From: a virus
Direction: 5' to 3' (one strand)
IMG/VR virus record: IMGVR_UViG_3300031722_000093
Coordinates: 1-36,885 of that record
DNA length: 36,885 bases
The translations under genes were made by a program, and so were the position numbers. This document shows positions 1 to 36,885 of the stretch, one piece after another. How positions within the stretch are numbered: position 1 is the stretch's first letter; each line of letters begins with the position of its first letter. The notes beneath the pieces are model-generated. The model did not search any database. It saw only the letters and a list, made by a program, of their open reading frames with translations, and was not told where the DNA came from.

Positions 1-99
1 AAAAATTCACCGAGTTTATAAAATCCTCCGGCATAATTCTCGGGGTTTAATCGGTCTCTTTGCAGCTTGATAGCAAGCTCTTGAACCTTATCAGGTGCT
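1..99. repeat. Terminal direct repeat, left copy (circular-assembly overlap)
   Basis: Bases 1-99 are identical to 36787-36885. The gene at the right edge continues in frame through this sequence into its ribosome site at 105-115, so the repeat is the overlap of a circular assembly or a circularly permuted genome. An odd length of 99 fits an assembler k-mer overlap. It does not look like a biological terminal repeat, because it lies inside a coding sequence and does not abut the terminase genes. Confidence 0.9.
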
Positions 100-104
100 T
101 CCAT
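1..104 (-). CDS. Winged-helix/HTH protein, 5' part (continues at right edge)
   Basis: This is the first 34 codons of a gene that crosses the circular junction; the rest is at 36540-36786. The start is the ATG at 104-102, preceded on the minus strand by AGGAGGAATT, an excellent ribosome site. The joined protein is about 116 aa. Its N-terminal half is helical and charged. The remainder carries the HTH and wing described under the right-edge entry. It lies 11 bp downstream of the LuxR-type gene in the leftward early operon. Function is unknown beyond likely DNA binding. Confidence 0.8.
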   Translation of the reverse strand, partial: MEAPDKVQELAIKLQRDRLNPENYAGGFYKLGEF

Positions 105-115
105 AATTCCTCCTA

Positions 116-322
116 TTATATTAATTCCTTATTAATCGCTATTTTTACGGCGTTTGTTATATTTTTTGCATCTAGTTTTATTTTTATTCTTTCTGCGTGT
201 GTTTGCACGGTTCTTTCTGAAATTTTTAATTCCAATGATATTTCTTTATATCCAAAGCCATTTGAAACATAACTCAAAACTTCCACCTCTCTCGGTGAAA
301 GCAATCTTTTTCTAATCTCCAT
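116..322 (-). CDS. Stand-alone LuxR/GerE-type HTH regulator (68 aa)
   Basis: The protein consists of little more than a GerE domain. It has the family signature LSPREVEVLSYVSNG (residues 8-22), then the HTH around residues 25-50 with the typical KEISLELKISERTVQTH pattern. No receiver or autoinducer domain precedes it, so any control must come from concentration, dimerisation or another protein. It resembles a second 66-aa GerE protein at 9314-9514, suggesting paralogues. The gene sits 15 bp downstream of the helicase loader gene in the early operon. Such small GerE proteins occur in phages as transcription regulators; the target here is unknown. Confidence 0.85.
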   Translation of the reverse strand: MEIRKRLLSPREVEVLSYVSNGFGYKEISLELKISERTVQTHAERIKIKLDAKNITNAVKIAINKELI

Positions 323-337
323 ATCCCCTAATTCCCC

Positions 338-1069
338 TTAAATCCTTCTTCTGTAACTATCGCCCTTAAATAGCATCTTGATTCGGCAAGCCATAGCGAG
401 CCGGTCTCTGATTGCATCAAATTCGGGGATGTTATAAATCTTCTCCAAAGTTTCGGGGTTTGCACTAAAAGCAACAACTTTTTGATAATTAATTAATTCA
501 TCAATTATCCGAAAAGCAATCTCCAAGCGTTTTTCTGTATATTTTTCACGTCCTAAATCATCGAGGACGACGAAGTCAAATTCTCTTACCCATCGATAAA
601 GGCTTTCGGTAGTGATTTCATTGTCAAAATCGCAACTTTCTATAAATTTATCAAGCAGAGCTGACATTGTTGTAAATAGGCAATTATAACCTTGTTTAAT
701 TAAAGCATTGCAAACGCAAGCAATAGCAACGGATTTCCCTCTCCCTGTTTTTCCAATCATTGCAATTCCATCGGACTTTTTTAAATCAAAGTCTTTTACA
801 TATTTTTCGCAAGCGATTATATGCTCATTTTTATCCAAGTTCGGATTGGAAAAAGTATAATTTTGAAATAATGGGGTCATTAAACTATTTTGGAATTTGC
901 GTTGTAAAATTTCATTTTTACGACGTTTTGAGGTTTCCATATCACGCTTCTCGGTCTCTTTTGCTTCACAATTACAATCAGCAATCTCAATAGACTTGGC
1001 AATATTTCCAATGTTGAAATTATGCGTTATGGAAGATTTCCCACAATGTTTGCATTTTATATGTCCCAT
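338..1069 (-). CDS. DnaC/IstB-type helicase loader ATPase
   Basis: This is an AAA+ ATPase of the DnaC/IstB family, which loads the replicative helicase onto the phage origin. Visible motifs are Walker A GKTGRGKS (about residues 106-113), Walker B FVVLDDLG (about 165-173), a sensor-like SANPE and a possible arginine finger RDRL near 221. The N-terminus carries Cys pairs (CKHC at 6-9 and CNC near 32-34), as in the zinc finger of some phage loaders. I chose the ATG at 1069 because AAAGGAGAAGG precedes it; a start at 1129 lacks such a site and would overlap the upstream gene much more. It overlaps the replisome-organiser gene by 13 bp, indicating translational coupling. Confidence 0.88.
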   Translation of the reverse strand: MGHIKCKHCGKSSITHNFNIGNIAKSIEIADCNCEAKETEKRDMETSKRRKNEILQRKFQNSLMTPLFQNYTFSNPNLDKNEHIIACEKYVKDFDLKKSDGIAMIGKTGRGKSVAIACVCNALIKQGYNCLFTTMSALLDKFIESCDFDNEITTESLYRWVREFDFVVLDDLGREKYTEKRLEIAFRIIDELINYQKVVAFSANPETLEKIYNIPEFDAIRDRLAMACRIKMLFKGDSYRRRI

Positions 1070-1761
1070 TTTCCTTCTCCTTTTGCTTGAACAGTTTTCG
1101 ACCTGCTTTCCTCCACATAACTTGCACATTTTGTGGCGTTAAAAAGCGTTTCAGGGCGTAAATATATCGACATTTTGGGGTCGTTTAGCCATTGAGCTAC
1201 TTTACAATCAATCATCAAAATAAGTTCATTTATAGAATAATCTTTTAACCGACTTCTTATAAATTTGAAATTACTTTCAATGGGTTTAAAATTTTTCCCC
1301 GATTTTAAATTCAGATGATTTAAAATTTTTATCTCGTCTTGCTTGCAAGACAAAGAAGTATTATTTTCTATTTCTATTTCTTTTTCTATTTCTATTTCAT
1401 TTCGCGAGTAACTCTCGAGTATTTCGCGAGGAATTGGCGGAAGCCTTTTGGCACTTGGCTTGTCAACCCTTTGATGTTCTTTCCAACTATGAATAAAAAA
1501 ATAATCTCTATTTTCAACAGAATAAGGAATAATTAATTTTTCTTTTGTTAATTCATTAAGCCATTTTTTTATAAGTTCCGGAGTTACTGAATCATCAGAT
1601 TCAAATAAATTGCCTATTAGCCACTTTATATTAGCCTTTACAGCTCCGTAATCATCAGCGAAATTCCACATAGCGATAAAAGTTAATCGAGCATCTCGCG
1701 AGACTTTCGCGAGTGTTTTACTACCCCAAAACTCCGTCTTTATCATTCGATTTCTAGCCAT
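1057..1761 (-). CDS. Replisome organiser with phage C-terminal domain (Phg_2220_C-like)
   Basis: The N-terminal 100 or so residues look like a winged helix of the DnaD/replication-initiator kind (conserved ARLTFIAMWNFADDYG). A low-complexity Glu/Ile linker follows. The C-terminal segment, starting ILNHLNLKSGKNFKP and continuing to a RPETLFN motif, matches the conserved phage C-terminal domain PF09524 found in replication proteins. It probably binds the phage origin and recruits the helicase with the loader encoded directly downstream. The start at 1761 follows GAGGTGG. It overlaps the upstream zinc-finger gene by 8 bp. Confidence in the replication role is good; the exact origin is not located. 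Confidence 0.82.
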   Translation of the reverse strand: MARNRMIKTEFWGSKTLAKVSRDARLTFIAMWNFADDYGAVKANIKWLIGNLFESDDSVTPELIKKWLNELTKEKLIIPYSVENRDYFFIHSWKEHQRVDKPSAKRLPPIPREILESYSRNEIEIEKEIEIENNTSLSCKQDEIKILNHLNLKSGKNFKPIESNFKFIRSRLKDYSINELILMIDCKVAQWLNDPKMSIYLRPETLFNATKCASYVEESRSKTVQAKGEGKWDI

Positions 1762-2083
1762 CTTCTTCCACCTCTTTTGGTATTCCAAACTTTTTAACTA
1801 ATTCTATAACCGCAAATTTCATTTGACATTTTTGTTCTTTATCCGAGAAAAATTTATCAAAAAAACAATCGGAGCAAATACAATTACGCTCATAACACAT
1901 AATCGCAGTATTGCTCCAATCAGGATTTTTTATAATTTCTTTCGGCTTTTCTTTCTGTTTATAATATTCTTCACGCTGTATTTTAAGGCACGCCTTACAA
2001 ATTGGATTGTAGCCATTTTTTATCCGATAGTTTTGATAAAAATTAATTAATGGCTTATCCTTACCGCATTTGTGGCACTTCAT
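1754..2083 (-). CDS. Small protein with two Cys-pair zinc-finger motifs
   Basis: A 109-aa protein of unknown function. It begins CHKCGKDKP and has a second CKAC pair near residue 30, giving a four-Cys zinc site, as in many phage 'HNH-like' N-terminal zinc ribbons. Further cysteines (CYERNCICSDC) occur around residues 63-73. No nuclease motif follows the zinc site. It lies between SSB and the replisome organiser and overlaps the latter, so a role in DNA replication or in modulating those proteins is a fair guess only. Confidence 0.7.
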   Translation of the reverse strand: MKCHKCGKDKPLINFYQNYRIKNGYNPICKACLKIQREEYYKQKEKPKEIIKNPDWSNTAIMCYERNCICSDCFFDKFFSDKEQKCQMKFAVIELVKKFGIPKEVEEDG

Positions 2084-2695
2084 CTATTCTCCTAAAAATG
2101 GTATTTCTTCGATTTCCTGTTGTGTTAAACAATCGCTCGGTTTATGTGTTTCTTTTTCCTCTTTTTGAGGCGGTTTTGCATCGCTTTTAACGACTTTTAA
2201 TACCGGTTTGTAGTCAACCATATCAAAAGAGCATAAAAGATTAACAGCTTCGCCCACAGCGATGGCATTTTCGCTAAAACAATAAACCGGAGCATTAAAA
2301 TCTTTCAGTTTTAAAACTTGGATTTTTTTGTCGCTCGCTGTAACACGATTTTCGACTTTTTCAATCTCACCGGTAATAAACAGATAAGCTCCGTCGAAAC
2401 TAGCTCTTTGAGCCACTACTTTCCAGTTTGTTTTTTCTTCGTTCTTACTATTTGTATATTTTTCCTCTTTTAAATAGCCTTGAACTGTAACGCTAGAGCC
2501 TTTTTTAAAGTATTCTCCGGCGAATTCTGCTTGTTTATCCCAAATATCGACACTATACCAATTTGTCGTTTTTTCTTTTTTCTTTGAATCATAACCGCTT
2601 GTAGCGAGAGAAAAATTTGTTTTTATTTTTCCGCTTTCAAAATATTTTATTTCAGGGTCTCCGCCCAATCTGCCCGTAATTGTTACTTCAATCAT
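2084..2695 (-). CDS. ssb: Single-stranded DNA-binding protein
   Basis: The N-terminal OB fold has the SSB pattern: VTITGRLGGDPEIKYF, then NFSLATSG, the core NWYSVDIWDKQAEFA and GSSVTVQGYLKEEKY. The C-terminus is IEEIPFLGE, close to the acidic tip ending in IPF with which SSBs bind partner proteins, but with three extra residues after the F. Residues about 105-175 add a second predicted beta-rich segment not present in E. coli SSB. It coats single-stranded DNA during replication and ERF-mediated annealing. AGAGGAGACTGG precedes the ATG. The gene overlaps the HNH gene by 4 bp (ATGA). Confidence 0.9.
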   Translation of the reverse strand: MIEVTITGRLGGDPEIKYFESGKIKTNFSLATSGYDSKKKEKTTNWYSVDIWDKQAEFAGEYFKKGSSVTVQGYLKEEKYTNSKNEEKTNWKVVAQRASFDGAYLFITGEIEKVENRVTASDKKIQVLKLKDFNAPVYCFSENAIAVGEAVNLLCSFDMVDYKPVLKVVKSDAKPPQKEEKETHKPSDCLTQQEIEEIPFLGE

Positions 2696-3222
2696 TTTCC
2701 AGTCTCCTCTATTTGTATAATTCTATTCTTTTTAACTCTTTGATTATTATTTTGTTCAGTTCTTGTCGCCCATCTGCAATTTGAAGGATTATAACCTTTG
2801 TTATTATCTTTTCTATCGATAAAAGTATTTTTTTCTCCAAACATTTTTATATGTTCAATATAAGAAAAATACATATCTTTTTTAAACATATCAAAGGAGT
2901 TTAACCATTCATTACAGATAATTATTCCCCTTCCTCCATAATCCTTATACGCCTCAATATTGGGGTTTAAACATCTTTGTTTCATATTGCACCAAATTTT
3001 ATAAAATCTAATATCATTTTTTCTATTTTTAGATTTAAATTCGATATTTTTATCTATTCTCAAGCACCCACAAGATTGTGTTTTTCCGCTTTTTAAATCA
3101 TTTCCGCGAATAATTTTGTCTTTCCCACAATCGCAAAGACAAAGCCATTTTGGATAACTAATATATTTTAATACTGTTAATCTACCAAATTTTTGTCCTG
3201 TTATATCTATAAGTTTTGTCAT
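2692..3222 (-). CDS. HNH endonuclease with N-terminal zinc ribbon
   Basis: The N-terminus has a zinc ribbon of the GQKFGRLTVL...CDCG...SCGC type. It is followed by the typical phage HNH core: RFYKIWCNMKQRC, NPNIEAYKDYGGRGI, then IDRKDNNKGYNPSNCRWAT. These free-standing HNH proteins are usually homing or nicking endonucleases. It sits between SSB and a recombination gene, in frame with operon spacing on both sides. The start is the ATG at 3222 with TGAGGA upstream, not the TTG at 3237. It may be a mobile invader of the early operon rather than a replication gene. Confidence 0.88.
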   Translation of the reverse strand: MTKLIDITGQKFGRLTVLKYISYPKWLCLCDCGKDKIIRGNDLKSGKTQSCGCLRIDKNIEFKSKNRKNDIRFYKIWCNMKQRCLNPNIEAYKDYGGRGIIICNEWLNSFDMFKKDMYFSYIEHIKMFGEKNTFIDRKDNNKGYNPSNCRWATRTEQNNNQRVKKNRIIQIEETGK

Positions 3223-3226
3223 TTTT

Positions 3227-3685
3227 TTAATCCTCAATATATATTCCTAATTCGGCTGCTTTATTTATAAAAAAATCTATTAATAAGCCCATTTCTTTTG
3301 TATCAAACTTGCTAGAGCCTTCATAAACCTTGTAGGTTACTAACTCAACACCTTTGGGTGTCATTAGTGTTCCAAGAGGCTTGACGGCTCTGAAACCTCT
3401 TTTTAAGCTCGCTTCTGTCTCCGGTAAAGCTGCAATAAAATCATATTTAGCGTTTGAATGTTCAAGCCCTAAAATATAAATATCTGTTGGGTCGTTACCG
3501 GAAACCAATGCGATTTGTTGAATAATAGCCCACATCATTCGATTTTGTTCAACAGAACGGCTCGTCCGATATTCTTTAAATTCAACATTGTATTTTTTAT
3601 CAATTTCGAGTTGAGGGGTAAAGCCGTTTACATCTAACAGAATTACCCCATCCTCGCATTTGATGAGATTTGCACTAATTTTCAT
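3227..3685 (-). CDS. NinB-like / HNHc-type phage recombination protein
   Basis: A protein of 152 aa carrying the motif RSVEQNRMMWAIIQQIA near residues 43-59. This motif is typical of NinB-like and related phage proteins placed beside recombination genes. The C-terminal part (VKPLG..., VYEGSSKFDTKEMGLLIDF) also matches this group in gene order and pattern. NinB of lambda helps resolve or anneal single-stranded DNA; whether this protein does so is an inference. It sits in the same block as DUF1351, YqaJ and ERF. The ATG at 3685 follows AGAGGT at short spacing; a GTG six bases upstream is possible. Confidence 0.55.
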   Translation of the reverse strand: MKISANLIKCEDGVILLDVNGFTPQLEIDKKYNVEFKEYRTSRSVEQNRMMWAIIQQIALVSGNDPTDIYILGLEHSNAKYDFIAALPETEASLKRGFRAVKPLGTLMTPKGVELVTYKVYEGSSKFDTKEMGLLIDFFINKAAELGIYIED

Positions 3686-3693
3686 ACGCACCT

Positions 3694-4530
3694 CTATATT
3701 TGTTCAAATTTAATATTTTGAGACGTTAAGAAGTTGTTTAATGCTTCACATTGTGATTTATTGACATAAACCCTCATAGAGAGAGCCTTTGTTACAGGCT
3801 CATACTCTTTAATTAACGTTTGAACTTTGTCAACAATTTGTGAAGCTGTTTGAACTTCCACCGGAGCGGAAGGTTGAATATTTTTTGCTTCTTCTTTTTG
3901 TGTCTGTTTTTCTTTGAGTTCTTGAAGTCTTGTATTTTCGGCTAAGGTTTTTGAAATATCAAAAAAGTTATTTAGGTAAAAATCTTTGATGGTTATTTCA
4001 AATTCGCTTTTTAGTCCTGTAATTACATTCAAGTCTAATCGGATTCTTTCAAGTTTTTGTGAAATTTCTTCTTTTATCGATTTCATTGAAACTGAGGAAT
4101 TTAACCATTTACCGTTAAATATATCTACAAAGGAAAATAAATCGTTTAATTCGCCAATATTTTCATCATAAAATTTTGCTATTTCTAGCCTTTTATTTTC
4201 TTTTTGGTCGTCCTCAAAGTTTTTTATTTGTGTATCAATAGCGTTTATAGGCTTATCAATAAGTCCCACAAGTTCTTTTATTTTTAACTCATAAGCATTG
4301 TATGGTTCAAGACAAAGATTTTTGATTCGTTTACGTTCATCTTCAATCGCTGTCCTGAATTTGTTTAAATCCGCCTTAGTCTTTTTTGCGTTTTGTATTG
4401 CATCTTCTGTAACAATTAAATTTTGGTATTTTTCCAAGTTGATTTCTAACTCGGTTTTAATTTCATCAAAATTGAAGTTTATTTGATTCTGTGCCGGTAA
4501 CTCCGGTAGGTATTTTATTGCTAATGACAT
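3694..4530 (-). CDS. DUF1351 family protein
   Basis: A 278-aa helical, coiled-coil-rich protein matching the DUF1351 pattern: VTEDAIQNAKKTKADLNKFRTAIEDE..., a basic and acidic heptad region, then a Gln/Lys-rich linker (about 205-225). A C-terminal small domain ends ALNNFLTSQNIKFEQI. DUF1351 genes are regular neighbours of phage YqaJ exonucleases and annealing proteins, though their biochemical role is not established. AAAGGAC lies 10 bases before the ATG. The first 65 bp overlap the end of the YqaJ gene in another frame, an unusually long overlap for this genome. Confidence 0.8.
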   Translation of the reverse strand: MSLAIKYLPELPAQNQINFNFDEIKTELEINLEKYQNLIVTEDAIQNAKKTKADLNKFRTAIEDERKRIKNLCLEPYNAYELKIKELVGLIDKPINAIDTQIKNFEDDQKENKRLEIAKFYDENIGELNDLFSFVDIFNGKWLNSSVSMKSIKEEISQKLERIRLDLNVITGLKSEFEITIKDFYLNNFFDISKTLAENTRLQELKEKQTQKEEAKNIQPSAPVEVQTASQIVDKVQTLIKEYEPVTKALSMRVYVNKSQCEALNNFLTSQNIKFEQI

Positions 4531-5131
4531 TTTGTTTTGTCCTTTCTACTTGATTTTTAAGTTCCATTATTGCTCTTTTCCCAACTTCAAAGCCTTGAAG
4601 TAATTTTGATTGTTTTTCTGCATCAACTCCAAAGCGATAAATAGTGAAATGTTTTTCAAAATTTGGATTATAAGCCATATAATCGCACCATTTTCTACCC
4701 GTAACTAACATTTGCATTTGCATTTGCCATAAATATTTTGTATCAATATTTTTTGGATCAAGCATAATCAAAAAGTAATTTTTGTTATTTGGACATTTTA
4801 TTTCTAAAAGTCCATCGTCGCCGATTAATCCATCCGGAGAACAACCGATACAATCGTCCATTTTTACGAAAGTAACTTCTTCAACGGTTACACCTTTTTC
4901 CATCTCATAAACAAGTCTCGCACTCGCTTCGAGTTCGTTGCCTCTTTCCATATCCGGATTAGTGTAAAAATCGCTTGTAATGGCGTAGAAGTCGGCCATA
5001 AGCTCTAAAATATAACTGTCGAGGCCTTTTCCACAAGAGCCTATCGCCTGAGCGTGGCTCGCAGTCATAACACCTTTTCGCATAGCGAACCATTCATCGG
5101 ACTGTTGAGGGATATTTTTAATTATTTGCAT
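4466..5131 (-). CDS. YqaJ-family exonuclease (lambda Exo-like)
   Basis: This is a PD-(D/E)XK recombination exonuclease. It starts with the family motif QQSDEWFAMRKG (about 9-20), then TASHAQAIG, a Glu in ERGNELE, the catalytic Asp in CSPDGL (D100) and the E-x-K in LEIKCPN (E110, K112). Length (221 aa) is normal. It degrades 5' ends of double-stranded DNA so the ERF protein encoded just upstream can anneal the 3' strands. AAGAAGGAG precedes the ATG. It overlaps the ERF gene by 14 bp and the DUF1351 gene by 65 bp. Confidence 0.9.
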   Translation of the reverse strand: MQIIKNIPQQSDEWFAMRKGVMTASHAQAIGSCGKGLDSYILELMADFYAITSDFYTNPDMERGNELEASARLVYEMEKGVTVEEVTFVKMDDCIGCSPDGLIGDDGLLEIKCPNNKNYFLIMLDPKNIDTKYLWQMQMQMLVTGRKWCDYMAYNPNFEKHFTIYRFGVDAEKQSKLLQGFEVGKRAIMELKNQVERTKQNVISNKIPTGVTGTESNKLQF

Positions 5132-5699
5132 TTTTTGCTCCTTCTTTTATTAATGTTTCCTTTTTTGCTTTCAGAGCCTTGATAAAGCCCATTTTGTCGC
5201 CTACTTTTGATTGATATTTTTTGTAGTAAGCCTCTAAATCCTCGACCGTGTCTAATGCTTCAAGTCCTGATAGTAAATCTATGTCGGGGTTTTTCTCTCC
5301 GGTTTCAATATTTCCGCTTCCTACGTTCGGATCTAAACAATCACCCTCCACGATTTCTAGGGCATTTAAGTATAGGTAACGCTTCATATAGGTATGAATT
5401 GCCCCGAGTGATTGAATAGGGGTACAGCCTTTAACAGAAGCCTCAGCGGTTGGACTTGTAAATTCAATAGTTTGGGCTTCGGTTGCTTCACTATCAACAA
5501 TTATTAAAATTGCCATATTATCAGCGTTAATGCTGAAATTGCTTGAAAGTCCGTTAGCCCCAAAAATTTCATTAACAGTAGGGATAAAATCAGCAAGTTC
5601 ATAATATTTGAATTTTGCGAATTTGTTTTCACCACTTTTTTTAAGAGATTTTTTTTGCAGCTCCACTCTGCTTTTTTGTAATTTTCCATAAATATTCAT
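5118..5699 (-). CDS. erf: ERF-family single-strand annealing protein
   Basis: The N-terminal 130 residues fit the ERF superfamily: KFAKFKYYELADFIPTVNEIFGANGL (about 27-52) and the hallmark QSLGAIHTYMKRYLYLNALEI (about 98-118). The C-terminal third is a helical region rich in Lys. ERF proteins anneal complementary single strands, circularise incoming genomes and drive phage recombination. It is paired with the YqaJ exonuclease downstream, as in other phages. GAAAGGAG sits seven bases before the ATG, and a perfect hairpin lies just upstream of that site (5731-5774), which may regulate it. Confidence 0.9.
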   Translation of the reverse strand: MNIYGKLQKSRVELQKKSLKKSGENKFAKFKYYELADFIPTVNEIFGANGLSSNFSINADNMAILIIVDSEATEAQTIEFTSPTAEASVKGCTPIQSLGAIHTYMKRYLYLNALEIVEGDCLDPNVGSGNIETGEKNPDIDLLSGLEALDTVEDLEAYYKKYQSKVGDKMGFIKALKAKKETLIKEGAKNANN

Positions 5700-5730
5700 A
5701 ATTTCTCCTTTCTTTTTTGTAAACTTTAAT

Positions 5731-5774
5731 CAGCCCTACGGCATTGGATAGTTAAAAAATGCAACATAGGGCTG
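5731..5774 (-). promoter_or_regulatory. Two-tier RNA hairpin upstream of the ERF gene
   Basis: CAGCCCTA (5731-5738) and TAGGGCTG (5767-5774) form a perfect 8-bp stem. Inside it GCATT (5741-5745) and AATGC (5758-5762) form a second stem with a 12-base loop. On the minus-strand transcript it ends about 20 bases before the ERF ribosome site. There is no run of U after it, so it is not an ordinary terminator. A translational or RNA-stability element is a reasonable reading. Confidence 0.55.
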
Positions 5775-5829
5775 TTTAAAATATACCGTTTGTAAAATGT
5801 GTTTTTGAGGAATTAAATTTTAAACCGGC

Positions 5830-5877
5830 TTATTCAAACCAATTCGGCACGTCTGCTAAATACCGGAAACCCCACAT
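5830..5877 (-). CDS. Possible 15-aa microprotein
   Basis: An ATG at 5877 follows GGAGGTGTAAAT, one of the best ribosome sites in the window, and opens a 15-codon frame (MWGFRYLADVPNWFE) ending in TAA. It lies in the otherwise gene-free stretch between the 147-aa gene and the ERF hairpin. It could be a translated leader peptide that controls the downstream hairpin and recombination genes, or a chance frame with a good site. The rest of 5700-5936 holds no other frame I would call. Confidence 0.4.
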   Translation of the reverse strand: MWGFRYLADVPNWFE

Positions 5878-5936
5878 ATTTACACCTCCAATCTGATTTT
5901 TAAGTAACTTTCGACCCATTCAGTTAGTGTAAAATT

Positions 5937-6380
5937 TTAATCCAAATATCTTAAAGCATTTGTAAGCGTTATATAATCAGGATTATAGCCTTCAATGCCG
6001 TGAGCTTCACGTTTGGCGATATTATCATCCATCATTTTTGCTAATCTTGTCTTTGTTTCTTCTTTTGATAAATTTGTTCTTACGCCGATTGTTGCAGCTT
6101 CACCATTCTGACCGTTAAATACTGCTCCGTTTGTTGTTTCTTCATTTTTCATAAATGCCTCCTTCTTACTCATAATTTCCAAATATAATCTAGGTGTTAC
6201 CTTTTGCCAAAAATCCATTAAAATTTTTGTGTTTGTGCTTGGCGATTCGTTTAAGCTTTTTATTAAATCCGCCATCCAATCATCTCTAAATCCCGATTGT
6301 TCAAGTCCCATCGCAAAATTAATCGCACAGGCTTGTTCTTCCGGATTTAATTTCGTTAAGAAAAATCCTTGTGAAAACAT
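5937..6380 (-). CDS. Hypothetical early protein (147 aa)
   Basis: I do not recognise this protein. The N-terminal half is helical and contains NPEEQACAINFAMGLEQSG. A Gly/Asn-rich linker spans about residues 82-102, and the C-terminal helical part contains ETKTRLAKMMDDNIAKREA. No membrane segment or enzyme motif is visible. GGGAGG precedes two in-frame ATGs at 6386 and 6380; only the second has normal spacing, so I start there. The gene follows a 44-aa membrane protein gene with which it nearly overlaps. Confidence 0.7.
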   Translation of the reverse strand: MFSQGFFLTKLNPEEQACAINFAMGLEQSGFRDDWMADLIKSLNESPSTNTKILMDFWQKVTPRLYLEIMSKKEAFMKNEETTNGAVFNGQNGEAATIGVRTNLSKEETKTRLAKMMDDNIAKREAHGIEGYNPDYITLTNALRYLD

Positions 6381-6382
6381 TT

Positions 6383-6517
6383 TCATCCTCCCAAAATAAT
6401 TAATCCGATTAAGGAAAAGTAAACCAAACTACAACCGCAAATTGTTTTAAAAGTGAATTTAACAATTCCGCCATTGTAATTAACTACTTCCCAAAAATCT
6501 TCAATACTTTCAATCAT
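6383..6517 (-). CDS. 44-aa single-pass membrane microprotein
   Basis: ATG at 6517 is preceded by TAAGGAGGCACGG, a strong ribosome site. The 44-codon frame has an acidic N-terminus (MIESIEDFWEVV) and a hydrophobic C-terminal helix (about 27-43, containing CSLVYFSLIGLIILG). The stop TGA overlaps the ATG region of the next gene, which argues for a real coupled gene. Function is unknown; small early membrane proteins of phages can act in superinfection exclusion or host take-over, but nothing here proves that. Confidence 0.7.
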   Translation of the reverse strand: MIESIEDFWEVVNYNGGIVKFTFKTICGCSLVYFSLIGLIILGG

Positions 6518-6550
6518 CTTCCGTGCCTCCTTACTCCTAACTCCAAAAAA

Positions 6551-6622
6551 CTGAGAGGGTGGGGGTCGAACCCACGATACAGCGATTAACAGTCGCTTGC
6601 CTTACCGCTTGGCTACCTCTCA
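6551..6622 (-). tRNA. tRNA-Asn (GUU)
   Basis: A full cloverleaf folds on the minus strand. The acceptor is TGAGAGG/CCTCTCA (7 bp), the D arm lies within GCCAAGCGGTAAGGC, the anticodon stem is AGCGA/TCGCT with loop CTGTTAA (anticodon GTT), and the T arm is GTGGG-TTCGACC-CCCAC. The discriminator is G and no CCA is encoded. The D arm and U1-A72 pair look more like a tRNA-Gln body, while the anticodon reads Asn codons. It lies in the leftward operon between the 44-aa and 56-aa genes and is likely cut from that transcript. Confidence 0.9.
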
Positions 6623-6751
6623 ATAAATGTCGCTCTTTCTCGACTGTCATTTCGTTTTTGCGGATTTGAACGTCAATAAACCGGCTTTATATGCCAATAC
6701 AGGCTCTCAATTTAGTGTTTAAAGTCGTGGTAACTGAGTAAATCTGACTTT

Positions 6752-6922
6752 TTAAATACAAAGACTGTGAAATCTTGTAATTAATTCTAGGGTTCTTTCT
6801 AATTTTGCTAATTTTTGCATTTTTGATTTTTCTTTTTTGAAATTAAGCAAATATTTAAGTTCCTTAATTTCGTTTTCGGTTTCAAGCACCACAAGCTCAT
6901 AAAGTTCCTCTAGTTTATACAT
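6752..6922 (-). CDS. 56-aa charged coiled-coil microprotein
   Basis: The frame from ATG 6922 (MYKLEELYELVVLETENEI...) is almost entirely charged residues and leucine in heptad-like spacing. This predicts one long amphipathic helix or coiled coil through about residue 50. Its start overlaps the stop of the upstream 35-aa gene (ATGTATAA), and AAAGGACGGTGAAAGCT provides a ribosome site. Function is unknown. Position just after the early promoter region suggests an early host-interaction or regulatory protein. Confidence 0.7.
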   Translation of the reverse strand: MYKLEELYELVVLETENEIKELKYLLNFKKEKSKMQKLAKLERTLELITRFHSLCI

Positions 6923-7022
6923 AGCTTTCACCGTCCTTTAAGTTACATTGTTGTAATTCGGTTTGCTCCTGTTCTTCGATATCCTCGAAGAAGCAAGACC
7001 ATACTGTTATGTCGTCATACAT
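6915..7022 (-). CDS. 35-aa acidic microprotein
   Basis: ATG 7022 follows AAAGGAGGTCAACAA, a near-perfect Shine-Dalgarno site. The peptide is acidic (MYDDITVWSCFFEDIEEQEQ...), with two cysteines and no membrane segment. Its stop overlaps the next gene's start by 8 bp, which supports coupled translation. As the first open frame after the leader hairpins of the early operon it may be an anti-host or regulatory peptide; no family is recognised. Confidence 0.68.
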   Translation of the reverse strand: MYDDITVWSCFFEDIEEQEQTELQQCNLKDGESYV

Positions 7023-7041
7023 TTGTTGACCTCCTTTAATT

Positions 7042-7069
7042 TTGGTGACGAAATTTGCTTCGTTACCAA
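7042..7069 (-). promoter_or_regulatory. Inverted repeat just upstream of the first early ribosome site
   Basis: Arms 7042-7052 and 7059-7069 pair at 10 of 11 positions around a 6-base loop (TTGGTGACGAA / TTCGTTACCAA). On the minus strand it lies four bases before the AAAGGAGG site of the 35-aa gene. It could be a protein operator or an RNA hairpin controlling translation. Confidence 0.5.
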
Positions 7070-7074
7070 GTGAT

Positions 7075-7138
7075 AAAAAACAGTAAAAGCCTCGTTATGT
7101 CAGATTGTTAAATAAATGAAAGGAGACGAGACTTTTAC
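7075..7138 (-). terminator. Terminator-like hairpin in early leader
   Basis: Arms 7126-7138 and 7083-7095 form a 13-bp stem (one G-U pair) on the minus-strand RNA. Three bases after the stem comes a run of six U (7080-7075). The 30-base loop is long for an intrinsic terminator. It lies between the Cro-like gene and the rest of the early operon, where a leader terminator would allow antitermination control. I see no recognisable N- or Q-type antiterminator. Confidence 0.45.
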
Positions 7139-7160
7139 CTTTTTGAAAAAATGCTTAGTT

Positions 7161-7184
7161 CAGCTCACAATTTCTTATGAGCTG
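7161..7184. promoter_or_regulatory. 7-bp inverted repeat, possible operator
   Basis: CAGCTCA (7161-7167) and TGAGCTG (7178-7184) are perfect inverted arms 10 bp apart. On the minus strand a TTGACA -35-like hexamer (7188-7183) overlaps one arm, but no good -10 lies 17 bp further. The symmetry suggests a dimeric repressor site; the protein is unknown. Confidence 0.35.
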
Positions 7185-7387
7185 TCAAAGAATTTATTTC
7201 ATTCTTCTAATCTTTTTCTGAATCTCACATCGTGTAAGTTGGTCAATCTCTCTCGGCTTGCTCAGGGTTTCCCCATCTCTGACAACACTTCGCCGGATGC
7301 GTGGTAAAGGACATCAACCTTTTTTATTCAAATTCTTTTCATAGCAAGTAGAGCCTTGATGGTTCGATTTGCCTATCTTCAATTTTA
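7185..7387. other. Gene-free region with possible decayed gene or structured RNA
   Basis: No frame here has both a start and a ribosome site. On the minus strand a 39-codon open stretch without any ATG, GTG or TTG start ends in TAA near 7205 and contains RDGETLSKPREIDQL, which looks protein-like. A second short frame overlaps it. This could be the remnant of a gene, or a non-coding RNA. The plus-strand frame 7116-7307 lacks a ribosome site. Confidence 0.3.
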
Positions 7388-7594
7388 TTAAGCTACCTTT
7401 TTAAGTTCCGTTATAAACTTTTCCCCGAATTTTTCTTTAAACCAATTCTCAATGTTTATAGAAGTTAATTCACCTTTTACCCATAAATTTATAGAAATTG
7501 CACTAATCCCAAGCGTTCTAGCAATCTCAGTTTGTTGAATACCGGACATTGCCAATTTTGCTTTTATTATTTTTCTTCTTTGATCGTTTGTCAT
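7388..7594 (-). CDS. Cro-like HTH regulator
   Basis: A protein of 68 aa with a helix-turn-helix at about residues 20-42 (QTEIARTLGISAISINLWVKG), close to the XRE/Cro type found at the start of phage early operons. AAAGGTGC precedes the ATG. It is the first gene leftward and faces the CI-like gene across about 190 bp, the standard layout of a lytic/lysogenic switch. It likely represses the CI promoter by binding the repeats at 7676-7717. It could instead act as a CII-like activator. Confidence 0.75.
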   Translation of the reverse strand: MTNDQRRKIIKAKLAMSGIQQTEIARTLGISAISINLWVKGELTSINIENWFKEKFGEKFITELKKVA

Positions 7595-7782
7595 TTTTGC
7601 ACCTTTAAAAATACATCGCCTGTAGGATTGAAATATCCCACAACTTATGTTAATTTAAGTTATATCCATATAATCATAATACAACTACCATCTATATAAT
7701 ACAAGTACTATTTATATTATTTGTAACATTACTTAATACTTATACGGTGAAACCCTGTTATATTAACAAAAAGGAAAAAGAT
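7595..7782. promoter_or_regulatory. Divergent promoter/operator region of the switch
   Basis: Very AT-rich. Two near-identical 22-bp units (7676-7697 and 7696-7717, ATAATACAA-TAC-AT-TATAT with three differences) overlap by 2 bp, a 20-bp period. A leftward promoter can be read on the minus strand within them: TTGTAT, 17 bp, then TATTAT. The repeats therefore coincide with the promoter and are good candidates for CI/Cro operators. The rightward promoter is not clear. Confidence 0.6.
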
Positions 7783-8133
7783 ATGTCTATTGAAGATTTA
7801 AAAGGTTTTGGCAAAAGATTTAAACAATTACGAGTAAAAGAACTCGATTTAGACCAAGTTGAATTGGCTTCCTTAATGGAGGTGACACAAGCTACAATTA
7901 GTGCAATAGAAACAGGAAAAAGCAAGGGGTTAAAACTGGAGAATTTAATTAAATTATCCCTAGTGTGCGAAGAACTTATCAACAGAAGGTTGAGCCTCGA
8001 TTGGTTAGTTATGGACTTCGGAGCAATATTTATAACTCCATTCGAAAAATCCAACACAGAATTTGACGAAGAAATAAAAAAAGAAGGTGGCTATTTTGAT
8101 GAAAATGGATTTTATAGGAAAAAACAAACATAG
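7783..8133 (+). CDS. CI-like repressor (XRE HTH)
   Basis: A 116-aa protein with an N-terminal XRE helix-turn-helix (about 8-62: FGKRFKQLRVKE..., QVELASLMEVTQATISAIETG). A C-terminal tail of some 50 residues follows that does not resemble a LexA-type protease domain. Prophage maintenance would be its job, by binding the repeats between it and the Cro-like gene. Lack of a self-cleavage domain means induction must use another route, for example an antirepressor. The start at 7783 follows AAAAAGGAAAAAG; an in-frame ATG at 7747 lacks a site. Confidence 0.78.
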   Translation: MSIEDLKGFGKRFKQLRVKELDLDQVELASLMEVTQATISAIETGKSKGLKLENLIKLSLVCEELINRRLSLDWLVMDFGAIFITPFEKSNTEFDEEIKKEGGYFDENGFYRKKQT

Positions 8134-8183
8134 GAAATCCCCCCGAACTTGGTGCGGAGTTTCCAGTTGTAAATTTTATTAAT

Positions 8184-8288
8184 TTATTTTCCGATAAATT
8201 TTAATATTTTTGAAAAAATTTCTTTTCCGTTTTCGTTGTCGAGATTCACCAATGCAACAAAAATAAATTGCAATTCAGCTTTTGTCAT
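8184..8288 (-). CDS. 34-aa microprotein divergent from the XRE gene
   Basis: AGGAGTATGACG precedes ATG 8288. The short protein (MTKAELQFIFVALVNLDNEN...) has a mildly amphipathic N-terminal helix and a basic C-terminus. It ends TAA at 8184 and is convergent with the CI-like gene. It lies next to tandem palindromes that separate it from the second repressor, so it may be controlled by that repressor. Possible roles are an antirepressor or toxin-like peptide, but nothing in the sequence proves either. Confidence 0.5.
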   Translation of the reverse strand: MTKAELQFIFVALVNLDNENGKEIFSKILKFIGK

Positions 8289-8315
8289 CGTCATACTCCT
8301 ATTAGACTGCTACTC

Positions 8316-8353
8316 TTATATAAACGGCTGTTTATATAAAAACTTGTGTTTTT
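8316..8353. promoter_or_regulatory. Perfect palindromes between divergent genes
   Basis: TTATATAAAC (8316-8325), GGCT, GTTTATATAA (8330-8339) is a perfect 10-bp inverted repeat. It is followed at once by AAAAAC-TTGT-GTTTTT (8338-8353), a second perfect inverted repeat sharing two bases. They lie between the 34-aa gene (-) and the XRE gene (+). This fits an operator for the XRE protein, or hairpins at transcript ends. Confidence 0.55.
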
Positions 8354-8445
8354 ATGGTTATTCTGCTTGGTATTAGGGTTTATTAAGGATGCTAGTGCCA
8401 TATATTTGGTGTAGAAAATATTTTTACAGCCTTTAGAATTGCTAT

Positions 8446-8658
8446 ATGAGTAATTTTAAAAAAATAACAGGAAAAAGAATAGCCAAAGAACGAAAATTGC
8501 AAGAATTAAGTCAAGAGGAGCTGGCGGAACTGTCCGGACTTCAAAGAACTTATATCGGCGTTGTGGAGCGTGGCGAAATTAGTGTCGGGATCGAAAACCT
8601 GAAAAAAATTTCTGATGCTTTAAAAATACCACTTACAAAACTATTTGAGAATTATTAG
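8446..8658 (+). CDS. Second XRE-family HTH regulator (C-protein-like)
   Basis: A compact 70-aa HTH protein with the classical pattern GKRIAKERKLQELSQEELAELSG, then RTYIGVVERGEISVGIENL and ISDALKIPLTKLFEN. This is the size and form of restriction-controller C proteins and small phage repressors. No Shine-Dalgarno site is visible before the ATG, so the message may be leaderless. A strong terminator starts in its stop codon. It forms a separate unit with the palindromes upstream, and it is the third HTH gene in the switch region. Confidence 0.85.
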   Translation: MSNFKKITGKRIAKERKLQELSQEELAELSGLQRTYIGVVERGEISVGIENLKKISDALKIPLTKLFENY

Positions 8659-8682
8659 AGAGCTTAACGGCTCTCTTTTTTT
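8657..8682 (+). terminator. Intrinsic terminator after XRE gene
   Basis: AGAGAGC (8657-8663), a 6-base loop, GCTCTCT (8670-8676), then a run of T to 8682. A perfect 7-bp stem with U tract separates the regulator from the late operon. Confidence 0.9.
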
Positions 8683-8862
8683 ATGCCTTCTTTACAAAAG
8701 TTCATGAACCTTCCGTAAAGTTGAACACCGGTTTTATTGAGGTTTTTGGTTTCATACCCCATAATGACAATGTAATTTGTTATATGGTTTCTCGAGTAGG
8801 TTTATCCGAAAAGGCGATTATAACGCTAAATTACGGGGATTGGTGTATGAAAAGGAGACGGT
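8683..8862 (+). other. Intergenic region before the late genes; weak ORF
   Basis: Probably holds the promoter for the next block, but I see no clear -35/-10 pair. A 59-codon frame from TTG 8721 to TAG 8900 (LNTGFIEVFGFIPHNDNV...) overlaps the next gene and looks somewhat protein-like, yet it has no ribosome site. I do not call it. Confidence 0.3.
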
Positions 8863-9231
8863 TTGAAGTGTTGCGGTCGAGAAATAAACAAATTCGATAG
8901 AATTATTTATTTATACGACCAAGAAAATAAATCAGGTCGCCAAATTAGAATTTTAAATGAATGTCCCGTCTGTGGGGCATTTTTAGCCGAATTACAATAT
9001 TTCGATACGGTAAAAGGACATTTAGTTTTTGAACGACCGAAGCGGAAACATACCGTTGAGTGGTTAAAAACTTTTTTAAGGGAAAAATATATCGAAAATG
9101 TAATCGAAGAAGTAAAATATGGAACTATGGCAAATATGACTTGGAAATTTCAATTTTTTGGAAGTGTTTACGACCATAATAAAACTTTGCTTCATTGGAA
9201 CGGACATTTTTACTCAACTTTAGAAACCTAA
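8863..9231 (+). CDS. Hypothetical protein with Cys-pair motif (122 aa)
   Basis: The start is TTG 8863 with AAAAGGAG six bases before it; no in-frame ATG lies upstream. The N-terminus has two adjacent Cys (residues 3-4) and a CPVC at about 34-37, compatible with one zinc site. The middle is basic (PKRKHTVEWLKTFLREKY) and the C-terminus is rich in aromatic residues. I do not recognise the family. It is followed by a terminator-like hairpin and the late LuxR-type gene. Confidence 0.7.
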   Translation: MKCCGREINKFDRIIYLYDQENKSGRQIRILNECPVCGAFLAELQYFDTVKGHLVFERPKRKHTVEWLKTFLREKYIENVIEEVKYGTMANMTWKFQFFGSVYDHNKTLLHWNGHFYSTLET

Positions 9232-9245
9232 ATACACTATCCTGA

Positions 9246-9267
9246 AAACAAATGTTGTTTGTTTTTT
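9246..9267 (+). terminator. Probable weak intrinsic terminator
   Basis: AAACAA-ATG-TTGTTT hairpin (9246-9260) followed by G and six T. The stem is AT-rich, so strength is doubtful. A second hairpin GGGAG-TTTTT-CTCCC (9278-9292) without a T run lies between it and the LuxR-type gene. Confidence 0.5.
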
Positions 9268-9313
9268 ACATTTCTGGGGGAGTTTTTCTCCCTCCTTACT
9301 TTAAAGGAGATAT

Positions 9314-9514
9314 ATGGGACAGGATTTAAGTTCACGGGAAAAAGAAGTTTTAATATTAATGGCTGAGGGATTGGAAAATTCACAAATTGCGGAAAAATTA
9401 ACCGTAAGTAGCCATACGGCAAAGGCTCACGTGTGTAATCTATTAATGAAGCTCGGAGCGGATAACCGAACTCAGGCCGTTTCAATGGCTTTCCGGAAGG
9501 GGTTAATAACTTGA
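9314..9514 (+). CDS. Stand-alone LuxR/GerE-type HTH regulator, late operon
   Basis: A 66-aa GerE domain alone: LSSREKEVLILMAEGLENSQIAEKL (about 5-29), then the recognition helix in TVSSHTAKAHVCNLLMKLG. AAAGGAGATAT precedes the ATG. The gene stands immediately before the terminase genes and its stop overlaps the next start. Position suggests an activator of late transcription, replacing lambda Q-type control; this is inference. It is about the same size and form as the early-operon GerE protein at 116-322. Confidence 0.85.
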   Translation: MGQDLSSREKEVLILMAEGLENSQIAEKLTVSSHTAKAHVCNLLMKLGADNRTQAVSMAFRKGLIT

Positions 9515-9687
9515 ATGACATAATCAAAGAACGATTTTTTCATCCGACTATCCCTTCATCTGATGCAAGCTGCAAACACTCTCGATTTTGGCGAAATAAG
9601 AAAACTTATGAAGTCAGTAAAAAAATAACGTCAGTCTATGAGCGAGTTTGTTACACCTCAGAGGGGGGTAAAATACAAAAGTTTTAA
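9511..9687 (+). CDS. 58-aa basic protein upstream of terminase
   Basis: A TTG at 9511 overlaps the stop of the LuxR-type gene (CTTGA), with AAGGGG eight bases before it. The frame encodes a basic peptide (MNDIIKERFFHPTIPSSDAS...) with two cysteines and the end YTSEGGKIQKF. It fills the gap between the regulator and terminase genes at operon spacing. I do not recognise it; the overlap and ribosome site make it a credible coupled gene. Confidence 0.55.
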   Translation: MNDIIKERFFHPTIPSSDASCKHSRFWRNKKTYEVSKKITSVYERVCYTSEGGKIQKF

Positions 9688-9697
9688 AGGTTTATTT

Positions 9698-10141
9698 ATG
9701 AGCGAAAACACAGAAAAAGAATTAGAAGAAACAAATCAACCGGAAACGGAAAACAAAGGCGGTCGTCCTGCTCTGTTTTCTTCTGTGGAAGATTTGCAAA
9801 AAAAGATTGAAGAATATTTAAAAAACTGTCCGGATAAAAAAACTTTGGTAGTAGGAGAAATAAAGCTCGAAATAGCAACTCCAACTATTACAGGATTGGC
9901 TTACCACTTAGGTTTTGAGAGCCGACAATCATTCTATGACTATGAAGATAAGCCGGAGTTTTCTTACACTATAAAAAGGGCAAGATTATTCATAGAAAAA
10001 GAATACGAAAAATTGCTTTCCGGAGGTCAATGCACCGGAGCGATTTTTGCACTTAAAAACTTTGGTTGGAAAGATAAAACAGAGGTAGAAAATAGTGGCT
10101 CTTTAAACATCAATCAGTCGCTTGTTAAATTTGTAGATTAA
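9698..10141 (+). CDS. terS: Terminase small subunit
   Basis: The C-terminal part fits small terminase/DNA-packaging gp3-like proteins. It has GGRPALFSSVEDLQKKIEEYL, then an HTH region TPTITGLAYHLGFESRQSFYDY, RARLFIEKEYEKLLSG, and the common ending GAIFALKNFGWKDKTEVE. It recognises phage DNA and hands it to the large subunit encoded five bases downstream. I start at ATG 9698 (AAAGG, seven bases); the in-frame ATG at 9638 has no site and would overlap the 58-aa gene. Confidence 0.88.
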   Translation: MSENTEKELEETNQPETENKGGRPALFSSVEDLQKKIEEYLKNCPDKKTLVVGEIKLEIATPTITGLAYHLGFESRQSFYDYEDKPEFSYTIKRARLFIEKEYEKLLSGGQCTGAIFALKNFGWKDKTEVENSGSLNINQSLVKFVD

Positions 10142-10146
10142 AAAAT

Positions 10147-11433
10147 ATGGTTGATGTTGAGATAAAAAAAATATATCGTCCTCTTTTTGAGAACGATTAT
10201 TCGATTTTCTTATATTACGGCGGTCGTGGAAGTGGCAAAAGTTACGGTGTTTGCGATTCTTTGCTAACAATGGCACGGCAAGGAAAGAAAAAGTTTCTAA
10301 TCTGCCGTGAAACAAAAGAGAGTATGGAAGATTCAATCGTGGCTTTATACCAAAGCCGGATTGATAATTATGGATATTCTGAGTTTGTAGTTCAAAAGGA
10401 TTACATTTACAACAAAGTAACCGGCTCAGAGTTCTATTTCGTAGGCTTGAACGCTACGAGAGAAGCCTTCATCCAAGCGATTAAATCTATTCCGGATATT
10501 GATGTTTGTTGCATAGAAGAAGCACAGAGCATCAGTAAAATGGCTATTGATGTTTTAATCCCAACGGTTAAAAGAAACGCCAAAGGCTCGAAGATAATTG
10601 CTATTTGGAATCCGTTATCAACTTTCGATCCGGTGTGGCAATTAGTAGAAAAACCGAGACCGAGAACTTATGTTCAAAACGTAAATTACCTTGATAACAC
10701 TTTTTGTCCAGCTGAGACGATAGAGGAAGCCGAATACTGCCGGATAAATAACCCTGACGACTTCAAACATATTTGGCTTGGTTATCCGAAAAATATGGTT
10801 ACAAACGCCGTTGTAAGTCATTGGTCGGATGCGAACATTTTACCGCTTCATTATCAACCGGAGGCTGATTTATACCTTACTTGCGATTTTAACGTCGCAA
10901 CGATGGCGTGGGCGGTTGCTCACTATGAAGATGATGCTTTCTTCTATATTGATGAGATATGCGAGGAAAATATTTACACGGTTGATTGTATCAACATCTT
11001 TATTCAGCGATACCGGAAGCACAAAGGAAACTTTATTCTCTGTGGAGATGCAGCCGGAACTCACCGAAATACACAATCCAAAAAACATAATTACCGGATT
11101 ATTTATGAAAGTCTTTCACGGGTATTCGGTAGCGATAGAATTACCAAAAAGTATAAGAAAAGCAATCCTCCTGTATTAAAACGGGTTGAATATTTCAATA
11201 TGTTAGTCAAAGACAATCACGGGGAACGCCGGATTTATGTTGACGAAAAGAATTGTCCAAACATCATTCAAACGATGAACCTTTGGAAGTTTACGGAAGA
11301 TGGGAAAAGCGTATATATTCCTACTCCGACAGATATATCAAACAATCAGCAAGAAAAATGGACACCGCACTTGGGTGATGCCGTTAGTTACTTGCCTCTC
11401 TGTGTTACTACAATAAACGATTATGAGTATTAA
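10147..11433 (+). CDS. terL: Terminase large subunit
   Basis: The packaging ATPase-nuclease of the PBSX/Terminase_3 type. Walker A is GGRGSGKS (25-32) and Walker B is VCCIEEA (about 119-125). The coupling region contains IAIWNP. The nuclease half has acidic residues at TCDFN (D246), CGDAAG (D300) and LGDAVSY (about 410). Length 428 aa is normal. It acts at the portal vertex, pumping and cutting DNA. The stop is three bases before the portal gene. Confidence 0.95.
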   Translation: MVDVEIKKIYRPLFENDYSIFLYYGGRGSGKSYGVCDSLLTMARQGKKKFLICRETKESMEDSIVALYQSRIDNYGYSEFVVQKDYIYNKVTGSEFYFVGLNATREAFIQAIKSIPDIDVCCIEEAQSISKMAIDVLIPTVKRNAKGSKIIAIWNPLSTFDPVWQLVEKPRPRTYVQNVNYLDNTFCPAETIEEAEYCRINNPDDFKHIWLGYPKNMVTNAVVSHWSDANILPLHYQPEADLYLTCDFNVATMAWAVAHYEDDAFFYIDEICEENIYTVDCINIFIQRYRKHKGNFILCGDAAGTHRNTQSKKHNYRIIYESLSRVFGSDRITKKYKKSNPPVLKRVEYFNMLVKDNHGERRIYVDEKNCPNIIQTMNLWKFTEDGKSVYIPTPTDISNNQQEKWTPHLGDAVSYLPLCVTTINDYEY

Positions 11434-11435
11434 AA

Positions 11436-13409
11436 ATGACGATTGAATTAACAGAAAACACCGAACAAATAGACAAAGAAAAAGCCGTTTCACAAGTTGT
11501 AAGCAACTTTAAGGCCTTTGACACTCAAAGACTGCCTCACAAGCAGATTATGAACTTGTTACGTCCTAAATTGTATTTATTGGGTGATGATACCTTGAAA
11601 TACTATGAGAGAAAATCCGAAACAAAGGACGATTGGAAGTCAAAAGCTGAAACAAATGTTTTATACTCTTTGTCCGAAACTTTCAAAGCATTTTTGAAGG
11701 AAAATTCATACAAAGAATTAGACAATTTATTCGATGTTGATGGCGAAAACAATGAAGTAACTGAGCAAGCGAACATCCAAAAACAATTCCTTGTCAAAAA
11801 AGCCGAAGAAATGGGACTTTCAAAGACTTTTGATAAAGCTATCGAACACTTTATGTTATCCGGAGAAGTTAATTTATTTTGTAAATGGACTGAGCGTTAT
11901 AAAATCATCAAACGTAACAAAGACCAATACGACGCTATTGTCAAAAAAGTAGATGCAAAATTCAAGCCTATAATCACTATTGAGGACGGTTTGCCTACTG
12001 AGAAATCAAGAGTTGAGATTCTATCGGAAGCAAATGAGAGAATGACTTTAAGAGTTCCGGAGTATATTGGAGCTGATGTTGAAGCAATCCATCCGATGAA
12101 TATTGTATATGATAGTGCTGATTTAGATAATCCGCATTGTCTTTTTGTTATTAAGTCTTGGGAAAACCCTGAAAATGTAATAAACAATGACCTTTACGAT
12201 ATTGATGAGGAAACTAAAACCTTCTTAAAAACTACTGTAAAAGATAAAAAAGAGACTAATATTTTACCGGAAAATGTTAAATTTGAAGAAATTACGCAAG
12301 GTGATAAGGTCGAAGTCCTTAGTTTCTTTGGTGATGTTACAGTCGATGGAAAATTCTATCATAATTGGTCGGGAGCAATCGTCGGCAGAACTAAACTTAT
12401 TTTATGGGAAGAAAACCGCTTCGGTGAAAGCCCAATCATTCACTATGCACCGCTTGAAATGCCTGAGAGCAGACGTGGAGTGCCGATTCTGTATTCTATT
12501 TACGGGATTGATAAAATACAAAATAAATTATTCAATGATGCGGTTGATATTTCATCTTTGAGAAAAAATAAACCTTGCAAAGCTCCTAAAGGATTTTTCA
12601 AGGAAAAAGACAATTCAGTTTATCCAGGTAAAATCACAGAATACGAAGCAGATGCCGAAGATCCGAGAGCAATTATCCAAGAAGTTTACGAAAACACTTT
12701 GGATCAATTCTTGATGAAGGAATTGGATGCACTTACAAGCCAAATCTCTGGTATTTTCCCGAATATGCAAGGCCAACAACAAGATATGAAGTCAACAGCA
12801 ACGGAAATCAATGCTCAGGTTCAGGGACAGACTACACGGCTTCAATATAACATCGATGGATTGAATAAATATGGATTCATAAAAACTATTATTCGTGTCG
12901 CCGATTTATATGCTGATAATTCAACCGGAGACGAAACTTTCACGGTTCAAAATCAAGGAAAACTCGAAAAGCAAGTCATAACAGATGCAATCCGTCAACA
13001 GGATTATTCATATTCTTATAACGATAGAAGTGCATTAGTGAGACAAAAAGCCAACTTCCAACAGATTTTACAGCTTACTACACAAGCAATGCAAGATCCG
13101 GAACTTAGAGAAAATATAAATGTTCTTGAAATGTACAAAGAAGGTTTGTTGCTTAATGGCATTGTAAACATTGATAAATTGGTTTACAGCGATGAAGAAA
13201 AACAACAAAGAAAAATAGAAGTTCAACGAAAGGAAATGCAAGCTCAAATCCAACAATTACAAGTTGCTTTACAACAGGCTCAACAAGCCGGTGATGTAAA
13301 CAAAGTCAATGAGATTCAAATGCAATTAAACCAAATAATGCAAAGTGCTAATAATATGCAACAAAATCCGGCTCAGATGCCACAACAAATGCAACAAGGA
13401 GGAGTTTAA
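11436..13409 (+). CDS. Portal protein (P22/T7 podovirus type)
   Basis: A 657-aa protein in the position and of the size of podoviral portals (head-tail connectors). Features are an N-terminal helical domain, LLRPKLYLLGDDTLKYY, a central beta region with RVPEYIGADVEAIHPMNIVYD and a stem-helix region ending DQFLMKELDALTSQISGIFP. The last 80 residues are Gln-rich coiled coil (QAQIQQLQVALQQAQQAG), like the barrel of P22 portal. It forms the dodecameric ring through which DNA enters. The 3' end has a ribosome site for the next gene inside it (AAGGAGGAG). Confidence 0.88.
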   Translation: MTIELTENTEQIDKEKAVSQVVSNFKAFDTQRLPHKQIMNLLRPKLYLLGDDTLKYYERKSETKDDWKSKAETNVLYSLSETFKAFLKENSYKELDNLFDVDGENNEVTEQANIQKQFLVKKAEEMGLSKTFDKAIEHFMLSGEVNLFCKWTERYKIIKRNKDQYDAIVKKVDAKFKPIITIEDGLPTEKSRVEILSEANERMTLRVPEYIGADVEAIHPMNIVYDSADLDNPHCLFVIKSWENPENVINNDLYDIDEETKTFLKTTVKDKKETNILPENVKFEEITQGDKVEVLSFFGDVTVDGKFYHNWSGAIVGRTKLILWEENRFGESPIIHYAPLEMPESRRGVPILYSIYGIDKIQNKLFNDAVDISSLRKNKPCKAPKGFFKEKDNSVYPGKITEYEADAEDPRAIIQEVYENTLDQFLMKELDALTSQISGIFPNMQGQQQDMKSTATEINAQVQGQTTRLQYNIDGLNKYGFIKTIIRVADLYADNSTGDETFTVQNQGKLEKQVITDAIRQQDYSYSYNDRSALVRQKANFQQILQLTTQAMQDPELRENINVLEMYKEGLLLNGIVNIDKLVYSDEEKQQRKIEVQRKEMQAQIQQLQVALQQAQQAGDVNKVNEIQMQLNQIMQSANNMQQNPAQMPQQMQQGGV

Positions 13410-13616
13410 ATGCTCGAAGAAGTTTTAAATAAATTACTTTTCAGAAAAAGCATCGTTGAAAGCGAACACGGAAAAGAATTTGTCGATATGATGAGAGAAT
13501 TTTGCGAGGATAAATCTACCAATCGCAATATATCAGCGGAGAGAATTGCCGGTATGCAAGAACTTATTGCGTATATCAGAAAAGCTCCGGATAGATATTT
13601 AGAAGTTCAAAAATAA
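13410..13616 (+). CDS. Small helical protein after portal
   Basis: A protein of 68 aa, all helical in appearance, starting directly after the portal stop with AAGGAGGAG before the ATG. It contains FVDMMREFCEDKSTNRNISAERI and a YIRKAPDRYLEV end. Small proteins of this size follow portals in several podoviruses. I cannot assign a role; a portal or scaffold accessory protein is possible. A hairpin (about 13636-13656) without a T run follows. Confidence 0.65.
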   Translation: MLEEVLNKLLFRKSIVESEHGKEFVDMMREFCEDKSTNRNISAERIAGMQELIAYIRKAPDRYLEVQK

Positions 13617-13683
13617 CCCAAAACCCAGTAAATAAAGCTCACTCACAAGGTGGGCTAATTTAGCATACAAAAAAGGAGAGAAA

Positions 13684-14652
13684 ATGGACGGAAACGAAAG
13701 CACTTCCACCGAAGTTACACCTTCAAGCGAAAGTGTTGTTACACCTCAAATTGAGCCACAAGCCCAAGAGGAAACAACTACCGAAGTTAAGGAGACAGTC
13801 GGAGAAGAAACACAACCGCAAGTAGAAGCGGAAACCCAATCTCAGGATGAGGAAACTTTTTTAGGAACTTACAAAAGCAAAGAAGAAGCGGAAAAAGGAA
13901 TCAAAGAGAAGGACGATTTTATCGCCCAAACTCGAGAAGAACTTAAAAAGCTGAAAGAGCAGTTAGAACCCAAAAAGGATTCCGTAGTCACAGAATCAGG
14001 AGAAATCGACCCACAAATTGTGAGAAGCCACGCAGTTGGTTTGTCTATGTGGGAGATAGGCCAATACAGAGGCCAAATGTACGGTTTAGATACTGAATCA
14101 CAAGCAGAGGTAAACAAGCTCTTAAATGACTTCCAATCGAACGGAAACATTAAAGCGTTTGAAGATGCTAAAGCTTTTTTCAGTCCTTCATTTGTCGAGG
14201 AAATTTCAAGCCAAAAAACACAAAAAGCTATGAAAATTGAGCAAGAATTACTCAGCGAGCAAGAAAAATTTACCACTACTCAAAAAGGTAAATATTTTGA
14301 AACTTTGCCGGAGAATATCTCAAAATTCACTAATAAAGATAGCGAATTGTACAGCCCTTTGATAGAGCGTTATTTGAACGAAAACTATAAAAGAGTTACG
14401 GCCGATGAACTTGCCCCTCAATTTGCTGAATTGGAGCAAAAAATAATCAACAATTATTTAAAAACCAAAACAGCACAAGCACAGGCACAAAAGGACACAT
14501 CTAAATTGCAAAGTACGCCTCCGTCTGGAAGCCCACCGGCTGAAACTAAATCCTTCACCGATGAGCAAATCAAAGCTATGTCTCCTGATGAGTACGAGAA
14601 AAATCGTCCTCTAATTCTCAAACAGTTAGCACAAACACCAGTACAAAAATAA
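13684..14652 (+). CDS. Scaffolding protein
   Basis: A 322-aa acidic protein lying between the portal and coat genes, as scaffolds do. The first 60 residues are Glu/Thr/Gln-rich and disordered. Then comes a FLGTYKSKEEAEKGI motif typical of phage scaffold N-termini and a coiled-coil stretch (DFIAQTREELKKLKEQ). The helical middle is followed by a C-terminal DEQIKAMSPDEYEKNRP. It directs coat assembly inside the procapsid and is then lost. AAAAAAGGAG precedes the ATG. Confidence 0.85.
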   Translation: MDGNESTSTEVTPSSESVVTPQIEPQAQEETTTEVKETVGEETQPQVEAETQSQDEETFLGTYKSKEEAEKGIKEKDDFIAQTREELKKLKEQLEPKKDSVVTESGEIDPQIVRSHAVGLSMWEIGQYRGQMYGLDTESQAEVNKLLNDFQSNGNIKAFEDAKAFFSPSFVEEISSQKTQKAMKIEQELLSEQEKFTTTQKGKYFETLPENISKFTNKDSELYSPLIERYLNENYKRVTADELAPQFAELEQKIINNYLKTKTAQAQAQKDTSKLQSTPPSGSPPAETKSFTDEQIKAMSPDEYEKNRPLILKQLAQTPVQK

Positions 14653-14667
14653 AAAGGAGAATAAAAA

Positions 14668-15537
14668 ATGGCAATAGATGTATTTAACCCCGAGGTATGG
14701 TCGAAAGAATTAAACCGTAACCTTTACAATTACACAGTTATGGAAGAATGTGTAAACCGCAATTATGAAGGCGAAGTAAAAAACGTCGGCGGTACAGTCC
14801 ATATCAACCAAGTAGCAAAAATCAACACATCTTCATACACTACCGGTGGTGGAGTTGGAACTTATCAAACTTTAGACGGAAGCTCACAAGATTTAGTAAT
14901 CGATCAACAAACTATTTTCAAATTTGTTGTAAATGACATCAACGCTTACCAAGCAAATGTAAATTTATTGGAGCAAGCTACTAATGAAGGTAAAACTTCT
15001 ATCGGTTTGTCAAAAGACACTCACCTATTGGCGAGACGTGCTGATACTTTGGCCGGTAACGTAATCACGGGTGCGGCTGGAGCTGCAATCAACTTTACAA
15101 GTGCAACCGCTTATAATTTGGTTACTCAAATGAGAACTAAATTGGCGAGAGCGAACTCTTTGACTAAGCAAAACAAAGGTAAAGATGGTAAACGCCCTTG
15201 GTTAATCGTACCTCCTGAAATCTTGGAAAGAATTGTTAATGCTCCGGAAGTAATCCACTCAACAGCACTCGGCGACGAAGTTGTGAGAAAAGGTGCAGTA
15301 TATTCACTTTCTTTCTTCGATATTTTGGAAAGTACAAATATGCAAGTTGACGGAAGCGGAAACTTCACAATTTTTGCCGGAACAAACGAAGCTATCACTT
15401 ACGCAGAGCAAATCACTAAGATTGAAGCGTTAAGAGATAAAGACGAGTTCGGCGACTTTGTAAGAGGTCTTTACACTTACGGTTCAAAAACCGTTCAACC
15501 GGCGGCTCTATGCACAATGCTAGTAAAAGCAGCTTAA
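14668..15537 (+). CDS. Major capsid (coat) protein
   Basis: A protein of 289 aa with a strong AAAAAGGAG site and a dedicated terminator after it, as expected for the most abundant virion protein. Sequence fits the P22-type coat group by pattern: MAIDVFNPEVWSKELNRNLY, a GGTVHINQVAKI strand, LVIDQQTIFKFVVNDINAYQ and a C-terminal TYGSKTVQPAALCTMLVKAA. The HK97 fold is assumed from family. It follows the scaffold gene by 15 bp. Confidence 0.88.
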   Translation: MAIDVFNPEVWSKELNRNLYNYTVMEECVNRNYEGEVKNVGGTVHINQVAKINTSSYTTGGGVGTYQTLDGSSQDLVIDQQTIFKFVVNDINAYQANVNLLEQATNEGKTSIGLSKDTHLLARRADTLAGNVITGAAGAAINFTSATAYNLVTQMRTKLARANSLTKQNKGKDGKRPWLIVPPEILERIVNAPEVIHSTALGDEVVRKGAVYSLSFFDILESTNMQVDGSGNFTIFAGTNEAITYAEQITKIEALRDKDEFGDFVRGLYTYGSKTVQPAALCTMLVKAA

Positions 15538-15557
15538 TTTAATTATCAGTTTACTAA

Positions 15558-15590
15558 TGGGGCGGAATATAACGTCCGCCTCATTTTTTT
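15558..15590 (+). terminator. Terminator after coat gene
   Basis: TGGGGCGGA (15558-15566), an 8-base loop, TCCGCCTCA (15575-15583, one G-U pair), then seven T. A strong GC-rich stem. It probably trims the coat message while letting some transcription pass to the tail genes. Confidence 0.9.
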
Positions 15591-15608
15591 AAAAAGGAGA
15601 ATACTATT

Positions 15609-16205
15609 ATGAGTTTAACAGATGCTATCGACAATATTTTGGGTAAAGCTCAAAATAACGTAGAAGGTCAAAACGTAACTACACCGGATGTTACTGGAAT
15701 TAATCCGGAAGTTGTAACAATCGTAGATAATTCCAACACAGAAAATCCGGAAAATGTTAAATCTTTGGATGAAAACCCCGAATTATCTGAGGATGAAAAA
15801 TCCACAATCGCCTCTGAGGCCACAGAATTTGAATCATCTGAGGCATTGGATAAAGCTATCGAAAATGGCGAAGTCGAAACAACATCAGAAGTAGAAACAA
15901 ATCAAAACAACAACACAGAAGGAGACGGAAATATGAGCGTAAAGGATGCTATTTTAGGCAATCAAAACGAAAATACACAAACAGTAAAATCAAGTTATCC
16001 AAAAGAGGAAATGGATGCATTTTTCTCTTTCGATAGATTTTTCAACGTAAAAAATGAAGTAACCGAAATTACATATTCTATGAATGGTGCTGAGGTTGAA
16101 CAGATTATCGGTGCGTTACCTCAATATAAACACTTAAAAGTTAAATTGATGAATGGCGAATCAATCTGCAAAGATGCTACTTACACCGTTACAGCTGCGA
16201 AATAA
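15609..16205 (+). CDS. Acidic post-capsid protein with nested internal start
   Basis: A protein of 198 aa. Residues 1-107 are acidic, Asn/Glu/Thr-rich and likely disordered. Residues 108-198 form a compact-looking domain (MSVKDAILGNQ..., FSFDRFFNVKNEVTEITYSM...). The N-terminus MSLTDAIDNILGK echoes the internal start MSVKDAILGN, so the short and long forms begin alike. An excellent ribosome site lies before the internal ATG (separate entry). It may be a capsid decoration or head-completion protein; no family is recognised. Confidence 0.75.
   Translation: MSLTDAIDNILGKAQNNVEGQNVTTPDVTGINPEVVTIVDNSNTENPENVKSLDENPELSEDEKSTIASEATEFESSEALDKAIENGEVETTSEVETNQNNNTEGDGNMSVKDAILGNQNENTQTVKSSYPKEEMDAFFSFDRFFNVKNEVTEITYSMNGAEVEQIIGALPQYKHLKVKLMNGESICKDATYTVTAAK
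15933..16205 (+). CDS. Nested in-frame short form (90 aa)
   Basis: GAAGGAGACGGAAAT directly precedes an in-frame ATG at 15933, with AAGGAG eight bases away. It is as good as any gene start in the late operon. It would yield the C-terminal domain alone without the acidic arm. Many phage head genes use such nested starts to make two products in a set ratio. The evidence is the ribosome site only. Confidence 0.55.
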   Translation: MSVKDAILGNQNENTQTVKSSYPKEEMDAFFSFDRFFNVKNEVTEITYSMNGAEVEQIIGALPQYKHLKVKLMNGESICKDATYTVTAAK

Positions 16206-16216
16206 TAAGGTAAATT

Positions 16217-16870
16217 ATGAACATTCAAGATGTTATGACATTAGCAAGCCAAAAGGCGTGGTCGCCGTTTAGTAGTAGCCAATCTACTTTCGGAACTCCG
16301 GCCAACGCCACAATGCTTGCCGAATTTAATAGTGGGATGGCTTATCTGACTAACCGGTCAGATTTTCCGTTCCAAAAAGATACAACAAAATGCTCAACAC
16401 AGGCAAATGAAAGCACTTGTTTTTTAGATGTTGGGGTTGTTGAAAAAATATATATTGATGGAGGCACGGACTATCTTGAAAGAATAGAAAAAAATGTTTT
16501 TCTTGACAATCAAAAAGGAGAGCCAAAACAATATTATTTGGATTATAGTAGCAATTCTTTAATTTTGCACTTATATCCTATTCCGGATAAGTCATACGAC
16601 GTAAATGTCGAATACCAAGTCTCAAAGTTTGTAGCGGATGCAAACTCCGAAGCTAAAGACAGATTCACAGTTGCGACCGATACACTTAATATTCCGGAAC
16701 AGCTCCAAAATCTATATTGGGAGTGTTTAATTCTCCGTGCGATGCAAACCGGCATAAAAGATAATACCGATGAAAACTATCAACCGATAAAAGAGGAATT
16801 TGGAGACCTTTGGAGATTATTTGTCCAAAAAACAAATCCGAATATCGGTAGTAAAAGGAATGTAATTTGA
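16217..16870 (+). CDS. Head-tail connector/adaptor (P22 gp4 or T7 gp11-like)
   Basis: A protein of 217 aa beginning MNIQDVMTLASQKAWSPFSS. It has a region predicted as beta strands in the middle (QYYLDYSSNSLILHLYPIPDKSYDVNVEY) and a helical C-terminus (LQNLYWECLILRAMQTG). This matches the podoviral adaptor that binds under the portal. It sits exactly where such a gene is expected, before the gp10-like protein. Its stop TGA overlaps the TTG start of the next gene. Family call is from pattern and position, so moderate. Confidence 0.72.
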   Translation: MNIQDVMTLASQKAWSPFSSSQSTFGTPANATMLAEFNSGMAYLTNRSDFPFQKDTTKCSTQANESTCFLDVGVVEKIYIDGGTDYLERIEKNVFLDNQKGEPKQYYLDYSSNSLILHLYPIPDKSYDVNVEYQVSKFVADANSEAKDRFTVATDTLNIPEQLQNLYWECLILRAMQTGIKDNTDENYQPIKEEFGDLWRLFVQKTNPNIGSKRNVI

Positions 16871-18456
16871 GTTATTCTTTACCTGATGTAAATTATCAAG
16901 ATTTTGGGGGAATAAGAGAGCATAATGGCGTAAATGCCAATGGCTCTATTTCTGCTCTGAAAGCTACAAATGTTGAATTGTACCGTTATGGGCTTGGAGC
17001 TAATAAGGGCATCCGAAGCGTGCTTGGAAATTCATTGTATATCGCCATCGGATCAGGTTATAGTATTATCGACAAATGGGAAACTACCCATAATGGTAAA
17101 AAATATCTGATTGCTTATGCCGAAAACTCTGCAAACGGTTCTCTTTTCAATATTGCGACTGTAAACGGAGTTTTAACTTCAATTCCATTAAAAACAAATC
17201 TTACGAAAACCGGAGAAGGAAATGCAATCTCTGTAAAAGCAAACACAATCGACATTTACGATAGATTTATTTTCAGTAATGGCGAGGAATTTGTAAGCGT
17301 AAGATTTGATGAAAGCGGAAGCTCAACAGTTCAAAATATTAATCCCGTTGACTTTGAGGGACGTACAATCAAAGGACTTTCAATGTGTGAATACAATGGA
17401 AGTTTGGTTGTTGCCTCTAAAGGAATTGGCGTAAGTGCATCAAAACAAGGTGACGTTTTTACTTTCAATGCCAATAGCGTTGATAGTAATGGAGCATCAC
17501 TCGCAACAAATAGTTGGTATGTTGGCTTTTCCAAAGAAGTAAATGCGGTTGCACCTTACGCAAACGAGCTTATCTGCTTTACTGACACCGACAGCACGGC
17601 ATTTTCAGGAACTCCGGTTGCTCTTTCATCATTCACAAAGAGAAGTGCCGGTCTCGGCGGTTGTGCGAGCTATTCTAGTTGGGTACAACACGATAAATAC
17701 TTATTTTTCTATGATGAGCATCAAAAGAATCTTTATTGTTATATGCAAGACCCCGACACCGGAAAAACTCTCTTGGGTGATCCAATTGCCACAGAAATTC
17801 AATCATATTTTTCGGCTGAGTTTAAAAGATGCCGTTTATATTCTTGCATTACCGGAACTCGTAACGAGATTTGGATGATAATTAATGATGATATTTTGGT
17901 TTTTGATTATTATAATAAAGAATGGTGCGAACGAAAAGAGCCTACTACTGTTAATTGCATAGGATTATACAAAGACCTTTTGCTTTCCGGAGACAATACA
18001 GGAAATTTGTATATTGAACACGTCAATCGAAATTTTAATGGAATTTTTGAAGGAAGTTCTTACGAAACACAATTAATCAATTTTGGTTCAAGCTCAAATA
18101 TTAAAAAGCAAAAAACCCCTATTTGTATCACTCTGAATAAATCTTTTAATAATAATTTCTTTATTGAGCTTACGGTTGACAATGAAGTATTAGAGCCGGT
18201 ACATATTACCTCAAATTCTTCCGGATTAACCGGTATATTTGGCGATGATACTGAGATAATGGTGGATAATGACACTTTCGACGTTGCTTTATTCGCTAGT
18301 GAGGATGAATACGGACAAAATGTTGTAAACATTGCTTTAACATCTTGGTACACTTTAAAAATTCGGTTCTTCACTCAAAGTGAGGCCGAAGATTTTGCAA
18401 TCCAATCGGTTGAGTTCAAACGTGTAAAAATGAAAAATAAGACTTTGGGAATATGA
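16867..18456 (+). CDS. gp10-like packaged-DNA stabilisation / tail hub protein
   Basis: A 529-aa beta-rich protein with repeated short strands (GKKYLIAYAENS, YNGSLVVASKGIG, RNEIWMIINDDILVFDYYNKEW), like the beta-propeller of P22 gp10. It would plug the connector after packaging. Start is TTG 16867 overlapping the previous stop, with AAAGGAA upstream. The ending VEFKRVKMKNKTLGI and a C-terminal beta domain recall other podoviral hub proteins. Position between adaptor and internal proteins supports the call. Confidence 0.7.
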   Translation: MSYSLPDVNYQDFGGIREHNGVNANGSISALKATNVELYRYGLGANKGIRSVLGNSLYIAIGSGYSIIDKWETTHNGKKYLIAYAENSANGSLFNIATVNGVLTSIPLKTNLTKTGEGNAISVKANTIDIYDRFIFSNGEEFVSVRFDESGSSTVQNINPVDFEGRTIKGLSMCEYNGSLVVASKGIGVSASKQGDVFTFNANSVDSNGASLATNSWYVGFSKEVNAVAPYANELICFTDTDSTAFSGTPVALSSFTKRSAGLGGCASYSSWVQHDKYLFFYDEHQKNLYCYMQDPDTGKTLLGDPIATEIQSYFSAEFKRCRLYSCITGTRNEIWMIINDDILVFDYYNKEWCERKEPTTVNCIGLYKDLLLSGDNTGNLYIEHVNRNFNGIFEGSSYETQLINFGSSSNIKKQKTPICITLNKSFNNNFFIELTVDNEVLEPVHITSNSSGLTGIFGDDTEIMVDNDTFDVALFASEDEYGQNVVNIALTSWYTLKIRFFTQSEAEDFAIQSVEFKRVKMKNKTLGI

Positions 18457-18830
18457 TAATAGAGAGACCTTTTGACAAAAAAGCAATTTCCGACTTGTAC
18501 AATGCTCGTCCGGAGGAGTTCCAACCAACCGCATTAGACTTTATCTTGTCTGACGAACTAAACGCTAGGAATCAAATTTATTGCTTTTATACGGATGATT
18601 TAAAAACACTTCTCGGAGTAATATATTTTACCGAAAGAGATGGAAATTTATACATAAATGGATTTAGTGTTCCAAAAAATTTAAGAAACATAATAACAGC
18701 CCTAGAAATAATTATAAAGTTTATGGACTGTGATTTATATTCAAATACGACATCAAAATCGGCCGTATTTGTATTAAGAAAAGTAGGTTTTGAAAAAATT
18801 TCACATAATTTATATAGGAGGTTAAAATAA
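18453..18830 (+). CDS. GNAT-fold protein, T7 gp13-like position
   Basis: A protein of 125 aa with the shape of an N-acetyltransferase. It has an N-terminal helix (KAISDLYNARPEEF), central strands LLGVIYFTERDGNLYINGFSVPK, a helix RNIITALEIIIKFM, and the GNAT-like end AVFVLRKVGFEKISHNLYRR. The acetyl-CoA loop (Q/RxxGxG/A) is not seen, so it may lack activity. In T7 a GNAT-like gp13 precedes the internal core genes 14-16. The same gene order here suggests a role in virion assembly, not acetylation. Confidence 0.65.
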   Translation: MIIERPFDKKAISDLYNARPEEFQPTALDFILSDELNARNQIYCFYTDDLKTLLGVIYFTERDGNLYINGFSVPKNLRNIITALEIIIKFMDCDLYSNTTSKSAVFVLRKVGFEKISHNLYRRLK

Positions 18831-19627
18831 TGGGAAAAGATGCAGACGGTGCGGGAAACTACGCATCAACAACAGTAAATCCGACACTCTACGGATCTTC
18901 AACAACTAATCAAGGTGGCACAACTTACAATCCGACAGATTTTGAAAAATCTTTGGTAAGCTCAACTCAGGGCGGAATTTCTAAAACTTTAAGCGAATTG
19001 ATGAATCCGACTTATGATAGTACCGATTTTAACCAATGGAAAAGTGATTTACAATCTCAACAACAAAACGGATTTGAGAATAATGTTGTAAATCCTATGA
19101 TTTCAAGAGGCCTTATTGGTACGAGTGGAGCTGCAAATATAGCCAATCAATACGGAAGTACAATGAATCAGCAGACTTCCGACTTGATGGATAAATATAA
19201 CACTAAAAATTCAAACCTATTAACTCAATTAATGGGCGTTTACGCTACTCCTTACGATATGATGAAAGGTACTAGTGGAATGTCTCAAAGTCTTTCTAAT
19301 AATGTAAGCAATTATAATTTAGAAAATACAAAATTAAAAATGGCTCAACAAGCTGTTAATGATGCAAAAACACAGCAATATGTACAGGCTGGAACGCAAG
19401 CGGCTATGATGTTGTCTGATATAAATACTAAGAAAAATATTAGAAAAATCGGTGAGAAAAACGGCATAAATATTTATGAATTTGAATATAAGCCGGAATA
19501 CAAACAGCCGGAAGGGAAGCATATCGGAGTAATAGCCCAAGAGGTTGAATATATACCAAATGCAGTAAAAGAAATTAATGGATTAAAGCACGTTGATTAT
19601 TCTGTGATAAATAAACTAATAGCTTAG
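18830..19627 (+). CDS. Virion protein with C-terminal peptidase S74 chaperone domain
   Basis: A protein of 265 aa. Residues 1-190 are Ser/Thr/Asn/Gln-rich with helical stretches (GLIGTSGAANIANQYGS), as in phage internal or ejection proteins. Residues 195-265 form an intramolecular chaperone (S74) domain with LSDINTKKNI, IYEFEYK, HIGVIAQEVE, P-AVKE and a VDYS end. The Ser-Lys pair with spacing five (S196, K201) fits the self-cleavage dyad of the family. S74 domains usually end trimeric fibres, yet this gene opens a block expected to encode ejection proteins. A tail needle or fibre is the alternative. GGAGG precedes the ATG. Confidence 0.75.
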   Translation: MGKDADGAGNYASTTVNPTLYGSSTTNQGGTTYNPTDFEKSLVSSTQGGISKTLSELMNPTYDSTDFNQWKSDLQSQQQNGFENNVVNPMISRGLIGTSGAANIANQYGSTMNQQTSDLMDKYNTKNSNLLTQLMGVYATPYDMMKGTSGMSQSLSNNVSNYNLENTKLKMAQQAVNDAKTQQYVQAGTQAAMMLSDINTKKNIRKIGEKNGINIYEFEYKPEYKQPEGKHIGVIAQEVEYIPNAVKEINGLKHVDYSVINKLIA

Positions 19628-20061
19628 TAACCGTATCTAATGCCATTTAAGGTGTTATTTATACTATTTAAATTATTATTTGTATACAATGTTTGGAGAG
19701 CATTTAAACCTTGAAACTTCAAACCCTGTTTGGCAATATAATTCTGTTGAGATTGATAGTGGGTATTATTTTTATTTAATTCTATCATTCTCATTTGTTG
19801 ATAATAATTGCTTCTTTCTTGGACAGGTAATTGTAAAGCTTGAACTAATTGATTTTGAAAATCATTTTTCCTAGAAAACCAATAATCGGCTTCTTTATTA
19901 TTGGCTCTTGTAGAACTTAAAATATAGCTCGCCGGATTATGTTGATTTGAAACGTTTTGGTATTCATACGGGCAAAACTCTCCCCATTGTGGAGGCTGAA
20001 TATCTGCAAAAACAGGGTTTGCAAAAACTAAAAGTACAAACATAATAAATAATTTTTTCAT
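19624..20061 (-). CDS. Exported Gln/Asn-rich protein; probable lysogenic-conversion (moron) gene
   Basis: This is the only minus-strand gene between 8.4 and 30.5 kb. The ATG at 20061 follows GAGGTGTATT. The protein (145 aa) begins with a classical signal peptide: MKK, a hydrophobic core LFIMFVLLVF, then ANPVFA with probable cleavage after Ala19. The mature part is Gln/Asn/Tyr-rich with one Cys and no membrane helix, so a periplasmic or secreted fate is likely. It is tail-to-tail with the S74 gene (4-bp overlap) and has its own AT-rich upstream stretch. Such insertions are typical morons expressed in the prophage. Function is unknown. Confidence 0.75.
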   Translation of the reverse strand: MKKLFIMFVLLVFANPVFADIQPPQWGEFCPYEYQNVSNQHNPASYILSSTRANNKEADYWFSRKNDFQNQLVQALQLPVQERSNYYQQMRMIELNKNNTHYQSQQNYIAKQGLKFQGLNALQTLYTNNNLNSINNTLNGIRYGY

Positions 20062-20125
20062 AATACACCTCACTTTTTTTAAATATATTAACACAAAAAT
20101 ACAAAAATCAATGAAAGGACGAAAA
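20062..20125 (-). promoter_or_regulatory. Probable promoter region of the exported-protein gene
   Basis: Read on the minus strand, TTGATT and TTGTAT (-35-like) are followed by TAATATATT (-10-like) and then GAGGT before the ATG. Spacing is not ideal for any one pair. The same bases serve, on the plus strand, as the spacer and ribosome site (AAAGGAC) for the next late gene. Confidence 0.4.
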
Positions 20126-21193
20126 ATGAGCCTACTAGATATGTTACTAGGACGACAAGCTCAAGTAAACGAAAAACCAATCGTATTTGAGCCTTTACAG
20201 TTGCCACAAAATCAACCACAGCCTCAGCAACAACCGGCACAACAATCTCCGTTATTAAAACAAATAATGTTAAATAATAACGGTGGGATGATATCGCAAG
20301 CTGATATTAATAAATTTTATCACGATGGGATGATGAACGCACAAAATCAGCAAATGGAAGAACAGCCGATAATTTCAGGAGGATTGGATGCAACGCCCGA
20401 GAAAACTGGACTTTTACAAGATTTAATCAGCGGCTATAAAGATAATGCTAACAATGGTTTCCAAGTCGATAATTTAAGACCGGTAGCGGATAAAAGTTTA
20501 GCAAATAAGGTCGGTGAAAGTTTCGGAACTTTTAAAAGATTTGCTACTAGCCCTTATGGTGCCGGTTTATTATCAGCTGCAGTCGGCACGGCAATGGGAG
20601 GGGATGGAGCGGCCGCTTTATCCGCAGGGCTAAACGCCGGAACAAAAAACCAAACTATGGCTAATCAAGATAAACTCTACAGAGAATCATTAAAAAATGA
20701 GGATATAGACACCTCAAATATAAGCGGATATTTAAATTCTGACGATTACGAAAAGATCACAAATGCAAATTATAAAAATGCTTATAGAAAATACTTGATG
20801 GACAAAACCGTAACAACAGCCAAAAGTAAAACAATTACTTTGGGTGAATTAATGAATGTTTCACCGGAATATAAAAAATACATTATGAGCCAATATGACT
20901 TCTCCAACGGCCAAAATGCAGATTTGCTCGAACAGGAGATGCCGGTTGATATGCTTAAAAATACCGGATGGCTTCCAAAAGAGGTAAATATGAATTACTC
21001 CGGTCATACTTCAAAAGAAATACACAAATCCGGAAGCACGACAAGTAATATCGTCCATAGTGGCGGTACTAACAGCACTAAAACAAATTACGGAGCTAAA
21101 TACCCCGAACCCGTGAAAGATGGAACAGTTATTAGGAATAAAGAAACCGGCGAACGTATGGTGCGTAAAGGTGGGAAATGGCAAAAACTGTAA
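20126..21193 (+). CDS. Putative internal virion / ejection protein
   Basis: A protein of 355 aa. A Gln/Pro-rich N-terminal region (about 25-50) is followed by a Gly/Ala-rich hydrophobic stretch (AGLLSAAVGTAMGGDGAAAL, about 150-170), as in podoviral ejection proteins that enter membranes. The polar C-terminus ends with a KGGKWQKL motif. Start at ATG 20126 follows AAAGGAC; the ATG at 20111 has no site. It overlaps the giant downstream gene by 16 bp. The order of three such genes after the GNAT-like one parallels T7 14-15-16 and P22 7-20-16. Confidence 0.65.
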   Translation: MSLLDMLLGRQAQVNEKPIVFEPLQLPQNQPQPQQQPAQQSPLLKQIMLNNNGGMISQADINKFYHDGMMNAQNQQMEEQPIISGGLDATPEKTGLLQDLISGYKDNANNGFQVDNLRPVADKSLANKVGESFGTFKRFATSPYGAGLLSAAVGTAMGGDGAAALSAGLNAGTKNQTMANQDKLYRESLKNEDIDTSNISGYLNSDDYEKITNANYKNAYRKYLMDKTVTTAKSKTITLGELMNVSPEYKKYIMSQYDFSNGQNADLLEQEMPVDMLKNTGWLPKEVNMNYSGHTSKEIHKSGSTTSNIVHSGGTNSTKTNYGAKYPEPVKDGTVIRNKETGERMVRKGGKWQKL

Positions 21194-24100
21194 AAAATAA
21201 TATAGTACCCGATGGATTTGAAGTAGAAGAATCACTCCCACAGGGTTATGAGGTTGAAACAAAACCGCCTAAAGCCTACAAGGTTGATGAAAAATTGCCG
21301 AGTGGATTTGAGGTTGAAGATTCCCCAACCCAAGACACTTCTAACCAAATTCCTGAAAGTGAAAATAATCAAGAATATGTCCCGACTGTATCTGTAAATT
21401 TGGGTGGTAAAGAAATACCTATTTTTACTAATCCTTTTTCTGAGGAAAATCAAAAAGTCCTCGAAGGGAAAGTCGAAGCATATAAAAAGAAATCCTTTGG
21501 TGATAGGTTAAAAGAGACAATATTGCCGAAATGGGAGGAAGAAACCGGCCGTTTTACTCCGGAAGTAACACATCCGGAAGCGACTTGGTTAAATGGTGCA
21601 TTGGATTTAAAAGATATTACAAAAGGCGGAGCAACGCTTCTAGGGAAAACCCTAAAAGGAGCGTTAATTGACGTGCCTACCGAATTATACGACCGTGCAA
21701 AAAACCACGAGCAACTTATAACCGGAAAAGATTTTCAAGAGATTTGGGAAAATACCAAAAGAATTGTGCCGGAAGTTGGCGAAGCTATTATCCATCCATA
21801 CAAAGAAGCCGTAAAAGGTAACTTCAAGCCTATGTTGCAAAACCCTCTCACCACTACACTTGATTTATTAAGTGTGGGAGAAGTTGCTAAACTTGCGAAA
21901 TTAGGTAGGTTTAAAAGTGCCGGAAAAGAACTTGCTGACCTGGCGAAAAATCCTCAAAAATATGTTGCCGAAACTGAAAGACCTATCGGATTAAGCCAAT
22001 TTAAAAAAGCTGAAACACAGCCAAGACCGGCAGTAAATGAGCTTATGGACGAAAGACCTTTGAACCTGAATGAATTTACCAAAATTCAAAATGAAAAATT
22101 AAATCAGTTTGCTCCAACATCAAGAATGGTGAAAGTAGAAAAAGGTGCAAAAACTCAGTTTATAAAAAATTTGGATGAGCTTAAAACCGACGTGCATAAA
22201 AAGCAATTCATCACAGGGGCAAAAAAAGGAAACTTCTTTAAAAAGAATATTTCTGATCCGTTGGAAATGGCGATAATTGATGCCGAAGAATCTTTAAATA
22301 GCACGATTAATAAAATAAAGAAAAATCCATCTGTTTTGGGTGATGAAAATTCCTTCAACAAAATTAATGATGATTTTAATAATGTTTTGGACAAATTACC
22401 GGACGAGGCGAAAGATGATTTTTATCTCCGCTATTATAATGCTCTTGACGAAGCTGAAAACTTTAATAAAACCGGCTATGTGGCTTCTGTTCGACTTCCT
22501 CAAAGATACCAAGATTATTACAATGAATATTTGAATTTGTACAATAGCGGACATCCTCTAGCAAAAAGTGCAACGCAAGAATATTTCCAAAAATACGGCC
22601 AAAAATTACACAATCCGAATTATCCAAAATCTGAACCTTTTGAATTTGATCCGGAACTTGAAAATTTATCTTCTGAGGAAATCTTTAAAAAGATGCAAGA
22701 AATGAGCCCGAAAAACCCTATATTCACTACTCGTGAGATGGATGATAAAATCGGGAAAATCTTTAATAAACATACAAAATATTCTCAGGCGAGAAGTCTT
22801 GAAATTGAAGGTAAAATCAACGATATAATTGGCGATTTAAGCAAAGAGGATAAAGCCGATTTAGTAAAATATTTACAAGACCCGATGAATAATAAAAATG
22901 TTTCTACCGGTGTATTAAAATCAGCAGAGCAAATCCGAGATATTGTAAATACAAATACAAAATCCTTGGTTGAGGGCGGTTATTTGGCTGAGAAAACGGC
23001 ACAAAATAACCCTTATAAACAAGCTGTTATCGCTCGTTGGATTGAAAATAATAAAAATAATTTTACTCCAAGCGAATTAAAACAATTAGCCGAATCCGGA
23101 GAGTTGAAAACTTATGCCGGAGTAAATGATATGGATTTAGATTTAATGAAAGCCGAGTATGAAGGTTCAGACATTCAACCGACTTATTTAAACGTCAATT
23201 ATGGCGATAGAACATTGTTGGACAAAGCTAAACAAAAATTAGGAATTGATCCGGATGTTTTTGAATTGGAACAACCCGTCCCAATTTTGAACAAAAGAAA
23301 ATATGGTCTTTCTCCGAAAATTGATGTTGATAAATCCCTAAACACTTATTTAAAATCCGTTGAAAAACTGCAAGCCAATAGAAAAATTATCGATGAAGTT
23401 ACCCATAATTTCTCTATGCCTCTTGATGAATTTGGAAAAATTAAAAAAGGTTATACCGTATGGTCTCCGGAATTAATTATGCAAGAAATTCGGGAGAAGG
23501 GTTATGCAAAATCTGACGAAATATTAAAAGATTATTTTGATAAAAACGCCGAAGATATTTACAGAACATCAACAAAAGAAGGTTTCCCAATCTACCAAGT
23601 ACCTGAGAGAGCGATTAAAACTCTTTCCGGATATTATTATAAGCCGAAGGGTGTTGATAAAGTTCTAAACAAATTAAATCAACCGTTCAAAAGATACGCA
23701 TTAGCAACCGGCCGTTTCATCGTAAATAACACGGCAAATAACTTCATCAACAATATGATTGAGGGCGTACCGTTAAAAGCATATAAAGCAGCTAACAACC
23801 CAAAATTAAAAGATGTTTTCCCGACTGAATTACAAGATGCCGGATTCTTCGGAAGCGAAAAAAACAAATCAATTCCTTTAATTGAAAAGGGAATAAATGC
23901 GGTAACAAATAAAGTATTGCCTTTCAAGTCAACCCAAAACGTTATGACAAAAGTAATTGATTGGATTTTCGATACAAACTCAAACATTGAAAACTCAGTT
24001 TTTAGAGCTAATTATATTAAACAGATGCAAGATTTAGCCACTCATCAAGGCGTAGGATTGGAAGAAATAATCAACAATCCGCAAGTGCAAGATTTAGCAC

Positions 24101-24897
24101 TTGAAAATACATATAAGAGTTTAGGTGATTATAATACCAAAAAACCTTTGTATAACGCTCCTATGTGGGAGGATGGCGTTGCTTTAACAAGCGTTATACC
24201 TTTTGCAAGGCCATTCGTAGAGCAATCAAAAGTTATGGCTCATCAATTCGTTGACAGACCAACGGCTTTTAATGCTGTGGTTGCGAAACCGGCACAAATA
24301 GGCTCAGATATGGCACGAGACCAAAAAGAGGAATTTGCGGATACTGGCCGAGAACTTCGGGAATACCAAGAAAGAGCTGTATATCAAGGTTATTACTATG
24401 ATTCTGATGGAGAATTGCAAAAAGAGCCGGATATAAGCCAAGTACCTTCCGATGGAAAACCGGTGATGTATGATTCTTCAAGTTTCTTGCCTCACTCAAT
24501 TATTGGTGATTATACAGAGGGCGACCTTTCCGAAATGGCCGGAAAATTAAATCCTTTGGTTGGTCTCACTACATCGGCAATAAGCGGAAATAAATTTGGC
24601 GAAATTCCATTGACTGCTCCGGATAGAGAATGGGGAAAATCGATGAGTAGTGAGGATAAACTATCTTATTTGGTTTCTCAAATATTGCGGACTTACACTC
24701 CGGCCGGTTCAATAGAAAAAATGTTGCCATATAGAAGTTATGACAGTCAATTATTTGTCCCTGATAAAAAGGCGAGGGCAAAAACTCCGTTTTATTATTC
24801 CGGACGTTTCTTTGGTGGAACTGAAATGGTTGCTCCAAAAGCTAAAGGATTTAAAAAGAAAAGTAACATACCAAACGGTTTTGAAATCGAAAAATAA
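21178..24897 (+). CDS. Large internal virion / DNA ejection protein (1239 aa)
   Basis: The biggest gene in the genome, in the place of T7 gene 16. The N-terminus carries four short repeats (PDGFEVEE, PQGYEVET, PKAYKVDE, PSGFEVED, residues about 11-49), and the same motif recurs once at the very C-terminus (IPNGFEIEK). Long helical and coiled-coil regions follow, with a domain around 870-1060 including RFIVNNTANNFINNMIEG and IPFARPFVEQSKVMAHQF. I see no clear lysozyme or transglycosylase motif. It is probably ejected with DNA to span the envelope. The terminal motif may be an anchor or sorting tag. Confidence 0.7.
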   Translation: MAKTVKNNIVPDGFEVEESLPQGYEVETKPPKAYKVDEKLPSGFEVEDSPTQDTSNQIPESENNQEYVPTVSVNLGGKEIPIFTNPFSEENQKVLEGKVEAYKKKSFGDRLKETILPKWEEETGRFTPEVTHPEATWLNGALDLKDITKGGATLLGKTLKGALIDVPTELYDRAKNHEQLITGKDFQEIWENTKRIVPEVGEAIIHPYKEAVKGNFKPMLQNPLTTTLDLLSVGEVAKLAKLGRFKSAGKELADLAKNPQKYVAETERPIGLSQFKKAETQPRPAVNELMDERPLNLNEFTKIQNEKLNQFAPTSRMVKVEKGAKTQFIKNLDELKTDVHKKQFITGAKKGNFFKKNISDPLEMAIIDAEESLNSTINKIKKNPSVLGDENSFNKINDDFNNVLDKLPDEAKDDFYLRYYNALDEAENFNKTGYVASVRLPQRYQDYYNEYLNLYNSGHPLAKSATQEYFQKYGQKLHNPNYPKSEPFEFDPELENLSSEEIFKKMQEMSPKNPIFTTREMDDKIGKIFNKHTKYSQARSLEIEGKINDIIGDLSKEDKADLVKYLQDPMNNKNVSTGVLKSAEQIRDIVNTNTKSLVEGGYLAEKTAQNNPYKQAVIARWIENNKNNFTPSELKQLAESGELKTYAGVNDMDLDLMKAEYEGSDIQPTYLNVNYGDRTLLDKAKQKLGIDPDVFELEQPVPILNKRKYGLSPKIDVDKSLNTYLKSVEKLQANRKIIDEVTHNFSMPLDEFGKIKKGYTVWSPELIMQEIREKGYAKSDEILKDYFDKNAEDIYRTSTKEGFPIYQVPERAIKTLSGYYYKPKGVDKVLNKLNQPFKRYALATGRFIVNNTANNFINNMIEGVPLKAYKAANNPKLKDVFPTELQDAGFFGSEKNKSIPLIEKGINAVTNKVLPFKSTQNVMTKVIDWIFDTNSNIENSVFRANYIKQMQDLATHQGVGLEEIINNPQVQDLALENTYKSLGDYNTKKPLYNAPMWEDGVALTSVIPFARPFVEQSKVMAHQFVDRPTAFNAVVAKPAQIGSDMARDQKEEFADTGRELREYQERAVYQGYYYDSDGELQKEPDISQVPSDGKPVMYDSSSFLPHSIIGDYTEGDLSEMAGKLNPLVGLTTSAISGNKFGEIPLTAPDREWGKSMSSEDKLSYLVSQILRTYTPAGSIEKMLPYRSYDSQLFVPDKKARAKTPFYYSGRFFGGTEMVAPKAKGFKKKSNIPNGFEIEK

Positions 24898-24911
24898 TGA
24901 AAGGATTTTAA

Positions 24912-25670
24912 ATGGCTTTAACAGTACACACACCTGGAACAAAAATCAAAGCAACCGAAATAAATGCCAATAATAATTTTTTATTAGGCCTTATTAACGG
25001 GCTTGGAACAGATTACTCCAACTTTATCAACAAAGATGGAAGTATTAAATTTACGAAAGAGCAGAGTTACGCTACAAGCACGATAAGCAACGTAACAAAC
25101 GCAACTCCTATCGTGGTTATTTCTAACGGACACAATAGATCAACCGGAGAAAAAACTTTTATTAACGGCGTTCTTAATTCTGATGGTGGTAGAAGTGCGG
25201 CGAATGGAGAATGGACAATCACAAAAATCGATGCAAACTCTTTCAGTTTAAATAATTCTGTCGGAAACGGGACATACGCATCCGGAGGAATTGTTTATTT
25301 CTTGCCTACTAACCTCGAAAACCTTGCTCCTATCGCTTATATAGAAAAGGCCTCCGAAGTTTTACCGCTTGGGACTGTCTCAGCTAATTTTACATTAACA
25401 ATGGATAGAATCTGCACGGCGAGCATTACTGCATCTTGTACTTTGGCCTTGCCGACCGGAACATCAACAAAATATCGTTATTGTATGATTGATTTTTCTT
25501 TGGCAAGTACGGCATCATTAACTTTGCCGACTGTTGGAACATCTTTTAAATGGAAATATGGGGTTGTGCCTACTTTGGTTACTACGGAAGGGGTGAGAAA
25601 TCAACTTTTCTTTGAAAGTTTTGACGGTGGTACTACTTGGATTGGTTCTTATGTTCAGATAGGGGCTTAA
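24912..25670 (+). CDS. Tail fibre or appendage protein
   Basis: A protein of 252 aa, beta-rich and Ser/Thr/Asn-rich. It begins MALTVHTPGTKIKATEINANNNFL, a pattern seen at the N-termini of phage fibre-like proteins, and has a small C-terminal beta domain ending FESFDGGTTWIGSYVQIGA. It starts the host-recognition block. The N-terminus would dock to the tail. AATGAAAGGA precedes the ATG. Confidence 0.65.
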   Translation: MALTVHTPGTKIKATEINANNNFLLGLINGLGTDYSNFINKDGSIKFTKEQSYATSTISNVTNATPIVVISNGHNRSTGEKTFINGVLNSDGGRSAANGEWTITKIDANSFSLNNSVGNGTYASGGIVYFLPTNLENLAPIAYIEKASEVLPLGTVSANFTLTMDRICTASITASCTLALPTGTSTKYRYCMIDFSLASTASLTLPTVGTSFKWKYGVVPTLVTTEGVRNQLFFESFDGGTTWIGSYVQIGA

Positions 25671-25671
25671 A

Positions 25672-26169
25672 ATGAATAAAATTTTATTAGGTAGGCATAA
25701 TTTAATAAAAGTTCCTTTTATTAATCATAAAATGACCTCTAGGGACGATGGAAGTGGTTGTATTGTTACAGGAAATTATTGGCATAACCAAGGAGGGGAT
25801 CAGTCTTGGCAATTTTGGAATGAAGATTCTGAATCCGGAAATAATTCAGGTTCTTATACAACTTTGGCTTTGCCTACCACAGACAAAACAGTTTTTTTAA
25901 CCCAAATTATAACACAAGGTACAAATGGGGTCGCAGATAGAGGATTTTATTGTGCAAGGTGGGCGAATTTTACTCTTTATAAAAAAGGAGTTCAAGTCCA
26001 TAATACAGGTGCTTTGAGCTTGCCTTGGAGTTCTGATAAATCGGTAAAAATTCCTTATAATATTTCTTCAATCGAATTTGATGCTATAAGTGCAACGGTT
26101 GGAGGGAACCCGAATTGTCCACAACAACAAACAGGGGGATTTAAGTTAATAGGTTATCAAATGAGATAA
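25672..26169 (+). CDS. Putative receptor-binding beta protein
   Basis: A protein of 165 aa, rich in Gly, Trp and Asn (GCIVTGNYWHNQGGDQSWQFW), consistent with a beta-sandwich like distal fibre or lectin domains. It begins one base after the previous stop. No catalytic motif is visible. I infer a receptor-binding role from position after the fibre gene; other virion roles are possible. Confidence 0.5.
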   Translation: MNKILLGRHNLIKVPFINHKMTSRDDGSGCIVTGNYWHNQGGDQSWQFWNEDSESGNNSGSYTTLALPTTDKTVFLTQIITQGTNGVADRGFYCARWANFTLYKKGVQVHNTGALSLPWSSDKSVKIPYNISSIEFDAISATVGGNPNCPQQQTGGFKLIGYQMR

Positions 26170-26179
26170 GGAGACAAAA

Positions 26180-26674
26180 ATGTACGCAAAAATCGAAGAT
26201 GGAAAACTTATTTTTCCACCGCAAAACAAAAACGACAATATTTTAAATTATTCCGGCGATGTTGAAATGCTGAAATCTGACGGATTTATCGATATTCCGG
26301 ACGAACAAATCGCAATTTATAATCGTGGTTATGGTTACAAATTTGAGAATAATCAAATTATTGATATTTCTGAAACTGACGAATATAAAAATCAAGTTGC
26401 AGATGCTGAAAGAAAAGCTCTGCTCAAAGAATTTATATCAACAAGTATCGGATTTTTGAAAGTAAATACTGCGGTTGGGGATTTGCTTTCTATTTTTAAC
26501 ACTTACGCAATCGATGTAATGAGAAAAAATGTTTTTCCGGCCGGAGTTCTTTTAATTTATCAAGCAGATAAATCATCCGCTTTCAATACCGAAATGGACG
26601 CCGATACTTTCTTCAAAATTTATGATGAAGTAAAAGCCGGATATTTAACAAGATTTAACACAAACGGAATTTAG
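26180..26674 (+). CDS. Tail-fibre associated protein
   Basis: A 164-aa protein with an N-terminal YAKIEDGKLIFPPQNKN segment that is common in small fibre-operon proteins. It also has a helical middle (YKNQVADAERKALLKEF) and a hydrophobic helix (FLKVNTAVGDLLSIFNTYA). It may be a fibre chaperone or assembly factor. AAGGAGAC precedes the ATG. Confidence 0.5.
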   Translation: MYAKIEDGKLIFPPQNKNDNILNYSGDVEMLKSDGFIDIPDEQIAIYNRGYGYKFENNQIIDISETDEYKNQVADAERKALLKEFISTSIGFLKVNTAVGDLLSIFNTYAIDVMRKNVFPAGVLLIYQADKSSAFNTEMDADTFFKIYDEVKAGYLTRFNTNGI

Positions 26675-26682
26675 GAGGAATT

Positions 26683-27042
26683 ATGCCATTTACAATAGAT
26701 GAAACCAGCTTACTTATAAAAGGTCGGAAGGGGGATTCTGCCTCTTTTACATTTAATTTTAACCAAGATATGACACCTTACACAATAAGTTTTGTTATTA
26801 AAAAGAATGTTAATGACGAAATCCCTTTGATTCATAAAGAATTCGCCGGTTCTGCATTGGGAGGTATTACGATAAATCTATCATCAGATGATACCGACAA
26901 ATTAGAATCCAAAGGAAATAGTTACGGGACTTACTATTGGGGATTGAGAATAAATAACGGGATAGAATTTGCACAAACAATAATCCCACAAGAATTTAAA
27001 AATGCCCCAATGATGTACATTTATCCGGAAATAGGAGATTAA
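26683..27042 (+). CDS. BppU-like immunoglobulin-fold virion protein
   Basis: A protein of 119 aa with the pattern of phage baseplate/fibre N-terminal domains: GRKGDSASFTFNFNQDMTPYTISFVIKKNVND, then ITINLSSDDTDKL and YGTYYWGLRINNGIEFAQTI. Such modules describe a small beta-sandwich that anchors receptor-binding parts. GGAGGAATT precedes the ATG. It is followed at two bases by a collagen-like gene. Confidence 0.6.
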   Translation: MPFTIDETSLLIKGRKGDSASFTFNFNQDMTPYTISFVIKKNVNDEIPLIHKEFAGSALGGITINLSSDDTDKLESKGNSYGTYYWGLRINNGIEFAQTIIPQEFKNAPMMYIYPEIGD

Positions 27043-27043
27043 T

Positions 27044-27265
27044 ATGACAGGTATAAACGTAACAATAGGAGCAGAAAAAAACGAAAGTGATGTAACTTTT
27101 GCAGAGGCAAAAGGCGACAAAGGCGATCCAGGTATTCAGGGAAAAAGTGCATACGAAGTTTGGTTGGAATTAGGCAATATCGGCACAGAAGCCGATTTTA
27201 TTGCTTCTCTTAGAGGCCCGAAAGGTGATACCGTCCAAGTCGAAATGGTATGGGCTATAGATTAA
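27044..27265 (+). CDS. Collagen-like small fibre protein
   Basis: A protein of 73 aa with G-X-Y triplets (GDKGDPGIQGK, about 25-35; RGPKGD near 60) flanking the widespread phage motif SAYEVWLELGN-GTEADFIASL. Triplets favour trimeric fibres. It lies within the receptor-binding cluster and has GGAGAT before the ATG. It is short, so it may extend another fibre rather than act alone. Confidence 0.7.
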   Translation: MTGINVTIGAEKNESDVTFAEAKGDKGDPGIQGKSAYEVWLELGNIGTEADFIASLRGPKGDTVQVEMVWAID

Positions 27266-27275
27266 GGATTAAATT

Positions 27276-27368
27276 ATGAATTTTTTTAAAAATTTAAAAG
27301 ACCGTCTCTCAGGTTGGGCTTACCTTTGGGACGGTAAATTTGAGTTTAAAATAACGTGGAAGTTTTAA
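27276..27368 (+). CDS. 30-aa microprotein
   Basis: AAGGA lies seven bases before the ATG. The peptide MNFFKNLKDRLSGWAYLWDG... is basic and rich in aromatic residues, with an amphipathic look. It fills the gap between the collagen-like gene and the next gene. It could be a small lysis or tail peptide; no family is known to me. Confidence 0.5.
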   Translation: MNFFKNLKDRLSGWAYLWDGKFEFKITWKF

Positions 27369-27382
27369 GAAAGGAAAAAATT

Positions 27383-27649
27383 ATGTTCAAAAAATTACAA
27401 CAAAAACTCGTCTTAGCGGTTTTGAAATCGCAAGCGAAAGGATTGGCAAAAATGGCAATCGCTCAATTAGAGGGTATGGACGAAGATGTTACGGCTGATT
27501 CAATTACTGCCCTTGCCGAGACTGCAATTAAAGGTTATTGCGGATTTAGTACCCCTGATTTTGTCGATAAAATTGCCGATAAAGCCGTCGCCGGAGTTCT
27601 CGATAAAGTTAGGGATGAAGCTGTTAAATTGTTGCAAAAGGTAAAATAA
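27383..27649 (+). CDS. Small helical protein (88 aa), unknown
   Basis: An Ala/Lys-rich helical protein (LVLAVLKSQAKGLAKMAIAQLEG) with a C-terminal amphipathic helix (VLDKVRDEAVKLLQKVK). GAAAGG precedes ATG 27383; the in-frame ATG-less upstream extension overlaps the 30-aa gene and is unlikely. It stands between the fibre and lysis genes. Confidence 0.65.
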   Translation: MFKKLQQKLVLAVLKSQAKGLAKMAIAQLEGMDEDVTADSITALAETAIKGYCGFSTPDFVDKIADKAVAGVLDKVRDEAVKLLQKVK

Positions 27650-27650
27650 A

Positions 27651-28193
27651 ATGCTAGGACGATTTATAACAGGAAAATCCGTAATTCAGCAAGAAGATAA
27701 TGGAAGCAAGTGGTACACGCTTCATAATCAGCTTTTTATGGATGAGGATGAGCAAATCTACCTTGTACCGAGAAATTGCGAAACTGACGGCTATACTTAC
27801 CCAACGGGCGGACGAACACAATGGGACATCCGACCGGCAATCGGACACGATTTTGAGTGTAAATTTCATCAAGAGCTTATTGTAAAATTGCCTTTTTACG
27901 AATTGTGTAAACGTGGATATGTTGCAAATCGTATGGTTGATGATAAAGGGATTTTAATTTGTAAAAATATTCCGGAAGAATTTTTGGAATTAAGAGAAAC
28001 CACTTTCTTAAAAGCAAATGCAAAATTTCGCCGAATGATGAAATCTGTTGGGCTTAGTCCGTTTTTAACCAATGTTATGTATTTGGGAGTACATTTGAAT
28101 GTTGGTTGGTTTACCTGGTTAATAAAAAAATGGTTTAAGGATGAGCCAAAATATTTTGATATGACAAAAATTTACAAGGAGGATGAAAATTGA
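27651..28193 (+). CDS. DUF1353 family protein
   Basis: A protein of 180 aa. The motif CETDGYTYP...IRPAIGHDFECKF (about 42-70) matches DUF1353, a phage family often found close to holin/endolysin genes. Two hydrophobic segments follow later (LSPFLTNVMYLGVHL; VGWFTWLIKKW), so membrane contact is possible. The molecular role of the family is not settled. Its stop overlaps the TTG start of the next small gene. Confidence 0.65.
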   Translation: MLGRFITGKSVIQQEDNGSKWYTLHNQLFMDEDEQIYLVPRNCETDGYTYPTGGRTQWDIRPAIGHDFECKFHQELIVKLPFYELCKRGYVANRMVDDKGILICKNIPEEFLELRETTFLKANAKFRRMMKSVGLSPFLTNVMYLGVHLNVGWFTWLIKKWFKDEPKYFDMTKIYKEDEN

Positions 28194-28273
28194 AAGTAAT
28201 ACCGATTAAAGCAACACCTACATATACCTTATTCAAAGGGAAGAAAAGACAAAAGAGCGAGGTTAAAAAATAG
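28190..28273 (+). CDS. 27-aa basic peptide
   Basis: TTG 28190 overlaps the preceding stop (ATTGA), with AGGAGG seven bases before it. The peptide MKVIPIKATPTYTLFKGKKR... is strongly basic at its end. Its stop overlaps the GTG start of the next gene, so three genes are chained. Real but of unknown use; a lysis or packaging accessory peptide is conceivable. Confidence 0.5.
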   Translation: MKVIPIKATPTYTLFKGKKRQKSEVKK

Positions 28274-28518
28274 TGGATAATTTATTATTACAATGGTCGC
28301 CGATAATTATTGTTTTGGTTATGTTTTTGATACAAAACCGAATTTTTGTTACTCCGGAGCAGCTTGAAAAAAAACATAGAGAAATTCTCGAAGATGCAGA
28401 AAATAAATTCGTTGTTATTAAGCAATACCAAGAAATGAAGGAAAGCATAAAAGAGCAATATACAGACGTGAAAGATAGCATCGATAAGATTTTCGATTTG
28501 TTGAGGGTTCAAAAATGA
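28273..28518 (+). CDS. Membrane-anchored coiled-coil protein (holin or spanin-like)
   Basis: An 81-aa protein with one N-terminal membrane segment (WSPIIIVLVMFLIQ, about 8-21), then a highly charged coiled coil (EQLEKKHREILEDAENKF...). This shape fits inner-membrane spanins or small one-helix holins. It overlaps the amidase gene by four bases, so a lysis role is probable. Start is GTG with GAGG upstream. No separate outer-membrane spanin was found. Confidence 0.6.
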   Translation: MDNLLLQWSPIIIVLVMFLIQNRIFVTPEQLEKKHREILEDAENKFVVIKQYQEMKESIKEQYTDVKDSIDKIFDLLRVQK

Positions 28519-29003
28519 AAAAAATCATAATTCATTGGACGGCCGGATTTGGTATGCCTACGGCTCACGAATTAGAGTGTTATCACTATTTGATAGATAC
28601 TCTCGGAAAACTGCATCAAGGGAAATTTAAACCTGAGGATAACTTGAATTGTGAGGACAATAAATACGCTCATCATACTGGCGGAGGGAACACCGGTTCG
28701 ATTGGAGTTTCTATGTGCGGTATGGTCGGCTTCCAAAGTTCAAGTCATATCGGAAGTTGTCCGATAACTAAAGTACAATTTGAGGCTTGTATGAAATTAT
28801 GTGCGGAGCTGGCGAAAAAATATGATATAAAAATTACTCCGGACACAATAATGACACATTACGAATTCGGACAGAAGCATCCGGACACCACAAGTTATGG
28901 GAAAATAGATATTATATTTATTCCTCCGTATTCTTGGCTTTCAAAAGATGATTGCGGATCTTTCATTCGTTCAAAAATTGGATGGTATCAAGAAAATTCC
29001 TAG
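28515..29003 (+). CDS. N-acetylmuramoyl-L-alanine amidase endolysin
   Basis: A compact (162 aa) Amidase_2 / T7-lysozyme type enzyme that cuts the lactyl-amide bond of peptidoglycan. Zinc ligands are likely H7 (IIIHWTAG), H115 (MTHYEFG) and D132 two residues after K130 (YGKID). The H53-H54 pair in AHHTGGGN is also typical. No cell-wall-binding domain or signal peptide is present, which is usual for phages of Gram-negative hosts. It is the last gene of the late operon. Confidence 0.88.
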   Translation: MKKIIIHWTAGFGMPTAHELECYHYLIDTLGKLHQGKFKPEDNLNCEDNKYAHHTGGGNTGSIGVSMCGMVGFQSSSHIGSCPITKVQFEACMKLCAELAKKYDIKITPDTIMTHYEFGQKHPDTTSYGKIDIIFIPPYSWLSKDDCGSFIRSKIGWYQENS

Positions 29004-29132
29004 AACGCTCAAAATCGTTTTTAAGGCTTGTTTATATACTCGGGGGTACAAATACACCTAAAAATGATTCAATCATGCTTATCGCCCCGAAAACCATAGT
29101 GGAAAATTAGTGTTTTCCTTTCTTTTTAATTG
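29004..29132 (+). other. 3' untranslated region with nested inverted repeats
   Basis: No gene. TCGGGG (29040-29045) pairs with CCCCGA (29085-29090). Within the loop ATGATT-C-AATCAT (29064-29076) is a perfect small inverted repeat. The stretch could protect the late message from degradation or mark a processing site. Confidence 0.4.
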
Positions 29133-29168
29133 ACCGTTTCAGTTTGTAAACTGAGACGGTTTTTTTTT
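29133..29168 (+). terminator. Strong late-operon terminator
   Basis: A 13-bp stem (29133-29145 with 29148-29160, one G-U pair), minimal loop and a run of eight or more T. It ends the late transcript before the integrase gene. Confidence 0.95.
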
Positions 29169-29202
29169 GTTTAATTTTATGTAATTGTGCTATATTAATT
29201 TT

Positions 29203-30219
29203 ATGAGCGTAAGATTTGAAAATGGGAAGTGGTATTATAGATTTAGACTTTATGGCAAACGCCCTCACGGTGTTTGTTATGGGTGCAATACCTATGAAGA
29301 AGCGAAAGAGTTTGAAGCTGATTTAATTACAAAAATGAGTTTAATTCATCGTGGGAAAATACCGGACGACCAAATAATAACCATAAAAGAAATGTTTAAT
29401 ATTTCTATGAGAATTTCAGAGGCGAACAATGCGGAAAAAACCCACAAGGATAATTTGCACAAAGTCGAAGTATTAAGCGAGTTTTTCGGTGCGAAAAATT
29501 CTATATCTGAAATTACCCCTAGCAAGATAGAGGAATTTAAAACATATCTTATAAAAACAAAAAAACGGTCAAAGGCTACTTTTAATAGGTATTATGCTTG
29601 TTTATCAAAAGCGTTTAATGATGTAATAATCGATAAAAAATTGAATATTCAAAACCCTTGCCGGAGTGTTAAAAAATTAAAGGAAGATAACCAAATCACA
29701 AGATACCTCACCAAAGAGGAAGAAGAACGGTTGATGTCTGAGATTCCGGCTTATATGAAACCGATAATAGTATGTGCTTTATCGACCGGATTAAGGCTTT
29801 CAAACGTCCTTAATCTAAAATGGGAAAGCATAGATTTTGATGCTAATTTTATAGAAATTTTAAGACAACTGAATAAGGGACACAAAAAAATACAACTCCC
29901 AATTTCCAAAAAATTAAAACTAATTTTAGAAGAAATAGGGATTAAAAAAACTGGATTTGTTTTCATAAGTTACCGCACAAACACAAGATTTAAAAAGATA
30001 GATAACGGATTTAACGAGGCGTGCAAACGTGCAAATATTGAAAATTTCAGATTTCACGATTTAAGGCATACAGTCGCAACTCGTTTAGTAGCCAATGGTG
30101 CAGACTTAGGAACGGTTAAAGAGTATATGGGGCATAGCACTTTAGCAATGACACAAAGATATTCTCACCCCACACCTGAAAATATGCTAAAAGCTGTTGA
30201 CATTTTAGATAGTTTTTAG
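29203..30219 (+). CDS. int: Tyrosine recombinase integrase
   Basis: A 338-aa phage integrase. An N-terminal arm-binding region starts VRFENGKWYYRFRLYGKRP. The core-binding domain spans about 60-160. The catalytic residues are R198 (TGLRLSNVL), a Lys near 225 (NKGHKK), H285 and R288 (FHDLRHTVATR), H311 (MGHSTL) and Y320 (QRYSH). It recombines attP (just downstream) with a host tRNA-Tyr gene. The ATG at 29203 has no ribosome site, but TGTGCTATATT, an extended -10, ends eight bases before it, so a leaderless message is likely. Confidence 0.95.
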   Translation: MSVRFENGKWYYRFRLYGKRPHGVCYGCNTYEEAKEFEADLITKMSLIHRGKIPDDQIITIKEMFNISMRISEANNAEKTHKDNLHKVEVLSEFFGAKNSISEITPSKIEEFKTYLIKTKKRSKATFNRYYACLSKAFNDVIIDKKLNIQNPCRSVKKLKEDNQITRYLTKEEEERLMSEIPAYMKPIIVCALSTGLRLSNVLNLKWESIDFDANFIEILRQLNKGHKKIQLPISKKLKLILEEIGIKKTGFVFISYRTNTRFKKIDNGFNEACKRANIENFRFHDLRHTVATRLVANGADLGTVKEYMGHSTLAMTQRYSHPTPENMLKAVDILDSF

Positions 30220-30273
30220 TAAGCTTAACTTGTCTAGTGTTCAAACACAATCCATTTTATTCAAAAAAGCGTT

Positions 30274-30502
30274 GGGACACAAAAGGGACACAAGAAAAAA
30301 CACAAAACATTGAAAACTCAATATGGGTAGGTGCCCGAGTGGCTAAAGGGAGCAGACTGTAAATCAGAAATTTACAACGCTGTATCCCTTTTTTAGTGCC
30401 ATTTTTGCCTATTTATTGAATAAAATACAATACAATTTAATAGCCTTGAAAGTATTGATTTTACGTTGCATATTTTTTGTAGTGGGACACAGATGGGACA
30501 GA
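30274..30502. other. attP region with paired integrase arm-type sites
   Basis: Direct repeats GGGACACA occur as pairs on each side of the core: 30274 and 30285 on the left, 30484 and 30495 (GGGACAGA) on the right. Both pairs have an 11-bp period, one helical turn. This is the expected layout of integrase arm sites. The region 30220-30529 holds no gene. The core is annotated separately. Confidence 0.75.
30325..30376 (+). other. attP core: 5' half of a tRNA-Tyr gene
   Basis: Bases 30325-30365 read as tRNA-Tyr from base 1 through the anticodon loop. They comprise acceptor GGGTAGG, D arm CCC...GGG, anticodon stem GCAGA, loop CTGTAAA (anticodon GTA), then TC. After that the sequence departs from a tRNA, and no 3' half follows. 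TGTAAAT (30358-30364) and ATTTACA (30370-30376) form an inverted repeat. The crossover is probably in the anticodon loop, with the phage providing the 5' part of the gene. Confidence 0.75.
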
Positions 30503-30529
30503 GATTTTTACATCAGAATTAGTCTGCTG

Positions 30530-30724
30530 TTATGTCTGTTCCCCAAGTATAAAGGCTTTTAACACGTTCTTTCTTACGAAAATACCCCCTCCAATTTTTT
30601 GGATTAATTTTTCGGGGAGTTTCCCCCTCCGAATCCAAGTATAAAAGGTTTGCTCGCTTTCTATCCTGAAATACGGCAACGCTTCTTTTACCGTTAAAAA
30701 ATTATTTAATATATCATTTTCCAC
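30530..30724 (-). CDS. Excisionase-like HTH protein
   Basis: A protein of 64 aa with a MerR/AlpA-like winged helix: NFLTVKEALPYFRIESEQTFYTWIRRGKLP, then a wing with GGGIFVRKNVLKAFI. Small proteins like this act as recombination directionality factors, and the gene abuts attP on the side opposite the integrase. It is the last gene of the leftward early operon, so it is made during lytic growth, as excisionase needs to be. Start is GTG with AGG upstream. A host-type DNA-binding regulator is the alternative. Confidence 0.7.
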   Translation of the reverse strand: MENDILNNFLTVKEALPYFRIESEQTFYTWIRRGKLPEKLIQKIGGGIFVRKNVLKAFILGEQT

Positions 30725-30731
30725 TTTTAAC

Positions 30732-31073
30732 CTACTTTCTATAAAATATTTCGTCTAAATACTTTTCGCAAACTGTTTGTTTTTTCACATTTTTTGCGTA
30801 ATTGTTAAACAGTTTTTCCCTTAACAAGCCCTTAATCGCCTGAGCATCAAGTAATAAATTGATAATATCGTCGTGCGAATATTTATCCATTAAATTTTTT
30901 ACAAGATTTTGAGGGATTTTACTGGGCTTAATTGGTGATGTATGATTTACTTCACCTTTCTGACCGGCTCTAAATAAATCAACCTCGATTTGCTTTTCTG
31001 CATCGAGGCCGTCGTAATTGTCTTTGTATTCACCTTTTCCGTAAAATGTTTCTCCGTTGATTAGTTGTTCCAT
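30732..31073 (-). CDS. Hypothetical early protein (113 aa)
   Basis: The start at ATG 31073 has GGGAGGAAG before it; longer frames to 31157 overlap the upstream YopX gene and lack a site. The N-terminus is MEQLINGETFYGKGEYKD. A Pro/Ser linker is followed by helical LMDKYSHDDIINLLLDAQ and a basic end. Not recognised. Confidence 0.65.
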   Translation of the reverse strand: MEQLINGETFYGKGEYKDNYDGLDAEKQIEVDLFRAGQKGEVNHTSPIKPSKIPQNLVKNLMDKYSHDDIINLLLDAQAIKGLLREKLFNNYAKNVKKQTVCEKYLDEIFYRK

Positions 31074-31092
31074 ACTTCCTCCCGTGATTATT

Positions 31093-31635
31093 CTATTCTT
31101 TGACAGCTCTTTTATATTCTCCGCATCGTCCGGCAACACACCCAACATTGTCCTCATCCATTTTTGAACAATGGCATAGGCCGGATTTCTCGCAATTATT
31201 ACAACTTTCTTCTTCTATAAGTTCAGGATGTTCATATATATTCCCAATGATTTCATATCCTAAATTTTTAATATCTGATTTCCATAAAGATCCAAGCCAA
31301 AATGATTTTCTTTCCCGAGTTTCTTCGTCTGTATGCTTTAATGAAAATTCACATTGAGGTTGATTATAAATAACGTATTGAATAAGATTATTAACATTAT
31401 TTTTTAAAATATCTCCCTCAAAAATCAATTTATCGTTTTTATCTTTTAATCCGGTGCATTGCATTAATTCCCACTCTTTTTGGTATAGACAAGAATTTCT
31501 ATATAACGCCGGTTTAGAGATTTTTGAACATTCCCACCAAGACAAATGGTAACCGTGCGTGTCGGTTGCCGTATTAAAATGTATTATTTCATTCTCGTCT
31601 GAGATATACGCTCTAAATTTGAATCTATCGTCCAT
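31093..31635 (-). CDS. YopX-family protein with C-terminal Cys cluster
   Basis: A protein of 180 aa. It has the YopX pattern: DDRFKFRAYISDE, the core MQCTGLKDKNDKLIFEGDIL (about 58-77) and YEIIGNIYEHPELI. The last 40 residues add a Cys-rich motif (CNNCEKSGLCHC...CVAGRC), likely a zinc site, not present in its neighbour. YopX proteins are common phage accessory proteins without a settled function. It overlaps the upstream YopX gene by 11 bp. Confidence 0.8.
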   Translation of the reverse strand: MDDRFKFRAYISDENEIIHFNTATDTHGYHLSWWECSKISKPALYRNSCLYQKEWELMQCTGLKDKNDKLIFEGDILKNNVNNLIQYVIYNQPQCEFSLKHTDEETRERKSFWLGSLWKSDIKNLGYEIIGNIYEHPELIEEESCNNCEKSGLCHCSKMDEDNVGCVAGRCGEYKRAVKE

Positions 31636-31981
31636 CTTGCCCCTCCAAAAGTTCGGGGTTTTGGTGGATGTTGCCGATGATTGTAAATTTAAAATCTAAA
31701 TTACACATTGGGTGGTCGTTCCATTTGCTAGAGATTTCAAAACAGCAATCATTTACTATATAAACGATTTCGCATATTTCGTCATTGTATGATTTGACAA
31801 TATCTCCCTCAAAAACAAGATTACCATTTTTATCTTGCAGTCCCGTACATTGTTGTATTTCGTACCTATCTTGTTGTTGTTCGGTCATACCGCATAAAAT
31901 TCCGGTGTGCATTAATGCCGGTGTTGCGAAAGTAAATTCTTTAAAAATGTGATCCCACACCCTAAACTTAAATCTGTCCAT
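31625..31981 (-). CDS. YopX-family protein
   Basis: A 118-aa paralogue of the preceding entry: MDRFKFRVWD, QQCTGLQDKNGNLVFEGDIVK and FTIIGNIHQNPELLEG. It lacks the Cys-rich tail. Tandem YopX copies suggest duplication. AAGGAG precedes the ATG. Confidence 0.82.
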   Translation of the reverse strand: MDRFKFRVWDHIFKEFTFATPALMHTGILCGMTEQQQDRYEIQQCTGLQDKNGNLVFEGDIVKSYNDEICEIVYIVNDCCFEISSKWNDHPMCNLDFKFTIIGNIHQNPELLEGQDGR

Positions 31982-31997
31982 TATTTCTCCTTAATAA

Positions 31998-32189
31998 TTA
32001 TCTGTGTGCTAAGCTTAATTTTTCCTCTGCATCATACGGCCTGCATTGTACCGTAATACAACTGCCGTCTTTCATTTCTATAACTGAAAGCTTGTAGCAA
32101 CTTGGATGTTCTTTAACCCGTTTTACATCTTCAGGGTTAATGTCAATCATTTTTGTTCCGAATCCCATATTTCTTGTTTCAAATTTCAT
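31998..32189 (-). CDS. Hypothetical small protein (63 aa)
   Basis: GAAGGAG precedes the ATG. The protein has short strands (SCYKLSVIEMKDGSCITVQC) and two to three Cys; no family is recognised. It overlaps the MazG-like gene by 11 bp, so it is co-translated with it. Confidence 0.6.
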   Translation of the reverse strand: MKFETRNMGFGTKMIDINPEDVKRVKEHPSCYKLSVIEMKDGSCITVQCRPYDAEEKLSLAHR

Positions 32190-32442
32190 TTTGTTTCTCC
32201 TTCATTCTTTGTATTTGTCTTGCTTGTTTTTCTCTCACTACCATAAAAATTTTACCGTCGCCCCAGTGTTCTTCAAATTGGCTGATTAAATTATCACAGT
32301 CACCCATTTCTTCTATAACGTGGTCGAGCGTGTCTTTTCCGTCTAAATAATCATTGATAGAATGAGCCAGTTCAATAGCTTCTTTTGCTAACTGGCCCAA
32401 CTGTGCATTTTCTCCGTAGTGATTTATGAATATGTTACTCAC
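32179..32442 (-). CDS. MazG-like nucleotide pyrophosphohydrolase
   Basis: A protein of 87 aa with the all-alpha NTP-PPase pattern: QLGQLAKEAIELAHSIND (about 14-31), then EEMGDCDNLISQFEEHWG with the EExxD metal motif (about 44-48). It likely hydrolyses NTPs or (p)ppGpp-like nucleotides, as phage MazG proteins are thought to do. It starts GTG with AGGAGG upstream and overlaps the cytosine methyltransferase by 8 bp. Confidence 0.72.
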   Translation of the reverse strand: MSNIFINHYGENAQLGQLAKEAIELAHSINDYLDGKDTLDHVIEEMGDCDNLISQFEEHWGDGKIFMVVREKQARQIQRMKEKQNEI

Positions 32443-33598
32443 CCATTCCTCCTAAAATATGTGCTATTACGTCAACTGTCCAACCATTTCCAAGACTTTT
32501 ATACCTTTGGGTATCTGAAACACCTTTGGTATAATCATCCGGCAATGTTTGTAATCTTTCACATTCAATCGGCGGTAAACGAATAGCAACATATAAATCA
32601 TCATCTATTTTGATAAATGCGATATTATTATAAGCCCATTGGCCGGTTGTAAGAGTTGAGCTTTTTTTAACAATTACCCTTCCCTGATTAAAACCTCTGT
32701 TTATTTGGACTAATAATATATCCATATCACTATGGTTGCCGCCTGAATTTGCACCGGCAGTGAGGCAACAAGCTTTATTTTGATTTTCTTTAATTTTGCC
32801 GGTTTTATCAATTTTGATTAAAGCGTATAAACCTCTACCTCCGCCCTGTGAAGTGTCCAAAGTCTCAGATTTTCCATTAATATCAAAAACTCTATAACTT
32901 TTTCTATATTTCTCGCCGTTGGCTATTACTTGAACTTTACTACTGGTTTTTTTAGATAATCCAGTAAAATCCAATTTTAATAATTGTTCTTTTCTTAAAA
33001 AATATTTTGGGTCAATTTCTTCGATATTCCGTACAATATCTTTCAAAAAAATCTTTTTATCTCTTGGCTGAGGGATTGGAAGATAACAACTCCCAAATAA
33101 ATTTTGAGAAGGTTGACCCCAATTACACCAATATAATCGGATTCTGTTTTGAGCAGAAAGGAGAGAGGAATTAATTTTTATTGGCTTCACTCCCAATAGT
33201 TCAGAAATTATATTCCTGTATTCATCTTTCATTTTTACATTTTCAAGTAAAAATTTGACATTCGGATTTAATTTTTTAATGTGATTCAAAATGTCAACAT
33301 AAACGAAAAACAATTTACTTCTTTCATCGTCAAAATTTAATTGCTTTCCGGCAAAACTGAATCCCTGACAAGGCGATCCACCTATTAATAAATCTATGTT
33401 AGCCCAATCAATATTCCAATTTTTCCAATTATTTATATCTCCTAGTTGAATAGTATTGGGATAATTTTTTTGAGTTATTTGGATTGCATATTTATCGATT
33501 TCGCTTGCATAATAATTATTAATTTTGATTTTCGCACGTTCTAAAGCTACTTGACCGCAAGAAATGCCGTCAAATAGGCCTAATACATTAATCCCCAT
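32435..33598 (-). CDS. DNA (cytosine-5) methyltransferase
   Basis: A complete C5 methyltransferase of 387 aa. Motif I is LGLFDGISCG (about 7-15), motif IV is GSPCQGFSFAG with catalytic Cys77, motif VI is LLENV (118-122), motif VIII is AQNRIRLYW, and motif X is SLGNGWTVDVIAHIL near the end. The variable region (about 220-330) sets the target, which cannot be read here. No restriction partner is next to it, so self-protection against host restriction is likely. The ATG at 33598 follows GAGG. Confidence 0.92.
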   Translation of the reverse strand: MGINVLGLFDGISCGQVALERAKIKINNYYASEIDKYAIQITQKNYPNTIQLGDINNWKNWNIDWANIDLLIGGSPCQGFSFAGKQLNFDDERSKLFFVYVDILNHIKKLNPNVKFLLENVKMKDEYRNIISELLGVKPIKINSSLLSAQNRIRLYWCNWGQPSQNLFGSCYLPIPQPRDKKIFLKDIVRNIEEIDPKYFLRKEQLLKLDFTGLSKKTSSKVQVIANGEKYRKSYRVFDINGKSETLDTSQGGGRGLYALIKIDKTGKIKENQNKACCLTAGANSGGNHSDMDILLVQINRGFNQGRVIVKKSSTLTTGQWAYNNIAFIKIDDDLYVAIRLPPIECERLQTLPDDYTKGVSDTQRYKSLGNGWTVDVIAHILGGMGE

Positions 33599-33614
33599 TT
33601 CATACCTCAACTAT

Positions 33615-34211
33615 TTAATTAAACCACTTTACCGTCGTTTCGCCCTTGTAACCTTTTTCCCAAACATACCAACCATAAGCAACGGCACTACTTCCGGTTT
33701 CGTTAAAATTACCATTCAAGGCACATTTAATCCTTGAACTTGAAACATAAATAGTTTTTGGCGGATTTTCTATGAAGAATTTTTTTCGTGCTTTTCCTTC
33801 CAAAAAGGTTAATTTTAAGAACATACAAACTTTTCGCCCTGTTTGCACGCTGTCTAAGGCCTTTGTAATAAACTCTACAGCATATTTGTAGGGCGGATTT
33901 GTAACAATATCACCGCTCCATTGCCAAAATTCTTTCCTGAGAAAGTCGATATTTCCATCGCCATAGCCACGATGGATTAAATCACTCGCCCAACGAAGCT
34001 TACCGGCAACCTTGAATATCCTTGCCAAATGTCCTTCTCCGCAAGCACATTCCCAAATATTTTCTAAGTCGGGTTCTAAATTTATTAACTCTTTAGCTGC
34101 GAGCGGCTCGGTTGCATAATAATCGTGTTGTTCTCTTTCGTGTTCAGAGTGGCTACTTGCACCCAAAGTCGAAAATGTTGTTTTTTTGTTTCCAGTCCAA
34201 TCTTTTTCCAT
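33615..34211 (-). CDS. Phage N6-adenine DNA methyltransferase-like protein
   Basis: A protein of 198 aa. The SAM-binding motif is ECACGEGHLARIF (about 54-66). The catalytic motif is TNPPYK (about 104-109), and the N-terminus contains the common YYATEPLAAKELI. This is the phage DNA-adenine methylase group. It forms a pair with the cytosine enzyme downstream, covering two types of host restriction. The ATG at 34211 has AAGGATG upstream; 34244 is possible but overlaps the upstream gene. Confidence 0.8.
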   Translation of the reverse strand: MEKDWTGNKKTTFSTLGASSHSEHEREQHDYYATEPLAAKELINLEPDLENIWECACGEGHLARIFKVAGKLRWASDLIHRGYGDGNIDFLRKEFWQWSGDIVTNPPYKYAVEFITKALDSVQTGRKVCMFLKLTFLEGKARKKFFIENPPKTIYVSSSRIKCALNGNFNETGSSAVAYGWYVWEKGYKGETTVKWFN

Positions 34212-34215
34212 TTTT

Positions 34216-34602
34216 TCATCCTTCCCGTAAAAAATTCGTGCCAAATAAAAGGACTTGACCGTTAAATCCGGTTTTTAAGTCCTCTTTTGGTTTAGATTCT
34301 TTATTCTTTTTCCAGTAATTTATTAATTGTTCGATTTTACTTTCTGTCGCTTTGTCCGCATCCGTTCCAACACAGAGCAGAGGACAACTAAATCGAATTT
34401 TTACATTTGTGTAATGCTCCCGTAAAATTTTATATTCCAATTCTTTTTTGTCGTATTCGTAATCCGAAAGAACTGGAGAATCAAATTTGTAATAAAGGAA
34501 TCTATGAAACCACAGATTAATCCTTCGCCGGTCAATTTCTTTGGCCGGAGTTTTGGCAATCTGTTTAATAGATTCCAAACTTACATCGCTAAATCTATCC
34601 AT
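34216..34602 (-). CDS. LigA subdomain-Ia-like protein
   Basis: A protein of 128 aa with WFHRFLYYKFDSPVLSDYEYD (about 31-52), which resembles the N-terminal Ia subdomain of NAD+-dependent DNA ligase (Y-x-SDxEYD pattern) that holds nicotinamide mononucleotide. No adenylation (KxDG), OB or BRCT domain follows, so this is not a ligase. Stand-alone Ia-like proteins are known in phages but their role is not established. It overlaps the GIY-YIG gene by 8 bp. Confidence 0.62.
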   Translation of the reverse strand: MDRFSDVSLESIKQIAKTPAKEIDRRRINLWFHRFLYYKFDSPVLSDYEYDKKELEYKILREHYTNVKIRFSCPLLCVGTDADKATESKIEQLINYWKKNKESKPKEDLKTGFNGQVLLFGTNFLREG

Positions 34603-34918
34603 TTTTAACCTTACTAAATTTTCTTTTCATCGTTTTATCAGCCCTGAGCATTGAGTTATAACCGTTTTCAATGCTGTTATAGTGGAGAATAAATTTTTTC
34701 TCCATTTTTGCCAAAGTGAAAAAGTTTCGAGCAATACCAATTTGCTCCCAAGTAAAACAGTCAAGTCCAAACTCCCTGAGAGCTTTATGGAATTTATCTG
34801 TTCGTAGCCTCTTGAAAGCTTCATAAATATGATCTACTTTCCGGTTATGCAAAGTATTCGCAGTCTGACCGATGTAACACTCATCCGTGATGGTGTTTGT
34901 ACACTTGTAAATAATCAA
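34595..34918 (-). CDS. GIY-YIG endonuclease
   Basis: A protein of 107 aa with the domain from residue 1: IIYKCTNTITDECYIGQTAN (the GIY and YIG elements in degenerate form), a conserved R (LHNRKVDH), the catalytic Glu (KMEKKFILHY) and ENGYNSM. It probably acts as a nicking or homing enzyme. The start is TTG with GGGAG eight bases upstream. It is the second free-standing nuclease of homing type in the early operon. Confidence 0.82.
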   Translation of the reverse strand: MIIYKCTNTITDECYIGQTANTLHNRKVDHIYEAFKRLRTDKFHKALREFGLDCFTWEQIGIARNFFTLAKMEKKFILHYNSIENGYNSMLRADKTMKRKFSKVKNG

Positions 34919-34930
34919 CTTCCTAACTCC

Positions 34931-35248
34931 CTAAATTAATTCAATTTTGATGTTATAAACTGCCTCAATAATTTTCTTTTTAAGATTGAATACCGGAGTT
35001 CTCAGGCCCTTAACATCTTCAACGTGATTAAATCCGTCAATATTGCTTTTATAAACAAAATCGGCGATATACTTGAACATAAGTTTTCCGTCGATTCTGT
35101 ATTCAAAAACTTTTTGAAGTTCTAAATCTTTAATTTCTCCGAGAACTTCTTGTCCGTGTAATTCTAAATACCGGTTTGCTTCTCTTTTGCTGTCGAATTT
35201 TATTCCGCAAACGACAACCTTATGATTTGAATATTTGTTATAATGCAC
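34931..35248 (-). CDS. DUF1064 nuclease-like protein
   Basis: A protein of 105 aa with the family pattern: YNKYSNHKVVVCGIKFDSKREANRYLEL, ELQKVFEY, then YIADFVY and VEDVKGLRTPVFNLKKK. The conserved E, D and E-x-K type residues suggest a PD-(D/E)XK nuclease, as proposed for DUF1064 Holliday-junction or packaging nucleases. The start is GTG after TTAGGGG. It follows a terminator-like hairpin. Confidence 0.78.
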   Translation of the reverse strand: MHYNKYSNHKVVVCGIKFDSKREANRYLELHGQEVLGEIKDLELQKVFEYRIDGKLMFKYIADFVYKSNIDGFNHVEDVKGLRTPVFNLKKKIIEAVYNIKIELI

Positions 35249-35267
35249 TTTTTCACCCCTAACTTAC

Positions 35268-35292
35268 AAAAAAAGAGGCTCGTTAAAGCCTC
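35268..35292 (-). terminator. Terminator inside the early operon
   Basis: GAGGCT (35275-35280), a 6-base loop and AGCCTC (35287-35292) form a perfect stem. On the minus strand it is followed by seven T (35274-35268); on the plus strand by CTTTTT, so it may work both ways. Genes on both sides are leftward, so read-through or antitermination is needed. Confidence 0.75.
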
Positions 35293-35318
35293 CTTTTTCC
35301 ATCTATCTAATTAATTTT

Positions 35319-35846
35319 TTAACCTTCTTTTATAAGTGGTAACTGCTGTTTCGCCGATTCACCTTTGATATATCTTTCGGTATATTCAAAAATTTCACTC
35401 AAAACTTTTTGATGTGTTCTGTTGATTTGAGTTTCATCATCGATGCCGTTTGCTTCACAATATGATTGGAATTTTACAAACGGAGTATTGATGTTCAACG
35501 GGCAATTTTGGCTCGGTAATTCGATTTGAGCCGTCATAACAATTCCCATAAGGTCTTTTCCCTTGTAAGAGATTGAATACCCTGTAATAACTGTTTTGTC
35601 TTGGTAATCATCATTTAGACAAGGCAATATATCGAACATAACACCTTTTAACTTTTGGAATGTTTCTTTAAATTCCTTTCTTGCCTCTTGAAACCCTGTG
35701 AAAGTGGTTTCTTTTTTACCGCTATCGGTATTTTTTTCAAAACCAACGCTTACCGCACCGGTCTTTTTTTCGAGCTTAATTTTGTTGATCTGCTTGTCGC
35801 TTTTCTCCTTCGGCTCAAACTTGACGACGTTTTCTTTTTTCGTCAT
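35319..35846 (-). CDS. Hypothetical early protein (175 aa)
   Basis: The ATG at 35846 follows AAAAAGGAGGAAG. The N-terminal 55 residues are Lys/Glu-rich. The remainder (GYSISYKGKDLMGIVMTAQIELP..., a Cys-rich PSQNCPLNINTP and a C-terminal ERYIKGESAKQQLPL) looks like one alpha/beta domain. Similar proteins occur in phage replication clusters, but I cannot name a family. It comes before the internal terminator. Confidence 0.65.
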   Translation of the reverse strand: MTKKENVVKFEPKEKSDKQINKIKLEKKTGAVSVGFEKNTDSGKKETTFTGFQEARKEFKETFQKLKGVMFDILPCLNDDYQDKTVITGYSISYKGKDLMGIVMTAQIELPSQNCPLNINTPFVKFQSYCEANGIDDETQINRTHQKVLSEIFEYTERYIKGESAKQQLPLIKEG

Positions 35847-35888
35847 ACTTCCTCCTTTTTGTCTTGTAGCACCTAACAAATAGTGCTT

Positions 35889-36224
35889 TTATCTTTCATA
35901 TTTATTACTATTCTTGATTAAGTTTTGGGGTAATGTTATAAATTCTTTTTGATTTTCTATTTGCTTTAAAATTTTTAATTGTTTTTCTTTTTTTATTTTT
36001 AAAACTCTTTGGAATCTAACTTGTCTCCGGTAATAATCGGTTTTGCGAAGTTTCAATCTATGAGCCATATTTGAGATTGAAAAAGTCGTCCGGTGAATAT
36101 CTCTGCCATTGGCTAAATTTATTTCTCGTAATTTTGATTGAAGTAAATCATTATTTTTATGAGGAAAATATATTTTTAAAAATTCGATTTCTTCATCACT
36201 CCAATTTGAAAATTTATCATTCAT
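35889..36224 (-). CDS. Myb/SANT-like HTH protein
   Basis: A protein of 111 aa. Residues 6-65 fit a Myb-like HTH found in phages: NWSDEEIEFLKIYFPHKNNDLLQSKL, then ISNMAHRLKLRKTDYYRRQ. The C-terminal part is basic (VLKIKKEKQLKILKQIE). It likely binds DNA. The start overlaps the preceding stop (TATGAATGA). Confidence 0.7.
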   Translation of the reverse strand: MNDKFSNWSDEEIEFLKIYFPHKNNDLLQSKLREINLANGRDIHRTTFSISNMAHRLKLRKTDYYRRQVRFQRVLKIKKEKQLKILKQIENQKEFITLPQNLIKNSNKYER

Positions 36225-36543
36225 AATAACCCTCTCGCCATTTACTGCGATTAAATACTAAATCATCCTTGTTTAACCCACCCCATTTATTAGCAAATCC
36301 ATTTTCGCTCATTCCTTCAAGGTCGTAATTCATTTCTGAAGGCATCAATATCATCTTTTGTAAGTGTTCAACCCTTGCATAAAATTCAGGATTATTTTTC
36401 CTGATAGTTTTTCTTACAAAATGATGCCATTGATGCGGATCTGAAAAAGTTGTACCTTCGATGTCTAAAAGCGATACTTTTATCAAGCGATTATTTTTAA
36501 TCATAAATGTTGGGTATTTATCCACATCAGTTAATTTATTCAC
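36217..36543 (-). CDS. Hypothetical protein (108 aa)
   Basis: I do not recognise it. It contains DPHQWHHFVRKTIRKNNPEF and LQKMILMPSEMNYDL, with His-His and basic residues that recall HNH-type phage proteins, yet a full metal motif is not seen. The start is GTG overlapping the previous stop, with GGGGG upstream. It is flanked by two HTH genes. Confidence 0.6.
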   Translation of the reverse strand: MNKLTDVDKYPTFMIKNNRLIKVSLLDIEGTTFSDPHQWHHFVRKTIRKNNPEFYARVEHLQKMILMPSEMNYDLEGMSENGFANKWGGLNKDDLVFNRSKWREGYYE

Positions 36544-36885
36544 GCAACTTCCCCCAACGAATATTCGTGATAAGTTGTTTTTTCACCGAAACGATTTGTT
36601 CCAGGTGTCGGGACTGAATTAACAACTCTCGGTTTGATTTTTTCTTCAATGGTTTGAATTATTGAAGGTAAATGTCTAAAACCATAAATTTCGTTACATT
36701 CTGCGTTTGTAATATGATGAAAACCCAAAATATGAGCCAAGATAATTTCATCTTGGCTAAATTTGTTTTCTTTTATAAATCTTTTTAAAAATTCACCGAG
36801 TTTATAAAATCCTCCGGCATAATTCTCGGGGTTTAATCGGTCTCTTTGCAGCTTGATAGCAAGCTCTTGAACCTTATCAGGTGCT
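36540..36885 (-). CDS. Winged-helix/HTH protein, main part (5' end at left edge)
   Basis: A frame of 114 codons in this copy, lacking only the first two codons, which are at the left edge (start ATG 104). Residues about 44-75 form an HTH (FSQDEIILAHILGFHHIT, AECNEIYGFRHLPSIIQTI). A wing-like end follows (VPTPGTNRFGEKTTYHEYSLGE), common in small phage HTH proteins. The TTG at 36740 is internal, not the start. It lies between the LuxR-type gene and the 108-aa gene. Confidence 0.78.
   Translation of the reverse strand, partial: APDKVQELAIKLQRDRLNPENYAGGFYKLGEFLKRFIKENKFSQDEIILAHILGFHHITNAECNEIYGFRHLPSIIQTIEEKIKPRVVNSVPTPGTNRFGEKTTYHEYSLGEVA
36787..36885. repeat. Terminal direct repeat, right copy
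   Basis: Identical to bases 1-99; see the left copy. One copy should be removed to obtain the circular genome of 36786 bp. Confidence 0.9.

Follow-up and report, generated by a model that had tools for sequence, protein, structure and literature searches.

The window, by which we mean the whole stretch of DNA analysed here, is an IMG/VR virus record of 36,885 bases in which every gene between approximately 9.6 and 30.2 kb lies on the plus strand, save for a single minus-strand gene at 19624–20061 encoding a protein of 145 amino acids (aa). An initial annotation of the sequence had drawn attention to this lone antisense gene amid plus-strand late genes, and its description of the arrangement holds. 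On the left, the gene abuts a plus-strand gene (18830–19627) for a virion protein with a C-terminal peptidase S74 domain (Pfam PF13884, E = 1e-9; PHROG 6121); the two meet tail to tail, as annotated, with stop codons that share 4 nt, and a search for a terminator at this junction found none. On the right, it is followed by the next plus-strand late gene, g20126 (20126–21193). The plus-strand genes further upstream include two conserved late genes useful as syntenic markers in relatives, one preceding the S74 gene (18453–18830) and one nozzle/tail-like (16867–18456), as well as a gene for a portal-like protein (11436–13409). The S74 domain itself (19415–19567) is confined to the window's protein, the aligned relatives sharing the N-terminal part and lacking the domain. 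A tRNA-Asn (gtt) gene lies in the early region (6550–6623, minus strand).

We place the start codon of the 145-aa reading frame at the ATG at 20061. The frame remains open upstream as far as a GTG at 20094, and the ATG is preferred because the ribosome site, GAGGTG, stands 6 nt before it and belongs to it, which agrees with the annotation of a ribosome site of the gene's own. The AT-rich divergent intergenic region (20062–20125, minus strand) also contains a sigma-70-like match, TTGATT-18-TATATT (20111–20082), so that the upstream DNA is promoter-like as had been claimed, but the match is weak (9/12) and of a kind common in this AT-rich stretch, where 20 promoter-like matches were found against 11.5 expected and, as a set, were graded not above background. 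GC content is 29% in the antisense gene vs 35–39% in its neighbours.

The protein begins with a predicted Sec signal peptide of 19 aa (aa 1–19), MKKLFIMFVLLVFANPVFA, with D as the next residue; the prediction draws on the sequence and a crude scorer, not SignalP, and upholds the annotated export signal. The Gln/Asn-rich character attributed to the mature part was likewise confirmed by counting (37 of 126 residues). No membrane segments are evident besides the cleavable-type signal peptide, and a single-sequence AlphaFold model is helical and of low confidence (pLDDT 50). The junction of the antisense gene is covered by one assembly alone. The window's major capsid protein recurs with 100% identity in two IMG/VR fragments; because both end before the antisense gene, they say nothing for or against the junction.

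A complete temperate phage of Gastranaerophilales

The record opens and closes with an exact 99-base direct terminal repeat (1–99 and 36787–36885), and the genome is therefore complete, being either circular or terminally redundant. With a tyrosine integrase at 29185–30219 (plus strand; Pfam PF00589, E = 5e-34) marking a temperate life style, the complete genome is that of a temperate podovirus-like phage. Beside the integrase lies an attP core (30320–30365, plus strand), AATATGGGTAGGTGCCCGAGTGGCTAAAGGGAGCAGACTGTAAATC, which many Candidatus Gastranaerophilales genomes match without a difference in the 5′ half of their tRNA-Tyr and its 5-base leader. The core reaches up to the anticodon loop of the tRNA from the 5′ side, unlike the usual attP, which contains the 3′ end of a tRNA. 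This identity makes the host a gut ‘melainabacterium’, the Gastranaerophilales being non-photosynthetic gut cyanobacteria. An alphaproteobacterial host, our first idea, was abandoned after the attP match; Firmicutes such as Selenomonas fit a relaxed tRNA pattern, but both among the matches listed have a T in place of the window's C.

Homologues of the portal-like protein occur in 225 of 383 Gastranaerophilales genomes, many of them flanked by the same set of late genes, which confirms the host group; named-phage relatives of the window's virion genes are too distant for use. Across the 383 genomes the portal homologues often number two per genome and some contain internal stops, so they may include domesticated elements. 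Other prophages of the group carry several antisense genes in an array within the capsid–tail interval (L222, 7412–9494; L224, 7056–14182; L231, 6274–9024), and many of these encode small membrane proteins with a WSHxLxLxG-like motif.

An exported protein family restricted to the host order

The 145-aa protein matched no named family in Pfam, NCBIfam, PHROGs, PADLOC or the PDB (PDB sequence search, E ≤ 1), and single members of the family described below gave at most scattered weak matches in these databases and INPHARED. A tblastn search of INPHARED with the protein returned no match, a strict peptide-pattern search based on the protein or alignments revealed no other phage copies in IMG/VR or GTDB contigs, and no close orthologue was found. 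The family came to light solely through profile and six-frame searches of host genomes: a single-sequence search with the protein matched 109 of 383 genomes (E ≤ 1e-4; best E = 2e-14), its best homologues being 37–39% identical over the full length, and an 11-member profile matched 127 of 286 Gastranaerophilales genomes (E ≤ 0.001). Of 292 genomes sampled across the phylum, 51 matched, all of them already in the order sample and none among the larger listed genomes. We reject a chance open reading frame on the strength of the single-sequence homologues in host genomes (E down to 2e-14). Judged by sequence, the protein belongs to an order-specific exported family with the pattern ‘PxWxxFC...YWxxR...F’, which is new in that it is not described in the databases and literature searched. 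The initial statement that the protein resembles no family is thus correct for named families and wrong in substance, a large unnamed family being present in the host order.

Family members are 107–254 aa long (mostly 107–165, chiefly 120–165), and the crude scorer assigned a signal peptide to 93 of 100. Residues W26, Y60, W61 and F68 are invariant (100/100, the window protein included). Two cysteines, at positions 75 and 86, are both present in 97 members and both missing from 3, with no member retaining just one, an all-or-none pattern as would be expected from a disulfide between them. The window protein is one of the three members without the pair, the other two being chromosomal (L178 and L182). 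The pair is hence a common feature and not strictly a defining one; membership is based on full-length similarity (E = 2e-14) together with the invariant residues. The phage copy has the signal peptide, P-x-W-x-x-F and YWxxR...F in common with the family, but lacks the cysteines and has a longer C-terminal part.

Most members are chromosomal, many with stable neighbours. In one recurrent context the gene is flanked by those for a long-chain acyl-CoA ligase and for rubrerythrin; a second comprises uvrC and a Skp/OmpH-like gene (names by eye in both cases). Members also occur in integrative elements that encode a serine recombinase together with a primase and an ArdC-like protein (L199, L201 and L202; names by eye). 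Two prophages of the window's kind have one as well: in the first (G247; L229) it stands antisense, flanked by the capsid gene and g16217, and in the second (G295; L230) it lies upstream of the portal gene. A tree of 100 members places the window protein on one branch with those of the two prophages and the elements and with two chromosomal members (support 91/79), a grouping that we regard as suggestive only because it contains long branches, that of the window protein measuring 1.08. Support was lacking for a grouping of the window protein with the cysteine-less L178 and L182, but the test did not reject it either (p-AU = 0.096).

The S74 junction is a recurrent antisense cargo slot

Relatives of the S74 protein are found in 73 of the 383 host genomes. 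Our census covers 71 S74-gene junctions in host prophages, one of which is cut by a contig end, leaving 70 intact. The gene after the S74 relative is holin-like in 51 of the 71, an amidase in 3 and a g20126 homologue in 9. In eight of these last nine, the S74 relative and the g20126 homologue are separated by 4–11 bp; the ninth (G295) has an intervening 129-aa reading frame. Insert-free junctions thus number 62 of 71 (51 + 3 + 8), so that in the window a gene has been added between two that otherwise adjoin. Another 7 of the 71 (L297–L302 and L308) have, right after S74, an antisense signal-peptide gene with YSSDG repeats that is unrelated to the window's family. The S74 junction, with the S74 gene as left edge and g20126 as right edge in the window, is therefore a recurrent antisense cargo slot, which supports the initial proposal of a moron: its anatomy is borne out by presence and absence in related phages. 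A YSSDG-like exported repeat gene also adjoins a member of the window's family in two integrative elements (L199, 9149–9442, and L202), suggesting that the exported cargo is drawn from a shared pool.

None of the 70 other intact junctions holds a member of the window's family. Other prophages of the same kind retain the virion genes without the 145-aa gene, which lies outside the conserved virion gene set; strict conservation as a virion component, the pattern that the initial annotation had set against a moron, is not seen at this junction.

Discussion

We interpret the antisense gene as a moron that is expressed by the lysogen and exported by Sec, a divergent member of a host family whose product replaces or competes with its host paralogues and so alters the cell surface or permissiveness to phages, and we give this reading a probability of roughly three in four. 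The accessory gene runs on the strand opposite to the two late virion genes between which it has been inserted in this temperate Gastranaerophilales phage. In the lysogen it would be read from its own start region; late transcription, running through it from the opposite side, would oppose its expression, and the silence of the late genes in a lysogen would leave it free. Its product would be exported to the periplasm or envelope and there most likely stand in for, or compete with, the host paralogues, changing the surface of the lysogen or how readily other phages can infect it.

What the protein does is best approached through two candidate effects, which are the likeliest and which the present evidence does not separate. 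We put somewhat short of even odds on an envelope or colonisation trait, by which the protein adds to the periplasmic or surface function of its chromosomal paralogues and benefits lysogen growth or gut survival independently of phages. It accords with the spread of the family across the order, mostly on chromosomes and beside conserved neighbours, with the occupation of the same slot in other prophages by an unrelated exported repeat protein, and with the side-by-side occurrence of both exported families in an integrative element (L199, L202); against it, the almost fixed cysteine pair is lost in the phage copy, which may therefore not simply replace the host protein. Periplasmic superinfection exclusion is a possible but less probable effect: by binding the ejection apparatus or lytic domain of an incoming phage, or an inner-membrane or periplasmic entry factor, the protein would block genome entry in the manner of T4 Spackle or P22 SieA. 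It is small, exported and, in the low-confidence model, mostly helical; like P22 sieA (PMC2629481, PMC10883804), it is encoded at a moron slot, here that of a podovirus-like phage; Spackle is a precedent for exclusion from the periplasm (PMC7677548); and exclusion would pay, given how widespread prophages of the window's type are among the hosts (225/383 genomes). However, the protein has no similarity to PADLOC and PDB families, and a mostly chromosomal family with stable neighbours (fatty-acyl-CoA ligase; uvrC/Skp-like) points to a housekeeping role in the envelope.

Decay of a captured host gene into a functionless remnant is an improbable account. The lone phage copy, its long branch (1.08) and the missing cysteine pair would be as expected of such a gene, yet the 145-codon frame is intact, the signal peptide, ribosome site and four invariant residues are all kept, and two chromosomal members that also lack the pair are themselves intact. 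The idea of a virion-associated or late lysis protein, antisense by chance, draws on the gene's position within the virion block and is highly improbable; its opposite strand, its signal peptide, the absence of the family from the 70 other intact junctions and homologues that are chiefly host chromosomal genes led us to reject a virion component. Rather unlikely, in our estimate, is a more sweeping picture in which the family moves among chromosomes, integrative elements and prophages as an exclusion or envelope-conversion factor, the S74 junction serving as a dedicated antisense exchange slot and the chromosomal copies being domesticated.

Phages of Gastranaerophilales are almost unstudied, and those papers in the literature searched that mention the order together with prophages deal with other subjects. 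The window provides a complete temperate phage with its host and integration site, a slot in which antisense cargo recurs, and an exported family found alike in the phage, in integrative elements and on the host chromosome. With these, heterologous expression can be used to test for lysogenic conversion in a gut lineage that is uncultured.

Among known systems, the P22 sieA moron and T4 Spackle are functional analogies, not relatives, and PADLOC, PDB, Pfam and PHROGs yielded no similarity of the 145-aa protein to exclusion proteins of the SieA, Spackle or Llp type. SieA of P22 is an inner-membrane superinfection exclusion protein (PMC10883804); it resembles the candidate moron product as a small envelope-directed protein from a moron of a short-tailed phage, whereas the signal peptide of the window protein is of the cleavable type, and no sequence similarity to SieA was found. 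Spackle, the periplasmic inhibitor of the T4 gp5 lysozyme (PMC7677548), is likewise small, exported and phage-encoded, but T4 is virulent, the window protein has host paralogues, and the PDB sequence search (E ≤ 1) gave no match. In position, the counterpart is the ‘ant moron’ of P22-like phages, placed between genes 16 and 9 (PMC2629481). The window phage is of a different lineage and host order, and its cargo is neither an antirepressor nor any known gene, belonging to a family common to the host chromosome and integrative elements; in both cases an accessory gene has been inserted among the late genes where related phages have other content or none, and a transcription unit of its own would be expected.
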